This document shows positions 1 through 64,000 of a stretch of DNA of 64,000 nucleotides, piece after piece (the stretch's first letter is position 1; the number at the start of each line of letters is the position of its first letter). The position numbers were made by a program, and so were the translations under genes. The DNA lies in NCBI RefSeq assembly GCF_000020965.1, contig NC_011297.1:62001-126000 (forward strand). The letters are read 5' to 3'. This stretch comes from Dictyoglomus thermophilum H-6-12. Its GTDB lineage: Bacteria > Dictyoglomota > Dictyoglomia > Dictyoglomales > Dictyoglomaceae. The notes under the pieces are model-generated. The model was not told where the DNA came from and did no database searches. It worked only from the letters and a program-made list of their open reading frames with translations.

Positions 1-334
1 TGATGTAGTCCTCAAAGTGTATAAGGCTTTGGAAAGTAAGAACTTATATAAATTTAATGCTCTGTTTTATAGGAGTATGGATATTTTTGGCTATGATATC
101 GAGGTTAAGGGTCAAGAATTTTCGGAGGATGAGGCAGAGAATTTAAGTCTTACTCGTAAAAAATATACTCAGATCTTGGAGAAGATGAACAAATATATTG
201 AAAGGCTAAAGAAAAAACTTACTGAATATTTTTTTGAATTTTATAAAGAAGAGTCCGAAGAAATGATATTGGGTGAAGAGTATATAAACTATTTTTTTGG
301 CGACGATGAAGATGACGACGATATGGAAGAATAA
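1..334 (+). CDS. C-terminal part of an unknown protein (5' end outside window)
   Basis: The frame is open from the left window edge, so the GTG at 17 is probably internal and the gene starts upstream. The visible part, about 110 residues, is charged and helical, with a Lys/Glu-rich stretch and a very acidic tail (GDDEDDDDMEE). I recognise no domain. A strong terminator follows the stop codon, which supports this as a real gene end. The acidic tail could be a protein-interaction segment, but that is only inference. Confidence 0.5.
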   Translation, partial: DVVLKVYKALESKNLYKFNALFYRSMDIFGYDIEVKGQEFSEDEAENLSLTRKKYTQILEKMNKYIERLKKKLTEYFFEFYKEESEEMILGEEYINYFFGDDEDDDDMEE

Positions 335-342
335 AATAAATG

Positions 343-385
343 AGAAAAGAACAGGGCTTAGAGTAAATAAGCCCTGTTCTTTTTA
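343..385. terminator. Bidirectional intrinsic terminator
   Basis: A perfect inverted repeat (AAGAACAGGGCTTA, then TAAGCCCTGTTCTT) with a 7-base loop is followed by a T run on the plus strand and preceded by A residues that become a T run on the minus strand. It sits between convergent genes ending at 334 and 397 and probably ends both transcripts. Confidence 0.9.
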
Positions 386-396
386 AAACCTCTTCT

Positions 397-1512
397 TTAA
401 ACTCTTTCCCACCCTAATTTTTCTAAAGATTTTATCTTTTCCTCTTCATCTCCTAATACAATTACGAAATGATTTCCTATAGGATTTTTCAAAAACGAAT
501 CATCTTTTATTTTTACTGTTATTTGGGTTCTACACATGTTCTCTTCAAAAGGCCTTTTAACTACCTCTCCTGTAAATACTGTAAATTTTTTGTTTCTTCC
601 AATCCTTAATAGGGTAATCTTCTCAGAGTTTATATATCCTTCAATACCTACACTGCTTAAGGTTTCAAAATGAGTATTTAAGTTGAAATATTCAGGTATA
701 TTGATAGCTATAGTGCAATGAGCAAAAGTATATTCATCTTTTTCTATATCAGCAAGATTGGCCATGAAAGGTGTTTTGTTGGTTAATTTATTAACAAAAA
801 GCATGGTAACAAGGGCTTCTGTATCTCCCTCACAACTTGAAATTATACCTTCAGAGTTTAAAAGGGATAGGGCAAGACATCCTGTGATCTTTAAGTTTAT
901 AGCAAGATCAAAACATCTTATTGTAAGAGCATATAAATTATATTTTTCTATAATTTTCTTTAAAGATGTATAAACTTTTGTCGCTTTTAAAAGTTCTTCT
1001 TTTGTTATTTTCTTTTCTTTTGATAAGTTCCATATTTTGTCTGTCAGAGAAGGATCTTCTTTTAAATTTTCTTCTACTTCTTTTAGTGAGATTTCTATGG
1101 GTTCCAACCCGAAGTCTTTTAGTACATCATAATTTCCACTTTTTATTAGCCAATCACTGGGTTTTCCTATGATTCCTACCTTTTTATTTTTAAATTCATC
1201 AAGAACTTTTAGTATATTCATTATATTTTCGTTGGGTTTTGTAATTAAAATTGTTTTTATGCCTTTTTCCTTTGCATATGCCTGAACTTCTAAACTTGCA
1301 GCAAGGCCATTTGCTTTTCCAAAAGGTATAATGAAAAGTCCATCTTTTAGGTATTTTAAAGCTTCCTCTTCGGTTCCTCCTGTAAGAAGTACTATTGCAT
1401 CAGGATCTTCACTTTCCTCTAAATTTATATATTTTCCTAAATATTCTTTGGCTTCTTTTAATTTCTCATCTACTTTATAGGCTATTGGACTTAAAAGAAA
1501 TTTTATTTTCAT
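397..1512 (-). CDS. L-fucose/L-arabinose isomerase-fold protein
   Basis: A 371-residue cytoplasmic protein resembling the FucI/AraA isomerase-fold family, which acts on sugars or sugar derivatives. An N-terminal Rossmann-like part (VLLTGGTEEEAL near residue 42) is followed by a central region with the conserved run CEGDTEALVTMLF and then NLADIE, which in the family contributes metal and substrate ligands. It is shorter than true fucose isomerases (about 590) and arabinose isomerases (about 500), so the substrate cannot be assigned. The start codon is 3 bases downstream of the flavodoxin gene stop, so the two form one minus-strand operon. Family assignment is fairly sure; the reaction is unknown. 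Confidence 0.7.
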   Translation of the reverse strand: MKIKFLLSPIAYKVDEKLKEAKEYLGKYINLEESEDPDAIVLLTGGTEEEALKYLKDGLFIIPFGKANGLAASLEVQAYAKEKGIKTILITKPNENIMNILKVLDEFKNKKVGIIGKPSDWLIKSGNYDVLKDFGLEPIEISLKEVEENLKEDPSLTDKIWNLSKEKKITKEELLKATKVYTSLKKIIEKYNLYALTIRCFDLAINLKITGCLALSLLNSEGIISSCEGDTEALVTMLFVNKLTNKTPFMANLADIEKDEYTFAHCTIAINIPEYFNLNTHFETLSSVGIEGYINSEKITLLRIGRNKKFTVFTGEVVKRPFEENMCRTQITVKIKDDSFLKNPIGNHFVIVLGDEEEKIKSLEKLGWERV

Positions 1513-1515
1513 AAA

Positions 1516-2022
1516 TTACTCTCCTTTGCAAAATTTTTTAACGTATTCTGCCATATGTCTTCCAAGCATTCTACAGGCTTTTTGTTCTGCCTCTTTAGGA
1601 TAGCCTACGGAGACAGCTCCATAGTGGGCAGTAACTCCAGGGGCAGAATAATCGGGAAGTCCAAAAACTAAATACCCATAATTCATAAGTACAGTCAATA
1701 TGGAGTAAAGAGTGGCTTCATTACCTCCTCCAAGGCCTCCTGATGATGCAAAAGCAGCACCAATTTTACCCTTTACCTTACCCCAAGCAACTCTAACACT
1801 CTCATCAAAAAACTTTTTTAATTTCCAGGTAAGAGTCCCACAGTAGGCTGGAGATCCTACAATAATACCATCAAAATTTAAAAGATCCTCTGGAACAGCT
1901 TCATCTACATGCTTGATTACTACTTCTACTCCTTCCACTTCTTGTACTCCTTTGGCAACTTCTTCTGCCATCTTTTTTGTATTTCCTGTTACACTATCGT
2001 ATAAAATTAGAACCTTAGGCAT
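1516..2022 (-). CDS. Flavodoxin-like / WrbA-type NAD(P)H:quinone oxidoreductase family protein
   Basis: 168 residues with the FMN phosphate-binding loop near the N terminus (LYDSVTGNTKKMAEEVA, about residues 7-23) and the second FMN loop GSPAYCGTLTWKLKKF near residue 57. The FASSGGLGGGNEATL segment is typical of the WrbA/flavodoxin-2 group. It is expected to bind FMN and carry electrons to quinones or another acceptor in the cytoplasm. First gene of a two-gene minus-strand operon, with a good AAAGGAGG-like ribosome site before the ATG. The physiological partner is unknown. Confidence 0.8.
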   Translation of the reverse strand: MPKVLILYDSVTGNTKKMAEEVAKGVQEVEGVEVVIKHVDEAVPEDLLNFDGIIVGSPAYCGTLTWKLKKFFDESVRVAWGKVKGKIGAAFASSGGLGGGNEATLYSILTVLMNYGYLVFGLPDYSAPGVTAHYGAVSVGYPKEAEQKACRMLGRHMAEYVKKFCKGE

Positions 2023-2215
2023 GGAATCCCTCCTTTTATTTTGTATTTGTCAGCTGACTTTATTTTATATTAAAAATTCGATAAAAGAAAAATCTTTGAC
2101 TTGAAGTATAAATAATAGTCGAAAATTTATAACAAAGAGTAGAGTATGTTGATAAATTTTTGTTATTACAATTTTTTCTAGATTTTAAATTTATTTTTTT
2201 TGTTTAAATTTCTAT

Positions 2216-2256
2216 ATGTCAACCGATTGACATATATGTAAAGCCGATATATAATT
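2216..2256 (+). promoter_or_regulatory. Sugar-operon promoter with overlapping LacI-type operator
   Basis: A TTGACA -35 box (2228-2233), 17-base spacer and TATAAT -10 box (2251-2256) make a fully consensus sigma-A promoter. The -35 box is the right arm of a 20-base palindrome at 2216-2235, TATGTCAA-CCGA-TTGACATA, with a central CG as is usual for LacI/GalR operators. It drives the ABC importer/GH32 genes. The LacI-family regulator at 6909-7895 is the obvious candidate binder (inference). Confidence 0.85.
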
Positions 2257-2287
2257 AAGTCAAAAAATAATTAAGGGGGGATAAAAA

Positions 2288-3571
2288 GTGAAGTATAAAA
2301 GGTTATTGATATCCATATTTCTGGTACTGTTTTTAATTAACCTAGGTGGTGGACTATTTGCAAGCTCTACAAAAGTTAAGATCACATTTATGAGTACAAA
2401 GGGAGAAATAAACCAACAACTAGAGGAGGTTTTTAAAAACTTCTCTAAAGACTATCCTAACATAACGGTAGAGCTAATACCTGTTGGGGCAGGACAATCG
2501 CCCTTTGAAAAACTTTCAACTATGTATGCTTCTGGTAATGCGCCAACCATAGCCATGATTGATCCAAACGATGTTGAAAAATTTAAGGATAACTTCCTAG
2601 ATTTATCCAATGAAAAGTGGACAAAAGATGCACTTAAGGGAGTATTAGATGATGTAACATTCGAAGGAAAGGTATATGCTTTTCCTTTTGCATTAGAAGG
2701 ATATGGGCTCATCTATAATAAACAATTGATAGAGAAAGCAGTAGGAAAATTTGATCCTAATACAATAAGAACGAGATTTAGTTTAGAGAGGTTGTTTAAG
2801 AACTTAGAAGCAAAGAAAGTTACTCCAGTTGTTATTTCTCCATTAGATTGGTCATTAGGAGCACATTTTATAACAATTGCTTATGCTACTCAATCTAGAG
2901 ATTACGGGGCAGTTAAAAAGTTTATAGCTGATCTGAGAGCAGGGAAAGTGGATTTAGTTAATAATAAGGTCTTTAATGATTTATTGGATACGTTTGATAT
3001 GCTTAGGAAGTATAACTACCTCAAGGATTCACCTTTAGCTGGAACATATGAACAAGGTGCCCAATTATTAGCTCAAGACAAAGTAGCGTTTTGGTTTATG
3101 GGTAATTGGGCATGGCCTCTAATTGAGGAGGTAAACCCTAAAAATAGAGATTATGGATTTGTCCCCGTTCCCCTTGATAATAATCCAAATAACTTCTTTA
3201 ATAGATCTATAGTAGCATTGCCTACAAAAATGCTTTGTATTGATACAAAGAATAATTCAAAGGAACAACAAGAAGCAGCTAAGACTCTATTGAACTGGTT
3301 TGTATATAATGAGAATGGGCAAAAGAATTGGGTTTATGGTTTGAACATAATAGCTCCATTTAGTAACGTCAAAATTACTCCTAATGACCCTCTTGCAAAA
3401 TCTATCGTTGAGTATGCAAAAGCAGGAAGAACCTTTAAAATACCATATGCTATATTGCCATCTGATCATTGGCCTATTATAGGAGCATATATGCAGAAGT
3501 ATCTTGCAGGTAGGATGGATCGTAAACAGTTATTAACTGAGATTATGAACTATTGGACTAAAGCAAAATAA
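2288..3571 (+). CDS. ABC transporter sugar-binding protein (family 1 extracellular)
   Basis: 427 residues: an N-terminal signal peptide (hydrophobic residues 5-24, likely cut after LFA) and a mature family-1 solute-binding protein. It should capture a sugar or oligosaccharide outside the membrane and pass it to the permeases at 3674 and 4549. The start is GTG, placed by the AAGGGGGG ribosome site 8 bases upstream. There is no lipobox Cys. The following beta-fructosidase points to sucrose or fructo-oligosaccharide as ligand (inference). No ATPase gene is in the operon; a shared MsmK-like ATPase elsewhere is presumably used. Confidence 0.85.
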   Translation: MKYKRLLISIFLVLFLINLGGGLFASSTKVKITFMSTKGEINQQLEEVFKNFSKDYPNITVELIPVGAGQSPFEKLSTMYASGNAPTIAMIDPNDVEKFKDNFLDLSNEKWTKDALKGVLDDVTFEGKVYAFPFALEGYGLIYNKQLIEKAVGKFDPNTIRTRFSLERLFKNLEAKKVTPVVISPLDWSLGAHFITIAYATQSRDYGAVKKFIADLRAGKVDLVNNKVFNDLLDTFDMLRKYNYLKDSPLAGTYEQGAQLLAQDKVAFWFMGNWAWPLIEEVNPKNRDYGFVPVPLDNNPNNFFNRSIVALPTKMLCIDTKNNSKEQQEAAKTLLNWFVYNENGQKNWVYGLNIIAPFSNVKITPNDPLAKSIVEYAKAGRTFKIPYAILPSDHWPIIGAYMQKYLAGRMDRKQLLTEIMNYWTKAK

Positions 3572-3599
3572 TACAAACTAAGAGCATAAACTAAGTTAG

Positions 3600-3634
3600 G
3601 TGGGGCTGTCATAAAATTCTTTTGACAGCCCCAC
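3600..3634 (+). promoter_or_regulatory. Intercistronic stem-loop after the binding-protein gene
   Basis: A perfect 12-bp stem (GTGGGGCTGTCA / TGACAGCCCCAC) with an 11-base loop lies between the binding-protein gene and the first permease. It has no T run, so it is unlikely to be a full terminator. By analogy with other ABC sugar operons it may protect the upstream mRNA or attenuate transcription, so that the binding protein is made in excess over the permeases. Confidence 0.75.
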
Positions 3635-3673
3635 AAATGTTGATATATCTGTTATTAGGAGGAGGAATTTTAG

Positions 3674-4549
3674 GTGAGCAGCTACTTTTCAAAAACTAAA
3701 CTTTTTGTGGTATTTTGTGGTATTTCAATAATAGCTTTTCTAACTGTAGTAATAGTTCCATTTATTTATGGTATTTATCTCACTTTTACAAACTGGGATG
3801 GGATTCACAAAAAGTATGAGTTTATAGGGTTCTCGAACTATATTGGTTTACTTAAAGATCAAGTTTTTAAAAATTCATTTCTTTTGACTCTAAAGTATGT
3901 CTTTTTCACAGTTATTTTTACTAATCTAATAGCGTTCCTCTTAGCTTATTTACTAACTAGCGGAATAAAGGGACAAAGTATATTTAGAGTTATTTTCTTT
4001 ACTCCTAACTTAATAGGAGGTATTATATTAGGTTTTATTTGGCAATTCATTTTTCATAACGCTTTGCCTTACTTGGGAAGACATTTAGGTATAAGTCTAA
4101 TTTCTGAGTCTTGGTTAGCTACTCCTGAAAAGGCTTTTTGGGCCTTAGTACTAGTGACAGTATGGCAATATTCAGGATACATGATGATGATATATATAGC
4201 AGGTTTAGTAAGCATACCTCAGGATTTGATAGAAGCTGCAATAATAGATGGGGCTAATAAATTCAAGGTTTTGACCAAAATAATAATGCCCTTGATGGCT
4301 CCTTCCTTTACAGTATGTCTATTTTTGTCTCTTCAAAGAAGCTTCATGGTTTATGATCTTAATTTAGCATTGACTAAGGGTGGACCTTTTAAGAGCACAG
4401 AACTTATTTCTATGCATATTTACAATGAGGCATTTTTGTCGCAGAACTATGGTATAGGACAAGCTAAAGCTTTTGTGTTGTTTATAACTGTAGCGATTAT
4501 AACTTTGATTCAGGTTTATTTAAGTAAAAAAGCGGAGGTAGAGCTGTAA
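3674..4549 (+). CDS. ABC sugar transporter permease (MalF/UgpA-like)
   Basis: 291 residues with about six transmembrane helices, the first at residues 10-32. It carries the EAA-type cytoplasmic loop that contacts the ATPase (DLIEAAIIDGANKFKVLTKI, near residue 190). The start is GTG with an AGGAGGAGG ribosome site. The stop overlaps the next permease start by one base, so the two are translationally coupled and form the membrane channel of the importer. Confidence 0.88.
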   Translation: MSSYFSKTKLFVVFCGISIIAFLTVVIVPFIYGIYLTFTNWDGIHKKYEFIGFSNYIGLLKDQVFKNSFLLTLKYVFFTVIFTNLIAFLLAYLLTSGIKGQSIFRVIFFTPNLIGGIILGFIWQFIFHNALPYLGRHLGISLISESWLATPEKAFWALVLVTVWQYSGYMMMIYIAGLVSIPQDLIEAAIIDGANKFKVLTKIIMPLMAPSFTVCLFLSLQRSFMVYDLNLALTKGGPFKSTELISMHIYNEAFLSQNYGIGQAKAFVLFITVAIITLIQVYLSKKAEVEL

Positions 4550-5385
4550 TGAAGGGTAACTTAAGAGTAAGAAGTATTTTTGATGTATTGAAATTTTTAA
4601 TAATTTTGATTTTTTCCTCTTTTTATATTCTACCTTTCGCTATAGTAGTAATTAATTCCTTTAAAAAGACCGGAGAAGTGGTTTTAAATCCTCTAGCTTT
4701 ACCAAAAGAGTTTAAAATTAGTAACTACTTTGAGGCAGCTGAGAGAATGAACTACTTTAGGAGTTTTTTTAATACTTTTGTTATCACTGTCGCTAGTATA
4801 GCAATAATTGTGATTTTTTCATCTATGACTGCTTATATTTTTGCAAGGAAAAAGTGGTCTATTAACAAGATATTCTTTAGTATTATGGCTGCATCTATGA
4901 TAATTCCTTTCCAATCAGTTATGATACCTCTTGTTAAAATTTATGGCTCATTAAACATGTTAAACAATATGTGGAGTTTAATATATATGTATTTGGGATT
5001 TGGGACTGCATTTGCAGTATTTCTATATCATGGATTTATAAAGAGTATACCCTTGGAGTTAGAAGAAGCAGCACTTGTTGATGGAGCTACCACTTTTCAA
5101 GCATTTTGGAAAATTGTGTTCCCTTTGCTAAAACCTGTAACAACAACGCTTATAATATTAGATGCTTTATGGATATGGAATGATTTCTTATTGCCAAGTC
5201 TTATTTTGATTTCTGCTGAGAAAAGAACTTTACAGTTGTCAACTTTTTATTTCTATGGAACCTTTACATCTAATTATGGTTTAGCAATGGCTGCTTTGGT
5301 ATTGACTGTGTTTCCTATTATTGTAGTCTCTCTATTTATGCAAAAATATATTATTGCAGGAATTGTAAGAGGTGCAATTAGATAA
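4549..5385 (+). CDS. ABC sugar transporter permease (MalG/UgpE-like)
   Basis: 278 residues with six predicted helices and the EAA loop (LELEEAALVDGATTFQAFW near residue 168) that docks to the nucleotide-binding subunit. It is the second half of the permease heterodimer with the gene at 3674. The ending IIAGIVRGAIR matches the usual C terminus of MalG-like permeases. The GH32 gene follows after 45 bases. Confidence 0.88.
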   Translation: MKGNLRVRSIFDVLKFLIILIFSSFYILPFAIVVINSFKKTGEVVLNPLALPKEFKISNYFEAAERMNYFRSFFNTFVITVASIAIIVIFSSMTAYIFARKKWSINKIFFSIMAASMIIPFQSVMIPLVKIYGSLNMLNNMWSLIYMYLGFGTAFAVFLYHGFIKSIPLELEEAALVDGATTFQAFWKIVFPLLKPVTTTLIILDALWIWNDFLLPSLILISAEKRTLQLSTFYFYGTFTSNYGLAMAALVLTVFPIIVVSLFMQKYIIAGIVRGAIR

Positions 5386-5430
5386 TAAATCTGGATAAAA
5401 AACTAGTTTCTTGAGGAAAAATCGAAGAAA

Positions 5431-6888
5431 ATGAAAAACTCTGAGATTCTAAGATATGCAAGATATTTTGTTTCCAACAATAGGGATAAGGTGAATAACA
5501 AGTATAGATTGAAGTTTCATTTAATGGGTGAGTGTGGTTGGGTAAATGATCCTAATGGGTTTATATTTTTTAATGGTTTATACCATTGTTTTTTTCAATA
5601 TAATCCTTTTGAGCCTTTTTGGGGACCTACCTATTGGGGACATGCGGTAAGTAAAGATTTGGTTAAATGGGAGCATCTACCTATTGCTTTGGCACCTGAT
5701 GAGGAATACGACAAGGGAGGGTGTTTTTCGGGAAGTGCTATAGAAAAGGATGGAAAAATATATTTAATGTATACAGGCCATGTTGAAGTTGGATCAAGTG
5801 AATATTATCAAACTCAATGTATAGCGTATTCTATAGATGGGGTAAATTTTGTAAAGTATCGTAGAAATCCAGTTATAAGTACAAAGGATATACCTGAGAA
5901 TGCAAGTAAAAGAGATTTTCGAGATCCTAAGGTTTTTAAAAGAGATGATTTTTATTATGTTGTTATTGCTTCGCAGAGTCAAAAAGGAAAAGGGCAAATT
6001 CTTTTATATAGGTCTTCAGATTTGTTTCATTGGGAGTATGTGAATGTAATTCTTAGAAATGATAACATTTTAGAGGGAGATGTGTGGGAATGTCCAGATC
6101 TATTCAGATTAGGAGAGAAAGATGTTTTACTTTTTTCTGCTCAAAAGAAAGAGGATAGTAAAATTATAAGCAGTGAAACATTTTATTGCACAGGAAAAAT
6201 GGATTTTGAAAAAGGCTTATTCGATTTATATAATTGTGAAAAGCTAGACTGGGGTAAGTATTTTTACGCCCCTCAAACCACTATAGACCAGCAAGAGCGT
6301 AGATTAATGATTGCATGGATGGATAATTGGAATTGTCCCTTTCCTACCCAACAGGAGCATAACTGGGCAGGAGCTTTTATATTACCTCGTGAGCTATTTT
6401 TAAGAGGGGACGGATTAAGTATAAAACCTGTAAGAGAAATAGAAAAGTATAGGAAAAATGGAATGATTGTTGAAAAATTTTTGAGTAATGATTCTATTTA
6501 TCTAACTTTTGATTCAGAATGTCTTGAGACTGAAGTTGATTTGTTCTTTATAACACCAGCTCAGATTGAAATTGAGCTTTGTTCTAATTTAAATGCCTCC
6601 TCAAATAACAGTATAAAAATTTTATACAACAATGTATCTAAAAAACTTCAACTAATTATAAACGACTTGGTTTTTAGTGACGAAAGGCAAGAAGTAAAGA
6701 TAGACCTAAAAGGAGATAAACTAAATTTAAGATTTTTCTTAGATAAATCTTCCATAGAAATTTTTGTCAATGAAGGAGAGAAAGTTTTAACTAATAGGGT
6801 TTATCCCTTAGAAAAATACAACACACTAAAAATAAATTCTGAGGGAAATTGCAAAGTTTATTTAAGAAAGTGGGATCTGGAGGTTTAG
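5431..6888 (+). CDS. Glycoside hydrolase family 32 beta-fructosidase (invertase/sucrose hydrolase)
   Basis: 485 residues with all three GH32 signatures: the nucleophile in WVNDPNG (Asp40), the transition-state stabiliser in FRDP (Asp165) and the acid/base in WECPD (Glu220). A five-bladed propeller is followed by the C-terminal beta-sandwich (SSIEIFVNEG near residue 443). There is no signal peptide, so it acts in the cytoplasm on imported sucrose or fructo-oligosaccharides. The ribosome site is weak (GAGG about 13 bases upstream). It ends the ABC operon and converges on the LacI gene. Sucrose-6-phosphate as substrate cannot be excluded, but the ABC import route favours unphosphorylated sugar. 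Confidence 0.92.
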   Translation: MKNSEILRYARYFVSNNRDKVNNKYRLKFHLMGECGWVNDPNGFIFFNGLYHCFFQYNPFEPFWGPTYWGHAVSKDLVKWEHLPIALAPDEEYDKGGCFSGSAIEKDGKIYLMYTGHVEVGSSEYYQTQCIAYSIDGVNFVKYRRNPVISTKDIPENASKRDFRDPKVFKRDDFYYVVIASQSQKGKGQILLYRSSDLFHWEYVNVILRNDNILEGDVWECPDLFRLGEKDVLLFSAQKKEDSKIISSETFYCTGKMDFEKGLFDLYNCEKLDWGKYFYAPQTTIDQQERRLMIAWMDNWNCPFPTQQEHNWAGAFILPRELFLRGDGLSIKPVREIEKYRKNGMIVEKFLSNDSIYLTFDSECLETEVDLFFITPAQIEIELCSNLNASSNNSIKILYNNVSKKLQLIINDLVFSDERQEVKIDLKGDKLNLRFFLDKSSIEIFVNEGEKVLTNRVYPLEKYNTLKINSEGNCKVYLRKWDLEV

Positions 6889-6908
6889 AGTCAGGCAAAG
6901 ATTGTCTT

Positions 6909-7895
6909 TTACTTTATCTTAGTAGATTCTCTTTCTATAAGAGAGATAGGGAGTATATACTTGGATTCTGCATTTTTGCCTTCAATCTTATCTATTAATA
7001 CTTCTATTAATTTTTGGGCCATTTTGTCTTTATCTTGTCTTATAGTAGTAAGAGATGGCCTAAGTAAAGAGGCTAGGCCTATATCATCAAAGCCCACAAC
7101 TTTTAGATCTTTAGGCACATTTTTTTTGAAACGGTCAGCCATCCTTATAACTGTAGCTGCTATTAGATCACTACTTGCAAAAATCCCATCTATTTGAGGA
7201 TGTTTTTCAAAGAGATCTTTAATTATTTTTTGGTACTCTTCAATCTCAAACTTATTAAGTTTTGTTTCTACCACTACATGTTTGATCCCCTTTTCTCTTA
7301 CTACTTTTAAGAAGCCGTAATATCGATCATTAGCTGGAGTATTAAGTTCCAGAGGTCCACTGATGTGCGCTAAATATTTGCAACCTCTTTCTATTAAGAG
7401 TTTAGTTGCCATTATAGCTCCAGTAAAATTGTCTGAAGTGATACATGGAATATCCTCAGAAATATATCTATCTAATGCTACTATGGGTAAATTTATACTT
7501 TTATAATCTTCCACATTGAGGGTGTGGCTTCCCATTATGATGCCGTCAACTTGATGCCTTTTTAGCATTTTAATATATTCTTTTTCTTTGTGACCATCCA
7601 AATAAGAATTGCAGATAAGAACTTTATATCCCTTCAGATATGCATAATATTCTATGTACTTTGTAATTTCGGCAAAAAATGGATGAGAAATATCAGGAAT
7701 TATAAGCCCTAAAAAATATGATCTTTTTTTAAACAAGGCTCTTGCGATCTCATTAGGCTGGTAATTTAGTTCTTCCATTGCTTTGTAGACTTTTCTTCTT
7801 GTCTCTTCACTTATGTAGCCTCTATTGTTTAAAACTCTTGAAACTGTTGTAGGACTAACTCCTGCTCTTTTGGCTACGTCCTTTAAGCTAGGCAT
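6909..7895 (-). CDS. LacI-family transcriptional repressor
   Basis: 328 residues: an N-terminal LacI helix-turn-helix (LKDVAKRAGVSPTTVSRVLN, residues 4-23), a hinge helix, and a periplasmic-binding-protein-like effector domain (GLIIPDISHPFFAEI from about residue 63). It converges on the beta-fructosidase gene and probably represses the importer/GH32 operon from the palindrome at 2216-2235, released by a sugar from that pathway (inference from position). A strong AGGAGGT ribosome site precedes the ATG. Confidence 0.9.
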   Translation of the reverse strand: MPSLKDVAKRAGVSPTTVSRVLNNRGYISEETRRKVYKAMEELNYQPNEIARALFKKRSYFLGLIIPDISHPFFAEITKYIEYYAYLKGYKVLICNSYLDGHKEKEYIKMLKRHQVDGIIMGSHTLNVEDYKSINLPIVALDRYISEDIPCITSDNFTGAIMATKLLIERGCKYLAHISGPLELNTPANDRYYGFLKVVREKGIKHVVVETKLNKFEIEEYQKIIKDLFEKHPQIDGIFASSDLIAATVIRMADRFKKNVPKDLKVVGFDDIGLASLLRPSLTTIRQDKDKMAQKLIEVLIDKIEGKNAESKYILPISLIERESTKIK

Positions 7896-7938
7896 TTTAT
7901 CATTTGACCTCCTAAAAAGGATGAGTAATTCAGAATTG

Positions 7939-7967
7939 ATTTTATAACTACGCTACTAATTGGTCAA
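7939..7967 (-). promoter_or_regulatory. Promoter of the LacI-family gene
   Basis: On the minus strand, TTGACC (7962-7967) and TAAAAT (7939-7944) are separated by 17 bases, about 45 bases upstream of the start codon. No good copy of the 2216-2235 palindrome overlaps it, so autoregulation is not evident. Confidence 0.6.
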
Positions 7968-8088
7968 ATTTTATTTAAGTTTCCTTTATGAGAAAAAGCT
8001 AAGATTTTGTAAAAAAAAGTATATCACAAAAAATAAGTAGTAAAGAGATAAAATATAGAAAAATTACAATACTACGTGTTTAGGAAGC

Positions 8089-8360
8089 TTAACTTTTAAA
8101 CAAAGTTCTTTTCTCCTGATTTTAACAATGGTTCTTGGGATTAATATTTACTTATGGTATCATAACATTAAGGAGAGTTTAAAATAAGTATTAGCTATGA
8201 ATAGAGATCAAGATATAAGTAAATTTCTTATAAGAGCTCAAGAGGAAGAGCGTAAAAAGATTGCAAGGAGCTTCATGATGAAGTAGGACAAACTCTTACT
8301 GCTATGAAAATAAATTTTATTTTTTGGTTTAATTTTTTGAGGGTAAGTTTGAAGTATTGA
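8089..8360 (+). pseudogene. Decayed histidine kinase (HisKA_3 / DegS-NarX type) remnant
   Basis: This stretch has no intact gene but keeps a kinase fossil. Reading from 8101 gives a hydrophobic segment (LILTMVLGINIYLWY), an in-frame TAA at 8185, then an ATG at 8197 leading to RAQEEERKKIAR. A one-base loss near 8267 shifts the frame; the next frame continues ELHDEVGQTLTAMK to a stop at 8358. EERKKIARELHDEVGQ is the H-box of HisKA_3 sensor kinases, so the phospho-His lies just after the break. The ATPase domain and response regulator are gone. The rest of 7968-8387 is AT-rich with nothing else recognised. Confidence 0.8.
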
Positions 8361-8387
8361 TTAGCTTTGTAAAAAAGGTGATAAACA

Positions 8388-9023
8388 TTGCCTAAGAAGA
8401 CCTTTTATAACATTCCTGAGGAGAAAAGAGAGAAAATAACTCGTACTCTCATAAAATATTTTGCTGAAAAACCTTATAGTAAAGTTGATGTGGAGGATAT
8501 TGCTAAGGAATGTGGAATTGCAAAAGGAAGTATGTATCAATATTTTGAGAATAAAAAGGATATGTATTTCTATGCTATAGAGAGTGCAACAAAGAGGAGT
8601 TTGGAAATATTAAAGGATGTAAATTTTGAAAATATAAGTCTCTTGGAATATGTTAAGCAATCCTTTGAATTTAATTGGGATTTCTTATTGAAATATCCCT
8701 ATGAGTATATACTCTTAGAAAAATCAGCCTTTTATGATGATTCACCTTATAGAGAGGAAATTAGAGAGTACTATGAAAAACTTACTCACAATATTTTGTA
8801 CGATTTTGTGGTAAAAAATCAGAAGGCAGGATTTATAAGAGATGATATTCCTCCTGAGATGATAATGACATTTATCGAAGGAACTTCTTGGGCTTTTAAG
8901 AAATTTTTAGTAAGCCTTACTCGAAGTAAAGGCATGAAAATGAAAGATTTGTCTAAGGAATATGTTAAAGATCTTCAAAATTATTATCTTAAAATTTTGG
9001 AAGAAGGAATAGGGAAAAAATAA
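8388..9023 (+). CDS. TetR/AcrR-family transcriptional regulator
   Basis: 211 residues with a TetR helix-turn-helix (VDVEDIAKECGIAKGSMYQYFENKKDM, about residues 28-54; the recognition helix precedes YQYF) and a helical ligand domain. The start is TTG, chosen from the AAGGTG ribosome site 7 bases upstream. The TAA stop is also the first three bases of the terminal truncated CRISPR repeat, so the array trailer abuts the gene. No neighbouring operon indicates its target or ligand. Confidence 0.85.
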   Translation: MPKKTFYNIPEEKREKITRTLIKYFAEKPYSKVDVEDIAKECGIAKGSMYQYFENKKDMYFYAIESATKRSLEILKDVNFENISLLEYVKQSFEFNWDFLLKYPYEYILLEKSAFYDDSPYREEIREYYEKLTHNILYDFVVKNQKAGFIRDDIPPEMIMTFIEGTSWAFKKFLVSLTRSKGMKMKDLSKEYVKDLQNYYLKILEEGIGKK

Positions 9024-11143
9024 ATCCCACATAGTTCAGATCAAACACACTATCGATTAATTCAATATTCAGCAATTCGTGGTTTAAATCCCACATAGTT
9101 CAGATCAAACCTTTCATCTTCATCCCAATCAGCATCTTTCCAATCACGTTTAAATCCCACATAGTTCAGATCAAACGGGAGAGAAAAAATAAAAGCCTCT
9201 GTAGAAAAGGAGTTTAAATCCCACATAGTTCAGATCAAACTCCTTCTACTCGCAAGTCTATTGTCTTTGCAACAGCGTTTAAATCCCACATAGTTCAGAT
9301 CAAACTTCTAAGCGTGTAAACAAGGTTTTTGAAGACGCAAAGTTTAAATCCCACATAGTTCAGATCAAACGCGCGGTTTGAGTTTTCTATAATTCCTAAA
9401 ATTTCAGGGTTTAAATCCCACATAGTTCAGATCAAACGTTAACATCCCCTTCTATATATAGAGTGTCAAAATTGTTTAAATCCCACATAGTTCAGATCAA
9501 ACCCAGTACCTGCCAACCCTGAAGCGCTTGTTGTAGCAGTTTAAATCCCACATAGTTCAGATCAAACGAGACTGCAGATGCTCTAAAACTTTTTGTTGCA
9601 GGTAGTTTAAATCCCACATAGTTCAGATCAAACGTTGTGTAATGGTACGCTTTCCAGTCTTCTCTTTCTTGTTTAAATCCCACATAGTTCAGATCAAACG
9701 ATGATGGAAATTTTGAACATGAAGGTGTTGGAGAAGTTTAAATCCCACATAGTTCAGATCAAACTTCAAATAAATCTTGTCATCAAGCATAGTAAGTTTT
9801 GTTTAAATCCCACATAGTTCAGATCAAACTTACCATTGTAGGGGGTGGTTAAATGTTTATAAAGATGTTTAAATCCCACATAGTTCAGATCAAACCAGAG
9901 CTAAAGAGCTTTATTCTACCTAAAAAGAAAAAGTTTAAATCCCACATAGTTCAGATCAAACCTGCCTAAAAGATACTCAATTGGTACTTCTAACGCAGGT
10001 TTAAATCCCACATAGTTCAGATCAAACTGAAAGAAAAAGAAACAAAATCAATCGTGGTTTCCAAGTTTAAATCCCACATAGTTCAGATCAAACATAGCGA
10101 GTTCGATAAATACGGAACTCCTAACGTTGAGTTTAAATCCCACATAGTTCAGATCAAACGTCCTTCTCCATAATCTCAAGAATGCTTTTGTAAAGGTTTA
10201 AATCCCACATAGTTCAGATCAAACACAGTAATTCAGGAGGGATATTTTTCATTGCTTACTCGGTTTAAATCCCACATAGTTCAGATCAAACTGCCAAAAC
10301 CAAAAGACTTTACAGAAAAAGAAGAAAGTTTAAATCCCACATAGTTCAGATCAAACCATATACTCGTTTCCGTTATCGAGTAGAGAAATAATGTTTAAAT
10401 CCCACATAGTTCAGATCAAACTCCAACAATTCCACAAATTTTCACTCTCACTTCATGAGTTTAAATCCCACATAGTTCAGATCAAACTGCTGCGAGAGTA
10501 CAACGGCAGTTAATGCTTTCTGCGTTTAAATCCCACATAGTTCAGATCAAACGGTTATATGGCAACATAAAAACATCCCCGCCCTCTACGTTTAAATCCC
10601 ACATAGTTCAGATCAAACTTATGAGAAGACAAGAACAAAAAACAAATATCACGACGTTTAAATCCCACATAGTTCAGATCAAACTGAAATGTGAAATAAA
10701 CTTTCTTTTCTTGATCATTGTTTAAATCCCACATAGTTCAGATCAAACTGCTTTTGTTAGACCTGGTGCGGTTATCAAAATGTCGTTTAAATCCCACATA
10801 GTTCAGATCAAACACAGAGGAACTACCACAATTCCCGATTAGGCAAAAAGAGTTTAAATCCCACATAGTTCAGATCAAACGATAACAAGCAACTTCCTTA
10901 AGGTATGTTTGCAGAAGTTTAAATCCCACATAGTTCAGATCAAACAGGCTTGAGAGTGGAGAGATAGTGGCGAGGACAGTAGGTTTAAATCCCACATAGT
11001 TCAGATCAAACTCTCAGAGGTGGTTCTTTCCACCCTCCACATTACGCACGTTTAAATCCCACATAGTTCAGATCAAACTTCCGATTTTAAGGTTGCCCTT
11101 ATTCCCTTAGTACAGTTTAAATCCCACATAGTTCAGATCAAAC
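9021..11143 (-). CRISPR. CRISPR array, 33 repeats of 29 bp, 32 spacers of 35-38 bp
   Basis: On the plus strand each repeat starts GTTTAAATCCCACATAG and ends TTCAGATCAAAC; internal repeats look identical. The repeat at 9021-9046 is the exception: it lacks the first three bases (26 nt). Repeat starts include 9082, 9148, 9212, 9277 and so on to 11115-11143. The reverse complement starts GTTTGATCTGAAC and ends GGGATTTAAAC, giving an ATTTAAAC 5' handle like other type I-B crRNAs. With the degenerate repeat at 9021 and the AT-rich leader at 11144-11359 beside cas2, this indicates minus-strand transcription with new spacers entering at the 11143 side. Confidence 0.98.
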
Positions 11144-11359
11144 CCAGCGTTAATATTTATGAGTACTTTTAATTATAACATAAGTAAATTACTTTTGTTT
11201 TTGCTTAAAAATTCTTATGATTATAGACTCTTGTAAGAGAATTTTTTGCAGTAACCCCTGGATAGGATTTTTTGTAGGTACAAAATTTTTAACAAAAGGC
11301 CTGATTTTTTAAGGTATTTTTCCAAGAGAGTTATAAAATGAGGTTTGCGGATTAATAAG
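11144..11359 (-). promoter_or_regulatory. CRISPR leader (probable)
   Basis: An AT-rich, gene-free 216-bp stretch between cas2 and the first repeat at 11115-11143. On the minus strand it contains two TATAAT-like hexamers and poly-A/T runs, as expected of a leader carrying the crRNA promoter and integration signals. I see no clear -35 box, so the exact promoter is uncertain. Confidence 0.7.
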
Positions 11360-11623
11360 TCAGTAAACATAAGAGTCCAAATCTTTTTCGATTCCTAACA
11401 CATTTTTTATGTAGTTGTTTTTATTTTCGATAATATAAAAATAGATTGAATCTTCTTCAGGTACTATTACGAATTGTAATTCCTTTTTACACTTTTCTAA
11501 TTTTCCAATAGTTATTTCACCCTCGAAGACTGAGTTTTGTACCCAACTAAGGTACCTTCTTAGTATTCTTCTAACTTTGTCTACTCTTTTTTCGTTTATG
11601 TCATAGGTTACAATTACGAACAC
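11360..11623 (-). CDS. cas2: CRISPR-associated endonuclease Cas2
   Basis: About 87 residues with the ferredoxin-like fold of Cas2 and the conserved Asp in VIVTYDI, which is residue 8 from the chosen GTG start. A GTG nine bases further up (11632) overlaps the cas1 stop but would give an atypical extension. Cas2 dimerises and bridges two Cas1 dimers in the spacer-integration complex. Last gene of the cas operon, next to the leader. Confidence 0.93.
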   Translation of the reverse strand: MFVIVTYDINEKRVDKVRRILRRYLSWVQNSVFEGEITIGKLEKCKKELQFVIVPEEDSIYFYIIENKNNYIKNVLGIEKDLDSYVY

Positions 11624-11625
11624 TA

Positions 11626-12606
11626 TTACCACCAGGCTTTTAATGGTTTGTATATTTCATCTTTAAGTAGATGTTTGATCAATTTGTAACATTCGAGTCT
11701 AATAAGGAATTTATAAGAAACACTTCTTCCTAATTTTCTATGTTTTATTGTAGTTTCCATTTTACTATCAAACTCTTTTAAAAACTTTTTTCTTCCAGAT
11801 TCGGTGAGATAGCAATAATTAACATCTTGATCAAAATCTTCATCTTTAAGCATATTGTTGTTTATTAATTTGAAAATGATAGGATCTACGATTAAAGGTT
11901 TAAAAATTTCGGAAAGGTCAAGGCTAAGAGAAAATCGTCTTTCTCTTGGTTCATGGAGATAACTTATGGTAGGATTGAGTTGAGTTTTATATATTTCTGA
12001 AAGTACTGTTGAATAGATCAGGGAGTTTCCAAAGGAGATCAAAGCATTAATAGGATTAGTGGGAGGACGTTTTTCTCTTTTCTCAAAGAAAAATTTACTC
12101 TTTAGTATTAAGTTAAAGGCATTATAATAAACATCTCTTGCTCGTCCTTCGCATCCCATGAGCTCTTGTATACTTTTACAATTCTTTGCATTTTCAAGCT
12201 CTTGACTTATTTTTATTACAAATTCGTTGGTATTTTCGTATTCTCTTAGATTTCTTTGCATATGGAAGAGAGCTCCCTCAACAAATGAATATGCAAGATA
12301 CATTCTTTCCTCTTCATCTAAATAGTGTTGTACTTGTCTAACTAAGAGTTCTCCAGATACGTTTTTTTCACGAGGGAGGTAGGATCCTGAGTAGTATCCG
12401 TAGTAGTTGTATATGTGAATAACTATATTTTTCTGAGCAAAGAAGTTCAGAGCTTTTGTATTTAACTCTATTTCTCCAAAAAGATGGATAGAGTCAATAT
12501 TTTCAACGGGAAAAAATTTTCTTTCTCCATTATTAGTTTCAAGATAGATAGTGTTTTCCTTACGCTTTATGGTTCCACTTGAGAAAATAAATAGATCTCT
12601 ACTCAT
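11626..12606 (-). CDS. cas1: CRISPR-associated integrase Cas1 (type I-B)
   Basis: About 326 residues. It contains the metal-binding Glu in ELMGCEGRARDVYY and the HEPRERRFSLSLDLSEIF-KPLIVD block bearing the catalytic His and acidic residues that insert spacers at the leader-repeat junction. The start was set at ATG 12606 because the AGGTGAG ribosome site lies 7 bases before it. A GTG at 12618 overlaps that site and is less likely. It follows cas4 almost without a gap and leads directly to cas2. Confidence 0.96.
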   Translation of the reverse strand: MSRDLFIFSSGTIKRKENTIYLETNNGERKFFPVENIDSIHLFGEIELNTKALNFFAQKNIVIHIYNYYGYYSGSYLPREKNVSGELLVRQVQHYLDEEERMYLAYSFVEGALFHMQRNLREYENTNEFVIKISQELENAKNCKSIQELMGCEGRARDVYYNAFNLILKSKFFFEKREKRPPTNPINALISFGNSLIYSTVLSEIYKTQLNPTISYLHEPRERRFSLSLDLSEIFKPLIVDPIIFKLINNNMLKDEDFDQDVNYCYLTESGRKKFLKEFDSKMETTIKHRKLGRSVSYKFLIRLECYKLIKHLLKDEIYKPLKAWW

Positions 12607-12610
12607 GGGA

Positions 12611-13123
12611 TTACTCACCTATAAAGCAAAATTCATAATATGCGCATTTCTTACAATATCTTTTCTTTTCTACAGGGGGCGGATTTTCTCTTCCTACAAC
12701 TTCTTCTATCTTTTTAATGGCATCTTCTATCAACTTTTCTTTTTCTGGTGTAAGTTCTACAATCTCACGCTTTTTTTGTTTTGGATAATTCAATATTCCC
12801 TTTTTGCGTATTCCTAACTTTTTTAAGTAGTATAGGTAATAAAGAATCTGCATTTTATTGGGTTCTTCTAATTTATCGCTATATTTGACTTCTCTTATTT
12901 CTTCTTCGTTTAATATATCAATACATATAAGGTTGTCTATAAGAATTTTCTTCTTCTTTTCTTTGGGATAGCTAAATTCATCTAATAGTTTTCCTAGAAA
13001 TACCTTTTCAGAAGTCTCTTCCATTCCTATCCCTCTATCAAAAAGCCAGAGTTTTCTCTCACAAACAAAGAGATAGTTTATTTTTATTCCAGTTATTCTT
13101 AAATTTTGAAGTAAATCAACCAT
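12611..13123 (-). CDS. cas4: CRISPR-associated exonuclease Cas4
   Basis: 170 residues. Four cysteines likely hold a 4Fe-4S cluster: Cys21 in FVCERKLW and CxxCx5C in RYCKKCAYYEFC at the C terminus. The RecB-like nuclease core keeps ICIDIL, REVKYSDK and QILYYLYYL. The residue expected to be the metal-binding His in GKxxHE is Asp48 here (GKLLDE). Cas4 trims prespacers and selects PAM with Cas1-Cas2. The altered residue may affect cleavage. Confidence 0.92.
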   Translation of the reverse strand: MVDLLQNLRITGIKINYLFVCERKLWLFDRGIGMEETSEKVFLGKLLDEFSYPKEKKKKILIDNLICIDILNEEEIREVKYSDKLEEPNKMQILYYLYYLKKLGIRKKGILNYPKQKKREIVELTPEKEKLIEDAIKKIEEVVGRENPPPVEKKRYCKKCAYYEFCFIGE

Positions 13124-13143
13124 TTCAAACTTTCTGTAAATTT

Positions 13144-15411
13144 TTAAATTATATTTTCTGTGTTTTTGTCTGGTAGAAGTCCTAATTCTGTGTCGTAGTT
13201 CAAATTTATTAAAAATATTCTTAGCTCTAAGTCTTTCTCCAAGGAGATTAGATTTTGAGCATAATCTTTAATCTCCAACGGAATATTTACTGTCAAATCT
13301 TTAAGTTCTCTTAGCCCTTGGAGTTTTTTCAGGGCGTCTTTTGAGTATATTTTTTCTTGTATTTCCAATAATTTTTCTTTGTTGTTTTCATAAACTTCTA
13401 CAGGAATTGCTTCTATATTAGAAATTCTTCTGAAAATTCTTTCGGCTTCTAGTTTATTTTCTGCTTTATATTCCAATTTAAGCAACTTTTGATAATCTCT
13501 AAATTTTTTGTAATACTTTGTGTTTGCTAATTGTTCAAGAGAGTATAGCCTTTCTACTAACATCTTTTTAATTCTTTCATCTAGCTTTTTTGTGTTAATC
13601 TCGGAAAGAATATTATGGGTAGCATCAATTAATGCAGAATCGTAGACGTGGCTTTTTCCTGAGGGTTTTCCTAAACTTCCAGCAATCACAATATTAGGGA
13701 TATCTTCTGAATACTCTCTTTTTCTATATACTCTTCCCATTCTTTGTATTAAGGTATCTAAAGGAGCAAGTTCTGAAAATAGAATATCAAAATCTATGTC
13801 TAGTGATGCTTCTACAATTTGTGTAGAAATCCATATACATGGAGCATGGGATTTTTCATCTAGGAAAATTTGTTTTTCTTTCATATTTCTGTCTTTCCAT
13901 ATGAACCTTGAATGTAGAAGATTAACTTTAAGTTCTTTATTTGAACGTAAAAGGTTATATATACTTTGAGCCTTTTTCACAGTATTTGTTATAACTAAAA
14001 CTTTTTTTCCTTTCTTGTAATTTTCAATTATTTCGCTAATCATGTCTTCTATATCTTTCTCAGGATAATATCTTATAAAGTGAGAGGAGTTGTTAGAGGC
14101 TTCAACTTCTATAATTTCGGAAATATCTTGTAATTCATTTCTTAAAATTGGATAAAAGGTGGCACTCATTAAGCAAAATTTCCCTCCTACGTTATCTATT
14201 CTTTTTAGGCCTTCCACAATCACAGCTAAGGATTCCGAAGTATATGCTTGAGGTTCATCTACTACTATTTTTGTGTATGGGAAAATAGAGAATATCTTTT
14301 CATAGCCAGGGAAGTGGAAGAAAGATATAAAGATTTGATCCGCAGTGCTAACGGTTATAGGATAGGATAGTTGCCTAGAAGAAGTTACATGATGTAAGTG
14401 TTCTTGAAAATCATTCTCTAATGTTCTTATTTCATCAAGACCATAATAGGCGCAGTCACCATGTAAAAGTCCTATTTTGTCTTTTCCAAAAATCTCTTTT
14501 AGTCTTTCATACATAGCATTGACAGAAACTCTTAAAGGAAGAGTATAAACTGCTTTATCATTACCTATCCAGTTAACTGCAAATTCTGTTTTCCCGCTTC
14601 CTGTGGGAGCAACGAGTAATATATTCTTGTCTCTTAGGTGAATAGCCTTTTTCTGAAATGGTTTTAAACCAATAGAATTTGGTTTTTTAATTAAATAGGA
14701 AATTAAAAGTTTTTCACAATTTCTAATTCTTTCTTTTTCTATTTCTACATGAGCTGATGAAGAATGGTCTAATCTATACAAAAGACCTTTTAACATGATG
14801 AATTTTAATTTCTTTTCTAAATTTTCGATTTTTCCTCGATCTCTGAGTAACCATAGATATTCATTTCCTAAACTCTCACTATTTCCAAAGTTTTCATCAT
14901 ACTTTTTTACCCAAGAAAGGTGATCTACTTTATTTAGAACTTCTTCTTTTATATAGTCTTTAAAATATTCCTCATTAAAGTCTAAATCTCTATAGTGATG
15001 GTATATTATTGCATATATGAGTGTAAATATGTCTTCATATTCTGCGATTTTTTTAGATAATGTCTCTTTAGGAAGAAGCGCTGGAGATAGGAAGTTATGA
15101 GGTATCTCTTGAGAAAATCTAGACTCTATCTTTTCTTTTCCTAAAAGTTCTCTAATTTTATTTTGAAATAAAGAATTTATTTTACCTAGATCATGATAAA
15201 GTGCTGCAATTTTTAGAATTTCCCAAAACTTTTCTGAATTGTAGTTTTCTTTCTCAAGTACTCTTTTTATTTCTTCATAATAGCGCTCTTTTAATAGTTC
15301 AAGATTTTTCAGAAGTAAAGAAGTATGCTCTTCTAGGGTTTCTGCTACGATCTTTCCGTTTTCATAATATGTTTTCGCATAAACAATATCAAGATTCCCC
15401 AGGGAAATCAC
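13144..15411 (-). CDS. cas3: CRISPR-associated helicase-nuclease Cas3 (type I-B)
   Basis: 755 residues: an N-terminal HD nuclease (EHTSLL near 28, YHDLGK near 73, later IYHHYRDL) and an SF2 helicase with the Q-like GLKPFQKKAI, Walker A APTGSGKTEF (about 267), DEPQAY motif II, SAT motif III and QRMGRVYRK motif VI. It is recruited by Cascade to unwind and degrade target DNA. The GTG start lies inside the end of cas5 (23-base overlap), which couples translation. All catalytic motifs appear intact. Confidence 0.95.
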   Translation of the reverse strand: MISLGNLDIVYAKTYYENGKIVAETLEEHTSLLLKNLELLKERYYEEIKRVLEKENYNSEKFWEILKIAALYHDLGKINSLFQNKIRELLGKEKIESRFSQEIPHNFLSPALLPKETLSKKIAEYEDIFTLIYAIIYHHYRDLDFNEEYFKDYIKEEVLNKVDHLSWVKKYDENFGNSESLGNEYLWLLRDRGKIENLEKKLKFIMLKGLLYRLDHSSSAHVEIEKERIRNCEKLLISYLIKKPNSIGLKPFQKKAIHLRDKNILLVAPTGSGKTEFAVNWIGNDKAVYTLPLRVSVNAMYERLKEIFGKDKIGLLHGDCAYYGLDEIRTLENDFQEHLHHVTSSRQLSYPITVSTADQIFISFFHFPGYEKIFSIFPYTKIVVDEPQAYTSESLAVIVEGLKRIDNVGGKFCLMSATFYPILRNELQDISEIIEVEASNNSSHFIRYYPEKDIEDMISEIIENYKKGKKVLVITNTVKKAQSIYNLLRSNKELKVNLLHSRFIWKDRNMKEKQIFLDEKSHAPCIWISTQIVEASLDIDFDILFSELAPLDTLIQRMGRVYRKREYSEDIPNIVIAGSLGKPSGKSHVYDSALIDATHNILSEINTKKLDERIKKMLVERLYSLEQLANTKYYKKFRDYQKLLKLEYKAENKLEAERIFRRISNIEAIPVEVYENNKEKLLEIQEKIYSKDALKKLQGLRELKDLTVNIPLEIKDYAQNLISLEKDLELRIFLINLNYDTELGLLPDKNTENII

Positions 15412-16090
15412 CTACCAGCTCTACCAAGTCTCCTTCGGAATCTAAAATTACCTCGCCAAAAAGTGTTCCTTCTTCTATGTAGACTACATCTATTTTTTCA
15501 AAATATCTCAAATTTTCTTCAATTCTGTATTTGAAAGGTATCTTGAAATTGATGCCAATTAGGTTGTATTTATCTGCAGTTTCCTTCTTAAGATATATAG
15601 GATACTTTATTTTATAGAAATCAATACCAATGTCCTTTCTTTTGACTTCTACGAAATCTATTTTGTCAATCCGTGCCATATCTTCATGTCTTCCTATAGA
15701 AGGAAATGTATCAAGCAACATTGTTTTTATTTTTTCTAAAAGACTATACTCCATATTAATATGTAGAATTAGAGATACATTCTGTAGATTTGCAACATAG
15801 AAGGGAGATTTGACTATAGTTTTTTTGTATTCTGGAAGAAATATTAAATCTTTTTTTTCAGGACGAGGTCTATCGAATTTATAGAAAGTTTGTAAGTCGT
15901 ATACTATGCTTTCATATGTTCCTTGTATAGAGATACTGAGAGGAATATATTCTTGAGCTTGTAAGATTCTATGAATCCAACCTCTTATATTGGAATAAGT
16001 TGGAAGAGGAAAAGTATCTATAAAACTGTAAGATAGAGGCTTTCTATAATTGGCGAACTGTTGATACACCTTTAACTTAAGCACTTTCAT
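15389..16090 (-). CDS. cas5: Cascade subunit Cas5 (type I-B)
   Basis: 233 residues of the RAMP/Cas5 family. The N-terminal strand begins VLKLKVYQQFANYRKP, followed by PTYSNIRGWIHRIL, matching the N-terminal Cas5 signature in which the protein caps the crRNA 5' handle. It sits between cas7 and cas3 with a 14-base overlap to cas7 and 23 bases to cas3. Processing of pre-crRNA here should be by Cas6, not Cas5. Confidence 0.9.
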   Translation of the reverse strand: MKVLKLKVYQQFANYRKPLSYSFIDTFPLPTYSNIRGWIHRILQAQEYIPLSISIQGTYESIVYDLQTFYKFDRPRPEKKDLIFLPEYKKTIVKSPFYVANLQNVSLILHINMEYSLLEKIKTMLLDTFPSIGRHEDMARIDKIDFVEVKRKDIGIDFYKIKYPIYLKKETADKYNLIGINFKIPFKYRIEENLRYFEKIDVVYIEEGTLFGEVILDSEGDLVELVGDFPGES

Positions 16091-16976
16091 AGAACTCTTG
16101 TACTCCTTCTTTTATGTCTTTAAAGAAAGTGTTTATGTCTTTTGCATTTTCAAATTCTTTTTCATTTTCCCAGTACCCTTTTAATAAACCAATATGCGTG
16201 TAATCTTTAATCGAAATCCCATTAATACTGATATTTAAAACACTATTAATTAATTCTGTATTTATTTTGAATCTTTTGGTAGAACTGTCTAAGCAAATTT
16301 TGACTCTATTTAAGAAAAATGGATTCTTAACTGGATATATTCCTCCAATTACAAATATAGGGTTTAAATTCTCTATACGTCCTTTAATTTCTCTATTCAT
16401 AACTTTTAAGGCTTCTAGGATTTTTTGTGCTCTTTCAATTCTTGTTTTTTTATCTAATTCTATGTTTTCATTTTCATCTTTACCTAACCTGTCTAGATCT
16501 ATGGTTACAGTATAGGTATATAGAGAATAGTGTTGCTCAAGTTGGAAAATGTTAGGATCAGAATTTGATCTATCAGCAAAATTTTTATTAGATCCAAATT
16601 CTAGATCGTTGTAGTAAGGTTCTAAGGAGATTGCTGGTGAAAATTTTACTACTGCAGAACGGGTTAAAGCTCCTTTTCCTTTTAATGTTTTCATGTATCC
16701 AAAGAAATCAACCTCTTCATAATCTTTTATATTAGCTTCTTCTTTAAATTGAATAACTCCTTTTTCCTTAGTTGGTGTTAGTGGTGCATCTTGCATTCCA
16801 AACATATTTTTAAGGGTTTTAAAAAGCTCATACCTTAAAGCCTGACGAGACATGTAAGTTAAACTGTATCCTTCTCTGCTTAATTTTTTTAATTCGGAGA
16901 TATTTCCTACTCCTTCACCGTAATTTAGGCTCATAGCCTCAAAAATTATGGTTAGGGTTAAACCACCTTTTTTCAT
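16077..16976 (-). CDS. cas7: Cascade backbone Cas7 (Cst2/DevR family)
   Basis: 299 residues starting with the RAMP strand LTLTIIFEAMSLNYGEGVGN and continuing with YMSRQALRYELFK, typical of Cst2/DevR-type Cas7 of the I-B Tneap subtype. About six copies would coat the crRNA spacer. A strong GGAGGGG ribosome site precedes the ATG, and the gene overlaps cas5 by 14 bases. Confidence 0.92.
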   Translation of the reverse strand: MKKGGLTLTIIFEAMSLNYGEGVGNISELKKLSREGYSLTYMSRQALRYELFKTLKNMFGMQDAPLTPTKEKGVIQFKEEANIKDYEEVDFFGYMKTLKGKGALTRSAVVKFSPAISLEPYYNDLEFGSNKNFADRSNSDPNIFQLEQHYSLYTYTVTIDLDRLGKDENENIELDKKTRIERAQKILEALKVMNREIKGRIENLNPIFVIGGIYPVKNPFFLNRVKICLDSSTKRFKINTELINSVLNISINGISIKDYTHIGLLKGYWENEKEFENAKDINTFFKDIKEGVQEFYESA

Positions 16977-16991
16977 ATTTTTCCCCTCCTT

Positions 16992-17300
16992 TTAGTTTTC
17001 GTTATTTTGGGAAGTATATTTGGATAAAAGTCCATTTACAAAACTATATCCATAAGCAAGAAAGAGATCTTTCTCATTAAGAGCTTTGACAAGTAAAGAA
17101 GGAACTTCGAGAGAATAAGTCATGTAGAGCCTTAATATGATGTTCATAAAACTATGTACATCTTCTGTTCTTAGACAAGAAAGAAGTTTGTAAGTCAGAG
17201 ATGGAATTTTATTTTCAGAGTTTTCAGAAATGAGTTTATTAGCTATTTCTTCTCCCTTCTTGAACATAAACCAAAGTTGTTCTTCATTTTTAGAACTCAT
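16992..17300 (-). CDS. cas11b: Probable internal gene for small Cascade subunit Cas11b
   Basis: Inside cas8, in the same frame, an ATG at 17300 is preceded by a strong ribosome site (AAAGGGGTGA, minus strand of 17305-17314). It would yield a 102-residue, mostly helical protein starting MSSKNEEQLWF. In several type I-B, I-C and I-D systems the small subunit Cas11 is known to be translated from an internal start within the large-subunit gene. No separate cas11 gene exists here, so this is the natural candidate. Support is the ribosome site and family precedent. Confidence 0.75.
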   Translation of the reverse strand: MSSKNEEQLWFMFKKGEEIANKLISENSENKIPSLTYKLLSCLRTEDVHSFMNIILRLYMTYSLEVPSLLVKALNEKDLFLAYGYSFVNGLLSKYTSQNNEN

Positions 17301-18668
17301 TTTTTCACCCCTTTCATATTTTTTAAATTTTTGGATGTAATCCTCAATTATTATGTTTAAGATGTTTAAATGTATTGGAGAGTAGTAGGTTTTAACATCT
17401 TTATTCCCCTTTATACTTTCTAAAAGAAGGTACTCTAAAAAGCTTAAATAACCGTAACTTAAAGTATTAGAGAGAATTTTCTCTAAGAATTCTAAAGTTA
17501 CGTTTTTGATTATCTCTTTAATACTATCTTTAATACTATATCTTTTAATACTATATCTTATATTAATAAGATTTTTAAAGTTTTTTTCAGCATGCTCTTT
17601 TAGAAATTCAGCCTTTGCTCTGCTTATGTTAAAAGAAAAAACTTTTGGAAGTACGTCTTTATTAGTTAAGTCAATTTCTATAAAAGCTATACCTTGTAGT
17701 CTATGAGTACTTTTTTCATATTCCTCCCGTAGTAGTAGTTCGCTGAAAAATTCTACAAAAATATTTTCAGTGAGATTCTTTTTAAGCTTTTCTTGTAATA
17801 GTAAATTCTTTTTGTAAAGATCAATTACTGAAGTATCGCTATTTACAAAGAAATACTTATTTTCTAATACAGATTCAGTAAAGCCTCTAAAAGTACAAAA
17901 GTATATTAATTCACATATTTCACATAAAGGAAGTTTTGCGTTAAAATTCCAAAAAAAGTTTAGTGCATCGGTGTTTACTCCTGTAAAAGGAGAGATCCCT
18001 GTATCAAAACTTGTATCCTTTTTAGCATATCTTTCACCACAGTTTATACATAGAATAGATCTTTTAATTTTTTTTGTATCGTTTATTATTTTATCTTCGA
18101 AGTCTTCTTTAAATTTATTCTTATAGTTGGAAGTAATTGTTCTATTTAGGAAGCTTTTTTGACCATATATCTTTCCTAAGTATATCTTTACATCATTCTC
18201 TATAAGGATTTGTTTGTTTTTCTCAGCAACTTCTAAAACTTTTAATATATATTCTCTAAATAATTCAGGATTTCTTTTAACCTCATTTAGAGGAGGTAAC
18301 TGAAAATCTTTCTTTAAGAAATCCTTAAGTTTTGAGAAGTTGTCTATTCGATTTTTGAGCTCTTCATAACTTTTTTCTATGTCCTTATATAATGTTTCTT
18401 TTTTTATATCTTCTAATATTTCCCTACAATAATCTATGAATCTATCGGTTCTTCTATACCTCTCATATGCAGAATTGAAATACTTATCTGAAAAACCTTC
18501 CAATACTTCTCTTTCAAATTCTATATAGTTTTTTCCTATATAAATATTTTTCCCATTAGAGAAGGTATTTTCTCCCTCTTTTAAATCTTCTTTTCCTTCA
18601 AACAAGATTGATAAGAAACCAATTATACCTGCATTAAAAAGCCAGTCCGAGAGGTAGACTCTTTCCAC
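16992..18668 (-). CDS. cas8b: Cascade large subunit Cas8 (Cst1 / Cas8b1 type)
   Basis: About 558 residues. The family assignment rests on its position between cas6 and cas7/Cst2, its N-terminal VERVYLSDWLFNAGIIGFL, and a zinc-finger pair (CINCGERY near 205 and CEICELIYFC near 244), all usual in Cst1/Cas8b1. It recognises the PAM and recruits Cas3. The GTG at 18668 was chosen because GGAGGTGG lies 6-7 bases before it. A longer TTG frame (18692) runs back inside cas6. A strong internal start at 17300 probably makes a separate small subunit. Confidence 0.88.
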   Translation of the reverse strand: MERVYLSDWLFNAGIIGFLSILFEGKEDLKEGENTFSNGKNIYIGKNYIEFEREVLEGFSDKYFNSAYERYRRTDRFIDYCREILEDIKKETLYKDIEKSYEELKNRIDNFSKLKDFLKKDFQLPPLNEVKRNPELFREYILKVLEVAEKNKQILIENDVKIYLGKIYGQKSFLNRTITSNYKNKFKEDFEDKIINDTKKIKRSILCINCGERYAKKDTSFDTGISPFTGVNTDALNFFWNFNAKLPLCEICELIYFCTFRGFTESVLENKYFFVNSDTSVIDLYKKNLLLQEKLKKNLTENIFVEFFSELLLREEYEKSTHRLQGIAFIEIDLTNKDVLPKVFSFNISRAKAEFLKEHAEKNFKNLINIRYSIKRYSIKDSIKEIIKNVTLEFLEKILSNTLSYGYLSFLEYLLLESIKGNKDVKTYYSPIHLNILNIIIEDYIQKFKKYERGEKMSSKNEEQLWFMFKKGEEIANKLISENSENKIPSLTYKLLSCLRTEDVHSFMNIILRLYMTYSLEVPSLLVKALNEKDLFLAYGYSFVNGLLSKYTSQNNEN

Positions 18669-18669
18669 T

Positions 18670-19473
18670 TCATACCACCTCCACCATACCAAAGCCCTGA
18701 GCTCTTCGTAGTCCCATTCCCAGTTGATATAACCAGTTTAAATCTTCCGGATCTCCAGAAAGCTCAAAAGTTCCAGAGAAGCAAGTAAAGGTATAAAGCT
18801 TTGGCTCTATATTCTTTTCCCTTACTCTATGTTTGACAACTTCTTTTCTGACCTTTAAAGGTTTAAATTTGAGTCCTATTTTTAATCCTTGTCCTCTTAT
18901 ACTTTTCAATATGGAGTCAGAGATATAATTAAGTTCTTTTAAAAAGTAAACAAATTTTTCGCTTTCTTCAGGTAAAGGTTGATTATTCTCTACATCTATA
19001 GGAAGAAGTGGTTTATCATTTTTATCCTCTATAAGTATGGGAGAGAGAGTTTTAAATATCACTTTATCTTCTTTTATTTTTCTTTCTCGAAGAAGTATAA
19101 TATTGTTTCTTTTGGAGATTCCTCCAAGCCCCATCTTAAAAGGATATAGTTTTTTGCTCAAAAGACCATTATAGAGGTTTATTAAAAATTCATAATCTAC
19201 ACTTGAAATATAAAGTTCTATAGGGCTTTTGATATATAAAACATCCTTATCTTTCTTGAATTCCTCTTTGTCATGTAGGAATCTTACTGCAAAGCAAAAG
19301 GGTTTTCCTGCTTTGTTGTTTTTTATTTCTCCTTCCTCTTCATATTGGTAGATTTTCTTGAAATATTCTTTTCCAAAATCTGTTGCTTTTAGTGCTTCTT
19401 TTATAAAGCTCATAAAGTGGTTACGATAATCAATAGGAAGTAGATCCCCTTCTAAGGTTACTTTTATTCTCAA
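18670..19473 (-). CDS. cas6: CRISPR pre-crRNA endoribonuclease Cas6
   Basis: 267 residues of the RAMP superfamily, ending in the glycine-rich loop GMGLRRAQGFGMVEVV that marks Cas6. An N-terminal His in YRNHFMSF is the likely catalytic residue. It cuts the repeat to leave the 8-nt ATTTAAAC handle. First gene of the cas operon. The start is TTG, placed by GGGGGG about 9 bases upstream. The stop abuts the chosen cas8 start. Confidence 0.92.
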   Translation of the reverse strand: MRIKVTLEGDLLPIDYRNHFMSFIKEALKATDFGKEYFKKIYQYEEEGEIKNNKAGKPFCFAVRFLHDKEEFKKDKDVLYIKSPIELYISSVDYEFLINLYNGLLSKKLYPFKMGLGGISKRNNIILLRERKIKEDKVIFKTLSPILIEDKNDKPLLPIDVENNQPLPEESEKFVYFLKELNYISDSILKSIRGQGLKIGLKFKPLKVRKEVVKHRVREKNIEPKLYTFTCFSGTFELSGDPEDLNWLYQLGMGLRRAQGFGMVEVV

Positions 19474-19559
19474 TTCTAAAATCCCCCCTTTTGTTTTTTT
19501 TATTTTACTTCTAAAAATTCTCTTTAGTCTATAGTCTTTTTCAGTATAAGGGGTATTTT

Positions 19560-19574
19560 GGACAACTCTTGTCC
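19560..19574. promoter_or_regulatory. Short palindrome between divergent cas and alcohol dehydrogenase genes
   Basis: GGACAA-CTC-TTGTCC is a perfect 6-3-6 inverted repeat in the 200-bp divergent spacer between cas6 (minus) and the dehydrogenase (plus). It could be an operator for either side. No second copy was seen in the window, so the call is tentative. Confidence 0.3.
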
Positions 19575-19599
19575 CTCTACTTTTAGAAGAAAAGTATTT

Positions 19600-19630
19600 T
19601 TGATTTTTTTATTTTTTTAAGTAGTATAAT
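19600..19630 (+). promoter_or_regulatory. Possible promoter of the alcohol dehydrogenase gene
   Basis: TATAAT at 19625-19630 has a TTGATT-like -35 at 19600-19605, with a long 19-base spacer. It is located 43 bases before the dehydrogenase start. The -10 is convincing; the -35 is weak. Confidence 0.5.
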
Positions 19631-19673
19631 TATAAATTAGGATTATATAGAGAATTATTTTGGAGGTGAAAGA

Positions 19674-20864
19674 ATGAAAGAAAATTTAAATTTCTCCTAT
19701 TTTATTCCTACTAAGATATGGTTTGGTCCAGGAAGCTTAGAAAAATTAAGAGAAGAAAAGCTCCCTGGTAGGAAAGCACTTATAGTTATTTCTGCTGGGG
19801 GTTCCATGAAAAGACTTGGTTATCTTGATAGGCTTACAGATATTCTAAAAAGTAAAGGTGTAGAATATGTAGTTTTTGATAAAATTCTTCCCAATCCTAT
19901 TAAGAAGCATGTAATGGAAGGTGCTCAAATTGCAAGAGAAGAGAAATGTGATTTTGTAATTGGACTTGGAGGAGGAAGTAGTATTGATTCAGCAAAGAGT
20001 ATTGCGTTGATGGCAAAGAATGATGGTGACTATTGGGATTATATTGTAGGTGGTACTGGAAAAGGTAAAAAGCCAGAAAAAGGAGCTTTACCTATTGTGG
20101 CTATAACCACTACAGCAGGTACAGGAACTGAGGCAGATCCATGGACAGTAATAACCAATGAGGAAACTAATGAGAAAATCGGGTATGGTAATGAATATAC
20201 TTTTCCTACTTTGTCCATTGTAGATCCTGAACTTATGTTGAGTGTTCCCCCTCATCTTACTGCCTATCAAGGATTTGATGCCTTTTTCCATGCAGTAGAG
20301 GGCTATATTGCAAATATTGCAACTCCAGTGAGTGATCTTTATGCTTTAAAGAGTGTAGAATTGATTGCTAAATATTTACCTGTTTGTGTAAAAAATGGTA
20401 GCGATCTTACTGCAAGAACTTATGTGGCTCTTGCTAATACCCTTTCAGGATTTGTAGAAAGTACATCAAGCTGTACTTCGGAGCATTCTATGGAGCATGC
20501 TCTTTCTGCTTTTCATCCAGAGCTTCCCCATGGGGCAGGATTGATTATGCTTTCAGAGGCTTATCATACCTTCTTTGCCTCAAAGATTCCTGAAAGGTAT
20601 ATAAACCTTGCAAGGGCAATGGGTGTTGATGTGGATTCTCTTCCTGAAGAGGAGAGACCTTTTGCTTTTGTTAAAGCACTGAAAAAGCTTCAAGAAGAGT
20701 GTGGAGTGGCAAATTTGAAGATGTCTGACTATGGTATAAAGGAAGATGAAATTGAGAAATTGGCTAAGAATGCTATGGAGACTATGGGCGGACTCTTTGA
20801 AATGGATAGGTATAAGTTAAGTTTTGAAGAAGTTGTAGAGATAATGCGAAAAGCTTATAAGTAA
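19674..20864 (+). CDS. Iron-containing alcohol dehydrogenase
   Basis: 396 residues of the Fe-ADH family (group III). A nucleotide-binding loop GLGGGSSIDSAKS (about 97-109) and TTTAGTGTE (145-153) precede the metal-binding part, with probable ligands Asp202 and His206 (FDAFFHAVEG), His275 and His286 (PHGAG). It interconverts aldehydes or ketones and alcohols with NAD(P)H, probably in fermentation. Monocistronic: GGAGGTGA ribosome site before it and a terminator after. Substrate cannot be assigned (butanol, 1,3-propanediol and lactaldehyde enzymes share the motifs). Confidence 0.92.
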   Translation: MKENLNFSYFIPTKIWFGPGSLEKLREEKLPGRKALIVISAGGSMKRLGYLDRLTDILKSKGVEYVVFDKILPNPIKKHVMEGAQIAREEKCDFVIGLGGGSSIDSAKSIALMAKNDGDYWDYIVGGTGKGKKPEKGALPIVAITTTAGTGTEADPWTVITNEETNEKIGYGNEYTFPTLSIVDPELMLSVPPHLTAYQGFDAFFHAVEGYIANIATPVSDLYALKSVELIAKYLPVCVKNGSDLTARTYVALANTLSGFVESTSSCTSEHSMEHALSAFHPELPHGAGLIMLSEAYHTFFASKIPERYINLARAMGVDVDSLPEEERPFAFVKALKKLQEECGVANLKMSDYGIKEDEIEKLAKNAMETMGGLFEMDRYKLSFEEVVEIMRKAYK

Positions 20865-20885
20865 ATTTAACTGAATATCCTTTTA

Positions 20886-20923
20886 GGGCTCTCTCTCCTC
20901 AAAAGGGAGAGAGCCTTTTTTAT
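20886..20923 (+). terminator. Intrinsic terminator after alcohol dehydrogenase
   Basis: A G+C-rich stem (GGCTCTCTC / GAGAGAGCC) with a short A-rich loop is followed by six T residues, 22 bases after the stop codon at 20864. Confidence 0.92.
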
Positions 20924-20925
20924 TA

Positions 20926-20934
20926 TGGTATAAT
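20926..20934 (+). promoter_or_regulatory. Extended -10 promoter, probably giving a leaderless mRNA
   Basis: TGG-TATAAT (extended -10, TGn) ends 9 bases before the ATG at 20944. Transcription should start within a few bases of the ATG, and no Shine-Dalgarno site fits in between. The second copy of this gene has the same arrangement at 23885-23893. Confidence 0.7.
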
Positions 20935-20943
20935 AAAAGTCAA

Positions 20944-21984
20944 ATGAGAGGGGTTTTATACTTTTTATCTTGGCTTATAGGTTGGATATATTACAGAAAT
21001 CTGAGATTTCTCAAGAGGGAAGGGGAAATTTCAGGGGATTATAAAATTTCGGTGATAATTCCAGCGAGGAATGAAGAGGAGAATTTAGGTAAATTACTTT
21101 CTTTATTAAAAAATCAGACTTATAAGCCTTATGAAGTAATAGTAGTGAATGACAATTCAGAGGATGATACAGAGGGAGTAGGTGAGAGGAATGGAGCGAG
21201 GGTGATATCGTTATATGAGGAACCACCTGAGGGGTGGGTAGGTAAGAACTGGGCGATATGGAATGGATATTTAGAGTCGAGAGGGGACATTTTATTATTT
21301 TTAGATGCTGATGTAGAGCCGAGTAGTGAGTTTATAGAGGTAATGCTAAGTAGTTATGAGAGGTATGGGGGTTTAATTTCCTGTTGGCCTTATCAGAGAT
21401 TTGAAAAATTCTATGAACATCTAAATTTTATCTTTAACATCGGAGCTGTAATCACTATGTGTGCTATTAAAAAAGAGGGAGCTTTTGGTCCAGCCATGAT
21501 GATTTCGAGGGAGGATTATGAAAGAGTAGGAGGACATAAAGAGGTTAAGGATAAGGTGGTTGAAGATCTTCATTTTGGAAATCTTTGTATAAAAAAGGGT
21601 ATTCCAGTAAACAATTTTTTGGGGGGAGAGTATATTAAATTTAGGATGTATCCTAAAGGGTTGATGGATCTTATTGAGGGATTCTCTAAAAATTCCTCTC
21701 AAGGAGTTATGTCTCTTAGTTTTAGTAAGTTTTTGTATCTCCTAATATGGTTTTATGGGGTTTTTGGGAGTTTTGCTTTTGAAAATCCTATAAATTTGTA
21801 TTATCTTTTGTTTTCTTTTCAGTTTTATGTAATGACTCGTAGGTTAGGAGATTACAATCTGATAGACTCAGTAATATATCCTATTCATTTTATGTTCTTT
21901 ATTGCGGTTTTGATATATTCTTCGATAAAAACTTTTCTTTTTAAATCAGTCTCATGGAAGGGGAGAAAAATAAATGTGGGATAA
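20944..21984 (+). CDS. Membrane glycosyltransferase family 2 (copy A)
   Basis: 346 residues: an N-terminal membrane helix, a GT-A catalytic domain (SVIIPARNEEENLGKLL at 37-53, NDNSEDDT, and the metal-binding DADVEPS near 122) and several C-terminal helices. It should transfer a sugar from a nucleotide or lipid-linked donor to a membrane lipid. The closest resemblance I see is to CrtQ/HpnB-like lipid glycosyltransferases (inference). It overlaps the next gene, a PlsY-like acyltransferase, by 11 bases. Residues 9-161 are almost identical to the copy at 23902, while the C-terminal half is clearly diverged. Confidence 0.85.
   Translation: MRGVLYFLSWLIGWIYYRNLRFLKREGEISGDYKISVIIPARNEEENLGKLLSLLKNQTYKPYEVIVVNDNSEDDTEGVGERNGARVISLYEEPPEGWVGKNWAIWNGYLESRGDILLFLDADVEPSSEFIEVMLSSYERYGGLISCWPYQRFEKFYEHLNFIFNIGAVITMCAIKKEGAFGPAMMISREDYERVGGHKEVKDKVVEDLHFGNLCIKKGIPVNNFLGGEYIKFRMYPKGLMDLIEGFSKNSSQGVMSLSFSKFLYLLIWFYGVFGSFAFENPINLYYLLFSFQFYVMTRRLGDYNLIDSVIYPIHFMFFIAVLIYSSIKTFLFKSVSWKGRKINVG
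20969..21429 (+). repeat. Near-identical direct repeat, copy 1 (gene-conversion tract)
   Basis: 461 bases align without gaps to 23927-24387 with about seven differences (about 98.5% identity, counted by eye). Identity falls sharply at both ends even though the coding frames continue. It covers the N-terminal half of the two glycosyltransferase genes. Confidence 0.9.
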
Positions 21985-22573
21985 AGTTATAATTATTTTT
22001 TTGCAATTTCTTTCAGGATCCATTATGTATTCCTATCTTATTGCAAAACTTTTAAACATAGATTTGAGAAAAGTAAGGGATGGAAATCCGGGAGCTTACA
22101 ACTTATGGATTTCTACTAACTGGAAAATAGGTTTGATAGGAGCGCTTCTTGACTATTTTAAAGGTATTTATCCTCTTCTTTGGTTTGTGAGATATAAGGA
22201 TATAAAAGATAAGTGGCTTATTACAGTATCTGCTCTTGCAGGAATATTTGGCCATGTATTTTCTCCTTTTATGGGAGGGAAAGGCGGAAAAGGGGTTGCA
22301 GTTTCTTTTGGGGCATGGACGGTAGTAACAGGGCTTGAGGGACCCCTTTTTTTAGGCCTTTCTATGTTCATATTTAATCTTGCTAAGATGCATGGTGCAA
22401 CTCCTGAGGAGGATGCTTTGAAAGTTCTTTATGGATTTTTGTGTCTTATTCCTTATGTTGTATATAAAGTCTTTACAGGACATCTTTATATACTTCTTCT
22501 TTATCTTGGGAATTTTGGAATAATAGCATATTCTCATAGAAATGAACTTCTAAAAGTTTTTGCAAATGCATAA
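21974..22573 (+). CDS. PlsY-like membrane acyltransferase (copy A)
   Basis: 199 residues, about six helices, with the PlsY blocks DGNPGAYNLW (normally GSGNxGxTN), GHVFSPFMGGKGGKGVAVSFG split around the FKGGKG loop, and a late SHRNEL. Authentic PlsY moves acyl groups from acyl phosphate to glycerol-3-phosphate. This divergent copy, coupled to a glycosyltransferase, may acylate a glycolipid instead (inference). Its TAA stop is in the same frame as the photolyase GTG start, four codons downstream. Confidence 0.8.
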   Translation: MWDKVIIIFLQFLSGSIMYSYLIAKLLNIDLRKVRDGNPGAYNLWISTNWKIGLIGALLDYFKGIYPLLWFVRYKDIKDKWLITVSALAGIFGHVFSPFMGGKGGKGVAVSFGAWTVVTGLEGPLFLGLSMFIFNLAKMHGATPEEDALKVLYGFLCLIPYVVYKVFTGHLYILLLYLGNFGIIAYSHRNELLKVFANA

Positions 22574-22585
22574 ACCTTTGCAAAA

Positions 22586-23887
22586 GTGTTTAATAGAGTC
22601 TTATTTTTATTTTATAGAGATTTGAGAATAAAAGACAATACTGCATTTATCAAGGCTTGTGAGGATTCTAAAGAAATTGTTCCCTTGTATATTTTAGAAA
22701 GACATAACTTTAATAAATATAGTTTTGAATTTGTAATATCTGCATTAGGTTATGTAAATTTTGAGCTAAATAAGTTAGGCTCTTTTTTGTACTTAGTTGA
22801 GAGGGGCTTTAACGAGGAGACTTTTGAGTTTTTAAGGGAGAAGATTGGATTTGATGCAATTTATCTTAGTAAAGATTACTTATGGAGTTTTGAAGAGAAA
22901 GAAAAACTTTTAAGAAATTTCTGTAGAGAAAAGGGAATTGAACTGAGGTTTTTTGAGGGTAATTTTTTAGTCTCTCCTAATTTAATCTCACAAACTAAAG
23001 TTTTTACTCCTTTTTTTAAAAAGTGGTCAGCTTATTTGGGTGAGATAAGAAGAAAAGATTTTAATTTTTCAAAGTTGAATACTCCTATTTTAGAATTGAG
23101 TAAATTTGAAGATTTTGAATTTTCTAAAAAAGTAAGATTAGATTTAATAGAGTGGGGATTTAAAAGGTTAGAGAGTTTTGATTTTGATGTTTATGATGAG
23201 AAAAGAGATTTGTTGTACTGTGATGGAACTTCAAAACTTTCAGCTTATATAAACTATGGAGTTATTTCTATCTATGATGTTTACGAGAAGGTTAAAAATT
23301 CTAAGAGTTCTCAATTTCTAAGGGAGCTTGCTTTTCGTGAGTTTTGGTATCACATTAGAATGCATTTTCCAGAGACAAGAAATTTAGAGTTTCAAGAAAA
23401 AACAAGAAATATAGAGTGGTTATATCGAGAAGATTGGATTAGGAAATTTGAGAATGCTGAGACAGGATATCCTATAGTAGATGCAGGTATTAGGTGCCTT
23501 AAGACTGAGGGTTGGTTACATAATAGGTTAAGAATGATCTTAGCTTCTTTCTTTACAAAAACTCTTCTTCATGATTGGAGAATAGGAGAGGAGTTTTTTA
23601 AGGATTATCTGGTAGATTATGATGAGGTTCTTAATATTCAAAATTGGCAGTGGTCTGCTTCGGTAGGTGCAGATCCAAGACCTCTAAGGATTTTTAATCC
23701 TATGATACAATCCTCAAAATTTGATCCTTATTGTGAATTTATTAAAAAATATCTTCCTGAATTAAAGGATGAAGATTGTAGAAAAATACATGATCCTTTG
23801 AAGTACAAGCTGAAATATTATACTCCCATGGTTGATTTTTATGCTCAAAAAGAATTAGCAATAAGAAAGTACAAAAAAATTTTTTGA
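22586..23887 (+). CDS. Deoxyribodipyrimidine photolyase (class I)
   Basis: 433 residues. The N-terminal Rossmann antenna domain begins with LFLFYRDLRIKDN. The C-terminal FAD domain has ELAFREFWYHI and the strongly conserved NWQWSASVGADPRPLRIFNP. It repairs UV-induced pyrimidine dimers using light and FADH-. The GTG start has no good ribosome site and probably relies on coupling with the upstream PlsY-like gene. Its place between two duplicated gene pairs suggests it was caught inside the duplication. Confidence 0.92.
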   Translation: MFNRVLFLFYRDLRIKDNTAFIKACEDSKEIVPLYILERHNFNKYSFEFVISALGYVNFELNKLGSFLYLVERGFNEETFEFLREKIGFDAIYLSKDYLWSFEEKEKLLRNFCREKGIELRFFEGNFLVSPNLISQTKVFTPFFKKWSAYLGEIRRKDFNFSKLNTPILELSKFEDFEFSKKVRLDLIEWGFKRLESFDFDVYDEKRDLLYCDGTSKLSAYINYGVISIYDVYEKVKNSKSSQFLRELAFREFWYHIRMHFPETRNLEFQEKTRNIEWLYREDWIRKFENAETGYPIVDAGIRCLKTEGWLHNRLRMILASFFTKTLLHDWRIGEEFFKDYLVDYDEVLNIQNWQWSASVGADPRPLRIFNPMIQSSKFDPYCEFIKKYLPELKDEDCRKIHDPLKYKLKYYTPMVDFYAQKELAIRKYKKIF

Positions 23888-23893
23888 TATAAT
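23885..23893 (+). promoter_or_regulatory. Extended -10 promoter, probably giving a leaderless mRNA
   Basis: TGA-TATAAT ends 8 bases before the ATG at 23902 and overlaps the photolyase stop. There is no ribosome site between. The layout matches the promoter of copy A at 20926, although the surrounding bases differ. Confidence 0.7.
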
Positions 23894-23901
23894 TTTTTTA
23901 A

Positions 23902-24951
23902 ATGAGAATTATTTTGTTTTTATTTTCTTGGCTTATAGGTTGGATATATTACAGGAATCTGAGATTTCTCAAGAGGGAAGGGGAAATTTCAGGGGATTAT
24001 AAAACTTCGGTGATAATTCCAGCGAGGAATGAAGAGGAGAATTTAGGTAAATTACTTTCTTTATTAAAAAAGCAGACTTATAAGCCTTATGAAGTAATAG
24101 TAGTGAATGACAATTCGGAAGATGATACAGAGGGAGTAGGTGAGAGGAATGGAGCGAGGGTGATATCGTTATATGAGGAACCACCTGAGGGGTGGGTAGG
24201 AAAGAACTGGGCGATATGGAATGGATATTTAGAGTCGAGAGGGGACATTTTATTATTTTTAGATGCCGATGTAGAGCCGAGTAGTGAGTTTATAGAGGTA
24301 ATGCTAAGTAGTTATGAGAGGTATGGGGGTTTAATTTCCTGTTGGCCTTATCAGAGATTTGAAAAATTCTATGAACATCTAAATTTTGCTTTCAATTTAG
24401 TCTCTGTATTTTCTATGGCGTTTTTAGGTAAAAAAGAGGGAGCTTTTGGTCCAGCCATGATGATTTCGAGAAAGGATTATGAAAGGATAGGAGGACATAA
24501 GGAAGTTAGGAATAAGATAGTAGAGGATATGGAGTTTGCTAAAAAATGTTTAGAAGAGGGTATTTCTGTAAACAATTTTTTGGGAGGAGAATACATTAAG
24601 TTTCGAATGTATCCTCATGGGATTAAAGATCTATTTCAAGGATTTAGCAAAAATATGGCAAAGGGTGCTTTTTCTATCAATATTGTTAATTTTCTTCTAA
24701 TTTTTCTTTACATGACTGGAGTATATGGAAGTATTTTTTATTTTAGAAACACGATTTTTAATTTTTTGTATATTCTCTACGCTATACAATTTTCGGTCAT
24801 TCAGAGAAGACTTGGAGACTATAAGTGGTATGATTTTCTTTTTTATCCATTACATTTTTTGTTTTTTCTCTTAGTATTTACTTATTCAATTTTAAGAGTA
24901 TTTTTTGTTAAGACTGTAGTATGGAAGGGGAGAAAAATTCGTGTGGGTTAA
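23902..24951 (+). CDS. Membrane glycosyltransferase family 2 (copy B)
   Basis: 349 residues with the same layout as copy A: N-terminal helix, GT-A domain with SVIIPARNEEENLGKLL and DADVEPS, and C-terminal helices. Only two residues differ from copy A between about 9 and 161 (I35T and N57K), but the rest is much more diverged, including the segment after HLNFAF and the transmembrane tail. Catalysis is probably the same, with acceptor choice altered by the C-terminal half (inference). It overlaps its own PlsY-like partner by 11 bases. Confidence 0.85.
   Translation: MRIILFLFSWLIGWIYYRNLRFLKREGEISGDYKTSVIIPARNEEENLGKLLSLLKKQTYKPYEVIVVNDNSEDDTEGVGERNGARVISLYEEPPEGWVGKNWAIWNGYLESRGDILLFLDADVEPSSEFIEVMLSSYERYGGLISCWPYQRFEKFYEHLNFAFNLVSVFSMAFLGKKEGAFGPAMMISRKDYERIGGHKEVRNKIVEDMEFAKKCLEEGISVNNFLGGEYIKFRMYPHGIKDLFQGFSKNMAKGAFSINIVNFLLIFLYMTGVYGSIFYFRNTIFNFLYILYAIQFSVIQRRLGDYKWYDFLFYPLHFLFFLLVFTYSILRVFFVKTVVWKGRKIRVG
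23927..24387 (+). repeat. Near-identical direct repeat, copy 2 (gene-conversion tract)
   Basis: Partner of 20969-21429, offset 2958 bases, about seven mismatches and no gaps. Recombination between the copies would delete one glycosyltransferase half, the first PlsY-like gene and the photolyase. Confidence 0.9.
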
Positions 24952-25564
24952 TCTTTTAGTGATATTATTACAATTTCTCTCAGGCTCCATCATGTACTCT
25001 TACATTATAGCAAGGATAATGAAGGTAAATCTTTCGAAGATACGAGATGGAAATCCAGGGGCTTCTAATTTATGGAGAGCATTAGGTTGGAAGTATGGAG
25101 TTTTGGCACTACTACTTGACTATCTTAAAGGGGTTTTTCCTCTTGCGATTTTTATATCCTTGGGAATTGTCAAGGATAATTTGATTATTGCTTTATCTGC
25201 TCTTTCTGGAGTTATGGGGCATGCTTTCTCTCCTATGTTGGGATTTAAAGGTGGTAAAGCAGTAGCTGTTTCTTTTGGAGCTTGGTCTGTTCTTACTAAG
25301 TGGGAGGCTCCAACAATCCTTGGAACTGTTTTTACTATTTTTACTCTCATAAGACCAAAAGGTACCACCGTGGGAGAAGATGCCTATAGGGTTTTTCTTG
25401 GATATATTTTTCTCTTACCTTATGTGCTTTACAAAATCTTTTTATCAGGTTTTAAAGATCTTCATCTTCTTCTTTTTTATATAGGAAATTTTGCTATTAT
25501 CTTATACAAACACTATAAGGATTTGTGGGGATATTTTAGGGAAAGAGAAAGTAATAAGTTATGA
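24941..25564 (+). CDS. PlsY-like membrane acyltransferase (copy B)
   Basis: 207 residues, about six helices, with DGNPGASNLWRALGW, GHAFSPMLGFKGGKAVAVSFG split over the substrate loop, and a final YKHYKDL in place of the usual HRxN. It is paralogous to the gene at 21974 but much less similar than the glycosyltransferase N-terminal halves are. The GTG start overlaps the glycosyltransferase stop. A bidirectional terminator follows. One of the two copies could be the cell's PlsY proper; the window cannot decide. Confidence 0.8.
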   Translation: MWVNLLVILLQFLSGSIMYSYIIARIMKVNLSKIRDGNPGASNLWRALGWKYGVLALLLDYLKGVFPLAIFISLGIVKDNLIIALSALSGVMGHAFSPMLGFKGGKAVAVSFGAWSVLTKWEAPTILGTVFTIFTLIRPKGTTVGEDAYRVFLGYIFLLPYVLYKIFLSGFKDLHLLLFYIGNFAIILYKHYKDLWGYFRERESNKL

Positions 25565-25576
25565 GGTTTTGAGGTT

Positions 25577-25614
25577 AAGGCAGTCCTGATACCAACATAC
25601 ATCAGGACTGCCTT
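25577..25614. terminator. Bidirectional intrinsic terminator
   Basis: A perfect 14-bp stem (AAGGCAGTCCTGAT / ATCAGGACTGCCTT) with a 10-base loop between convergent genes ending at 25564 and 25619. Confidence 0.9.
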
Positions 25615-25618
25615 TAGT

Positions 25619-26056
25619 TTACTCTAAGCTGATTTTAAGATTTACGGGATTTCTTATTATATCGGAGACAGGACATCTTCTTTCTACTTCTTTCATTAGT
25701 TCTTCAATTTTTTCTCTCTCTACAGGGGCATTGATTTTAACTTTTGCCCTTACCTCTTGATATCCTGCTCTAACTGTAGGATCTCCCATAAATCCTCTTG
25801 GATCTAAATCTCCTTCGGTTTCAATCTCTATACTGTTTAAGGGTATGTTCTTTTCTTTTGCTACCACTGGTATTACAATTCCAAGACATCCAATTAATGC
25901 AGCAAGAACAACTTCTACAGGATTGGGAGCGGTATCTTCACCTCCAAGAGAGGGTGGCTCATCCATGTTGATTGTGAACTTGTTTCTGATATCTACCTCT
26001 ACTTTGAGATTGCCTTTCCATTGTCCTTTTGCTTTAAAGGTTACTAGATTTGCCAT
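25619..26056 (-). CDS. OsmC-family peroxidase-like protein
   Basis: 145 residues of the OsmC/YhfA fold. The two redox cysteines are visible in LIGCLGIVIPVVAKEK (about 78) and RRCPVSDII (about 128), with the upstream GGEDTAPNPVEVVLAAL typical of the family. It probably reduces organic hydroperoxides in the cytoplasm using a thiol donor. AGGAGGT ribosome site; single gene flanked by a terminator. The precise substrate within this broad family is unknown. Confidence 0.88.
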   Translation of the reverse strand: MANLVTFKAKGQWKGNLKVEVDIRNKFTINMDEPPSLGGEDTAPNPVEVVLAALIGCLGIVIPVVAKEKNIPLNSIEIETEGDLDPRGFMGDPTVRAGYQEVRAKVKINAPVEREKIEELMKEVERRCPVSDIIRNPVNLKISLE

Positions 26057-26203
26057 TTTTTAAACCTCCTTTTCCCATCTTTGTTTTATTTCAGCTATTC
26101 ATTATATAATTTAATACTAAAAAAGTAAAGATTGAGAGTAAAATTTCTGTTTTTTAAATGTTATAATAATTAAAAAAGGTTTTATAGAGGGATATATTAG
26201 ATT

Positions 26204-27922
26204 ATGAGAAATGGGTTAAAAGGCTTAAGTTTTATAGAGGTTTTAATAACCGTTTTCATAATCGGGATAATTATCCTTGGGTTAGTCAATGTTTTATCAC
26301 TATATACCGATGTTTTCCTCTTTAAAACCGATGAAAGAGAATCTATCTCAAATCTTGATATGATAATGGATAGACTTGCTCGAGATATAAGGCAGGGAAG
26401 AAGGGTTTTATCAATAAGTACTTATACCCTTACTATAGAACTTAGTACTGGGGTAACCCATACTTATTCATTAATAACAGGAAATGATGGGAAGAAATAT
26501 TTTGGGGTTGATGGACAAATTCTTGCGGGCCCAATAAATGAAATTGTATTCTCTGGTAGGAAAGATGATCTTACCTATACTACTAATGCCTATGATGTAA
26601 GGGTAGTGACTTTTACTATAACCATGGCTGATGGAAGAAATATGTCAAGTACAATAGCTTTGAGGGCAGAAGTGCCTAAGGTGGCAGGAGGAGTGGTTAT
26701 AACGGAGATAATGTATTATCCTCCAGATAGAGATAAAAATTCTGATAGAACGACTCCCTCCAATTGTCAATTTGTGGTTTTATATAATAATTCAAATAGT
26801 CCTGTAGATCTTAGAGGATGGAGTATAAATGGAAATGCCTTTTCTACACTGGTGAGTGGCACTTGGACTCTTTATCCAGGAAAATCAGCAGTTATAGGAT
26901 CCTCTGGATCAAATCTTATTGATACCTACTATTTCCCCTTACCTCAGTATGCTACATACATAAGAACATCGAGCTCAGGTTTAGGAACAGGTGGAAATGC
27001 CTTACCTACTTGGGGTACTAATACGATAACAATAAGGGATAGCTTAGGTAATGTGATAGATCAAGTTTCATATTCTAATACATGGGGCGGCTATCCTAAA
27101 AGTACTTCTGGACAATATAGAGACTATTACTCTCTTGTAAGAAAGTCTTTGATGGGGAGTTCTCAAGATCCTAATAATTGGGGAGATTCTCAGAATTTGA
27201 ATTTTGTTAGTTGTCAAGGTAATGTGGATTATGTTTGCTATTGCTTAATCCCTAAGCTTGTGATTACTGAAGTTATGTATTTCCCTTGTCCTTATGTTAT
27301 TTTGGGTTGGTCAAATACAAATCAAAACGAGCGTGAATATATTGAGATTCATAATCCTACATACTCTTCTATAGATTTAACTATAGATTGGAGTAAGGAT
27401 AATGCTTATTGTGTTTATTCAACCTCAATTTCAAATTATATCTACGACTCGACTAAATGGACACTTGCTCCAGGAGACTATGCTGTAGTGAGTAGTTCTG
27501 CTGCAAATATACAACAGTATTATGGCTTAAGTAGTAATATTATTTATATGAAGACAAATGGTCAATCTTTAGCTTCACCTACTTATACAAATCTTCCTGA
27601 TACGTCCTTTACTATCACTCTTTTACAAAGAAGAAGTGAGTATAATACTCCTAATAAGGCTTATACTATTGACTATTTTTATTATTCTCCTTCTTTAGGA
27701 GGCTATCCTTATACTTCTTATTCTCTCGATAGATATTATTCTATTGAGATTAAAAATTTAGGACTTCTTGGTTTATTTAGAAGAGGAGATAATTATGTCC
27801 AGAATGTCTCTTCTTCAACTAAACTTTGTTACAGTGTATTTATTTCGTGGGAAAATAACAATCAAGGAAAAAGGTTCGAGGTTTACTGCACTCCTGGAAC
27901 TAAAAATTCTGTTTCACCATAA
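26204..27922 (+). CDS. Pilin-like protein with two lamin-tail (LTD) domains
   Basis: 572 residues. The N terminus is a type IV prepilin signal: KG before LSFIEVLITVFIIGI, with the cut expected after Gly7 and Glu at +5, then a long hydrophobic helix. A minor-pilin-like domain (to about 155) is followed by two lamin-tail-like beta domains, starting near GGVVITEIMYYPP (about 162) and KLVITEVMYFP (about 350). Lamin-tail domains in bacteria are often attached to extracellular enzymes and surface proteins. It is likely a surface minor pilin or pseudopilin displaying binding domains. No other pilus gene is nearby. Confidence 0.75.
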   Translation: MRNGLKGLSFIEVLITVFIIGIIILGLVNVLSLYTDVFLFKTDERESISNLDMIMDRLARDIRQGRRVLSISTYTLTIELSTGVTHTYSLITGNDGKKYFGVDGQILAGPINEIVFSGRKDDLTYTTNAYDVRVVTFTITMADGRNMSSTIALRAEVPKVAGGVVITEIMYYPPDRDKNSDRTTPSNCQFVVLYNNSNSPVDLRGWSINGNAFSTLVSGTWTLYPGKSAVIGSSGSNLIDTYYFPLPQYATYIRTSSSGLGTGGNALPTWGTNTITIRDSLGNVIDQVSYSNTWGGYPKSTSGQYRDYYSLVRKSLMGSSQDPNNWGDSQNLNFVSCQGNVDYVCYCLIPKLVITEVMYFPCPYVILGWSNTNQNEREYIEIHNPTYSSIDLTIDWSKDNAYCVYSTSISNYIYDSTKWTLAPGDYAVVSSSAANIQQYYGLSSNIIYMKTNGQSLASPTYTNLPDTSFTITLLQRRSEYNTPNKAYTIDYFYYSPSLGGYPYTSYSLDRYYSIEIKNLGLLGLFRRGDNYVQNVSSSTKLCYSVFISWENNNQGKRFEVYCTPGTKNSVSP

Positions 27923-27974
27923 CTAAATCTTTTTATATAATCTTAATTATTAATCTTTTTGAGGTGATGTCAGT

Positions 27975-29162
27975 TTGACAGAAAGGGCTAAGGTTTTGCT
28001 TAAAAAGGGTGTACATACAAAGATAGTTAGGGGAAATCCCTGGATTTATGACAATGAGATATTAAAGGTTGAGGGGGATTTTTCTCCAGGGGATGTGGTG
28101 GATATTTATGATTCTAGTAAGAGTTTTATAGGAAGAGGCTTTATAAATCCTAATTCAAAGATTAGAGTAAGGGTGGTTACAAGAAAGGAAGAAGAAATAA
28201 ACAAAGATTTCTTTAGAGAAAGAATCCTTAAGGCTTGGGAATATAGAAAAAAGGTTGTAGATGTAGATTCTTGTAGAGTAGTTTTTGCAGAGGCAGATTT
28301 TCTTCCGGGACTTATCGTAGATAAGTTTTCTGATGTGCTTGTGATTCAGACTTTGGCTCTTGGTATAGATAGATTCAAAGAGGTTATTGTGGAGGTATTA
28401 GATGAGATTTTTAATCCTATAGGGATATATGAGAGAAATGATGTTTCGGTAAGAGAATTAGAAGGACTTCCTCAGGTTAAGGGTTTTTTGAAGGGGAGAT
28501 TTGATACAAAGGTGGAGATATTAGAGAATGGGGTAAAGATGATTGTGGATGTGGAAAATGGGCAAAAGACAGGATATTTCTTGGATCAGAGAGAAAATAG
28601 AGCGAGTTTAAAAGGATTGGTAGATGGAGCAGAGGTTCTTGATGTTTTTTGTTATACAGGAGGATTTTCTCTTCATGCATTAAAATATGGGGCGAGTAAA
28701 GTTATAGCAGTAGATTCTTCTAGTACTGCTTTAGAAATGGCAAAGGAGAATGCTAAAATTAATGGATTTATTGATAAAATAGAGTTTATTGAAGAGAATG
28801 CTTTTGATCTTTTAAGGAGATTTCATAAAGAGGGAAAAACCTTTGATGTGGTTATTCTTGATCCTCCTGCTTTTGCCAAATCCTCCAAAAATCTTGATGG
28901 TGCTTTGAGAGGTTATAAGGAGATAAATTTAAGGGCTATGAAGATAATTAGAGATGGTGGATTTTTGATTACTTGTTCTTGTTCTCAGCATGTTACTAGG
29001 GAGCTTTTTGAAAAGGTTATAGAGTCTGCAAGTTTTGATGCCAATAGGCTTCTTCGTCTGGTAGAGTTTCGATATCAAGCAAAAGATCATCCTATTCTTT
29101 TATCTCATCCTGAGTCTTTGTATCTTAAATGTGGTATTTATCAAGTTTTTAAGAAGTTATAA
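27975..29162 (+). CDS. Class I SAM-dependent rRNA methyltransferase (RlmI-like)
   Basis: 395 residues: an N-terminal PUA RNA-binding domain (VHTKIVRGNPWIYDNEI near 13) and a Rossmann methyltransferase with NGQKTGYFLDQRENR, the SAM loop LDVFCYTGGFSLHAL (about 218) and catalytic VILDPPAFAKS and CSCSQH motifs. This is the architecture of RlmI, which methylates a cytosine C5 in 23S rRNA. The start is TTG, with GAGGTG 8 bases upstream. It converges with the HD-GYP gene, their stop codons overlapping. Confidence 0.88.
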   Translation: MTERAKVLLKKGVHTKIVRGNPWIYDNEILKVEGDFSPGDVVDIYDSSKSFIGRGFINPNSKIRVRVVTRKEEEINKDFFRERILKAWEYRKKVVDVDSCRVVFAEADFLPGLIVDKFSDVLVIQTLALGIDRFKEVIVEVLDEIFNPIGIYERNDVSVRELEGLPQVKGFLKGRFDTKVEILENGVKMIVDVENGQKTGYFLDQRENRASLKGLVDGAEVLDVFCYTGGFSLHALKYGASKVIAVDSSSTALEMAKENAKINGFIDKIEFIEENAFDLLRRFHKEGKTFDVVILDPPAFAKSSKNLDGALRGYKEINLRAMKIIRDGGFLITCSCSQHVTRELFEKVIESASFDANRLLRLVEFRYQAKDHPILLSHPESLYLKCGIYQVFKKL

Positions 29163-30344
29163 TCTTATGACTGATTTTAGTTCTTCTCGGTTTTCGTAAA
29201 GAACCCCAAAAATTTCTTTGTCAATATAGCCTTCTCTTGCAAGTTTTCTCATATAATTTATGGCTCTTGCTTCAGAGATTCCTTTTCTATAAGGTCTATC
29301 CTCTAAAAGAGCAGAGTATATATCTGCAATAGCTACAACTCTTGCTTCAGTAGGAATTTCATTTCCCTTTAATCTAAAGGGATATCCTTTTCCGTTTAAT
29401 TTTTCATGATGGTAGGAAGACCATATTATTATATCTTCAAAAGGCACAGATTTTTTAAGAGTTACAAAAGTTTTAAAGGGATGTACTTTTATGTATTCAA
29501 TCTCTCTTCTTGTTAATTTGTCACCTTTAAGTAGAATTTCTGAAGATAAAGCTACTTTTCCAATATCATGTAAATACCCTGATATTCTTATTCTTTTTAT
29601 TTTTTCATCATTAAAACCTAAATTTCCTGCCAAAAAGGATGCTATATTTGCTACATTCCTTGAATGTCTTACCTGAATTTTACTTCTGTAATCCACAATT
29701 CTTGCAATGGCTTTAGAGAGGAGCAAAAAGGAATCTATATCAAGCTTTATATCACATGAAAAGTTTTGGGGAGTTATGTCGTCATAATTTATCTCAAACC
29801 AGAAGGATTCTTTTTGGGAAAGATCATAGAAGGCATTGAGCACATCAGGGTTAAATATTTTCTCTCCTTTTTCTTTAATTTTTTTGATTATTTTATTTTT
29901 CTCCTTAAGTATATATTTACTTTTGTCATAACTTTCATCTATATGTTCTGCAAGATTTAATATTTGGCTTTCGATGGGAATCTTCTCATCCTGATAAAAT
30001 TCACCTTTTCCTAAATTCCAAGGAAAATGATGATATTTTATTATGGTAGCTGTTCTTTCTAAGAATGGTATGTCCGATAAAAACAGACTACTTTTTAAAG
30101 CGTGATCAGAAATTTCTTTGTGGTTATTATTGTTACTATGGTTTTTATTTCCATTGCCTGCATCATGTAAAAGAGCAGATATAACGAGGTCATATTTTGA
30201 TTTTTCAGAAAGATTTAAATAGTTCGCTATAGCGAGGGATATGTTGGCTACCCGAGAGGAATGTCTCCGATTTTCAGGCAGCTGACTATCCAGATGTTCA
30301 GAAAATGCAAGTAAAAAACCAAGTACCGACACAGTTTTCTCCAT
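29157..30344 (-). CDS. Two-domain HD / HD-GYP phosphohydrolase
   Basis: About 395 residues with two HD-type domains. The N-terminal one keeps HSSRVANIS and LLHDAGNGNKN. The C-terminal one is a full HD-GYP unit: RHSRNVA, YLHDIGK, HPFKTF, HHEKLNGKGYP and DIYSALLEDRPYR. HD-GYP proteins hydrolyse cyclic di-GMP or related dinucleotides. The ATG at 30344 was preferred over GTG 30365 because the GTG lies inside the promoter. The only c-di-nucleotide gene seen in this window. Confidence 0.88.
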   Translation of the reverse strand: MEKTVSVLGFLLAFSEHLDSQLPENRRHSSRVANISLAIANYLNLSEKSKYDLVISALLHDAGNGNKNHSNNNNHKEISDHALKSSLFLSDIPFLERTATIIKYHHFPWNLGKGEFYQDEKIPIESQILNLAEHIDESYDKSKYILKEKNKIIKKIKEKGEKIFNPDVLNAFYDLSQKESFWFEINYDDITPQNFSCDIKLDIDSFLLLSKAIARIVDYRSKIQVRHSRNVANIASFLAGNLGFNDEKIKRIRISGYLHDIGKVALSSEILLKGDKLTRREIEYIKVHPFKTFVTLKKSVPFEDIIIWSSYHHEKLNGKGYPFRLKGNEIPTEARVVAIADIYSALLEDRPYRKGISEARAINYMRKLAREGYIDKEIFGVLYENREELKSVIRL

Positions 30345-30355
30345 TTTTTCAGCTA

Positions 30356-30384
30356 ATTTTAACACAAAGTATTTTTTTTGTCAA
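30356..30384 (-). promoter_or_regulatory. Promoter of the HD-GYP gene, nearly leaderless
   Basis: On the minus strand, TTGACA (30379-30384), 17 bases and TAAAAT (30356-30361) end 11 bases before ATG 30344. The transcript should begin only a few bases before the ATG, and there is no Shine-Dalgarno site. Confidence 0.75.
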
Positions 30385-30439
30385 AAATAATAAACCTTAC
30401 TATTAAATTATTCTACCCTAAAAGCTATACAATTATTCT

Positions 30440-31987
30440 TTAATCAATGTAAATAACTTTACCTTTCTCAGGGTAAATGATCTTACAAATATCTTTAAAT
30501 TTTTCAAAAAAATCAGCCTTTTCGCTATGTACAGGTATCAATATTTCGGGTTTTGCATTAGAAATTAATTCTAAAAGACCATCTCCGTGAATATGTCCAC
30601 TGGCATGGAGAGGTGATTCTTCCCTTTTTTCTACAAGGTTACCTCTTATTTCTAAGTTAAAGTATTTCAGCCAATTTTCTATCTTTTGTTGATCTATTTT
30701 CATTTCTTCGTTAAAGGCTTCACTTGAGGAGAAAATATATACTCCCATGTCAGGTAATATGTCCAAAAGAAGATGAAAATCGTAATAGGAGATACATAAG
30801 ATGTAATCTTGTGGATTTTTTCTTATATCTTTAGAGTTTACAGCCTTTCCAGGAATATCTTTGTATCTCTCTAATAGATTTTTCTCCCAAGGGTCATAGT
30901 TTCCCTTTGGTTTTTCATAGAAGGTTATGAATTCATCCCTTTTAGGATCTGGATATCCTATAAAAGATAGGCTTTCAAGGAGATATATGTCTTTTAGGGT
31001 TAAAACCAATCTTCTTCCTGTTTCTTTTCCTATCTCTAAGAAGCTCATTAATCTATCAATATTTCGAGGTCCAAAGTCAGCAATCACATAGTGATGGCAA
31101 GATTTAACTATTTCTAATGCTTTTTCTTTCACATCATCTTCAGTGTAAATTTTTTCTATGTTAGGGTGAGTTCCTTCACATATGAGTACTTTTACATCAA
31201 TATGTTTTAGTTTATTAATAAATTCTTTTGTGAGATGACCATTTCTTCCGTGGAGTCTTAGATCTCCTGTATATACAATCCACCCTGAGGAGGTTTTTAT
31301 AGCAAAACTTCCAGCTCCTGGTATGGAATGGTCTACAGGGAAAAACATAATTTCAAAGGGATCAATCTTTAAATTTTGGTTTTTAACTTCTAATGGGTTT
31401 TCGTGAAGTTCGTTTATCCTTTTTCTCTCTATTCTTTTCCAGAATTCGAATACCTTATCACTATGGTTTTCTGAATATGTAATATATTTTCTCTGAAAAA
31501 TAATATTTTCTTCTGCTTTTAAAATTCCATCCCTTTCATTTTTAAGTTTTACAAAGCATAGGTCAGAGAGATTTTTGCTTGTGTCTTCTAAGCTTTTAAT
31601 TATGAGGGCGGAAGTTAGAGAAGTTATCACCGGAACTTGGTGAGTTATATATGGTAGATAGCCTAAATGGTCAAGATGGGCATGAGATATTAATATGGCA
31701 ATGGGTTCTACTTTTCTGTAAAGAAAATGCCCCTCAAAATTTTCCCATATATTAGGAAGTTCTAAATCCTCTCTGTAAAGACCTTTCAAGGGAGGAAGAA
31801 GATTTAAGTGTAGGAGATCATAAATTCCAAATATTTGTCTTGGTTTTAGAAATTCATCGAAATATTTGTTTTCTTCATTAAAATTAATACCAAAATCCAA
31901 AAATATAGCATATTCTCCATCTTCTAAGAGTATTTTATTTCCCCCTATACAGTTTACCCCATCATAAAAGGTAAGCTTTACAGTCAT
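30440..31987 (-). CDS. Metallo-beta-lactamase/beta-CASP ribonuclease (RNase J-like)
   Basis: 515 residues. The metal site is clear: HAHLDHLG (motif 2, about 100), DHSIPGAGSFAI with YTGDLRLHG (motifs 3-4), a beta-CASP insert (LICEGTH, then VIADFGPRNIDRL) and the C-terminal ASGHIHGDGL and PVHSEKADFF motifs. These match RNase J/CPSF-type nucleases acting on RNA. It is shorter than, and diverged from, bacterial RNase J (about 555), so it may be a paralogue with a special role. Single gene, divergent from the nitroreductase. Confidence 0.85.
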   Translation of the reverse strand: MTVKLTFYDGVNCIGGNKILLEDGEYAIFLDFGINFNEENKYFDEFLKPRQIFGIYDLLHLNLLPPLKGLYREDLELPNIWENFEGHFLYRKVEPIAILISHAHLDHLGYLPYITHQVPVITSLTSALIIKSLEDTSKNLSDLCFVKLKNERDGILKAEENIIFQRKYITYSENHSDKVFEFWKRIERKRINELHENPLEVKNQNLKIDPFEIMFFPVDHSIPGAGSFAIKTSSGWIVYTGDLRLHGRNGHLTKEFINKLKHIDVKVLICEGTHPNIEKIYTEDDVKEKALEIVKSCHHYVIADFGPRNIDRLMSFLEIGKETGRRLVLTLKDIYLLESLSFIGYPDPKRDEFITFYEKPKGNYDPWEKNLLERYKDIPGKAVNSKDIRKNPQDYILCISYYDFHLLLDILPDMGVYIFSSSEAFNEEMKIDQQKIENWLKYFNLEIRGNLVEKREESPLHASGHIHGDGLLELISNAKPEILIPVHSEKADFFEKFKDICKIIYPEKGKVIYID

Positions 31988-32048
31988 ATCTTATTTTATC
32001 ATGTGTTAGAATATAGAAGAAATTTATGTTTAGAGGTGAGTAGGCGAG

Positions 32049-32549
32049 ATGAATGAGACTATAAAGACTATTAAGTCTCGAGTTAGCATAAGGAAGTATT
32101 TGGATAAGGAGGTCCCTAAGGAGATTTTAGAGGATCTTATTGATTGTGGAAGGCTTGCTCCATCGGGATATAATAAACAGCCATGGGTTTTTGTGGTAGT
32201 AACAGATAAGGAGTTAAAAAATAAGCTTGCAGAGGTTACTCCTTGGGGAAGATTTTTGAGGGAGGCTGGAGCAGGCATTCTTATATTTTGTGAAAAAGAT
32301 GCAGAGACTGCTCTTGAGGATGCTTGTGCAGCAGCAGAAAATATAATCATTGCAGCCCAATCTTATGGTCTGGGAACTTGTTGGATTAATTCTTACAAGA
32401 AGGCCCATTCAGAAGAAGTGAAAAGACTTGTAAAATGTCCAGAGAATATGGAACTTATGGTTATGCTTGCTGTAGGTTACCCCGCAGAAATTCCTCAAAG
32501 GCCTCCTAAGAAGTCTCTTTCTGAGGTATTGAGGTGGCAGACTTTCTAA
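32049..32549 (+). CDS. Nitroreductase-family flavoprotein
   Basis: 166 residues of the small FMN-dependent nitroreductase type: [13 protein letters not shown] near the N terminus, [19 protein letters not shown] (FMN contacts) and [10 protein letters not shown]. It acts as an NAD(P)H-dependent reductase on nitro or quinone compounds, or in other flavin chemistry, in the cytoplasm. GAGGTGAG ribosome site. It overlaps the pseudouridine synthase start by 16 bases, so the two are co-transcribed. Confidence 0.88.
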
Positions 32550-33214
32550 ACCTTGAAGTGATATATGAAGATAATCATCTTCTTGTGGTAAACAAACCAG
32601 CTGGTATATTAGTTCAGGGTGATATCACAAAGAGTACTACTCTTCTTGAGATCTCTAAGGCTTATATTAAAGAAAAGTACAAAAAGCCTGGTAATGTTTT
32701 TCTTGCCATAGTACATAGATTGGATAAACCAGTTTCTGGGGTTGTAATTTTTGCGAGAAATTCAAAATCTGCAGGAAGACTTTCTGAGGCTTTTAGAGAA
32801 AGAAAGGTGGAAAAAGAGTATATAGCTTTGTGTAAGGGAATTTTTAAGGTAAAGAAAGGAACTATAAGTGAAAGCCTCCTATGGGTGGAAAAAGAGAGAA
32901 AAGCAAGAGTTTCTCAGGATGATAAAAGTAAAAATGCTATTACTCATTATGAGGTATTGGAGGAATTTAAAAATCTATCTCTTGTTAGGCTAATACCTGA
33001 GACGGGAAGGAAACATCAATTGAGAGCTCATCTTTCCTATATAGGTCATCCTATTTTAGGGGACGAAAAATATGGAGGAGGAAGAATATTTAAAGATAGA
33101 ATTTTCCTGCATTGTAAAAAAATGGCTGTTCCTCATCCTGTAAGAAAAGATATAATGGAATTTGAAGCAAAAATTCCAGATTTCTGGAGTGAATTTCTTA
33201 AGGTTGAAATTTAG
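32534..33214 (+). CDS. RluA-family pseudouridine synthase
   Basis: 226 residues with the catalytic Asp in [15 protein letters not shown] (about 63), the N-terminal [14 protein letters not shown], and [19 protein letters not shown] split across the RNA-binding face. It isomerises uridine in rRNA or tRNA. There is no S4 domain, and it is short compared with RluD (about 325), similar to small RluA/RluC-type proteins. The exact target site is unknown. It overlaps the nitroreductase gene. Confidence 0.9.
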
Positions 33215-33240
33215 AAATATTTTGAGGTGTAAAGTAGGAG

Positions 33241-33693
33241 TTGGAGAAGGATTTAAAATTGACCATAGAACTTATACCTGAAAGTGCTTGGGGAGAGAAT
33301 TTAAGGAAATATCTTCCTAAAAAGGTTTGGGACAGGATTAGAAAGGAGGTTTTTAAAAAGTCTGGTTATAAATGTGCTATATGTGGGAGTTCAGAAAAGC
33401 TTCAATGTCATGAGGTATGGGAATTTGATGACGAGAATCATATATTAAAATTGAAGGGTTTTATGGCTTTGTGTGAAAAGTGTCATTTGGTTAAGCATTT
33501 TGGTATGGCTGGAGTTTTGGCTTCTGAGGGGAAGATAAATTTAGAAGAACTTATTAGACATTTTATGAGGGTAAATAATTGTGATAGAAAAACTTTTGAA
33601 GAACATAAAAGAGAGGCTTTTAAGAAGTTTCATGAAAGATCAAGATATGAATGGCTATTAGATATCTCTGTATTGAAAAGTTATAATAATTAA
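33241..33693 (+). CDS. HNH-domain protein
   Basis: 150 residues. A zinc-stabilised HNH unit is visible: CAICGSSEKLQCHEVWEFDD followed by ALCEKCHLVKH, with two CxxC pairs and His/Asp-rich core. Family members with the same leader (IELIPESAWGENLR) are usually uncharacterised bacterial HNH proteins, possibly nucleases. The start is TTG with weak initiation signals. It follows the pseudouridine synthase and may share its transcript. Confidence 0.8.
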   Translation: MEKDLKLTIELIPESAWGENLRKYLPKKVWDRIRKEVFKKSGYKCAICGSSEKLQCHEVWEFDDENHILKLKGFMALCEKCHLVKHFGMAGVLASEGKINLEELIRHFMRVNNCDRKTFEEHKREAFKKFHERSRYEWLLDISVLKSYNN

Positions 33694-33717
33694 AAATGAA
33701 AAAGGGGGTTTAAATAA

Positions 33718-34098
33718 ATGCTTGATCTCAGAATCTTACATCTTGCGATTATGGGTTTAGGGACTATCTTTTATCTTGTTACTTCCTGTGTAGGGTTTTT
33801 TGATAAGGGAGATAAGAAAATAAATCTTCACGTGGAGTTGGGAACTACTACTGGGATTTTATTTATTATTGGCATATTTCATCTTATAATGGCTCAAGCT
33901 GTTTATCCATTCTTTACTCATTTTTACTTTGCTTTTTCCTTTTTTGTGATTCTTCTCATCTCTCTCATCTTAGGAATAATTTATAAAAATTCGAAAATTA
34001 AAAATAAGATCTTAATTAGAAGATTGCATAAATCAATTACCCTCATTGGACTTGTGGTTTTGATAGTGACAATAATTTTGGGAGTAAGAGTTGTATAA
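33718..34098 (+). CDS. Small four-helix membrane protein with conserved histidines
   Basis: 126 residues with four transmembrane helices. Histidines lie near helix ends (H8, H38, H54, H106), a pattern compatible with haem-binding cytochrome b561-like bundles, but no family can be named. AAAGGGGG ribosome site. The next gene, a PRD regulator, starts inside its stop region. Function unknown. Confidence 0.7.
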   Translation: MLDLRILHLAIMGLGTIFYLVTSCVGFFDKGDKKINLHVELGTTTGILFIIGIFHLIMAQAVYPFFTHFYFAFSFFVILLISLILGIIYKNSKIKNKILIRRLHKSITLIGLVVLIVTIILGVRVV

Positions 34099-35560
34099 AT
34101 TATCTATGAAGGATCTTAAAAAAAGACATCTAGAAGTTTGTTATTATCTTTTAGAGCATAACTTTCCTGTTTCTTTATCTAAAATTTCAAAAGAATTAGG
34201 TTATAGTGTTAACACTTTAAAGAAAGATTTACCCTTAATAGAAAGTCTATTACAGGAGAAGAATATAAAACTGATTAAAAAACCTCGTGTAGGTATAATT
34301 GTTAAGGCTGATTTAAAGGATATTGAATGTTTCAAAAAAGAGTTGAAAGAAAAAATAGGGATAATTCATGACAAAAATGAAAGATTTGTTAAAACCGCAC
34401 TTATTTTTCTTTTTTCTAATGAACCTCCTACTATTGAGAAGCTTTCAGAAATGTTAGAGGTTTCTAGTGTTTCTGCTTATAACTATGTGAAAAAGGTTAA
34501 AGAATATCTTCAAAAATTTGGGATTATTTTAAGGGGGTATTCTAGGAGAGGATATTATCTATTAGGAGAAGAGGAAAAAATTAGAGAGATAGCTATAGAC
34601 TTAATATTATCCTATTACTATAACGATTGGCTTAAGCTTTGGGAAGAAATTCTTGGAAATAACATTAATATACTGAGGGATCTATTAATAGATTTGGATA
34701 TTAAGAAATTGATATCCATTTTGGAGAGAGTTGAGGAAATTTATAAATTTAAGCTTGACGATATGTATTTTGTAAAACTTCTTTTACGTTTTGTGGTAGC
34801 TTTACAGAGGATAAGGATGGGTAAAATTATTAAAGAAAAAGTTAAATTGAGTTTGAATAGAGAATTTAAAGAAGAGGTCAAAAAGATTGTTCTTGAAATT
34901 AAGAAAGAATTGGGAATTGATATACCGGAAAGTGAATATTCTTATTTATTTTACTCAATTTCTATGTTCATAAGGTATGGTAATTATGATGTTGATTTTA
35001 ATAATATTATGAATATATTATTAAACTCTTTGGATAGGCACTTGTTGGATAATTTATATGAAAACTATCATTTGTTAGAAACTCTTGCATATCATTTATT
35101 GAGATCTATACAGAAAGTAAGATCAGGAGCGAAGATTGAAAATCCTCTTTTGGAGCTTATAAAAGAGACTTATGCTGATGAATTTAATGTGGGAAGGTAT
35201 ATAATTGGTCAAGTGAATAAGAAATTCTCAATAGAGCTTGACGAGAATGAGGTAGGTTATGTTACGTTATATATTAACATTCTTAAAGAGAATGCTAAAA
35301 GAAAGAAAATAGCAATAGTTTGTCCAATGGGGATTGCTACTTCTAATATGCTTTACTGGAAACTTAAGCAAGAGTTTCCAAATTTAGAGATAGTTGATGT
35401 TTTATCCTACAAAGATTTTATTAAGAAATATACTTTATTAAATGTAGACTTGATAGTATCCACAGCTCCTCTCCCCGTTAATGTGATTCCTTATGTTATA
35501 GTATCTCCTCTTTTAACTAAAAATGAGGTTGAAGTATTAAGAAAGATACTTTTGAGTTAG
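34091..35560 (+). CDS. PRD-containing transcriptional regulator (BglG/MtlR-like)
   Basis: 489 residues: two N-terminal helix-turn-helix units (SLSKISKELGYSVNTLKKD at about 31 and IEKLSEMLEVSSVSAYNYV at about 118), two PTS-regulation domains (His-bearing, about 190-390) and a C-terminal EIIB-like domain (IAIVCPMGIATSNMLYW). HTH-type PRD proteins activate sugar genes when phosphorylated by PTS proteins. No C-terminal EIIA domain is present. A TTG start overlaps the upstream stop, with GGGAG before it. It stands directly before the PTS genes and is their likely activator. Confidence 0.87.
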   Translation: MYKLSMKDLKKRHLEVCYYLLEHNFPVSLSKISKELGYSVNTLKKDLPLIESLLQEKNIKLIKKPRVGIIVKADLKDIECFKKELKEKIGIIHDKNERFVKTALIFLFSNEPPTIEKLSEMLEVSSVSAYNYVKKVKEYLQKFGIILRGYSRRGYYLLGEEEKIREIAIDLILSYYYNDWLKLWEEILGNNINILRDLLIDLDIKKLISILERVEEIYKFKLDDMYFVKLLLRFVVALQRIRMGKIIKEKVKLSLNREFKEEVKKIVLEIKKELGIDIPESEYSYLFYSISMFIRYGNYDVDFNNIMNILLNSLDRHLLDNLYENYHLLETLAYHLLRSIQKVRSGAKIENPLLELIKETYADEFNVGRYIIGQVNKKFSIELDENEVGYVTLYINILKENAKRKKIAIVCPMGIATSNMLYWKLKQEFPNLEIVDVLSYKDFIKKYTLLNVDLIVSTAPLPVNVIPYVIVSPLLTKNEVEVLRKILLS

Positions 35561-35703
35561 TCTCCATTTTTACTACTTTTTGACAAGTTTTAAATTTTTT
35601 TAAAATTTACCTCATTTATTTTGTCTTTTGGTGTATTTATTTAGTTGATAAAGTTTTATTTTTAATTTAACTTTAAATTACAAGTTTCAAGGAGGAAAAG
35701 AAC

Positions 35704-36165
35704 ATGGATTTAAAGGATATGATTTCAGTGAACAGAATAAAGGTTAACGTTGAGGTTAAGAATTGGGAGGAAAGTATAGAAAAGGTTGGAGAATTAATGG
35801 TTAAAGATTCTTGTGTATTTCCCTCCTACGTTGAGGCCATGAAGAAGGTTGCAGAGAGTTTGGGACCTTATATAGTAATTACTCCAGGAGTTGCTTTCCC
35901 TCATGCAAGACCAGAGGATGGAGTTATAAAACCCTGTTTTGCAATAATAACTCTTAAAGATCCTGTTAATTTTGGAAATCCTGAAAATGATCCTGTAAAG
36001 ATGGTTATTGCTCTTGCAGCTGTGGATAACTCTCAACATGTTCAGGCTTTAAAAGTCCTTGCAGATATTCTCTCTGATAGGGAAGTTGTGGAGAAAATGA
36101 TGTGTTCCTCTACAGAAGAAGAATTATATGAATATTTAATAAATTATCGACCAAGAGAGGTGTGA
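35704..36165 (+). CDS. PTS EIIA component (fructose/mannitol/ascorbate type)
   Basis: 153 residues of the EIIA-2 family. The phosphoryl-accepting residue is His67 in TPGVAFPHARPEDGV. It receives phosphate from HPr and passes it to the EIIB at 36169. AAGGAGG ribosome site. First gene of a six-cistron PTS unit; the 143-bp upstream gap includes TTGACA at 35580-35585, but I see no convincing -10 at proper spacing. Closest in context to UlaC. Confidence 0.9.
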   Translation: MDLKDMISVNRIKVNVEVKNWEESIEKVGELMVKDSCVFPSYVEAMKKVAESLGPYIVITPGVAFPHARPEDGVIKPCFAIITLKDPVNFGNPENDPVKMVIALAAVDNSQHVQALKVLADILSDREVVEKMMCSSTEEELYEYLINYRPREV

Positions 36166-36168
36166 TCT

Positions 36169-36459
36169 ATGGATAAGAAAAGGATAAAAATTTTAGCTGT
36201 ATGTGGTATGGGACTGGGCAGTTCTCTAGTGTTAAAGATGACTATTGAAAAGGCTTTAAAAGAGTTAGGTCTTGAAGGGGATGTTCAAACTGCTGATATA
36301 GTTACAGCAAAGGGCGCAGGGCTTGATGTAGATGTTATTATAACTTCAAAGGAACTTGCTGAGCAGCTTGGAGAGGTTAAAGTTCCAATTGTAACTGTAA
36401 AAAATTACGTAAATGTAAAAGAATTTGTAGAGGGGTTAAAAAGGGTTCTAAACCTCTAA
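36169..36459 (+). CDS. PTS EIIB component (ascorbate/galactitol type)
   Basis: 96 residues with the phosphocysteine loop at the end of the first strand (LAVCGMGLGSSLVLKM, Cys12), as in UlaB/GatB-type EIIB. It accepts phosphate from EIIA and gives it to the sugar translocated by EIIC. Only 3 bases separate it from the EIIA stop. Confidence 0.9.
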   Translation: MDKKRIKILAVCGMGLGSSLVLKMTIEKALKELGLEGDVQTADIVTAKGAGLDVDVIITSKELAEQLGEVKVPIVTVKNYVNVKEFVEGLKRVLNL

Positions 36460-36490
36460 AGATAAATTTTAAAAGGGGAGGTGTTTTTTT

Positions 36491-37756
36491 GTGGGTTTCT
36501 TAAAATTCATACAAGATATTCTTAGTGTTCCTGCTATTCTTGTAGGTGTTGTGGCTTTTGTAGGGTTAGTTGTGCAAAAGAAAAGTTTTTCTGAAGTAAT
36601 CAGTGGGAGCTTCAAAAGTACTCTTGGTTTCTTAATTCTTTCAGCCGGTGCAGCTACATTAATAGGTTCTCTTAATGCTCTTGGTCCAATGCTTGAAAAA
36701 GGGTTTTCTATAAGAGGAGTTGTCCCCAATAATGAGGCAATTGTAGCTATAGCTCAGAAAACTCTTGGTAGAGAAACTGCTTTAATAATGGTTTTTGGTT
36801 TTTTAGTAAACATATTACTTGCTAGAATAACTCCTTTTAAGTTTATATGGTTAACAGGACATCATAGCTTCTATATGGCATGTTTAATTTCAGCTACCTT
36901 AGGAACTGTAGGACTTTCTGGAGTAGGGCTCATAATAGTAGGATCTATAATTCTTGGGTTAATGCAGGTATTGATGCCAGCTTGGATACATCCTTATATG
37001 AAGAAGGTTACAGGTACAGATGAGATAGCTTTAGGACATTTTGGAACTTTAGGATATTTTGTTTCGGGTTTTGTTGGAAGTCTTGTAGGTAAACCTGAAG
37101 ATAGTACTGAGAATTTATCCTTTCCTAAAAGCTTTGGCTTCTTAAGAGAATCTCTTGTAGCTACAGGATTTGTAATGATTATTGTGTTTATCATTGCTAG
37201 TTTGGCTGCTGGTCCAAGTTATGTAGAAAGCCAGCTTAGTGGAGGGCAGAATTTCTTAGTATATGCAATAGTTCAAGCATTGACTTTTGCAGCTGGTGTA
37301 GGAGTAGTAATTTATGGAGTAAGGATGATTGTGGCAGAAATTGTTCCTGCTTTTAAAGGTATATCAGATAAGATTGTTCCTGAAGCTAAACCAGCTTTAG
37401 ATTGTCCTGTAACTTTTCCCTATGCTCCTAATGCAGTAATAATAGGTTTCATTTTTAGCTTCTTAGGTGGTATATTATCTATGCTAGTTATGCCACTTTT
37501 AGGTTTACCTGTCATAATTCCTGGATTGGTACCTCATTTCTTCGTAGGGGGTACTGCGGGAGTGATAGGTAACGCAACTGGTGGTAAAAAGGGAGCAATG
37601 CTTGGAGCATTTGTTAATGGAATAATCATAAGTTTTGGTGCTGCATTGCTACTACCAGCTCTTGGTAATTTAGGATTTGAGAATACTACATTTGGAGATT
37701 CAGATTTTCAATGGTTAGGTATATTGATTAGTTTAATTGGTAAGATTTTTAAGTAA
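36491..37756 (+). CDS. PTS EIIC permease, UlaA/SgaT (ascorbate-type) family
   Basis: 421 residues and about ten transmembrane segments, resembling UlaA/SgaT: VGLVVQKKSFSEVISG, RGVVPNNEAIVAIAQ, and FKFIWLTGHHSFYMACL near the centre. It imports a sugar-like substrate with phosphorylation. Ascorbate is the known substrate of the family, but in an anaerobic thermophile another acid or pentose-like compound is possible. GTG start, GGGGAGGTG ribosome site. A terminator-like hairpin follows. Confidence 0.9.
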   Translation: MGFLKFIQDILSVPAILVGVVAFVGLVVQKKSFSEVISGSFKSTLGFLILSAGAATLIGSLNALGPMLEKGFSIRGVVPNNEAIVAIAQKTLGRETALIMVFGFLVNILLARITPFKFIWLTGHHSFYMACLISATLGTVGLSGVGLIIVGSIILGLMQVLMPAWIHPYMKKVTGTDEIALGHFGTLGYFVSGFVGSLVGKPEDSTENLSFPKSFGFLRESLVATGFVMIIVFIIASLAAGPSYVESQLSGGQNFLVYAIVQALTFAAGVGVVIYGVRMIVAEIVPAFKGISDKIVPEAKPALDCPVTFPYAPNAVIIGFIFSFLGGILSMLVMPLLGLPVIIPGLVPHFFVGGTAGVIGNATGGKKGAMLGAFVNGIIISFGAALLLPALGNLGFENTTFGDSDFQWLGILISLIGKIFK

Positions 37757-37773
37757 TATAATTTAAAATTCCT

Positions 37774-37803
37774 AAGGGGGGGATTTTCGAATTCCCCCCT
37801 TTT
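37774..37803 (+). terminator. Intra-operon terminator or attenuator between EIIC and HPr
   Basis: A G-run/C-run hairpin (AAGGGGGG, ATT, TTCG loop, AATT, CCCCCC) is followed by TTTT. It lies between the EIIC stop and the HPr ribosome site, so it may partly end transcription and lower HPr/EI expression, or mark a second promoter. Confidence 0.75.
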
Positions 37804-37822
37804 GAGTTTAAGGAGGGATTAT

Positions 37823-38092
37823 ATGATTGTAGAAAAATTAACTATAAAGAATAAAACAGGACTTCATGCAAGGCCTGCTACTTTGTTTGTAGAGACTGCT
37901 AAAAAATTTAAATCAAAAATTTTAGTAGAAAAGGAAGGGAAAAAAGTAGATGCTAAAAGTTTAATAGGTATATTATCCTTAGGGGTGGAGCAAGGCCAAG
38001 ATATAGTTATTCATGTGGAAGGACCTGACGAAAAAGAGGCTTTTGAAGAGCTCAAGAGAATGATAGATTCTGGCCTTGGTGAGGGAGAGTAG
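37823..38092 (+). CDS. ptsH: Phosphocarrier protein HPr
   Basis: 89 residues. The active His15 (TGLHARPA) takes phosphate from EI; Ser46 (DAKSLIGILSLG) is the site used by HPr kinase in Firmicutes-like regulation and is kept here. The ATG at 37823 was chosen because AAGGAGGG lies just upstream; an earlier TTG has no ribosome site. General PTS protein, translated just before EI with 4 bases between. Confidence 0.94.
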   Translation: MIVEKLTIKNKTGLHARPATLFVETAKKFKSKILVEKEGKKVDAKSLIGILSLGVEQGQDIVIHVEGPDEKEAFEELKRMIDSGLGEGE

Positions 38093-38096
38093 TTTT

Positions 38097-39719
38097 ATGG
38101 GTATTGTTTTAAAAGGTATTGGAATAGGTAATAAAATCTCTATTGGAAAAGTTTTTTTATACAATAAAGAAAAAATAGAATTTTCACAAGAAAAAGACGA
38201 ACTTCCTTTCGAGATAAAAATTAGACAATTAGAAGAATCAATAGAGGATGTTAGGAGAGAATTAGAAGAACTTTATAAGAGTATAAAAGAGACTTTTCCT
38301 AGAGAAGCAGAGATTTTCCTTTTTCATAAAGGTATATTAGAGGATGAGTATGTAATTGAAAAAATTAAATCTTATTTAGCTGAGGGTTACTCTTTAGTTT
38401 ATTCTATAGAGAGGGCCTTTAATGAGATAAAGAGTGAGTTTGAAGGAATGGAACAAGAACTTTTTAGGGAGAGAGCTAAAGACATTGAAGATGTTGAGGA
38501 AAGATTGTTAAAAAAAATTCTAAATATAAACACTTCTAGTTTATCAAGTTTACCTTATCCTTGTATTGTTGTAGCTAAAGATCTGACTCCTTCGGATACA
38601 GCTAATTTAGATTTTATAAATCTTTTAGGATTTGTAACAGAGGAGGGAAGTATAACTTCCCATACGGCTATACTTGCTCAGGTTTTCAATATTCCTGCTG
38701 TTGTTGGAGTTAGAGGGATAATTGATCAGGTAAAAAAAGCCGAAGAAATTATAATTGATAGCGGTGAGGGTTTAGTAATATTAAATCCTACGGAAGAAGA
38801 AAAGCACTTTTATTCTATTAAAAAAGATGAAAAAGATAAAATTTCTCGAGAATTAATAAAATTTAGAGATCTTCCTGCAATTACATCTAAAGGTAGAAGG
38901 ATTAAAGTTTTTGCGAATATTGGTAGTGAAAAAGAGGCAGAGATTGCTATAAATATGGGAGCTGAGGGTATTGGGCTTTTTAGGACCGAATTTATTTTTT
39001 TAGACAGAAATGATCCACCTTCCGAGGAAGAACAGTTTAGAATATATAAAAGAGTAGCTGAAATTTTTAAGGATAAACCTGTCATAATTAGAACTCTTGA
39101 TATAGGAGGAGATAAAGAAATACCTTATTTGAAATTAGAAAAAGAGAAAAATCCCTTCTTAGGAGTAAGAGGACTTAGACTTTGTTTGTTAGAGAGAGAA
39201 CTTTTTAAAGTTCAGTTGAGAGCTATATTAAGAGCATCAGTATTTGGCAATATTTGGATAATGTATCCGATGGTTGCTATAAAAGAGGAAGTAGAGGAAG
39301 CTAACAAGATATTAGAGGAAGTTAAACAAGAATTTGAAAATGAGGGTAAAACCTTTGTAAGGAATATTAAGGTAGGTATTATGGTAGAGATTCCTTCCAT
39401 AGCTCTATCTCTTGAAGAGGTTATAGATATTATTGATTTTGTAAGTATTGGGTCTAATGATCTTATACAGTACACTTTTGCTGCCGATAGGACAAACGAA
39501 AAATTAAGATATTTATACATTCCCAATCATAGGGCAGTGGTTAGTTTAATTAAGAATGTTGTAGATGTTTGTCATAAGTTTGGTAAGGAGGTGGGGGTTT
39601 GCGGAGAAATTGCAGGGGATGAAGAATATGTTCCTCTCCTTGTTGATTTAGGGGTAGATGAGCTTAGTATGGCTCCTTCCAAGATACCTGTGATAAAAAA
39701 GAAGATAATAGAATTATAG
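38097..39719 (+). CDS. ptsI: PTS enzyme I (phosphoenolpyruvate-protein phosphotransferase)
   Basis: 540 residues, slightly below the usual 570. His189 in GSITSHTAILAQ is the phospho-acceptor. The C-terminal PEP-binding TIM barrel has GIGLFRTEF, LDIGGDKEIPY and SNDLIQYTFAADR, with the conserved Cys in VGVCGEIAGD. It starts the phosphate relay PEP-EI-HPr-EIIA-EIIB-sugar. Start ATG 38097 placed by GAGGGAGAG. Finding HPr and EI inside the only sugar PTS cluster seen suggests a single dedicated system. Confidence 0.94.
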   Translation: MGIVLKGIGIGNKISIGKVFLYNKEKIEFSQEKDELPFEIKIRQLEESIEDVRRELEELYKSIKETFPREAEIFLFHKGILEDEYVIEKIKSYLAEGYSLVYSIERAFNEIKSEFEGMEQELFRERAKDIEDVEERLLKKILNINTSSLSSLPYPCIVVAKDLTPSDTANLDFINLLGFVTEEGSITSHTAILAQVFNIPAVVGVRGIIDQVKKAEEIIIDSGEGLVILNPTEEEKHFYSIKKDEKDKISRELIKFRDLPAITSKGRRIKVFANIGSEKEAEIAINMGAEGIGLFRTEFIFLDRNDPPSEEEQFRIYKRVAEIFKDKPVIIRTLDIGGDKEIPYLKLEKEKNPFLGVRGLRLCLLERELFKVQLRAILRASVFGNIWIMYPMVAIKEEVEEANKILEEVKQEFENEGKTFVRNIKVGIMVEIPSIALSLEEVIDIIDFVSIGSNDLIQYTFAADRTNEKLRYLYIPNHRAVVSLIKNVVDVCHKFGKEVGVCGEIAGDEEYVPLLVDLGVDELSMAPSKIPVIKKKIIEL

Positions 39720-39766
39720 TAATATAAAATGTTTTTTTATATAAAAATTTAAGTTTTTTATATTCC

Positions 39767-39815
39767 TTGCTTTTTCTCCAACTTTTTATTATAATTTTTA
39801 GCCGAACGACGTTCG
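39767..39815 (+). promoter_or_regulatory. Promoter and TetR-type operator of the efflux operon
   Basis: TTGCTT (39767-39772), 17 bases, TATAAT (39790-39795), then a 13-base perfect palindrome CGAACG-A-CGTTCG (39803-39815) at the expected transcription start. This is the classic layout for a self-repressing TetR gene. Confidence 0.8.
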
Positions 39816-39838
39816 CTCAAAAATAAGGAGTGGTTGAG

Positions 39839-40426
39839 ATGAGAATAAGTAAGGATCCTGAAGTAAGGAGACAAGAATTAGTTGAGACTGCATTAAAATT
39901 GTTCTTAACCAAAGGTTATGAGAACACTTCTGTAAGGGATATTTTGAGAGAGATAAAAGGTTCTCCTGGTATGTTTTATTATTACTTTTCCTCCAAAGAG
40001 GAGATCTTTGAGGAGGCTATAAAGTATTATGTAGAGAACTATATAAAAGAGCTCTCTCATATTTTTAAGGATGAAAATTTATCTCTCCAAGAGAAATATC
40101 AAAAAGTAGTCAATGCAGTGGTAAAGGCCTTTGAGGATATGAAATCTCTCTCTGATATTTATTACAGCCCTCAATATTTTCCTTTAAGGGTTAAGATATC
40201 TTTTAGAATTCTCGATAGTTTACAGGAATCATTTAGAGAGTTAATAGATAAGATTAAAAAAGATAAGAATCTTGATTCTCAAAGGGCTGCTACTTTTATT
40301 CTTTATGGAGTGTATGGATTATTGCATAAAGATGCAGAAAAGTTAGGAGAACCTAAAGTTATTCAAAATATAATGGATTTTATTCTTGATGTTACGAGTA
40401 AAGTTTTAGGATTGACAAAGGTTTAG
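39839..40426 (+). CDS. TetR/AcrR-family repressor of the MMPL operon
   Basis: 195 residues. Helix-turn-helix around TSVRDILREIKGSPGMFYYY (residues 30-49), helical C-terminal ligand domain. The ATG at 39839 was chosen from AAGGAG 8 bases before; the GTG at 39830 overlaps that site. It precedes the MMPL transporter in the same operon and likely represses it through the palindrome at 39803-39815. Confidence 0.88.
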   Translation: MRISKDPEVRRQELVETALKLFLTKGYENTSVRDILREIKGSPGMFYYYFSSKEEIFEEAIKYYVENYIKELSHIFKDENLSLQEKYQKVVNAVVKAFEDMKSLSDIYYSPQYFPLRVKISFRILDSLQESFRELIDKIKKDKNLDSQRAATFILYGVYGLLHKDAEKLGEPKVIQNIMDFILDVTSKVLGLTKV

Positions 40427-40444
40427 GTGGGATGGTGATGGCAC

Positions 40445-42496
40445 ATGAAGAGGATTTATCTTTGGGCATTTAGGCATTCTAAGCTTGTTATTCTATTCTC
40501 CTTAGCTTTGTTTGCTTTTTCTCTGTATCTTACTTTAAATTTAAAAGTTAACTATGACTTATATTCTCTTCTTCCTCAGGATTTGTCATCGGTAAAAGCT
40601 TTAAATACTTTAAGAAATGTTTTCAAATTAGGTGAAGAAGGTTATATATTAATTCCTTTTAAGGATCCAAAAGAAGTAGACGAGTTTAAAAACAAAATTG
40701 CAAGAATAGAGGGAGTCTCTAAAGTTTCATGGATATCTGATTATCAAGATATTTTTCTTCCTGAATATTTTTGGAGCGAGAATTTAAAAGAAAAATTTAT
40801 AAAAGATGGGTATACTTTTTTAAAGGTTGACTTCTTGGAATCTTCTCAAAGCCCTCTTACTAAGAAAGCCTCTCAAGAGATAAGAAAAATTCTTCCTAAG
40901 GGTGCCTATTTCACAGGAAACGTTGCTATAGCTGAGGATTTAAGTAATTTAACTCAGAGAGAGACTGCGAAGTATCTTTTAATTGGAAGTATATTTGTAA
41001 TAATATTTTTGTTTTTTCTTTTGCCTTCTATGTATGTGCCTATTCTTATTTACTATAATATTTTCCTTGCCATTTTAGTGAACACTGCTATTTCTACTCT
41101 TATAGGACAAGAGATAAGTTTTTTGACAAGGATGCTTGTTAGCATTCTTCAGATGGGTGTTACTATGGATTATGCTATTTTTCTATATCACAGATATGAA
41201 GAAGAAGCAAAGAATCATAGCAGAGAAGAGGCTGGTTGGATTGCTGTAAAGACTACTGCTACAAGTATTATTGCAAGTGCAGGAACGACTATAGCAGGAT
41301 TTCTTGCTATGACTCAGATGAAGTTTGGCCTTGGAAGAGATATGGGATTTATTCTTGCAAGAGGAGTTTTAATATCTCTTATTTTTTCTCTAACTATTTT
41401 ACCTGTTCTCTTTTATCATTTTTATAATAAGTGGGCAAATGCTAAGAGATGGGTTTTAAGACTTTCTGGAGAAAGGCTTTTTAATTTTATAGTAAAGGCA
41501 AGACCAGTAATTTTTGCCATGTTTATTGTTGGTGTATTAGCCATTCTTTTAGCTCCTAGATTTCCCATGGATTATAAGCTTTTGAGAGGTTTTCCAGAAA
41601 ATGTCTCCTCTATGGTAGGCCAGAGAAAAATGGAAGAAATATTTGAAAAGAAATCTACTATTTTCCTTGTGGGACAAGAAACTCCAAAGAATTGGCAAGA
41701 AATTTTAAAAATCTTAAAGAATGAAAATAATATTACAGGAATTATTGGATACTACGATATGGTAGATCCTCTTTTACCTGAATATATGGTGCCCGAAAAT
41801 GTAGTTAAGAACTTTTTTAAGGATGGTTTGTCTTACATGGCTTTGGATACAAAGTTTGAATATGGCACTTCAGACTCTTACAAATTTGTAGAGGGTTTGA
41901 GGGAAAATATTGAGAAAAAATATAACGTGAAAATTACTGGAGTTCCTGTTTTAAATTATGATTTAAGAAATGTTACCACTAATGATCTTAACAGAGTAAA
42001 CTTATTATCTATTTTGGCCATATTCCTTATAATTGCTCTATCCTTCTTATCTGTTCCTGTGCCTTTTCTTTTGGTGTTAGTTATTGAGATGGCTATTACT
42101 GTTAACCTTCTTATAGATTATCTTACCTATGGATTTGTGTTTTTCTCGTCCAATTTGTTTATAGGTGCAATTCAGCTTGGAGCTACCATAGATTATGCAG
42201 TACTACTTACTTCTAGATATCTTGAGGCAAAGAGTAAGGGTTTTGATAAGGCTTCAGCGGCACATTTTGCCTTTGAGGGTATAAACAGTATCTTAACCAG
42301 TGCAGGTACCATGTTCTTTATAGCACTACCTTTAGGAATTTTTTCAGAGATCTTTATGGCACAAAATCTTGCTATGCTTGTGAGTAGGGGCGCAATAATA
42401 AGTGTACTTTTTGTTACAATGTTTATTATTCCCCTGCTTGTTACCTTTGATCCTATTATTGAAAAGTTAACCTTTATTAGGAAGGAGGGAAAATAA
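40445..42496 (+). CDS. RND/MMPL-family membrane transporter
   Basis: 683 residues: two repeats of one helix, a large extracellular loop and five helices, as in MMPL/RND exporters. Conserved spots include MGVTMDYAIFLYHRYEEE (near 242) and the matching LGATIDYAVLLTSRYLEA in the second half. It probably exports lipids or toxic compounds by proton-motive force. Its stop codon overlaps the start of the exported partner gene by one base. Confidence 0.88.
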   Translation: MKRIYLWAFRHSKLVILFSLALFAFSLYLTLNLKVNYDLYSLLPQDLSSVKALNTLRNVFKLGEEGYILIPFKDPKEVDEFKNKIARIEGVSKVSWISDYQDIFLPEYFWSENLKEKFIKDGYTFLKVDFLESSQSPLTKKASQEIRKILPKGAYFTGNVAIAEDLSNLTQRETAKYLLIGSIFVIIFLFFLLPSMYVPILIYYNIFLAILVNTAISTLIGQEISFLTRMLVSILQMGVTMDYAIFLYHRYEEEAKNHSREEAGWIAVKTTATSIIASAGTTIAGFLAMTQMKFGLGRDMGFILARGVLISLIFSLTILPVLFYHFYNKWANAKRWVLRLSGERLFNFIVKARPVIFAMFIVGVLAILLAPRFPMDYKLLRGFPENVSSMVGQRKMEEIFEKKSTIFLVGQETPKNWQEILKILKNENNITGIIGYYDMVDPLLPEYMVPENVVKNFFKDGLSYMALDTKFEYGTSDSYKFVEGLRENIEKKYNVKITGVPVLNYDLRNVTTNDLNRVNLLSILAIFLIIALSFLSVPVPFLLVLVIEMAITVNLLIDYLTYGFVFFSSNLFIGAIQLGATIDYAVLLTSRYLEAKSKGFDKASAAHFAFEGINSILTSAGTMFFIALPLGIFSEIFMAQNLAMLVSRGAIISVLFVTMFIIPLLVTFDPIIEKLTFIRKEGK

Positions 42497-43845
42497 TGAA
42501 AAAAAGGATAGTTATTTTAGGACTTATATTTATAATACTTTTAGGGCTTTCCTTTGGAAGTTCTTTAAAGGTTAAAAATGATGAGACTATTTATGTTCTT
42601 TTAGATTATGATGGAAAAATAAAAAGGATGGATCTTGTTAATTGGATTGAAGTGCAAGGACAAGGAAATTTTAAAGTAGTAAAGGATGCAAAGTATATTA
42701 AAAATCCCGATCTCTATTCTGAAGGAGTAAAGATGGATTTTACAGGAGATAAACTAAGTTTTTATGGTAATGTCAAAGAAGTTAAAAATATTTATTACAA
42801 GGCAGAGGTTAATAAAAAGCTTCCTTTAGAATTTAAGATCACTTATAAGTATAATGGAAAAGTCTCAAATCCTAAAGAATTCTTAGGAAAATCAGGAAAT
42901 TTAGACATTGAAGTATATATTAAGCCGCTGGAAGATATACCTTTTAGAATTGTAATGTCTACAGAATTTTCTTCTGATGATTTTATTTTAAGAAATCCTG
43001 AAGATTTTATGGTGATGGTGCTGGGTAAAACAGTAAGAGTTACAGGTTTTACCTATCCTATACCTGATGCAAAGATGACTTTATCTTTAAGAAGTAATAA
43101 ATTGAAGGTTCCGGATATCACCTTTACTGCCCTTCCATCTCTTCCTCCTGTAGATCTTTCTATGGGACAAAAATTAAAGGAGTTTTACAATGGGTTAGAT
43201 GGATTTCTCATGCTAAATCAGGCTCATCAGAAGATATTAAAGGGGATATTGGATGGTCTTGAGAAAAATACTCCATCTGTGCCTCAGGAATTTCTTACTC
43301 TTCCTTTTATTTTATTGTCTTACCAAAATAAGGCTTATTTTATCTCAGAGAATTTAAAGACTTATCCTAAGAGTTTTAATAATCTTTATGAGTTTATAAA
43401 GAGTAAAGCAGAAAATAGCAATGACGAAGATTGGAAGAAAGCCTTAGATCTCGCTAATGATGTAAAGAAAGAGGTAGAAGAAAATACTCTCTCTGAAGAT
43501 ATTAAAAAGATTGGAGATTTTATAGGAGATTTGAACTTCCAAAGTAGAAAAGCCATGGATCTTTTGAGTACATCTCTTGAAGGGTTACAAAAGATGGAAG
43601 ATTTATTAAATACCATGCTTTATGGAGGAGAGATTGAGGGTAAGAAACTTCCAGGACTTGTAGATGTGGAAAAGGATATGAAAAAAGCAAAGGACACTTT
43701 AAAGAAAAATGTGGATGAATTAGAAAAAGGGGAAAAGAAGCTTAAGGATTGGGAAAATAAGTTAAAAGATTACACCTTTATAGGAAAAGTTGAGGGAGCA
43801 AGCTCTACTGTAAGATTTTACTTCAAACTAAAAGAGATGAAGTAA
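42496..43845 (+). CDS. Exported protein partnered with the MMPL transporter
   Basis: 449 residues with a signal peptide or anchor (residues 4-21), an all-beta N-terminal half and a long alpha-helical, coiled-coil C-terminal part (about 220-440). Proteins of this shape, starting with ETIYVLLDYDGKIKR and VNWIE, are commonly next to MMPL transporters in Clostridia-like genomes, where they may be periplasmic adaptors (recalled context, function not established). Translationally coupled to the transporter. Confidence 0.65.
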   Translation: MKKRIVILGLIFIILLGLSFGSSLKVKNDETIYVLLDYDGKIKRMDLVNWIEVQGQGNFKVVKDAKYIKNPDLYSEGVKMDFTGDKLSFYGNVKEVKNIYYKAEVNKKLPLEFKITYKYNGKVSNPKEFLGKSGNLDIEVYIKPLEDIPFRIVMSTEFSSDDFILRNPEDFMVMVLGKTVRVTGFTYPIPDAKMTLSLRSNKLKVPDITFTALPSLPPVDLSMGQKLKEFYNGLDGFLMLNQAHQKILKGILDGLEKNTPSVPQEFLTLPFILLSYQNKAYFISENLKTYPKSFNNLYEFIKSKAENSNDEDWKKALDLANDVKKEVEENTLSEDIKKIGDFIGDLNFQSRKAMDLLSTSLEGLQKMEDLLNTMLYGGEIEGKKLPGLVDVEKDMKKAKDTLKKNVDELEKGEKKLKDWENKLKDYTFIGKVEGASSTVRFYFKLKEMK

Positions 43846-43847
43846 AT

Positions 43848-44306
43848 TTATGTTAATATTGCTTTTGAGGAGAGGGTTAATATGGTTACAATAAGGGATG
43901 CTGTAAAAACACCAGAGATGATAGAAACAATGGCTTCTTTTAAGTTTAAACCTAAGACTCTTGCTAAAATTGCTCCTGTAAAGGCTCCTGTTCCAGGAAG
44001 GGGAATTGCTATGAAAACTGCAAGGGAAAATACAATTCCCAAGGAGTATAATTTTAATCTTTTAAGCTTGTTTTTTACAAATTTCTTATAATATTTATTT
44101 AATGGATCTTTGCTGAAAATGTATCTCCTAATTAAGTCAATAGTGTAATATATAATTATGCCCATTAAGGTGTTTCCAATAAAGCTTACAATAAAGCTTT
44201 CGGTAGGGGAAAGTCCATTGTAAATGCCATAAGGGATAGATATTCTACATTCTCCCACAGGAGTCATAGAAAGCAAAAATACTTTTAATAATAACTCTAT
44301 TTTCAT
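43848..44306 (-). CDS. Small multi-drug export family membrane protein
   Basis: 152 residues with about four helices, carrying the family features MTPVGECRISIPYGI and PLPGTGAFTGAILA. The family is named small multi-drug exporter, but its true role is poorly known. Converges with the MMPL partner gene with only two bases between stops, and follows the C45 peptidase gene on the minus strand after 17 bases. Confidence 0.8.
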   Translation of the reverse strand: MKIELLLKVFLLSMTPVGECRISIPYGIYNGLSPTESFIVSFIGNTLMGIIIYYTIDLIRRYIFSKDPLNKYYKKFVKNKLKRLKLYSLGIVFSLAVFIAIPLPGTGAFTGAILARVLGLNLKEAIVSIISGVFTASLIVTILTLSSKAILT

Positions 44307-44323
44307 AGGGAATATTATATTAG

Positions 44324-45460
44324 TTAATTTAGATTAAATTCAAGCCATATTCCATAACTTACAGGAGAAGTTTTATTTTGAGCGACTAATAATATTTTTT
44401 CTCGTGGTAAGTATATTATGCTTTGTAGGGTGAGTCTTGTACTTACGCTTTGCAAAATTTCTTTTGCATCTTCTATACTTATCTCTTCTTTTGATAGAAT
44501 CTTTTCTCTTATTATTTTTTCTCTTTCTTTGGTATTTATTTGGCGTACAAAAGTACCATCAATAGGAATAGGTAGCTCTTCAATTAATTTTTCTGCTTGC
44601 TCAGAGATCATCTCTGGATGTTGATAATGATTGGTTACAATTAAAAATCCTTCTTCATTAATATTCCTTAATTCTCTTCTCTTTGGACTAATTTCTAATA
44701 CAACGGCATCTTTGTTGTCAGCTATTAGAATATTTAGCCCTTGGTAAGGAGATAAGGCATTTTCTATTGCCTCACTAATATTATCTGAATATTGAATTAT
44801 TCTTCTTGTAAGAAGGCATTCGGGAGCTCCTGTCTCAGTTTTATGGCTTTGGGAGACGTTTATGGAGAGGTAAAGATTTTTAGATATGGCAGTGTAAGCT
44901 CCTACAAGACCAGGGAAGGAGACAGAAATAAAAGAGTTTCCTTTTTGGGGATAATATTTGAATATTACCGGGCAAAGAGGTAATTCGTCTACAAATACTC
45001 CGTAGTCAAGATTTCTCCCTATTATTAAATTTCCATCTTTGTTTCTAAAAACAAAGGCAGAGCATCCGCTAATGGGAAGCTTCCAGTAATGTTGGAGTAC
45101 TATTTCGTCCATAAGGTTAAAAAGAAGAATGTTCTCATAAGGTACATCTGCTCCTTTAGAAATTCCCTTCATCTCTTCTACAAGATCTTTAAATTCTGGG
45201 TAGGTATTTAGAATCTTCTCCTCTAATTCTTTTGCTGTCTTTATTAGTGATTTATATAATATAATTCTTTCAATTTTATGACTGAAATACTGAATTTCTT
45301 CTTTTAGCATTTTTCCGTGTTGATACCCTATCTCATAGGGAGTACCTCTAAGCTCTATGATCCTTATGCCACTATTTTTAGGAAAAGCTGGCTCAGGTTT
45401 TGAGCAACCCTGAAGGAATATTAGACTAAGAAGTATAATAAGAAAAAGTTTCTTCTTCAT
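44324..45460 (-). CDS. C45-family peptidase / acyltransferase-like lipoprotein
   Basis: 378 residues. Lipobox signal peptide ending LQGC (Cys19), so it is anchored outside the membrane. The AAT-like (penicillin acyltransferase, peptidase C45) core has YEIGYQHGKML and the NTN nucleophile candidate Cys133 in SGCSAFVFR, followed by GRNLDYG. In this family the Cys is exposed by self-cleavage and cuts amide bonds. Substrate unknown; possibly cell-wall or bile-acid-like amides. Confidence 0.82.
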   Translation of the reverse strand: MKKKLFLIILLSLIFLQGCSKPEPAFPKNSGIRIIELRGTPYEIGYQHGKMLKEEIQYFSHKIERIILYKSLIKTAKELEEKILNTYPEFKDLVEEMKGISKGADVPYENILLFNLMDEIVLQHYWKLPISGCSAFVFRNKDGNLIIGRNLDYGVFVDELPLCPVIFKYYPQKGNSFISVSFPGLVGAYTAISKNLYLSINVSQSHKTETGAPECLLTRRIIQYSDNISEAIENALSPYQGLNILIADNKDAVVLEISPKRRELRNINEEGFLIVTNHYQHPEMISEQAEKLIEELPIPIDGTFVRQINTKEREKIIREKILSKEEISIEDAKEILQSVSTRLTLQSIIYLPREKILLVAQNKTSPVSYGIWLEFNLN

Positions 45461-45512
45461 ACTGTAATTTTAAAATTTTTAACCTTCTTTTTTCAATCTT
45501 TTAACAAAATAA

Positions 45513-45521
45513 TGTTATAAT
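45513..45521 (+). promoter_or_regulatory. Extended -10 promoter of the DUF2207 gene
   Basis: TGT-TATAAT lies 38 bases before the ATG at 45559. It overlaps an upstream in-frame ATG at 45520, so that ATG cannot be the translation start. Confidence 0.65.
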
Positions 45522-45558
45522 GAATCCTGAAAAATGGGTATTATCTTTAGGAGGGGAT

Positions 45559-47382
45559 ATGAAAAGATTTTTAAAAATTTTTTTGATCATCTTTTTCCTC
45601 TTATCTCTTACCTATGCTAAGGAATATGTAATAAGAGAGGCCAATCTCACTTATGATATATTACCTACAGGCGAAATAGAGGTAAAGAATCAACTTACTT
45701 ACGATTTCTCTGGATCTTTCTCCCGAGCTTGGATGACCATCCCTAAGGGAGGGTATAGTATTAGAGAGATTTCTGTGGGAGAGATCATTGATGAAGTTTA
45801 TTTGGGTTATACTTATCATCGTGAAACTTCCGAAAAAATTCCTCAAACTTTCGACGTAGTAGAAGATAATAATCAGTACAAAATAACCTGGTTTTATAGG
45901 GCTAATGATACTAATAAGACTTTTGTAATAAAGTATAAATTAGTAAAGGCCTTAAAGGTTTACAATGATGTGGCTGAATTTTATTGGAAGGTATGGGGAG
46001 GAGATTGGGATATAGGCCTTCCTGCTTTATGGGTAGAGGTAAATTTGCCATCCTCGATTGAATCTACCGAGGATGTTTTATATTGGCTTCATCCTAAAAT
46101 TGATGGGAAAATAGGTATAAGGAAAGATTATAAAGGGATTGTAGCCTTTGCAGGTAATATTCCACCCCATCAGTGGGTGGAGGTAAGAGTAGTGTTCCCA
46201 AAAAGTTATTTGTCAAATCTTGATCCTTCTAAAGTGGAATTAATACCTAAGGATGGAAAAGCGCTTATTTTAGACGAGGAGCAGAAGTGGCAGAGGGAAG
46301 AATTAGCAAGACAAGAGAGAGTAAATCTTTTTATAAAAGTTTTATCAATATTAGCTATTTTATTACTCTTTTTGGGGATATTCTTACCTCTGCGGATATA
46401 TTTTAAATATGGAAGAGAGCCAAAGGTAGAATATTACAGGGATTATGAACAAGAACCTCCAGCGGATATACCTCCTGCTTGGGTTGAGGCTCTGGTGAAT
46501 CAATCTTCAAGCCTTTCTGCTAATTCTATAGTGACTTCAACTCTTGAGTTAGCAAGAAGGGGGTATATAAAAATTCAAGAAGAAGAGAAGAAAGGATTAT
46601 TAGGCGTAAAGTATAAGGAATATAAAATAATAATTCTTGATAAGGAGCTTGAGAATGATCTTTCTGAAGAATTAAGACTCCTTCTTGAGGAGTTAAAGAG
46701 TTTTGGCGAAGAGTTTTATATTTCCGAGTTGAAAAAGAAAGATCTTAGGGGATTTAAGAGAAAATTTGATAGGATTGTTAAGAATTATGTGTTTAAGGAG
46801 AAAAAATGGATTAACGAAGAAGGCAAGTATAAACTTTATGGGATAATTGCTCTTTGGATTGTAGTTGGAATTTTGTTATTTATGGTATTTTCCTTTTCAT
46901 CTTTTTTGAAAAATGAGCTTTCTTTCCTTATGGTGTTTTTCTGGTTTATTTTGGTTATAAATATTGTGATCTCTGCAATATTTATTCACCCTGTGCAAAG
47001 ATACTCTCCAGAAGGGAAACTTTTAGCTCTCCGATGGAAGGCATTTAAGAGATATCTTAAAGATTTTTCTTTATTATCTGAACGTCCTCCTTCATCCTTA
47101 GTTTTATGGGAGAGATATTTGGTTTATGCAACAGTGTTTGGAGTAGCGAAGGAAGTTTTGAGGGTGATGCAAATGCTTAATGTGCCTGTAGACCAAATTA
47201 CTTGGTATGTTCCTGCTTCAACTATCTCTTCTATGAATATAGCAGAATCTATTCAGAGTTTTAGTTCGTCTCTTGAAAGTTTTAGTAATGCCTTCACAAG
47301 TAGTGTCGCATCTTCTACCTCTTCTGGCTCCTCCTCAGGAGGAGGTGGGGGAGGAGGCGGAGGTGGCGGAGGTGCTGGTTAA
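45559..47382 (+). CDS. DUF2207-domain membrane protein with glycine-rich tail
   Basis: About 607 residues. A signal peptide, an extracellular DUF2207 beta domain (YVIREANLTYDILPTGEIEV near the start), a membrane helix near residue 265, a cytoplasmic stretch, then two helices near 440-485, and a C-terminal Ser/Gly tail ending in about 13 glycines. Function of DUF2207 proteins is unknown; the glycine tail is typical of the family. GGAGGGG ribosome site places the ATG. Confidence 0.82.
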   Translation: MKRFLKIFLIIFFLLSLTYAKEYVIREANLTYDILPTGEIEVKNQLTYDFSGSFSRAWMTIPKGGYSIREISVGEIIDEVYLGYTYHRETSEKIPQTFDVVEDNNQYKITWFYRANDTNKTFVIKYKLVKALKVYNDVAEFYWKVWGGDWDIGLPALWVEVNLPSSIESTEDVLYWLHPKIDGKIGIRKDYKGIVAFAGNIPPHQWVEVRVVFPKSYLSNLDPSKVELIPKDGKALILDEEQKWQREELARQERVNLFIKVLSILAILLLFLGIFLPLRIYFKYGREPKVEYYRDYEQEPPADIPPAWVEALVNQSSSLSANSIVTSTLELARRGYIKIQEEEKKGLLGVKYKEYKIIILDKELENDLSEELRLLLEELKSFGEEFYISELKKKDLRGFKRKFDRIVKNYVFKEKKWINEEGKYKLYGIIALWIVVGILLFMVFSFSSFLKNELSFLMVFFWFILVINIVISAIFIHPVQRYSPEGKLLALRWKAFKRYLKDFSLLSERPPSSLVLWERYLVYATVFGVAKEVLRVMQMLNVPVDQITWYVPASTISSMNIAESIQSFSSSLESFSNAFTSSVASSTSSGSSSGGGGGGGGGGGGAG

Positions 47383-47415
47383 AATAAATATCTTAAAGAA
47401 AGGGGTGAACTTAAT

Positions 47416-49794
47416 ATGTTAGAAAAGTTAAATGATTATTGGAAGGCTTGTTGTTATCTTGCTGCAGGTATGATTTATCTTTGGGATAATCCTCTTTTAA
47501 AAGAACCTTTAAAGCCAGAGCATATTAAGGAGAGGCTTCTTGGACATTGGGGAGCTAGTCCTGGACTTTCTTTCGTCTATATTCATGGAAATAGGGTAAT
47601 AAATAAATATGATTTAAACTGTATATTTATAGCAGGTCCTGGACATGGTGCTCCTGGTGTAATTGCACCAGCCTACTTAGAGGGAACCATAAGTGAGCTT
47701 TATTCTCAATTTAGCCAAGATGAAGAAGGAATGAAAAATCTATTTAAGGCATTCTCATTTCCTGGAGGTCTTGGTAGCCATTGTACCCCAGAGCTTCCAG
47801 GATCTATTCAAGAAGGTGGAGAACTTGGATATAGTTTAGCTCATGCCTTTGGAGCGGTGTTTGATCATAAAGATCTTATTGCCATAACTGTGGTTGGAGA
47901 TGGAGAGGCAGAGACAGGACCTCTTGCAACCTGTTGGCATTCTAATAAATTTTTAAATCCCGTAAGAGACGGAGCAGTACTTCCTGTATTACTCCTTAAT
48001 GGCTATAAGATAAACAATCCTACCATTCTCTCTAGGATAGAAAATGAAGAACTAATAAGTCTTTTTAAAGGTTATGGATATGAGCCTTATATAGTAGAGG
48101 GTGAGGAATCTCTTGAAGTACATGAAAAAATGGCCAGTGCTATGGATTCCGCTGTGGAGAAAATTATAAGTATATGGGAGGAAGCAAGGTCAAAAAATAA
48201 GCCCTTTAGACCCTATTGGCCTATGATCATATTGAGAACTCCAAAAGGATGGACTGCTCCAAGAAAAGTTGGGAATCATTATGTAGAAGGTTATTGGAGA
48301 GCTCATCAGGTACCCTTCTCTGATGCAAAAGAAAACCCTAAGTCTCTTGAAGTCCTTGAAGCATGGCTTAGAAGTTATGAGCCTCAAAAACTTTTTACAC
48401 CAGAAGGTAAATTGAGAGAGGATCTGAGAGATCTTGCTCCAAAGGGCGAGAAGAGAATGAGTGCTACCCATTATGCTAATGGAGGACTTTTGAGGAGAGA
48501 GTTAAAGCTTCCTGATTTGAAAAGCTTCGCAGTTTCAGTTAAAACTCCTATTCAAGATGAAGCAGAGAATACTCGCCCTCTTGGATTGTTTTTAAAAGAG
48601 ATAATTAGATTGAATCCTGACAATTTTAGGGTTTTTGGTCCTGACGAGACAAAGTCCAATAGACTTGATGCAGTATTTGAATTTGGAAAAGCATGGATGG
48701 CAAAAGTACTTCCTGAAGATGAGGATGAAGGATATTTATCTCCTTTTGGGAGAACCATGGAGATGCTCTCAGAGCATACCCTCGAAGGTTGGCTTGAAGG
48801 CTATCTTCTTACAGGAAGACATGGATTTTTAAATACCTATGAGGGATTTGCTCCCATTATCTCTTCTATGGTAAACCAATTTGGAAAGTGGTTGGATATA
48901 TCCTCAGATATTCCATGGAGAGCTCCCATATCTTCTTTAAACCTTCTTCTTACTTCTGTAGTGTGGAGGCAAGATCATAATGGCTTTACCCATCAGGATC
49001 CAGGATTTATTACCTCTATTGTAGATAAATGGCCTAATGTGGTGAGGGTATATTTCCCACCCGATGCTAATACACTTCTTTGCACTGCATGGCATTGCTT
49101 CCAAACCACCAATAGAATAAACATCATTGTGATAGATAAGCAGAAACATCCCCAATACTTGTCTATAGAAGATGCCTTTAAGCATGCCATGAAAGGTATA
49201 GGAATTTGGGACTTTGCAAGCAATCATCCTGAGCATGAACCTGATGTGGTCATAGCAAGCTGTGGAGATATACCTACTAAAGAAGCTATTTATGCTGTGA
49301 GAATGCTTAAGAAGTTGTTCCCTGAACTTAAGATAAGATTTGTTAATGTACTCAATCTATTTACTCTTACCCCTAATACAGAGCATCCCGATGGACTCTC
49401 TGATAGAGAATTTGATTCCTACTTTACCAAAGATAAGCCTGTAATATTTAACTTCCATGGCTATCCATGGCTAATTCATCGATTAACTTACAGAAGAAAT
49501 AATCATAAAAATATTCATGTTAGAGGGTATAGAGAAAATAGAAAGATAGGAATTGATGCGGGATACTTAGCACCCTTCTTGAAAGGAAGAGGAGGAATAA
49601 CTACTCCATTACAACTCGCAATTCTTAACCAGATAGATAGGTTCAGTATTGCTATGGATGTTATAGAAAGGGTTGAAGCGTTGCAGGATGAAGGTGGATA
49701 TTACAAAGATCTTTTGAAAAATAAGCAGATTGAAGCCTTGGAATATGCTTACAATCATGGTGTTGATAAAGAATTTGATGAAATAGAACTTTAA
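47416..49794 (+). CDS. xfp: Phosphoketolase (xylulose-5-P / fructose-6-P)
   Basis: 792 residues, the usual length. Thiamine-diphosphate enzyme with LGHWGASPGLSFVYIH near the start, GPGHGAPG, FPGGLGSHCTPELPGS, the cofactor/metal motif VVGDGEAETGP and LLNGYKINN. It splits xylulose-5-phosphate or fructose-6-phosphate with phosphate to acetyl phosphate and an aldose phosphate, feeding acetate production. It lies 33 bases after the DUF2207 gene with its own AAAGGGGTGA ribosome site, and a terminator follows. Confidence 0.95.
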   Translation: MLEKLNDYWKACCYLAAGMIYLWDNPLLKEPLKPEHIKERLLGHWGASPGLSFVYIHGNRVINKYDLNCIFIAGPGHGAPGVIAPAYLEGTISELYSQFSQDEEGMKNLFKAFSFPGGLGSHCTPELPGSIQEGGELGYSLAHAFGAVFDHKDLIAITVVGDGEAETGPLATCWHSNKFLNPVRDGAVLPVLLLNGYKINNPTILSRIENEELISLFKGYGYEPYIVEGEESLEVHEKMASAMDSAVEKIISIWEEARSKNKPFRPYWPMIILRTPKGWTAPRKVGNHYVEGYWRAHQVPFSDAKENPKSLEVLEAWLRSYEPQKLFTPEGKLREDLRDLAPKGEKRMSATHYANGGLLRRELKLPDLKSFAVSVKTPIQDEAENTRPLGLFLKEIIRLNPDNFRVFGPDETKSNRLDAVFEFGKAWMAKVLPEDEDEGYLSPFGRTMEMLSEHTLEGWLEGYLLTGRHGFLNTYEGFAPIISSMVNQFGKWLDISSDIPWRAPISSLNLLLTSVVWRQDHNGFTHQDPGFITSIVDKWPNVVRVYFPPDANTLLCTAWHCFQTTNRINIIVIDKQKHPQYLSIEDAFKHAMKGIGIWDFASNHPEHEPDVVIASCGDIPTKEAIYAVRMLKKLFPELKIRFVNVLNLFTLTPNTEHPDGLSDREFDSYFTKDKPVIFNFHGYPWLIHRLTYRRNNHKNIHVRGYRENRKIGIDAGYLAPFLKGRGGITTPLQLAILNQIDRFSIAMDVIERVEALQDEGGYYKDLLKNKQIEALEYAYNHGVDKEFDEIEL

Positions 49795-49824
49795 TTAGAA
49801 AGTAAATAATATCTAAAGCTTAAT

Positions 49825-49857
49825 AAAAGGGGAAGGAATTAGCGCCTTCCCCTTTTT
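49825..49857 (+). terminator. Intrinsic terminator after phosphoketolase
   Basis: A 12-bp stem (AAAAGGGGAAGG / CCTTCCCCTTTT) with an 8-base loop and terminal T run, 30 bases after the phosphoketolase stop. Confidence 0.93.
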
Positions 49858-49968
49858 ATTTAATTTAAAAAATAATTTTTGAAGGGTACGATTTTGACCC
49901 TGTGGTAGTAATAATATTTTAAACAGGTAAAATAATTAGGTGAAATAGGGATTTAGGGGGGATATGAA

Positions 49969-51435
49969 ATGAGAAAAGAAATTTTAGTAGTTTTTATGGT
50001 TCTTCTTTTAATTGTTTCCGGATGTGCTCCAAAGACTAATGTTACCCAAGCTCAAGTTACCATATTGACTCCAGTAAATGGCTCCTCTGTACCTGGCTCA
50101 GGACTTGTAGATATAATAGCAGAAGTAAATAGTAGTGTGTCCGTAAGCAGGGTAAGATTTTATGTAGATGGAGAGTTTTTAGCTGAGAAAACTGTTACTC
50201 CATATAAGGCTACTTGGGATACTAGTTATTATAAACATGGTACAGCCCACACTATAAAAGTAGAGGCGTTGGATGGTAGTGGAAAGGTTATTGGTTCTTC
50301 CTCCATAGTTTGTTATATAAATGTGGAATGGACAATTTTAATGTATCTTGATGGACATAATGACCTTGAAAATTACATTCAACAAGATATTTCTTATATA
50401 AGTTCTTTTTCAAGGACTGACGGTGTAAATATAGTCATATTAGCTGGTCCTAAGCGATATGTTGCTGAATCTTACTTGTATTACTTTCATAATGGAAAAT
50501 TAGATATTCTCGAATCTGGACTCTATAATTTTGGGAATAGTAATCTTTTGTATTACTTTTTAAAGTATAGTGTAAGTAATTTTCCTGCTAAAAGATATTT
50601 GGTGGTTTTGGAAAATCATGGTAGTGGTTGGAGGGCTCCAGCAAGGGAAGATAGAGACATATGCTTTGATGAGATATCTGGAGATTCTTTGACTATTCCT
50701 GAGCTGAGAGAAGGTTTGAGTTATTTTACCGATATAGGGAAAAAGATTGATCTTCTCTACTTTGATGCTTGCGTGATGGGAAATTTAGAAGTTGCCTATG
50801 AATTAAAAGATGTGGCTAATTATTTAGTATTTTCTGAGGCTAATGTTATTGGACAAACAAGATGGGATCAAATAATGAGTTATATTTTAAGTAATCCATC
50901 AACAACTCCAGAAAGCTTAGGAAGAAAGATTATAGATATATATTATAGTAATTATTCTATCAAACCTATTACCATGTCTTTAATTGACTTAAGTAAGATA
51001 AGTGCAATTTTAGGTGAACTTTATTACTTTTCCAGTTATTTGATGAATACTTTACCTGATTCTGCAAGTGCAATAATGAATATAAGGTTGAATACTTTAT
51101 CTTTTGAGCCTTATGGTGGCTCAAATAAAGAATATATTGATATAAATGATTTTGCTTACAAAATTATTAATAATTCCAACTACAATGAACTTACAAATTC
51201 TGCCTATAATTTAGTCAATTATGTAAGTAGTGCTGTTCTGTATCATAGATATAGTGGATTTAATTATACTTGTGGTCTTTCTATTTGGTTTCCTGCTACT
51301 GTTGAAGATTTTTTAAAGGGTTACAATAAATATAAAGAGCTAAAATTCTATAACAATTCAGGTGGATTTAGTTGGTATTCCTTTATCGTTAATGAATTGT
51401 ATTATTATTTCCAAGTTTCGCTTCCTGGCTTTTGA
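49969..51435 (+). CDS. Clostripain-like (C11) cysteine peptidase lipoprotein
   Basis: 488 residues. Lipobox LLIVSGC (Cys19) anchors it outside the cell. An Ig-like domain (about 30-118, ITILTPVNGSSVPGSG type) precedes the caspase-fold catalytic domain, with His217 in LENHGSGW and Cys268 in YFDACVMGN. C11 peptidases cut after Arg or Lys and often self-activate by cleavage. Likely role: extracellular protein degradation for nutrition. AGGGGGG ribosome site. Confidence 0.88.
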   Translation: MRKEILVVFMVLLLIVSGCAPKTNVTQAQVTILTPVNGSSVPGSGLVDIIAEVNSSVSVSRVRFYVDGEFLAEKTVTPYKATWDTSYYKHGTAHTIKVEALDGSGKVIGSSSIVCYINVEWTILMYLDGHNDLENYIQQDISYISSFSRTDGVNIVILAGPKRYVAESYLYYFHNGKLDILESGLYNFGNSNLLYYFLKYSVSNFPAKRYLVVLENHGSGWRAPAREDRDICFDEISGDSLTIPELREGLSYFTDIGKKIDLLYFDACVMGNLEVAYELKDVANYLVFSEANVIGQTRWDQIMSYILSNPSTTPESLGRKIIDIYYSNYSIKPITMSLIDLSKISAILGELYYFSSYLMNTLPDSASAIMNIRLNTLSFEPYGGSNKEYIDINDFAYKIINNSNYNELTNSAYNLVNYVSSAVLYHRYSGFNYTCGLSIWFPATVEDFLKGYNKYKELKFYNNSGGFSWYSFIVNELYYYFQVSLPGF

Positions 51436-51490
51436 TTTATGCCTTTTTTTATGTTATAAATTTAAGCAAAAAATAAGAGAGGTAGGGGGC

Positions 51491-52102
51491 ATGAAAAAGT
51501 TAACATTCTTGCTGAGCTTTGTGGTTTTCTTTGTTTTCTTAAATGTTTTATCTTATGCAGATTATTCTGAACCTGATGCAAGTATTGTTATTAGCCAAAA
51601 TACATTGAATAAGTTTTTAGATGTAATAGGTGAAGTAAAAAAGACTGATAAATTTAATATTTCAGGAGTTAGAGGAGAGTATACATGGATAGTTAGGAAT
51701 CCAAGAATAATTTTGAGTAAGGACAAAGCAAGATTTCAAGCAGATGTTACTGTTTCTCTGAAGATGCCACCTTTAAGCTATTCTACGCCTGCTTATGGAG
51801 AGGTATCAGTAAAGTATGATCATGGAAATAATAAAATAAACATTAAAGTGGAAAAAGTAGCTTTTGAAGTTGCCTTTAATATTCTGGGGAGAAAGATAGT
51901 TGTAGGTGAGGTGGATCTTTCTAAGATATATCAAATAGCCTTTACTTTTCCAGGACCTAAACCTTTTGAGAGCTTTACAGAGGTAAATATGCCTGATGGA
52001 AGTAAAAAGAAGATAAAGATTGATACTATTCCTGTTTTAATGCTTGACGAAGGAAAAATAGTAGTAGGAACACAATTAAATTATACCTACCTGGGAGATT
52101 AA
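51491..52102 (+). CDS. Secreted protein of unknown function
   Basis: 203 residues with a clear signal peptide (hydrophobic residues 4-21, cut near SYA) and a beta-rich mature part. The ATG at 51491 is supported by GGTAGGGGG; an earlier frame opening inside the C11 gene is not needed. I recognise no domain. It follows the C11 peptidase by 55 bases and may be co-expressed with it. Confidence 0.72.
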   Translation: MKKLTFLLSFVVFFVFLNVLSYADYSEPDASIVISQNTLNKFLDVIGEVKKTDKFNISGVRGEYTWIVRNPRIILSKDKARFQADVTVSLKMPPLSYSTPAYGEVSVKYDHGNNKINIKVEKVAFEVAFNILGRKIVVGEVDLSKIYQIAFTFPGPKPFESFTEVNMPDGSKKKIKIDTIPVLMLDEGKIVVGTQLNYTYLGD

Positions 52103-52220
52103 TAAAGGAGGTAGTTTAATTTTCTAATTATTTTAAAATTGAGATTTTAGGGTTATAATATTATTAAATGCTTAATAAGGAAAAATGTATCTAAGAAATA
52201 TTGGGGGAAAGAGTTAGTAA

Positions 52221-52484
52221 ATGTACAAAATAAAATGGGATAAAGAAACCTCTGGTATTTTATTATCAGACTCCCCAGAAGATACAATCATACCGCCTCG
52301 TCCTGTATATTTTGAAGAATTAGATCTTCTTGGTTTTGATAAATATTGGGATTATCCTAAGTGTGAAGAACCGCTACTTTGGGGGTTAAGAGTAGGCTTA
52401 TAAAGGTAGAGTGATATAGGAATGGATCTAAATATTTACGAATTTTTAAGAAAATTACAGGAGGAAGAATTAAATGAGTTCTAA
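52221..52484 (+). pseudogene. brxP: Remnant of BrxP-type PAPS-reductase gene (large internal deletion)
   Basis: The first 54 codons (GILLSDSPEDTIIPPRP, then EELDLLGFDKYWDYP and EEPLLW) match what I recall as the N terminus of the PAPS-reductase-like proteins found in BREX type 4 loci, which run to several hundred residues. The match is lost after PLLWG and a stop follows at 52401. A short open piece at 52422-52484 (MDLNIYEFLRKLQEEE) may be the original C terminus. The ribosome site GGGGGAAAG is still present. Whether the 60-residue product is made is unknown. Confidence 0.7.
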
Positions 52485-53259
52485 AAAACAGTCAGTTTGC
52501 GGAATTAGTAAATATGGAACAATCGGTTTTAGAGAAAATTGGTTAAGATCCTTTCTCAATAAGAAAAAAAAGTGGTTTAAAAATAATAATTTGAGCTCTT
52601 TTCAATATAAAATTTTTGTTAAATGGTTGAGAGATTCGGAAATATTAAACAAAAATGAGATAACATATTTAGGACGTAAACTCATGGAAATATTTAACAA
52701 TGACGAACTTTTGGTATGGGAAATTATCTGGACAAACTTATTTTACAATTCTATCATTATGAAGTGGTATTTAACAAGTATTCCGTGGTCGACCTCTATA
52801 AAGAGGAGTGATCTTAAGCATAATCTCAAAGAAAGTTTTCCATCTTTTAAAGATAAAACTCTTGATACTGCTTTTTCTTGCTTAATTAACACTTTTAGGT
52901 CGAATAATTTTGTTAATAAATTAAATCTTGGAGTTATTGAAAAGAGAGGTAAAGAGGTATATGTCAAAAAAATAGGCACTAACAATGTTCATCCATTGGC
53001 TGTTCTCTACTCTTTGTATAGGTATGCTATCTCCAAGAATAAATATAAACTTACTGTCTCTGAACTTTATAGACAGGAAAATAAAGATGGAGGACCTTAT
53101 TTAATTTTTGGTATTTCGAGGCCAGCTCTTGAAAATATTTTACGCTGGCTACAAGAGAGTAAAAAAGGCTTTATAAGGGTGGATCTTGTGGCTGATTTAG
53201 ACAATATCTATCTTTCTGAAGATATTAAAGATTATAAAAAACTATTAGACTATTACTAG
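52474..53259 (+). CDS. DUF4007-like protein of the BREX locus (first copy)
   Basis: 261 residues. The N-terminal part (YGTIGFRENWLRSFL, then NNLSSFQYKIFVKWLRDSE split around the helix) resembles DUF4007, a domain recalled to accompany or be fused to BrxP in BREX type 4. Family members look like DNA-binding helical proteins, with role unknown. GGAGGAAG ribosome site. Related to the next gene along its full length, so the two arose by tandem duplication. Confidence 0.7.
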   Translation: MSSKKQSVCGISKYGTIGFRENWLRSFLNKKKKWFKNNNLSSFQYKIFVKWLRDSEILNKNEITYLGRKLMEIFNNDELLVWEIIWTNLFYNSIIMKWYLTSIPWSTSIKRSDLKHNLKESFPSFKDKTLDTAFSCLINTFRSNNFVNKLNLGVIEKRGKEVYVKKIGTNNVHPLAVLYSLYRYAISKNKYKLTVSELYRQENKDGGPYLIFGISRPALENILRWLQESKKGFIRVDLVADLDNIYLSEDIKDYKKLLDYY

Positions 53260-53266
53260 GGAAATC

Positions 53267-54035
53267 ATGAGAATAAGTGGTTTTAGATATGGAACTTTTG
53301 GTATGAGAAGGGAGTGGATAAGTAGCTTTCTAAGTAGAGGGAGGGAGTTTTTTGAGAATAACTCCTTAGGGCCAAGACAAATTGAAGCCTTTATTTGGTA
53401 CCTTAGAGATACGGAGCTTATAGATGGGAAGTTAAATTTAACTGAGCTTTTTTGTATACTTAAAAAGATATTTGAAATAGAAGGAATTAATTCTAAAGTT
53501 TTATGGGGGGATAATTTGGGTGAATTTATGCTTTAATGCTCCTCTTTTCAATTGGTGGGCTAATGTACCTGTAGGAAAATATTCAAGAGAAAATATTATT
53601 AATCTTTTGGCTAATTCTTATGGAAAAATGAACAAAACTATTTTAAATGGTTACTCAAGTATTGTAGAAACTCTTGGTAAGAGTCCTATAGGAGAACTAC
53701 TGGGACAAGGGTTAGTAGAAAGAAAAGGTAAAAGAGTAATAAGTGTTGTTAAAAATGGAGGAAAGGATATATCTTCTATTGTGGTTCTATATAACTTGTA
53801 TAGATTTTCTGAAAAAAGAGGGGTTTATAAGATTAATTTAGAAGAGATAGAAAACGATGAACTTTCTCCTCAAAAGATTTTTACTATTTCCTCTTTTGAG
53901 GTAGAGGATATTTTGAAGAATTCCATCTATGACTCCTTCTTTAGGGTGGGGTTTGAGGAGAGGAAGGTTAGTATTTTTTTAGACAAAGGCATTAATAGTA
54001 TTAGTCTATTAAAAACATATGTGGGGGGCTTATAA
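53267..54035 (+). pseudogene. Second DUF4007-like gene, frameshifted at a G6 run
   Basis: The first frame (ISGFRYGTFGMRREWISSFL) ends at 53536; the second frame (from before 53520) continues with WVNLCFNAPLFNWW to 54035. Aligning with the previous gene shows one protein of about 255 residues broken at the six G residues 53505-53510. Five G would restore the frame (VLWG-IIWVNL, matching VWE-IIWTNL in copy 1). It could be an inactive gene, a phase-variable or slippery site, or a sequencing error. Confidence 0.8.
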
Positions 54036-54036
54036 G

Positions 54037-57000
54037 ATGAAGTATAAGGATGTGATAGAGCTTTATGAATATTTTCAGCCCGTGTATGATATAACTTCAG
54101 AATACGGAAATTATTGGAAACAGTTTATACCAACTAAAACCTTTTTAGAAACATTAAAAAGATTTTTAGGTTCCTTGGAAGCAGAAAAAGGTTCTCCAAA
54201 TAGAAAGTCTATTTGGATTCAGGGAGCTTATGGTACGGGAAAAAGTCATGCTACAGGAGTAATAAAACATCTTTTATGGGATGACTTGGAGGAGATTGAG
54301 GATTTTATTGAGAAGATAGATGATGTACAACTTAGAGAAAAATTACGAAGTTTTAGAAGAGAAAATAAAGTTTTTCCTGTTACTTTAAAGGGAGTATCAG
54401 GGATAAGTGATCCAAAAACTTTAAGCCTTGCTATTGAGGAAGCTGTAAAGGAAGCCTTAAAGAGAGAAGGTATAGAGGTACGTACACAAAGTGAATTTGA
54501 AAGATATATTGAAAAAATGTATGATGACTCTATAAATTGGGATAAGATTATAGAAAAAAATATAGAATTAAAGGCTCTTGTAGGGGATCTTGAAGGTCTT
54601 TTAAGAGAACTAAAGAATAGAAATGTTGATGTATTAAGGGCTTTAGATAGATCTTGGGATCTCAATATTCCTCATCCTAAGATAGAAAATTGGTTGGGAG
54701 AAGTTCTAAAGGAGTTACAGGGGAAAGGAATAAGTTCTATTGCTATTTATTGGGATGAGTTTACTCCTTTGATGGAGCTTTCCATAAGTTCTTCTATCTT
54801 AAACATTCTTCAAAATATTGCAGAAAAAAGTCTTAGCGAGAATATATTCCTCCTTATTATAAGTCACAGAAGACCTGAACAGAGTCAAATTTCCAACGTG
54901 GATTATGAGAAGATTTTGGGTAGATTTCATTTTATAGAATATTCTATGGAGAACATAACTACCTTTCATATAATATCTAATGCCATAAGAAAAAAGGACG
55001 AGAAAAGGTGGAGAGAGGTTCGAGAGGAAGTACATAACAAAAATCCTGGATTAAATAGAATAATGCAGAAATTGATTGGAATAGACCTCTCTTTGATAAA
55101 TGTAACTAAAAATCTTTTTCCCATTCATCCTTATACAGCTACTATTGCTACTGCTATTTCTCAGTATATTGGATCTTCAGAGAGAAGTATATTTAACTTT
55201 TTGTATGACCAAGAAAAGGGATTTCAAAAGTTTATATCTGAATACCCTGATGGTAATAATGGCAAAGAATATTTCTTAACAGCTGATTTTCTGTGGGACT
55301 TTTTTCTTGATGATTTTGAAAGAAAACCTCCAGAAAAAGTAGGGCCTATATTGAGTAAATATTCTTTACATAGAGATGCTTTAGAGAAAAAGAGTCCGCA
55401 TCATTCTGCTATATTTAAAGGAATTCTGCTTTTAAATCTATTGCATTCCTTTATCGGTATATCTTCATTAAAAGGTGGGTTTTATTCTCCTTCTGAGGAA
55501 AATATAAAAGATATGTTCTTAGGAACAAGCCATGAAAATTACGTGGATGAAGTTTTGATTGACATTGATAAATTGGGTTATGTTTCTAAAACACCCGATG
55601 GGCTATTTTTGATATCCTTAACCCCACTTCCTCCTCAGGAAATTAATACTGAAAAAGAAATATTAAAGAGAGAATACGAAGATGTCACAAAACTTATACA
55701 TAAGGAGTTAAAAGATGAATTAGAAAAAGCTCTTTTTGGAAATATTCTAAGAGAGGTTGAATTTCAGATATATTGGAGTGGAATTAAAGATTTTGATTTA
55801 AAGAGAAAATTTAAAATTGACTTTCGTAAGCCTCACTCTTTACATATTGCTCTATTCTTATCCAAAGATAAAAGAGAAATTGGTGATATTAAAAACACTA
55901 TAAAAAAGTTAATTGAAGAAGAGGGGATAACTGAAAGAAACTTAATTTTTATTATTTCTGATACTGATTTAGGGGTAGATAATTATGAAAAGATTATTGA
56001 GTATCTTGCGAGAGAGAAAGTTGCAAATACCCACTCTTATAAAGAGGAAGCAGATATTAATAGAGATTATGTGAAAAGGCTCATAGAAGATTGGGTAAAT
56101 AAAATAAAGAGGGGTTATTTTGATGTATATCATCAAAATGAAAGTGGTACACTCGAGTCCTATCCTAGGTTGAGTGTAGTAAGTTTAGAAGATCGCTTAA
56201 ATAAAGTGATATCTCCTAAAATATTTAGATTTGGGTTAGAAAACATAGAAGAGCTAACTAAAAATATTAATATATGGAAAACAAGCCATTCTGAAAAGGT
56301 TGCGGGCATTTTTCTTTCTACAAATACACTAAGTGAGTTGGAAGAAGAAACAAAAAGTGCTCCTTATAGATATTTGAGAGGTATATTTATGAACAATAGA
56401 GGAGAGTATATTGTAGATAAAAATTTAAGGTTCCACAATAATGTTGATATAGATCATCCTACAGTGAGAATATGCAGAGAGGTAGAAAATGAGATAGAGA
56501 AAAATAAAAGCAAAGTCTTTAATCTTGGTGATACTTTGGTATTTTTAAGGAAACCACCTTATGGGCTTTACCACAATCCAATAAATTATGCAGTACTTTC
56601 TTTTGCTTTAAGGCCATTTGTGGGTAAATTATACGAGGCAAATACTGGGAAAAAGTTAACAAGTGAAACCTTAAAGGATAAAGTCGTAGACTTGTTTAAA
56701 TACTGGGATAATGGAAAAGATAAAGAAAAATTAGAAGTAAGACTTGGTACTCCTGCTGAGGAAGAACTAATAGGAGTATTGAAGGAGATGTTTGGTCTTA
56801 GAGAAGAGGACAGTTTAAGTAGTATAAGGTTGAGAATTAGAGAATGGGTGGAAAGAGCAGGTTTTCCTCTGTGGTCTTTAAAGAGTTTTGGAAAGGAAGA
56901 AAAAAGTTTGAATCTTTCATTAGAAGTTTTGGATTTTTTAATAAGTAAGGAAAAATATTTGAATGAGAATATTATTGAAAGATCTATAAATTTGCTTAAG

Positions 57001-58218
57001 ATGAATCAAACTAATTTAAAACCTCTTTTAAACAAAGATAAGCTCAAAGAGGGATTTGTCATATGGTTAAAGAGTTTAGAGGAGGTAAAGATTGAAGATG
57101 AGGAAGTAGAAGAGGTAATTGGTTACCTTCGTAAGAATATGCAAGAGGAAGTAGTTTTATGGAAGGAGGATAAAGTAATAATAAAACTGAAGGACTGGGA
57201 AAAAATAAGGGAAAAAACAAAGAATGAAAGAGAATTCATATCTTCATTAGAAGAGATATTTAATATTCAAACTTCTAAAACCCAAGAAGATCTGCGTGAA
57301 AAAATAAAAGCTCGTATAAATGATTTAGGTTATCCTTTGTGGCTTTTGAGATATGTGCTTAGGGTTGAAATTGGGGAAGCCTTAAAGAATATTGAGGACT
57401 TTATCAAAAGAGAACGTAAATTATCAGAGGAAATTCTTAAAGAGTCTTTGGAGAATATAAGACCTTATGAAAGCTTGCTTTCTAAAAATCTTAGTACTGA
57501 TGTATTAAAAGAAGGTTTTTCTCAATGGGTAAAGGAGAAGAGTGTCTTTAATATAGATTTGGATTCTTTTTATTCTTATCTAAAAGCCAATCTTAATAAA
57601 GACCCATATCAGTGGGGAGAGAAAGATTTAGAGGATACTTTAAGGAAATATGAATTTTCAAAGAAACTATCAGAAGTTTTTGATGTAGATCTTGCTAATT
57701 CTATTACAGAGCTAAGGGAAAATATTAAGAAAAAGGTTCAGGATTCTTTGTATCCGTTTTGGAGTTTTAGTTTGTTGGAAGGGGATGAAGAATATGTTGA
57801 GTTGGTTGAAGAAATTATTAATTTTCTGACTTCAATTCATAACTTAGATATTAGTGAAATTGAAAGATTATCAAAAATGATTAATAGGAAAGGGAACTCT
57901 CTTAAGGAAGCTATAAAAGAACAACGATCTAAAGAACTATTCTTAAAATGGTTAGAAGATATTCTTGGTTTTAACGAAAATGTGGATGAGATTGCTGATG
58001 AAGTAAGAAGAAGTATGTCTGCTGAAGATTATTATTGGAATAAAGATAAAGTGGAGAATTGGATACGAAGGAATCTAGGAAATCTCATCTCTGAAAGGAA
58101 GAAGGAGAGGGTAAAAGAGAAAATAAAGACTACACAGAAAGACCTAAGAGAGATCTTGATAGAGCTTATTGATAAATATCCTCAAATTTGTAGTATATTG
58201 GAGGATATTTTAAAATGA
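54037..58218 (+). CDS. brxC: BREX ATPase BrxC (PglY-like)
   Basis: 1393 residues. A large P-loop protein: Walker A GAYGTGKS at 63-70 and Walker B IAIYWDEF with Asp240-Glu241. The middle is followed by a long C-terminal part of repeated helical units, each with a FPLWSLK- or YPLWLLRYV-type motif, seen at least three times. BrxC/PglY is the essential large ATPase of BREX. The ATG at 54037 follows GTGGGGGG by 9 bases. It overlaps pglZ by 4 bases (ATGA). Confidence 0.82.
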   Translation: MKYKDVIELYEYFQPVYDITSEYGNYWKQFIPTKTFLETLKRFLGSLEAEKGSPNRKSIWIQGAYGTGKSHATGVIKHLLWDDLEEIEDFIEKIDDVQLREKLRSFRRENKVFPVTLKGVSGISDPKTLSLAIEEAVKEALKREGIEVRTQSEFERYIEKMYDDSINWDKIIEKNIELKALVGDLEGLLRELKNRNVDVLRALDRSWDLNIPHPKIENWLGEVLKELQGKGISSIAIYWDEFTPLMELSISSSILNILQNIAEKSLSENIFLLIISHRRPEQSQISNVDYEKILGRFHFIEYSMENITTFHIISNAIRKKDEKRWREVREEVHNKNPGLNRIMQKLIGIDLSLINVTKNLFPIHPYTATIATAISQYIGSSERSIFNFLYDQEKGFQKFISEYPDGNNGKEYFLTADFLWDFFLDDFERKPPEKVGPILSKYSLHRDALEKKSPHHSAIFKGILLLNLLHSFIGISSLKGGFYSPSEENIKDMFLGTSHENYVDEVLIDIDKLGYVSKTPDGLFLISLTPLPPQEINTEKEILKREYEDVTKLIHKELKDELEKALFGNILREVEFQIYWSGIKDFDLKRKFKIDFRKPHSLHIALFLSKDKREIGDIKNTIKKLIEEEGITERNLIFIISDTDLGVDNYEKIIEYLAREKVANTHSYKEEADINRDYVKRLIEDWVNKIKRGYFDVYHQNESGTLESYPRLSVVSLEDRLNKVISPKIFRFGLENIEELTKNINIWKTSHSEKVAGIFLSTNTLSELEEETKSAPYRYLRGIFMNNRGEYIVDKNLRFHNNVDIDHPTVRICREVENEIEKNKSKVFNLGDTLVFLRKPPYGLYHNPINYAVLSFALRPFVGKLYEANTGKKLTSETLKDKVVDLFKYWDNGKDKEKLEVRLGTPAEEELIGVLKEMFGLREEDSLSSIRLRIREWVERAGFPLWSLKSFGKEEKSLNLSLEVLDFLISKEKYLNENIIERSINLLKMNQTNLKPLLNKDKLKEGFVIWLKSLEEVKIEDEEVEEVIGYLRKNMQEEVVLWKEDKVIIKLKDWEKIREKTKNEREFISSLEEIFNIQTSKTQEDLREKIKARINDLGYPLWLLRYVLRVEIGEALKNIEDFIKRERKLSEEILKESLENIRPYESLLSKNLSTDVLKEGFSQWVKEKSVFNIDLDSFYSYLKANLNKDPYQWGEKDLEDTLRKYEFSKKLSEVFDVDLANSITELRENIKKKVQDSLYPFWSFSLLEGDEEYVELVEEIINFLTSIHNLDISEIERLSKMINRKGNSLKEAIKEQRSKELFLKWLEDILGFNENVDEIADEVRRSMSAEDYYWNKDKVENWIRRNLGNLISERKKERVKEKIKTTQKDLREILIELIDKYPQICSILEDILK

Positions 58219-60380
58219 TCTCTGTCCTTCATAAAGAGGAATTTAGGGACAAAGTAGAAGAAGATAAGGAAAATAGAATTCCCTCTTATTGCAGATTCCC
58301 TGTAAGGTTTATATTATTAGAAAATTTTGAAGATTTAAGAGATGTGGTGGAAAATTTCAAGGATAAGGCTAATATTTTTGATATTACAGATCTTGAGATT
58401 TTTGCTAAAAACCATGATGGGTGGATAACCCCTAATGCGATTATAAATAAAATTAAAAGTCTTACCCCCAATAGTGACCATCTTATACTTTTGCTTTCTG
58501 AGATTGTAAGATTTCTTTCTGATGAAGAGTTCTTTAGTTTTTTTAGTGGTTTGATGAGTATAGAAAATTTGGATATATCCTATTACCGGAGACGTTTATA
58601 TATTCCCTTGGTAGGTATTACTCAAAGATTTATAAATATCTTTTGGGATAAGTATAATAGAAGAGAAGAATTTAGCCCAGTATGGCAGATTTTAGGAAAT
58701 AAAGACAGGTATAATTTATTCCTGGTGAGTTTTGACTTTGAGGTAAATCCTGAAGAATTCACACTAATTAATTCTTCAAAGGATTTTTTAGATCTATGGA
58801 AGAAGCCGAATATAAATAATAAGTTAATTTCTAAATCAAAAACTCTTTGGTGTTTTTCTTCAAAAGTTTTTAGCGATGAATTTTTTGAAATAACAAGGAT
58901 CAACAATATAAAAGAATACTTATCAGAGGTTCTAAAAATTAAAGTTCCTTTTTCTTATAAAGATGAAGATGAAAACTTCTGGAAAATCTTACTTAGGGAA
59001 TTAGAAAATAGGAAATTACATAACCTTTATGATTTCATAGGAGAGTACCTTAATATAAAGAGGTTAGAAACAGAAAATCCTATATCTTTATGGATTAAAA
59101 AAGAGAGTGATTTTTCGCACTGGCTTATTAAAAATTACTATCTTTCTGATCCTAACTTTGAGAACGCTTATATAAGAGAAGTGGTTTCTTCTATAAGAGG
59201 TTATGATTTTAGGGATTTTCTTGAGAATTATTTTTTTAAAATTTTCGATAAAAAGTTTTCTTCCGATGTGTTTGATGAAAGAAGAAAAGTTCTTCGAGAG
59301 TTTTACTTAGAAAAAAAGGATATGGACTTTAAATTCCTTGAGAATCCTTTAGAAGAAAGATTTGGTTTATTAACTAAAGAGGAAATTCCTAAATACCTTA
59401 CAGGTATCACTTTCTTTGAGAAAAAATGGATTGTAGAAAATTTAGATTTAGTAAAGAATTTGAAGAATGTTTATCCAGAATTAGAATTCTATTTAAGAGA
59501 TTTAAGCTTTAATAATTTGGCAGAAGAAAACTTATGGCTCAAAGATTATTTCAAAGAATATCGTATTTCTAGAATAAAAAATAGTCCTTCTGAAAAACTT
59601 ATTGAGATAATCTCTAATAAAAATATTAATTTAGATACTCTTTACAAATGCTATCATTCCTTTGAGGAAGTAGATAAATTGATAGAAGATGAAGATGAAA
59701 AAATATGGATTGATGGATTAGGAGTAGAGTTTTTACCTCTTGTAGTCTCACTCCTCGAAGAAAAGAAATATTACGTAGATTTTAGAATTGCGATATCTAA
59801 TCCTTTTTTAAATGATAGGTTTAATGATTTTGAAAATATGGAGAGAATATCACTTTTGGATGATTTTAACCAGAGCAATGGGTATAAATATCCCGAAAAT
59901 TTAATAGTAGAGATAGAAATTGTAAGAAAAGTAGTGGATAAAATTTCTGAGTTTAGGGATAGATTTGTAATATTTTCCAATCGAGGTTTTAGAAGTTTTA
60001 CTTATGAATTTAACAAAGAAGATCTGGTTGATAGTTTTCAGGAAAAGTCAGCTCCTGAAGAGGTTTTAATTCCTGTAATATATGCATCTAAAAGGTCTTG
60101 GGAGGATATAGTTTACAAGATCACGCTCCTTGATGAGGTAATTTCTTATAGAAAACCGATTTTGAGATTTAAGGTTAAGCCTAAGCCTAAAAATAGAATT
60201 TCTATAAGATGTAAAGATAGGGAATTAACAGTCAGTTATGATGGCGTAAATGATTTATATGAGGTAGATTTTTCTAAATTCAAACCAGGAGAGTATAAAA
60301 TTACCATTATTATTGGGGCTTGGGAGGAGACTAAGATTATTACTTTGAAAGGAGGTTTCAAAGAAAGAGATATATTATGA
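58215..60380 (+). CDS. pglZ: BREX type 4-like PglZ protein
   Basis: 721 residues. The C-terminal alkaline-phosphatase-like PglZ part shows WIDGLGVEFLPLVVSLLEE, with Asp500 the expected metal ligand. The later motif, usually SDHG, reads FSNRGF (588-592), so the second Asp and the His are replaced by Asn and Arg. The N-terminal 480 residues are helical, typical of type 4 PglZ. PglZ binds BrxB or BrxC partners in other types. Four-base overlaps on both sides tie it to brxC and brxL. Confidence 0.75.
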   Translation: MISVLHKEEFRDKVEEDKENRIPSYCRFPVRFILLENFEDLRDVVENFKDKANIFDITDLEIFAKNHDGWITPNAIINKIKSLTPNSDHLILLLSEIVRFLSDEEFFSFFSGLMSIENLDISYYRRRLYIPLVGITQRFINIFWDKYNRREEFSPVWQILGNKDRYNLFLVSFDFEVNPEEFTLINSSKDFLDLWKKPNINNKLISKSKTLWCFSSKVFSDEFFEITRINNIKEYLSEVLKIKVPFSYKDEDENFWKILLRELENRKLHNLYDFIGEYLNIKRLETENPISLWIKKESDFSHWLIKNYYLSDPNFENAYIREVVSSIRGYDFRDFLENYFFKIFDKKFSSDVFDERRKVLREFYLEKKDMDFKFLENPLEERFGLLTKEEIPKYLTGITFFEKKWIVENLDLVKNLKNVYPELEFYLRDLSFNNLAEENLWLKDYFKEYRISRIKNSPSEKLIEIISNKNINLDTLYKCYHSFEEVDKLIEDEDEKIWIDGLGVEFLPLVVSLLEEKKYYVDFRIAISNPFLNDRFNDFENMERISLLDDFNQSNGYKYPENLIVEIEIVRKVVDKISEFRDRFVIFSNRGFRSFTYEFNKEDLVDSFQEKSAPEEVLIPVIYASKRSWEDIVYKITLLDEVISYRKPILRFKVKPKPKNRISIRCKDRELTVSYDGVNDLYEVDFSKFKPGEYKITIIIGAWEETKIITLKGGFKERDIL

Positions 60381-61816
60381 GGGAGTTAAAACCTTTAGAT
60401 TTTAAGATTAAAAGAGTATTTCCTCAGGAATCGGTTTTGAAGAAGAAAGAGGTTTACAGTGTATTTCATGGAAAAAATATTCCCTCTTTTATCAAGGATT
60501 GGTTGGTTAAGAAATTCACTGGAGAGGATGATGTAGTTGATTTAGATAATCTTATGGATTACATGAATAAGCATATTCCCCAAAAAGAGTCCGAGAAGAC
60601 TTTTAAAGGAAGAATTATGTATGATAAAGGTGTACATAGAGTTCTTACAAGGATTGTGGTAGAGCCAGATGTGAATGAGGGGATTTTTAGATTTTCTATT
60701 CCCGATTTAGGAATTACCTTTAGAGAAGGTAGAGTGTCAGAGCATCTCTTGGAGGAGCATAATGAGCTTAAGGGAGGAGAAGTTTGGGGAATTTTTACTT
60801 TAACTTATGTTCCTAAAGATGCTTTAGATGAAAAAGGGTTCATTGAGTTAGTAGATTATGAACCCTTCAAACCTTACGAAGTGGATTTAGAGTACTTTAG
60901 AGAGGGAAGGAAAGAATTTACTCTTGAAGAGTGGATTGATGTATTAATAAGAGCCATGGAATATAATCCTGATGGTTTTGCGGATTTAGAACAAAAGTTA
61001 CTCTTTATTTCAAGACTTTTGATATTTGTTGAACCCCGATTAAATATGATAGAGCTTTCTCCTAAAGGAACTGGTAAGTCCTATATATTTAATAATTTAA
61101 GTAAATATGGTTGGTGTGTAAGTGGGGGAATCGTTACTAGAGCCAAAATGTTCTATGATATGAAAAGAAACGTTTTTGGATTCATAACTAAGTATGATTT
61201 TGTGGCTTTAGATGAAGTGCAAACAATAACTTTTTCCAACGATGATGAAATGAAAGGAGCATTAAAAAATTATCTGGAATTTGGCAAATTTACCGTTGCA
61301 AATGTTACCGGTATTTCTAATGCAGGTTTGATGTTACTTGGAAATATTCTTTTAGATTCAAATATGCAACCTATAAACAGAAGTTATTTTGAAGAACTTC
61401 CTGAAATTTTCCGAGAGTCAGCCTTGCTGGACAGATTCCATGGCTTTATCGAAGGGTGGAAATTGCCAAGAATTAACGAAGATATGAAAGTGCAAGGATA
61501 TACTCTAAATGTAGAGTACTTTTCTGAAATACTTCACATTTTAAGGGATTGTCCAGAATTTTCTGCTATAGTAGAAGATCTTATAAATATACCTCCTAAG
61601 GCAGATACGAGAGATGTCAATGCTATAAAAAGGCTTTCTTCTGCTTATTTGAGATTACTATTTCCTCATGTTAGAAGGCCTGGTGATATTAGTAAGGAGG
61701 ATTTTGAGAGATTTTGTTTAAAACCTGCTATTGAGAAAAGAGGAATAATTAGAAGACAATTACATATTTTGGATCAAGAATACAAAGAAGAATTACCAGA
61801 TATAGGGGTGAGATAA
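60377..61816 (+). CDS. brxL: BREX protein BrxL, AAA+ core without Lon-like tail
   Basis: 479 residues. Walker A SPKGTGKSYIF with Lys234, Walker B FVALDEVQ with Asp279, and ANVTGISNAGLMLLGNI typical of BrxL. BrxL is a DNA-binding AAA+ ring protein of BREX types 1 and 4. Full-length type 1 proteins are about 680 residues with a Lon-like C-terminal domain. This one stops soon after the AAA+ lid region. It is tightly coupled to pglZ and to the next gene. Confidence 0.85.
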   Translation: MRELKPLDFKIKRVFPQESVLKKKEVYSVFHGKNIPSFIKDWLVKKFTGEDDVVDLDNLMDYMNKHIPQKESEKTFKGRIMYDKGVHRVLTRIVVEPDVNEGIFRFSIPDLGITFREGRVSEHLLEEHNELKGGEVWGIFTLTYVPKDALDEKGFIELVDYEPFKPYEVDLEYFREGRKEFTLEEWIDVLIRAMEYNPDGFADLEQKLLFISRLLIFVEPRLNMIELSPKGTGKSYIFNNLSKYGWCVSGGIVTRAKMFYDMKRNVFGFITKYDFVALDEVQTITFSNDDEMKGALKNYLEFGKFTVANVTGISNAGLMLLGNILLDSNMQPINRSYFEELPEIFRESALLDRFHGFIEGWKLPRINEDMKVQGYTLNVEYFSEILHILRDCPEFSAIVEDLINIPPKADTRDVNAIKRLSSAYLRLLFPHVRRPGDISKEDFERFCLKPAIEKRGIIRRQLHILDQEYKEELPDIGVR

Positions 61817-61818
61817 AA

Positions 61819-62403
61819 ATGTCATATGATTTTTATGAGGATGAACTTTTTGAAAAGATAGAAGAAATTCTTAAAGGAGAGGATAAGATAGAGGAATCAA
61901 CTCTGACAAATTTTGGAAAAGATCAATTCTATAAAATTGTTGAGATGCTCACTGAGGAACTTGAGAAAATGTCACGTGATATTAACAATCTCTCTAAAAG
62001 GGTAGAGTATTTGAAGGAAAAGCTCAAAAAGGTTTTATCTTATAAGGGAGAATATAAACCTATTGAGAAAGAAAGAAATGTAGGAAAAAGACCTTCAAGA
62101 GGTTTAGCAACACCAAAAGAAGAATATTATATCCCTATTCTTGAAAGTCTTTACGAGTTAGGTGGAAGGGGAACTATTGGAGAAGTTCTTGATAGAGTTG
62201 GAGAAAAGATGAAATATGTCTTGAACGAATATGATTATGAGTTTCTGCAATCTGGTAATATTCGTTGGAGGAATCGTGCTCAATGGACAAGGCTTGAACT
62301 TGTTCACCAAGGTTTGTTAAAGAATAACTCTCCTAATGGGGTCTGGGAGCTTTCTGAGAAAGGATATAAATTTTTAATGGAGAAAAAGAAGAGTGGTTCT
62401 TAG
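61819..62403 (+). CDS. Coiled-coil protein with Mrr_N-like winged helix
   Basis: 194 residues. Residues 3-11 (YDFYEDELF) open a short tag shared with the next gene. A predicted coiled coil (about 36-72) and a basic linker lead to a winged-helix region at 101-188 ([38 protein letters not shown] split within), similar to the N-terminal DNA-binding domain of Mrr restriction enzymes. The nuclease domain is absent. Two bases after brxL. Likely a DNA-binding accessory protein of the BREX operon (inference). Confidence 0.72.
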
Positions 62404-62405
62404 CC

Positions 62406-62921
62406 ATGCCTGATTATGATTTTTATGAAGAGGAGCTTTTTAGCAGGGTAGAGGAGCTTTTAAAGGAATTAGAGGCCAAAGAGGAAGCTGATTTAGAGAA
62501 AGCGTCGAGGAAGGGAGAGAAAAAAGATTATAGAGTAAGGATAAAGAAGTTTAAGTTTTCTCGTCGCTATACACCTTTAGAGGAATTGCATATAGAGGAG
62601 AGCGAAGAAGTTTCTGATCATTATGAGTACTTTGAGGAAGAAAATATTTATGCTATTCAGGATTTAATTGAGGATCCAAGAAGCATAGAAGAGACAATAG
62701 AGCAAATAGATATTAGAAGAGAGATTGAGAGGGCACTTGATGCCCTCTCAGAAAGGGAAAGAGAGATATTAAAATGGAGATATGGTTTTAAAGATGGGAA
62801 GCCAAGAACTTTAGAAGAAGTTGGTAAATTATTTAATATAACAAGGGAGAGAGTTAGACAAATTGAAGAGAGAGCCCTACGTAAGTTAAGACACATTTTA
62901 CAGCAAAGAGATGTATGGTAA
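62406..62921 (+). CDS. Sigma-70 region 4 protein closing the BREX operon
   Basis: 171 residues. After the tag YDFYEEELF (4-12) comes a charged linker, then a complete sigma-70 region 4 (about 103-165): [29 protein letters not shown] and [19 protein letters not shown], very close to the primary sigma factor. Regions 2 and 3 are missing, so it cannot be a full sigma factor. It may bind -35-like DNA or the RNA polymerase flap. It starts two bases after the previous stop and converges with the Gfo/Idh gene. Confidence 0.85.
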
Positions 62922-62926
62922 GAAAA

Positions 62927-64000
62927 TTAACTATAAAACTTTTCTCTCATCTCATCCATATTTATTACTTTATTATTTAATCTTGCTTCCTCAGAGGCAA
63001 AAGCCATAAGATGACTTTCTATAGATTCTTCAATATTTGAAAGAGTTTCTTCTTTTTCTCCCTTGAGTACTTTTACGAATTCTTCCATTATTCCTTCGTC
63101 GCCTCCTGCATGCCCTACTAAGTCTTTAAAGGGTAGGCTAAGATTAATCAATTCTTCTCCCTTTCCAAACTTTTGGATATGAATTTTATTCTCGTCAAGA
63201 TCTCCATAAATTTCTCCATGGGTTCCATAAAGATATATTTTTCTTGTAATTTTATTGGTAAAGGCAGTCATTATGAAGGAAGCATATACATTATTTTTAA
63301 ATTTTATTGAAACTATTTGATGATCTACCACATTGTTATCAGAGTAATAAACACATCTTCCATAAGGGCCCTCTCTTAGGGCTTTTAATCTCCCTTCTAA
63401 AGATAGGTCCTCAGAGATTACAGATACAGGCCATCCTGTATAATCTCCTAAATAGATTCTTTTTGCATCATAAGGGCAATCTATATTACAGTCAAGACAT
63501 CTTTCCTTTGCTCCCTCTGGAGCATTTTCTTTTTTAAAGTATCGTAATTCTCCAAAGGATGATAAGGTTTGAGATTTTTCTCCTGTAAGGAAGGTTAAAA
63601 TATCAAGATCATGGCAACTTTTGGCAAGAATTGAAGGGGCGGATGTTTCTGAATTTCTCCAATTCCCCCTTACAAAGCTGTGGGCAAAATGGAAAAATCC
63701 AATATTTTCCACAAGGTTTATACCAATAAGATCTCCTATCTCTTTTTTATCTAAAAGCTCTTTTAGCTTTTGGAAAAACATAGTGTATCTTAATACGTGA
63801 GCTACTGTTATGTTTGCTTTATTTTCTTTTGCTACTTTGTATAATTCCTTTATTTCTTCAAGATTTACTCCTATAGGTTTTTCTAAGAGTATATTATATC
63901 CTTTTTTAATGGCTGCAATAGCAGGTTTCACATGCATTCTATCCATGGTAGTTATGATTACTCCATCGGCAAATTTTTCTCTTTCAAAGACTTCTTCCCA
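62927..64000 (-). CDS. Gfo/Idh/MocA-family oxidoreductase (5' end outside window)
   Basis: The frame is open to the right edge: 358 codons are present. Missing is the N-terminal dinucleotide-binding GxGxxG part. Visible is the family motif LLEKPIGVNLEEIKEL, where EKP holds the catalytic Lys, and the C-terminal alpha/beta domain with SCHDLDIL and GDEGIMEEFVKVLKGE. It catalyses NAD(P)-dependent oxidation of a sugar or derivative. A CxxCx3C cluster (CLDCNIDC, about residue 170 of the visible part) is an unusual extra and may bind metal. Convergent with the BREX operon, five bases between stops. Confidence 0.85.
   Translation of the reverse strand, partial: WEEVFEREKFADGVIITTMDRMHVKPAIAAIKKGYNILLEKPIGVNLEEIKELYKVAKENKANITVAHVLRYTMFFQKLKELLDKKEIGDLIGINLVENIGFFHFAHSFVRGNWRNSETSAPSILAKSCHDLDILTFLTGEKSQTLSSFGELRYFKKENAPEGAKERCLDCNIDCPYDAKRIYLGDYTGWPVSVISEDLSLEGRLKALREGPYGRCVYYSDNNVVDHQIVSIKFKNNVYASFIMTAFTNKITRKIYLYGTHGEIYGDLDENKIHIQKFGKGEELINLSLPFKDLVGHAGGDEGIMEEFVKVLKGEKEETLSNIEESIESHLMAFASEEARLNNKVINMDEMREKFYS

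Follow-up and report, generated by a model that had tools for sequence, protein, structure and literature searches.

Comparison of Dictyoglomus thermophilum H-6-12 with its sister species Dictyoglomus turgidum shows that the catalytic half of two tandem glycosyltransferase (GT) genes was homogenized after speciation, separately in each lineage, and the agent at this locus was almost certainly gene conversion. The homogenized part is the predicted catalytic domain, whereas the predicted membrane part and the overlapping partner gene of each copy stay distinct. The genes were found in a window of 64,000 nucleotides, the whole stretch of DNA that was analyzed, from the D. thermophilum genome (one contig of 1,959,987 bases). 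As the initial annotation had described, five open reading frames on the + strand form two pairs of a GT gene and a PlsY-like gene, in equal order around a photolyase gene, and the GT and PlsY-like genes overlap by 11 bases in both pairs. The pairs, A and B, are paralogous two-gene units arranged head to tail. Their features, in window coordinates unless a locus is named, are as follows.

20944-21984, + strand: GT-A, open reading frame for a GT2-family membrane glycosyltransferase of 346 aa (Glycos_transf_2 domain, PF00535, E=1.7e-22)
20968-21429, + strand: conversion tract spanning codons 9-162 of GT-A; identity to 23926-24387 is 98.5%
21430-21468, + strand: type-specific block of GT-A (codons 163-175), unconverted in both species, within a predicted hydrophobic helix (156-176)
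21469-21509, + strand: second identical island in GT-A, 41 bases; its D. turgidum counterpart reaches about codon 245
21974-22573, + strand: PlsY-A, PlsY-like acyltransferase of 199 aa (PF02660, E=1.5e-28), overlapping GT-A
22586-23887, + strand: DNA photolyase, between the pairs and outside the GT/PlsY-like system
23902-24951, + strand: GT-B, GT2-family membrane glycosyltransferase of 349 aa (PF00535, E=3.6e-22), the copy whose structure was modelled
23926-24387, + strand: conversion tract in GT-B, counterpart of 20968-21429
24388-24429, + strand: type-specific block of GT-B, exceeding that of GT-A by one codon
24430-24470, + strand: second identical island in GT-B, 41 bases
24941-25564, + strand: PlsY-B, PlsY-like acyltransferase of 207 aa (PF02660, E=5.4e-32), overlapping GT-B
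L043:7424-8464: D. turgidum GT-A orthologue
L043:9170-10219: D. turgidum GT-B orthologue

The tract reported as about 98.5% identical measures 462 bases, 455 of which are identical (7 mismatches), and identity does stop abruptly in mid-gene, falling to ~61% right after position 21429. The rest of the GT sequence (~50-65%) and the PlsY partners (68% nucleotide identity, 51% at the protein level) are diverged, also as first described. When the variable sites were shuffled 10,000 times, 0 shuffles matched the observed identical run, which excludes chance as its cause, and sequence constraint alone is rejected by the synonymous sites, at which the D. thermophilum paralogues have a dS of 0.06 inside the tract versus ~2 past codon 246.

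D. turgidum DSM 6724 is a separately sequenced closed genome of 1,855,560 bases (454 data combined with 20x Sanger coverage of 3 and 8 kb libraries; PMC5167688), and it carries GT-A, PlsY-A, GT-B, and PlsY-B in direct tandem, the direct repeats lying 1.75 kb apart versus 3.0 kb in D. thermophilum. The 11-base overlap recurs there and in G005 and G006, relatives with a single copy. The two D. turgidum GT genes share 458 identical bases (codons 10-162) with borders as in D. thermophilum, are diverged across codons 163-176, and then agree again, with one mismatch, over a further 152 bases (codons 177-227). Within species the tract is thus 98.5% and 100% identical, versus only ~83% (~17% different) between species. 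The excess identity extends to synonymous sites: tract dS between paralogues is 0.06 in D. thermophilum and 0.02 in D. turgidum versus 0.92-1.00 (~0.95) between species, and paralogue dS past codon 246 is 1.0-2.1. This difference in dS places the homogenization after speciation and independently in the two lineages, and the dS values would date it to the last few per cent of the period that has passed since the species split; recurrence here rests on two lineages, the two genomes with both copies. Across the four GT genes, sites that group the copies by species and sites that group them by type alternate along the gene: codons 9-162 have 72 sites of the species pattern and 0 of the type pattern, codons 163-180 have 1 and 10, codons 181-245 have 18 and 0, and the stretch from codon 246 to the end has 4 and 57. 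Even divergence in an independent assembly had been named at the outset as the observation that would speak against conversion, and D. turgidum presents the opposite, the same mosaic built on a tract sequence of its own. That a misassembly or collapsed repeat made the identical stretch therefore has a negligible probability and is refuted by D. turgidum: direct repeats this similar are well known to mislead assembly, and D. thermophilum is represented here by a single assembly, but 7 positions distinguish the two copies, and the sister genome, sequenced independently, repeats both mosaic and borders with a different tract sequence.

Outside the converted segments, an older phylogeny by type is retained. 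Trees of the C-terminal GT half unite the two species' A copies with each other and likewise their B copies, and the B type also takes in the genes of G005 and G006, two single-copy relatives from another genus of the same family; in the N-terminal half, all four copies group by species, beside G005 and G006. The PlsY tree follows the pattern of the GT C-terminal half, in that A joins relative G002 and B does not. Approximately unbiased (AU) tests agree: for the GT N-terminal half they reject the groupings {tA,uA} (p ~1e-133) and {tB,uB} (4e-9), and they reject {tA,tB} for the GT C-terminal half (1e-4) and for PlsY (9e-39). Recent gene conversion acting on old paralogues, the original proposal for this locus, is accordingly upheld by C-terminal halves and PlsY genes that group by type and N-terminal halves that group by species. 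The tandem arrangement and the high identity of part of the gene could instead be read to mean that each species duplicated the unit in tandem only recently and that PlsY and the C-terminal half of the GT then diverged fast. We consider this highly improbable, as those very parts are orthologous by type (57 type versus 4 species sites, with the AU tests above) and the silent sites of the C-terminal half are nearly saturated when paralogues are compared; the phylogeny by type of both parts refutes it.

The A and B units, then, split well before D. thermophilum and D. turgidum did, to go by these trees, with a depth beyond speciation that is only loosely bounded, because a C-terminal-half topology with A and B of both species as one clade is not rejected (p 0.11). 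In G002, an A-type pair is directly followed by an OsmC gene, which in both other species follows pair B. Pair B therefore either came to lie beside A by an insertion in the common ancestry of the two species or was lost in G002, whose assembly is incomplete. As to the direction of conversion, we lean, given moderate support values, toward an early B-to-A transfer of the first half of the GT, since the N-terminal half of A groups with G005 and G006, whose C-terminal half is of B type. A later transfer of the second tract in D. turgidum probably ran from A to B, because codons 181-245 of its copy B are A-like. The process would have been homologous recombination between the direct repeats, in both directions over time, with conversions that entered the membrane helices or PlsY either eliminated by selection or prevented by sequence heterology. 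With direct repeats 460 bases long, deletion to a single hybrid pair would also be feasible, and relatives G004-G006 have one pair only; a switch resembling phase variation, in which one pair would regularly be lost or restored through recombination between the identical halves, is nevertheless very unlikely, as neither closed genome holds a hybrid or deleted form and the single pairs of G005 and G006 sit in other neighborhoods. Gene conversion between two lasting paralogues remains our reading, and we regard the explanation as a whole, in which conversion is joined to membrane parts that are kept apart and to the functional interpretation set out below, as very probable.

Pairs of a GT and a PlsY-like gene are widespread, for example in Thermotogota and Paenibacillus. 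A PlsY-like gene directly follows the GT in 36 of 80 distant loci (Thermotogota, Bacillota, and others), usually overlapping it, and the pair has no constant operon neighbor in these distant relatives. A Rieske oxygenase gene lies near the pair in two Thermotogota loci and an amine-oxidase-type flavoprotein gene in one locus; the other loci have no neighbor in common.

The Dictyoglomus partners resemble PlsY (5xj5; TIGR00023) in belonging to PF02660, in having PlsY as the closest solved structure, and in retaining His92, Lys104, and the GGK loop of the acyl-phosphate hole; they differ in that the glycerol-3-phosphate clamp is replaced and that they stand beside a GT in the loci examined. They score 73 and 93 bits against the NCBIfam PlsY equivalog model and so fall short of its cut-off of 137 bits. 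The roles of the pocket residues, divided between an acyl-phosphate hole and a glycerol-3-phosphate clamp, are taken from Aquifex PlsY (PMC5700162); our alignment numbering is one higher than that of PMC5700162. A set of 44 GT-linked PlsY-like sequences, among them those of the Dictyoglomus pairs, largely retains the acyl-phosphate pocket (His92 and the GGK loop in 44/44, Thr41 in 2/44), and His177 is mostly or partly retained. In the clamp, Lys104 is present in 44/44, Arg45 in 18/44, Asn180 in 1/44, and Ser35 in 0/44, its place being taken by Asp in all 44. Because the acyl-phosphate pocket is retained and the glycerol-3-phosphate clamp is replaced, the partner may serve glycolipid acylation rather than phospholipid synthesis, a tentative reading that we find about as plausible as not; the enzyme would acylate the glycolipid made by its GT, using acyl-phosphate. 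The partial retention of His177 and Arg45 leaves some possibility of a phosphate-bearing acceptor. Family membership, the structural match, and the retained His92, Lys104, and (mostly) His177 would equally suit ordinary glycerol-3-phosphate acyltransferases, that is, redundant PlsY copies. This is improbable given the substitution of Ser35 and the scarcity of Asn180, Arg45, and Thr41, since in Aquifex PlsY the mutations S35A, N180D, and R45A leave 4.8%, 3.3%, and 1.1% residual activity (PMC5700162); furthermore, a canonical PlsY (with Ser35, Arg45, His177, and Asn180) is encoded elsewhere in the D. thermophilum genome, and its D. turgidum orthologue adjoins gpsA.

The borders of conversion were compared with an AlphaFold2 model of GT-B (85 sequences, mean pLDDT 93, pTM 0.91). 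The model places an N-terminal helix at residues 2-18, followed by a catalytic domain of GT-A fold that is interrupted by a hydrophobic helix (156-176), and then by C-terminal helices at 241-258, 261-279, 288-304, and 315-335; from their hydrophobicity and the enzyme family, these helices are presumably membrane embedded. Foldseek matches of the model are GT2 enzymes, including membrane cellulose and hyaluronan synthases and PcManGT. Predicted membrane helices hold 59 of the 63 type-specific residues, the other 4 lying in the last strands, and residues 19-155 and 178-240 hold none; species-specific residues show 3 inside the predicted helices and 25 outside. The type-specific block of A differs between species by 0 nonsynonymous and 7 synonymous changes, which argues for selection, and we think it fairly probable that selection holds the membrane parts apart. 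Alternatively, the borders might be set by neutral sequence heterology and not by selection for two specificities: conversion is self-reinforcing at high identity, recombination needs near-identity, the diverged block contains a one-codon indel, and borders common to two species could descend from an ancestral conversion. We regard this as a serious possibility but a rather doubtful one. The diverged parts of both types are under purifying selection between species (dN/dS of ~0.10-0.11 in the C-terminal half, besides the unchanged protein sequence of the A block), the D. turgidum conversion flanks the block on both sides yet spared it, and the spared parts coincide with predicted membrane helices.

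Both GTs carry a DXD motif, whose D121 and D123 are invariant in the 85 GT sequences. They resemble CruG and HpnB in combining a DXD-containing GT2 catalytic domain with membrane helices at the C-terminus, and they give weak matches to those models; they differ in lying far below the equivalog cut-offs (best 79/600 and 75/379 bits), and a carotenoid or hopanoid acceptor is not expected. A carotenoid acceptor had been suggested by these matches and by the adjoining photolyase; it was rejected because the search for squalene/phytoene synthase, which gave matches in seven control genomes, found none in the genomes of the genus and family that it covered. For the same reason, a glycerolipid or similar membrane lipid is more likely as the acceptor than a carotenoid or hopanoid. 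One sugar donor and two lipid acceptors, as suggested initially, would fit both the map of homogenized and type-specific residues and the altered PlsY pocket: the two GTs would use one nucleotide sugar through the shared catalytic module and differ either in the lipid that they accept or in how each docks to its own PlsY-like protein. Literature searches on Dictyoglomus glycolipids and on GT/PlsY-like pairs returned nothing relevant. A more speculative proposal, which we hold with low confidence, is that GT-linked PlsY-like proteins constitute an undescribed family of acyl-phosphate-dependent glycolipid acyltransferases and that the Dictyoglomus array is a modular system, in which recurrent conversion would keep a shared catalytic module uniform and a pair of membrane/acyltransferase modules would maintain two separate lipid specificities; specificity would then be determined by the residues that conversion spared, namely codons 163-177 and the C-terminal helices.

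The phenomenon itself is of a known kind, because both domain-restricted conversion and recurrent concerted evolution have been reported. In the RF1/RF2 genes, conversion ran in opposite directions in different lineages and spared the specificity domains (PMC4530459). As there, conversion in Dictyoglomus is confined to a domain of presumably common function and the putative specificity domains stay distinct; RF1 and RF2, however, are an ancient universal pair, whereas the Dictyoglomus genes are tandem two-gene units with conversion that is recent in both species, has the same borders in each, and leaves an overlapping partner gene type specific. Long-lasting recurrent concerted evolution in prokaryotes has been described for 26 genes, mostly for proteins of stable complexes (PMC6053082), with paralogues that are, as here, recurrently closer within than between species, silent sites included. 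The Dictyoglomus homogenization differs in covering only part of the gene, and the word glycosyltransferase is absent from the text of that report. To our knowledge, this case is new, as are borders repeated in two species and the altered PlsY pocket. It adds a precise instance of conversion limited to one domain of a bacterial gene and offers a clean natural experiment, in which two species independently keep equal enzyme parts identical and equal parts different, so that the homogenization map points residue by residue to the common and the distinguishing parts of the enzyme. Widespread proteins annotated as glycerol-3-phosphate acyltransferases probably do not use glycerol-3-phosphate; if that is true, annotation would be corrected across Thermotogota and Bacillota.

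The photolyase gene is regarded as incidental to the GT/PlsY-like system, being either an independent insertion or a gene lost in D. turgidum. It is absent from the corresponding place in that species, where the spacer between the pairs is 116 bases; in D. thermophilum it lies exactly between the stop codon of PlsY-A and a -10-like box of GT-B and has a G+C content of 29.5% versus 33-35%.

A photolyase gene lies between the two glycosyltransferase (GT)/PlsY-like pairs of the window, and the pairs of D. turgidum have no photolyase between them. For both GT genes a -10-like box (TGGTATAAT, GATATAAT; window 20920-20945 and 23885-23903) was found approximately 9 to 10 bases upstream of the start, that of GT-B directly adjoining the photolyase stop codon; this suggests that both GT genes give leaderless mRNAs and that the two pairs are transcribed separately. 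Features of the window and of the other loci considered here are as follows.

Window 22586-23887: photolyase
Window 9000-11100 and 13144-19473: CRISPR array and nearby cas operon (- strand)
Window 26204-27922: protein carrying two lamin-tail domains (PF00932), its N-terminus prepilin-like
L133:429-1661 (- strand; G000:C1, about 1,731,400-1,732,700): 410-residue D. thermophilum protein with N-terminal PlsY domain
L055:5699-6676: Rieske-type oxygenase, Thermotogota (Pfam-confirmed)
L057:6684-7697: Rieske-type oxygenase, Thermotogota (Pfam confirmation for L055 only)

The PlsY domain of the L133 protein also carries Asp at the Ser35 position, and the protein has an orthologue in D. turgidum (L134). 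Its C-terminal half gave no match in a Pfam search; it is reminiscent of dolichol/phytol kinases.

The CRISPR array comprises approximately 33 repeats of GTTTAAATCCCACATAGTTCAGATCAAAC, spaced about 65 to 66 bases, and the cas operon includes Cas6 and a CXXC-CXXC protein. The prepilin-like/lamin-tail protein has a counterpart in D. turgidum. In the two Thermotogota loci, the GT/PlsY-like pair adjoins the Rieske-type oxygenase gene or lies one gene before it.

Follow-up and report, generated by a model that had tools for sequence, protein, structure and literature searches.

A tagged sigma-70 factor most likely marks a variant of BREX type 4, with a relic in Dictyoglomus thermophilum

Introduction

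At the end of a BREX operon, an operon for phage defence, in the heat-loving Dictyoglomus thermophilum H-6-12, two adjacent genes encode unrelated proteins, one a winged-helix (wHTH) protein of the Mrr_N type and the other derived from sigma-70, which begin with the same short helix, and this raises the question of why both would carry it and what a sigma factor would do beside brxL. The window, i.e., the whole stretch of DNA analysed here, comprises 64,000 nucleotides (NC_011297.1, positions 62,001 to 126,000), and an earlier note made from its letters alone had proposed that the common tag docks both proteins on one partner, with one arm that reads DNA and another that engages RNA polymerase. 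The reading that we favour, with a probability of roughly 0.6, is that a sigma factor and, separately, a wHTH protein are tethered through a docking helix to one of the core proteins of BREX-4, and we infer both the partner and the function from the sequences compared.

Table 1. Features of the eroded BREX-4 operon and its two terminal genes, in window positions
Feature	Coordinates	Strand	Evidence
brxP 5' remnant, first 60 aa then stop; PAPS-reductase part gone	52221..52403	+	Frame translation
DUF4007 domain, C-terminal part of BrxP	52474..53259	+	PADLOC BrxP profile positions 517-773, E=1e-66
Second DUF4007 gene, frameshift-split (53267-53536, 53520-54035)	53267..54035	+	ORFs, profile, translation
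brxC ATPase, full length	54019..58218	+	PADLOC BrxC E=2.7e-276; 66% identical to G005
pglZ, in-frame deletion of ~60 aa, SDHG to SNRG	58215..60380	+	NF033445 match breaks at 607/667; alignment
brxL, full length	60377..61816	+	TIGR02688, 516 bits
Tagged wHTH protein, 194 aa	61819..62403	+	Mrr_N E=6.5e-14; AlphaFold2 model
wHTH protein N-terminal tag, 17 residues	61825..61875	+	DNA pattern, shuffles, PSSM, tag-tag base comparison
wHTH protein predicted coiled-coil helix, residues 32-75	61912..62043	+	AlphaFold2, low to middling confidence
Mrr_N winged helix, residues 102-186 of the wHTH protein	62122..62376	+	Pfam; pLDDT >80
Tagged, internally deleted sigma-70, 171 aa	62406..62921	+	Alignment with 332-aa full-length orthologs of G005 and G003
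Sigma protein N-terminal tag, 17 residues	62415..62465	+	DNA pattern, shuffles, PSSM, tag-tag base comparison
Sigma-70 region 4, residues 110-163 of the 171-aa protein	62733..62894	+	Sigma70_r4 PF04545 E=1.9e-21

The Operon and Its Terminal Gene Pair

The operon contains the BrxL and BrxC of BREX-4, and its PglZ is also of this class, scoring 420 bits with the NF033445 (PglZ_4) model, for which the cut-off is 140. Of BrxP, only the 60-aa start and the C-terminal DUF4007 domain persist in the window, without the PAPS reductase for phosphorothioation, and since this part has been lost, the operon is to be understood as a degraded descendant of BREX-4, not a complete system; intact BrxP proteins of 788-803 aa are encoded in G004, G005, and G052. 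The catalytic signature of PglZ is likewise absent, with SNRG in the place of SDHG and the HGG stretch lying within the deletion, and the protein is probably inactive, while brxC, brxL, and the wHTH gene look intact. Relative to G005/G003, BrxL and BrxC have dN/dS values of 0.14-0.15, and PglZ and the sigma gene have a value of 0.26; this shows past constraint and provides no date for the deletion or the losses.

Other traces of erosion were seen in related genomes. In G001, of the same genus, only fragments of brxP, pglZ, and the sigma gene are found (L078, 5621-7212), at the same chromosomal site following a phosphoketolase gene, and in G006 a short brxL remnant is followed by a sigma remnant (L102, 3055-3648), with no match in a PglZ_4 profile search of this genome. 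A lipoprotein resembling clostripain-type peptidases is encoded near the BREX-4 operon both in the window (49969-51435) and in G052, of another lineage (L013, 12299-13783).

Both of the last genes start with YDFYE(D/E)ELF followed by an amphipathic helix, as the earlier note had described, and their coordinates also agree with the spacing that it gave, given that brxL ends at 61816 and that the brxL-wHTH and wHTH-sigma gaps are of 2 bases each. The first protein had been credited with a coiled coil and an Mrr_N winged helix, of which the latter was recovered with Pfam at 52.3 bits (the PF14338 gathering score is 29.5) and the former is predicted by AlphaFold2. In this model, residues 4-19, which hold the tag, form a helix of their own on a disordered linker, followed by the coiled coil and a confident winged helix, and a Foldseek search with the model returned ordinary winged-helix DNA-binding proteins.

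The second protein had been said to carry only sigma-70 region 4, and this domain is indeed present, but the word "only" did not hold, as the alignment places a region-3.2-like stretch in front of it and the protein derives from a full sigma factor by deletion. Containing just these two parts, it is not a sigma-70 with regions 2 and 4, and AlphaFold2 models the relic alone with low confidence (mean pLDDT 47).

Full-Length Sigma Factors in Relatives

Relatives with the same gene order were found by a search of 193 genomes with the wHTH protein. In G005 and G003, which are MAGs from one sample series and not fully independent, a tagged full-length sigma-70 of 332 aa comes after the tagged wHTH gene, which in G003 is interrupted by a TGA codon. 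Regions 1.2, 2, 3, and 4 are all present in this sigma-70, and among PDB entries the G003 protein is best matched by a housekeeping SigA (E=1.4e-77 over residues 5-332). The window protein aligns to the tag, the linker, region 3.2, and region 4 of these relatives, with regions 1.2-3.1 missing in frame, and it descends from a full sigma-70 factor by an in-frame deletion. The possibility that the region-4 protein is the ancestral form is ruled out by the full-length relatives.

A tagged wHTH gene followed by a tagged sigma gene was also found in L018 and in G052 (L016), where the contig ends inside the sigma gene and leaves its N-terminal half, whereas in G004 a tagged sigma of ~307 aa lies directly after brxL, with no wHTH gene there. 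The G004 sigma (L076, 6053-6997) lacks regions 3.0/3.1, and one end of this gap falls at the same FKF point as the deletion in the window.

The G003, G005, G004, and L018 sigma factors cluster together in a clade that is distinct from RpoD, with a support of 86/87, which is under the usual 95/80 mark on the bootstrap value. In the alignment, the sigma factors of the relatives largely keep the RpoD-like residues for -10 and -35 recognition, and they should therefore load the host RNA polymerase at ordinary promoters.

Sequence and Specificity of the Tag

The tag of both proteins follows the pattern [D/E]-x-phi-x-E-E-E-phi-phi-x-x-I-E-E-x-L-K, and the two copies in the window are identical at 37 of their 51 bases. 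Among 20,000 shuffled N-termini for each operon, the similarity between the wHTH and sigma proteins was matched by none in G000 and G005, by 2 in L018, and by 14 in G052; a control with unshuffled N-termini, which is inflated by orthologs, was left out.

In the single-contig genome of the window (1,959,987 bases), which was checked by a DNA pattern search, the degenerate tag pattern has two exact matches, i.e., the wHTH and sigma genes, and when two mismatches are allowed the genome totals are the same as those of the reversed-pattern control. A PSSM, built from the same tagged genes that it ranks at the top, was run over 662,403 18-mers from all the fetched loci, and only tagged genes exceeded 19.1 bits; the leave-one-out scores were 22-46 bits for eight of the nine tags, and the L018 wHTH tag fits the model poorly, with a left-out score of -8.8. 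A low-complexity helix that is found everywhere, which the earlier note had named as the outcome that would undo its idea, is ruled out by the exact matches at these two genes alone and by the specificity of the PSSM scan.

Two other proteins encoded after brxL present helices that resemble the tag. One is a zinc-finger protein (L021, 11441-11647) with a weakly tag-like C-terminal helix (EDLLWRKIEEFKEQG) of 19.1 bits, and the C-terminal helix of the BREX-4 zinc fingers may perhaps represent the same docking site, a resemblance kept as a weak lead only because most of the other zinc fingers score like shuffled controls. The other is a different 182-aa protein of G042 (L075, 6204-6749), whose N-terminal helix (SLEELEQNLLLQQLDEIIEAFESKEG) is weakly similar to the tag, at 5.2 bits.

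Distribution across BREX-4 Loci

The comparison covered 49 BREX-4 loci, several of them MAG contigs, which were obtained by a scan of genome contigs with BrxL alignment, and since the scan uses exact peptide patterns, divergent loci may be missed. Tagged sigma genes occur in three lineages, the Dictyoglomota and two other MAG lineages, and a MAG labelled as Dictyoglomus carries the same locus as the window. All the tagged sigma genes and remnants that were found, those of G001 and G006 included, adjoin brxL or other genes of BREX-4 or what is left of them, and the loci examined yielded no tagged gene standing free of BREX-4, so the expected recurrence of the pair beside BREX-4 genes was observed, and not a distribution mainly away from them.

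The tagged sigma is restricted to loci with BrxL sequences ~65% or more identical to that of the window, and tagged genes are absent from L017 (Atribacterota), G042 (63%), and G440, which are loci of the same BrxL clade. At that place, most of the other BREX-4 loci examined encode a zinc finger and a cysteine desulfurase and no sigma factor, and in the BREX-4 locus of an archaeal Methanosphaera plasmid no tag gene is annotated after brxL, where there is a DUF262 gene. Given this, the wHTH and sigma proteins recur as a pair, as first proposed, but the pair is not an obligatory one, considering G004, with a tagged sigma and no wHTH gene, and the majority of the BREX-4 loci, which have neither.

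The viral contigs searched contained a single untagged wHTH relative, beside a methyltransferase-like gene, while the phages searched returned no match and the plasmids searched only short matches to the Mrr_N part. In L010 (G187), there are three consecutive matches to the Mrr_N winged helix, and the first falls within a DUF262-like protein, toward its C-terminus.

A Tag on a Copy of the Host rpoD

The tagged sigma gene of G052 and the rpoD gene of the same host have a DNA identity of 97.2% over 317 bp. This evidence comes from a metagenome assembly with a break inside the sigma gene, and an exact overlap of 141 bases may be an assembly overlap; outside it, 167 of the 176 bases (95%) are identical. 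The host rpoD adjoins a primase-like gene and starts without the tag.

Judged by this identity, the tagged sigma body was recently copied from the host's own rpoD, and because the tag sits on this copy while the host rpoD is untagged, tag and sigma body are separable. So, in the G052 lineage, either the sigma body was exchanged behind a tag that persisted, or the tag was put on a second body. Of the evidence in this analysis, the rpoD copy is the strongest for a function of the tag itself.

Docking and Its Alternatives

Docking on a common partner is the best reading of these data because a linker-borne helix is common to two unrelated proteins of one operon, and the partner is probably a BREX core protein because in G004 the tag sits on a sigma without any wHTH protein. 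Under the proposed mechanism, a subset of the BREX-4 operons would encode a dedicated primary-type sigma-70 directly after brxL, usually with an Mrr_N winged-helix protein before it, and the shared N-terminal amphipathic helix would dock both proteins on one surface of a BREX-4 core protein, for which BrxL, BrxC, PglZ, or BrxP/DUF4007 are the candidates. The docked sigma, given its near-canonical promoter-reading residues, would then join the host RNA polymerase to the BREX complex. In the window, regions 1.2-3.1 were lost in frame in an operon that is eroding, and the region-4 protein that is left has most likely lost the ancestral function and is a relic.

The initial proposal of a shared docking site thus remains the best reading of a tag that is real, specific, and recurrent, although G004 removes the need for both arms, and one arm does belong to the world of RNA polymerase, although an adaptor with region 4 only by design does not agree with the full sigma of the relatives and the deleted copy of the window. 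If the sigma is held by the docking helix, there would be a direct physical link between BREX and RNA polymerase, which is testable, and the tag would offer a 17-residue handle toward the core protein that organises the complex. A bolder possibility, advanced tentatively, is that host transcription and one BREX-4 subtype are physically linked by a conserved helix that was grafted onto sigmas with separate origins, a fresh copy of a host rpoD among them, and that might recruit the holoenzyme to BREX, or BREX to promoters, such that defence or modification would be linked to transcription.

Among the alternatives, a rather unlikely one survives best, in which the sigma is dedicated to regulating the BREX-4 operon and the tag is an anti-sigma-like tether on the BREX complex, from which it would be freed on infection to boost transcription. 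The sigma is encoded within the very operon to be controlled, it retains most of the residues for -10 and -35 recognition, and the four loci that were read have TATAAT-like -10 elements upstream of brxP, with a precedent in the DNA-damage-induced regulators of immune operons known from PMC13373217; on the other hand, with recognition residues so close to the canonical ones no private set of promoters is predicted, and regulation alone leaves unexplained a tag that is shared with a DNA-binding wHTH protein. If the sigma did control the operon, it would be a dedicated switch of BREX expression, of which no report was found in the literature searched.

It is improbable that the tag is a stability, degradation, or translation-coupling element, or a by-product of 5'-end duplication, as opposed to a docking helix. 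While the tag is indeed short and charged, and lies at the very N-terminal end of proteins whose genes are adjacent and co-translated, its pattern is conserved on diverged copies in three lineages, on two unrelated bodies and a recent rpoD copy, and is absent from the host rpoD. Very doubtful, too, is a working adaptor in the window, in which the tag would grip BREX while region 4 would hold on to -35 DNA or to the flap of the polymerase: the in-frame deletion preserved both parts, with brxC, brxL, and the wHTH gene intact, but the relatives have a full-length sigma, PglZ and BrxP are broken in the same operon, and the same-genus G001 has only remnants at the site. Least credible is a tag that pairs the wHTH protein with the sigma helix to helix, without any BREX partner, since in spite of the amphipathic helices and the adjacency of the genes in most loci, the tagged sigma of G004 has no wHTH gene beside brxL, which makes it unlikely that the tag serves this pairing alone.

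Comparison with Known Systems

The split sigma factor SigO/RsoA of B. subtilis includes a region-4-bearing protein that lacks region 2, and the window likewise encodes a region-4 protein without region 2, but with no separate region-2 partner in the operon. MzaA, of the MZA defence system, is also a sigma-70 protein of a defence operon, but the system is a different one, and the match covers only the C-terminal part of the sigma and falls under the NCBIfam cut-off. The tagged sigma factors of the relatives resemble RpoD/SigA in having regions 1.2-4, and differ in the tag and linker in front, in the lack of region 1.1 in the Dictyoglomota copies, and in forming a separate clade.

BREX type 4 comprises BrxP/DUF4007, BrxC, PglZ, and BrxL, together with a cysteine desulfurase and a zinc finger, according to the type-4 section of PMC12839542, and the window presents the same core genes in the same order, with matches to the curated PglZ_4 and BrxL models. 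That section has neither a sigma factor nor an Mrr_N protein, and no description of a sigma factor as a BREX component was found in the literature searched. In comparison with the arrangement given in that section, the place after brxL is taken by the wHTH and sigma genes instead of those for the zinc finger and the desulfurase. The intact relatives suggest an undescribed link between BREX-4 and transcription, and BREX-4 with a docking-tagged sigma factor is most likely a variant of the system, of which the window holds a relic.
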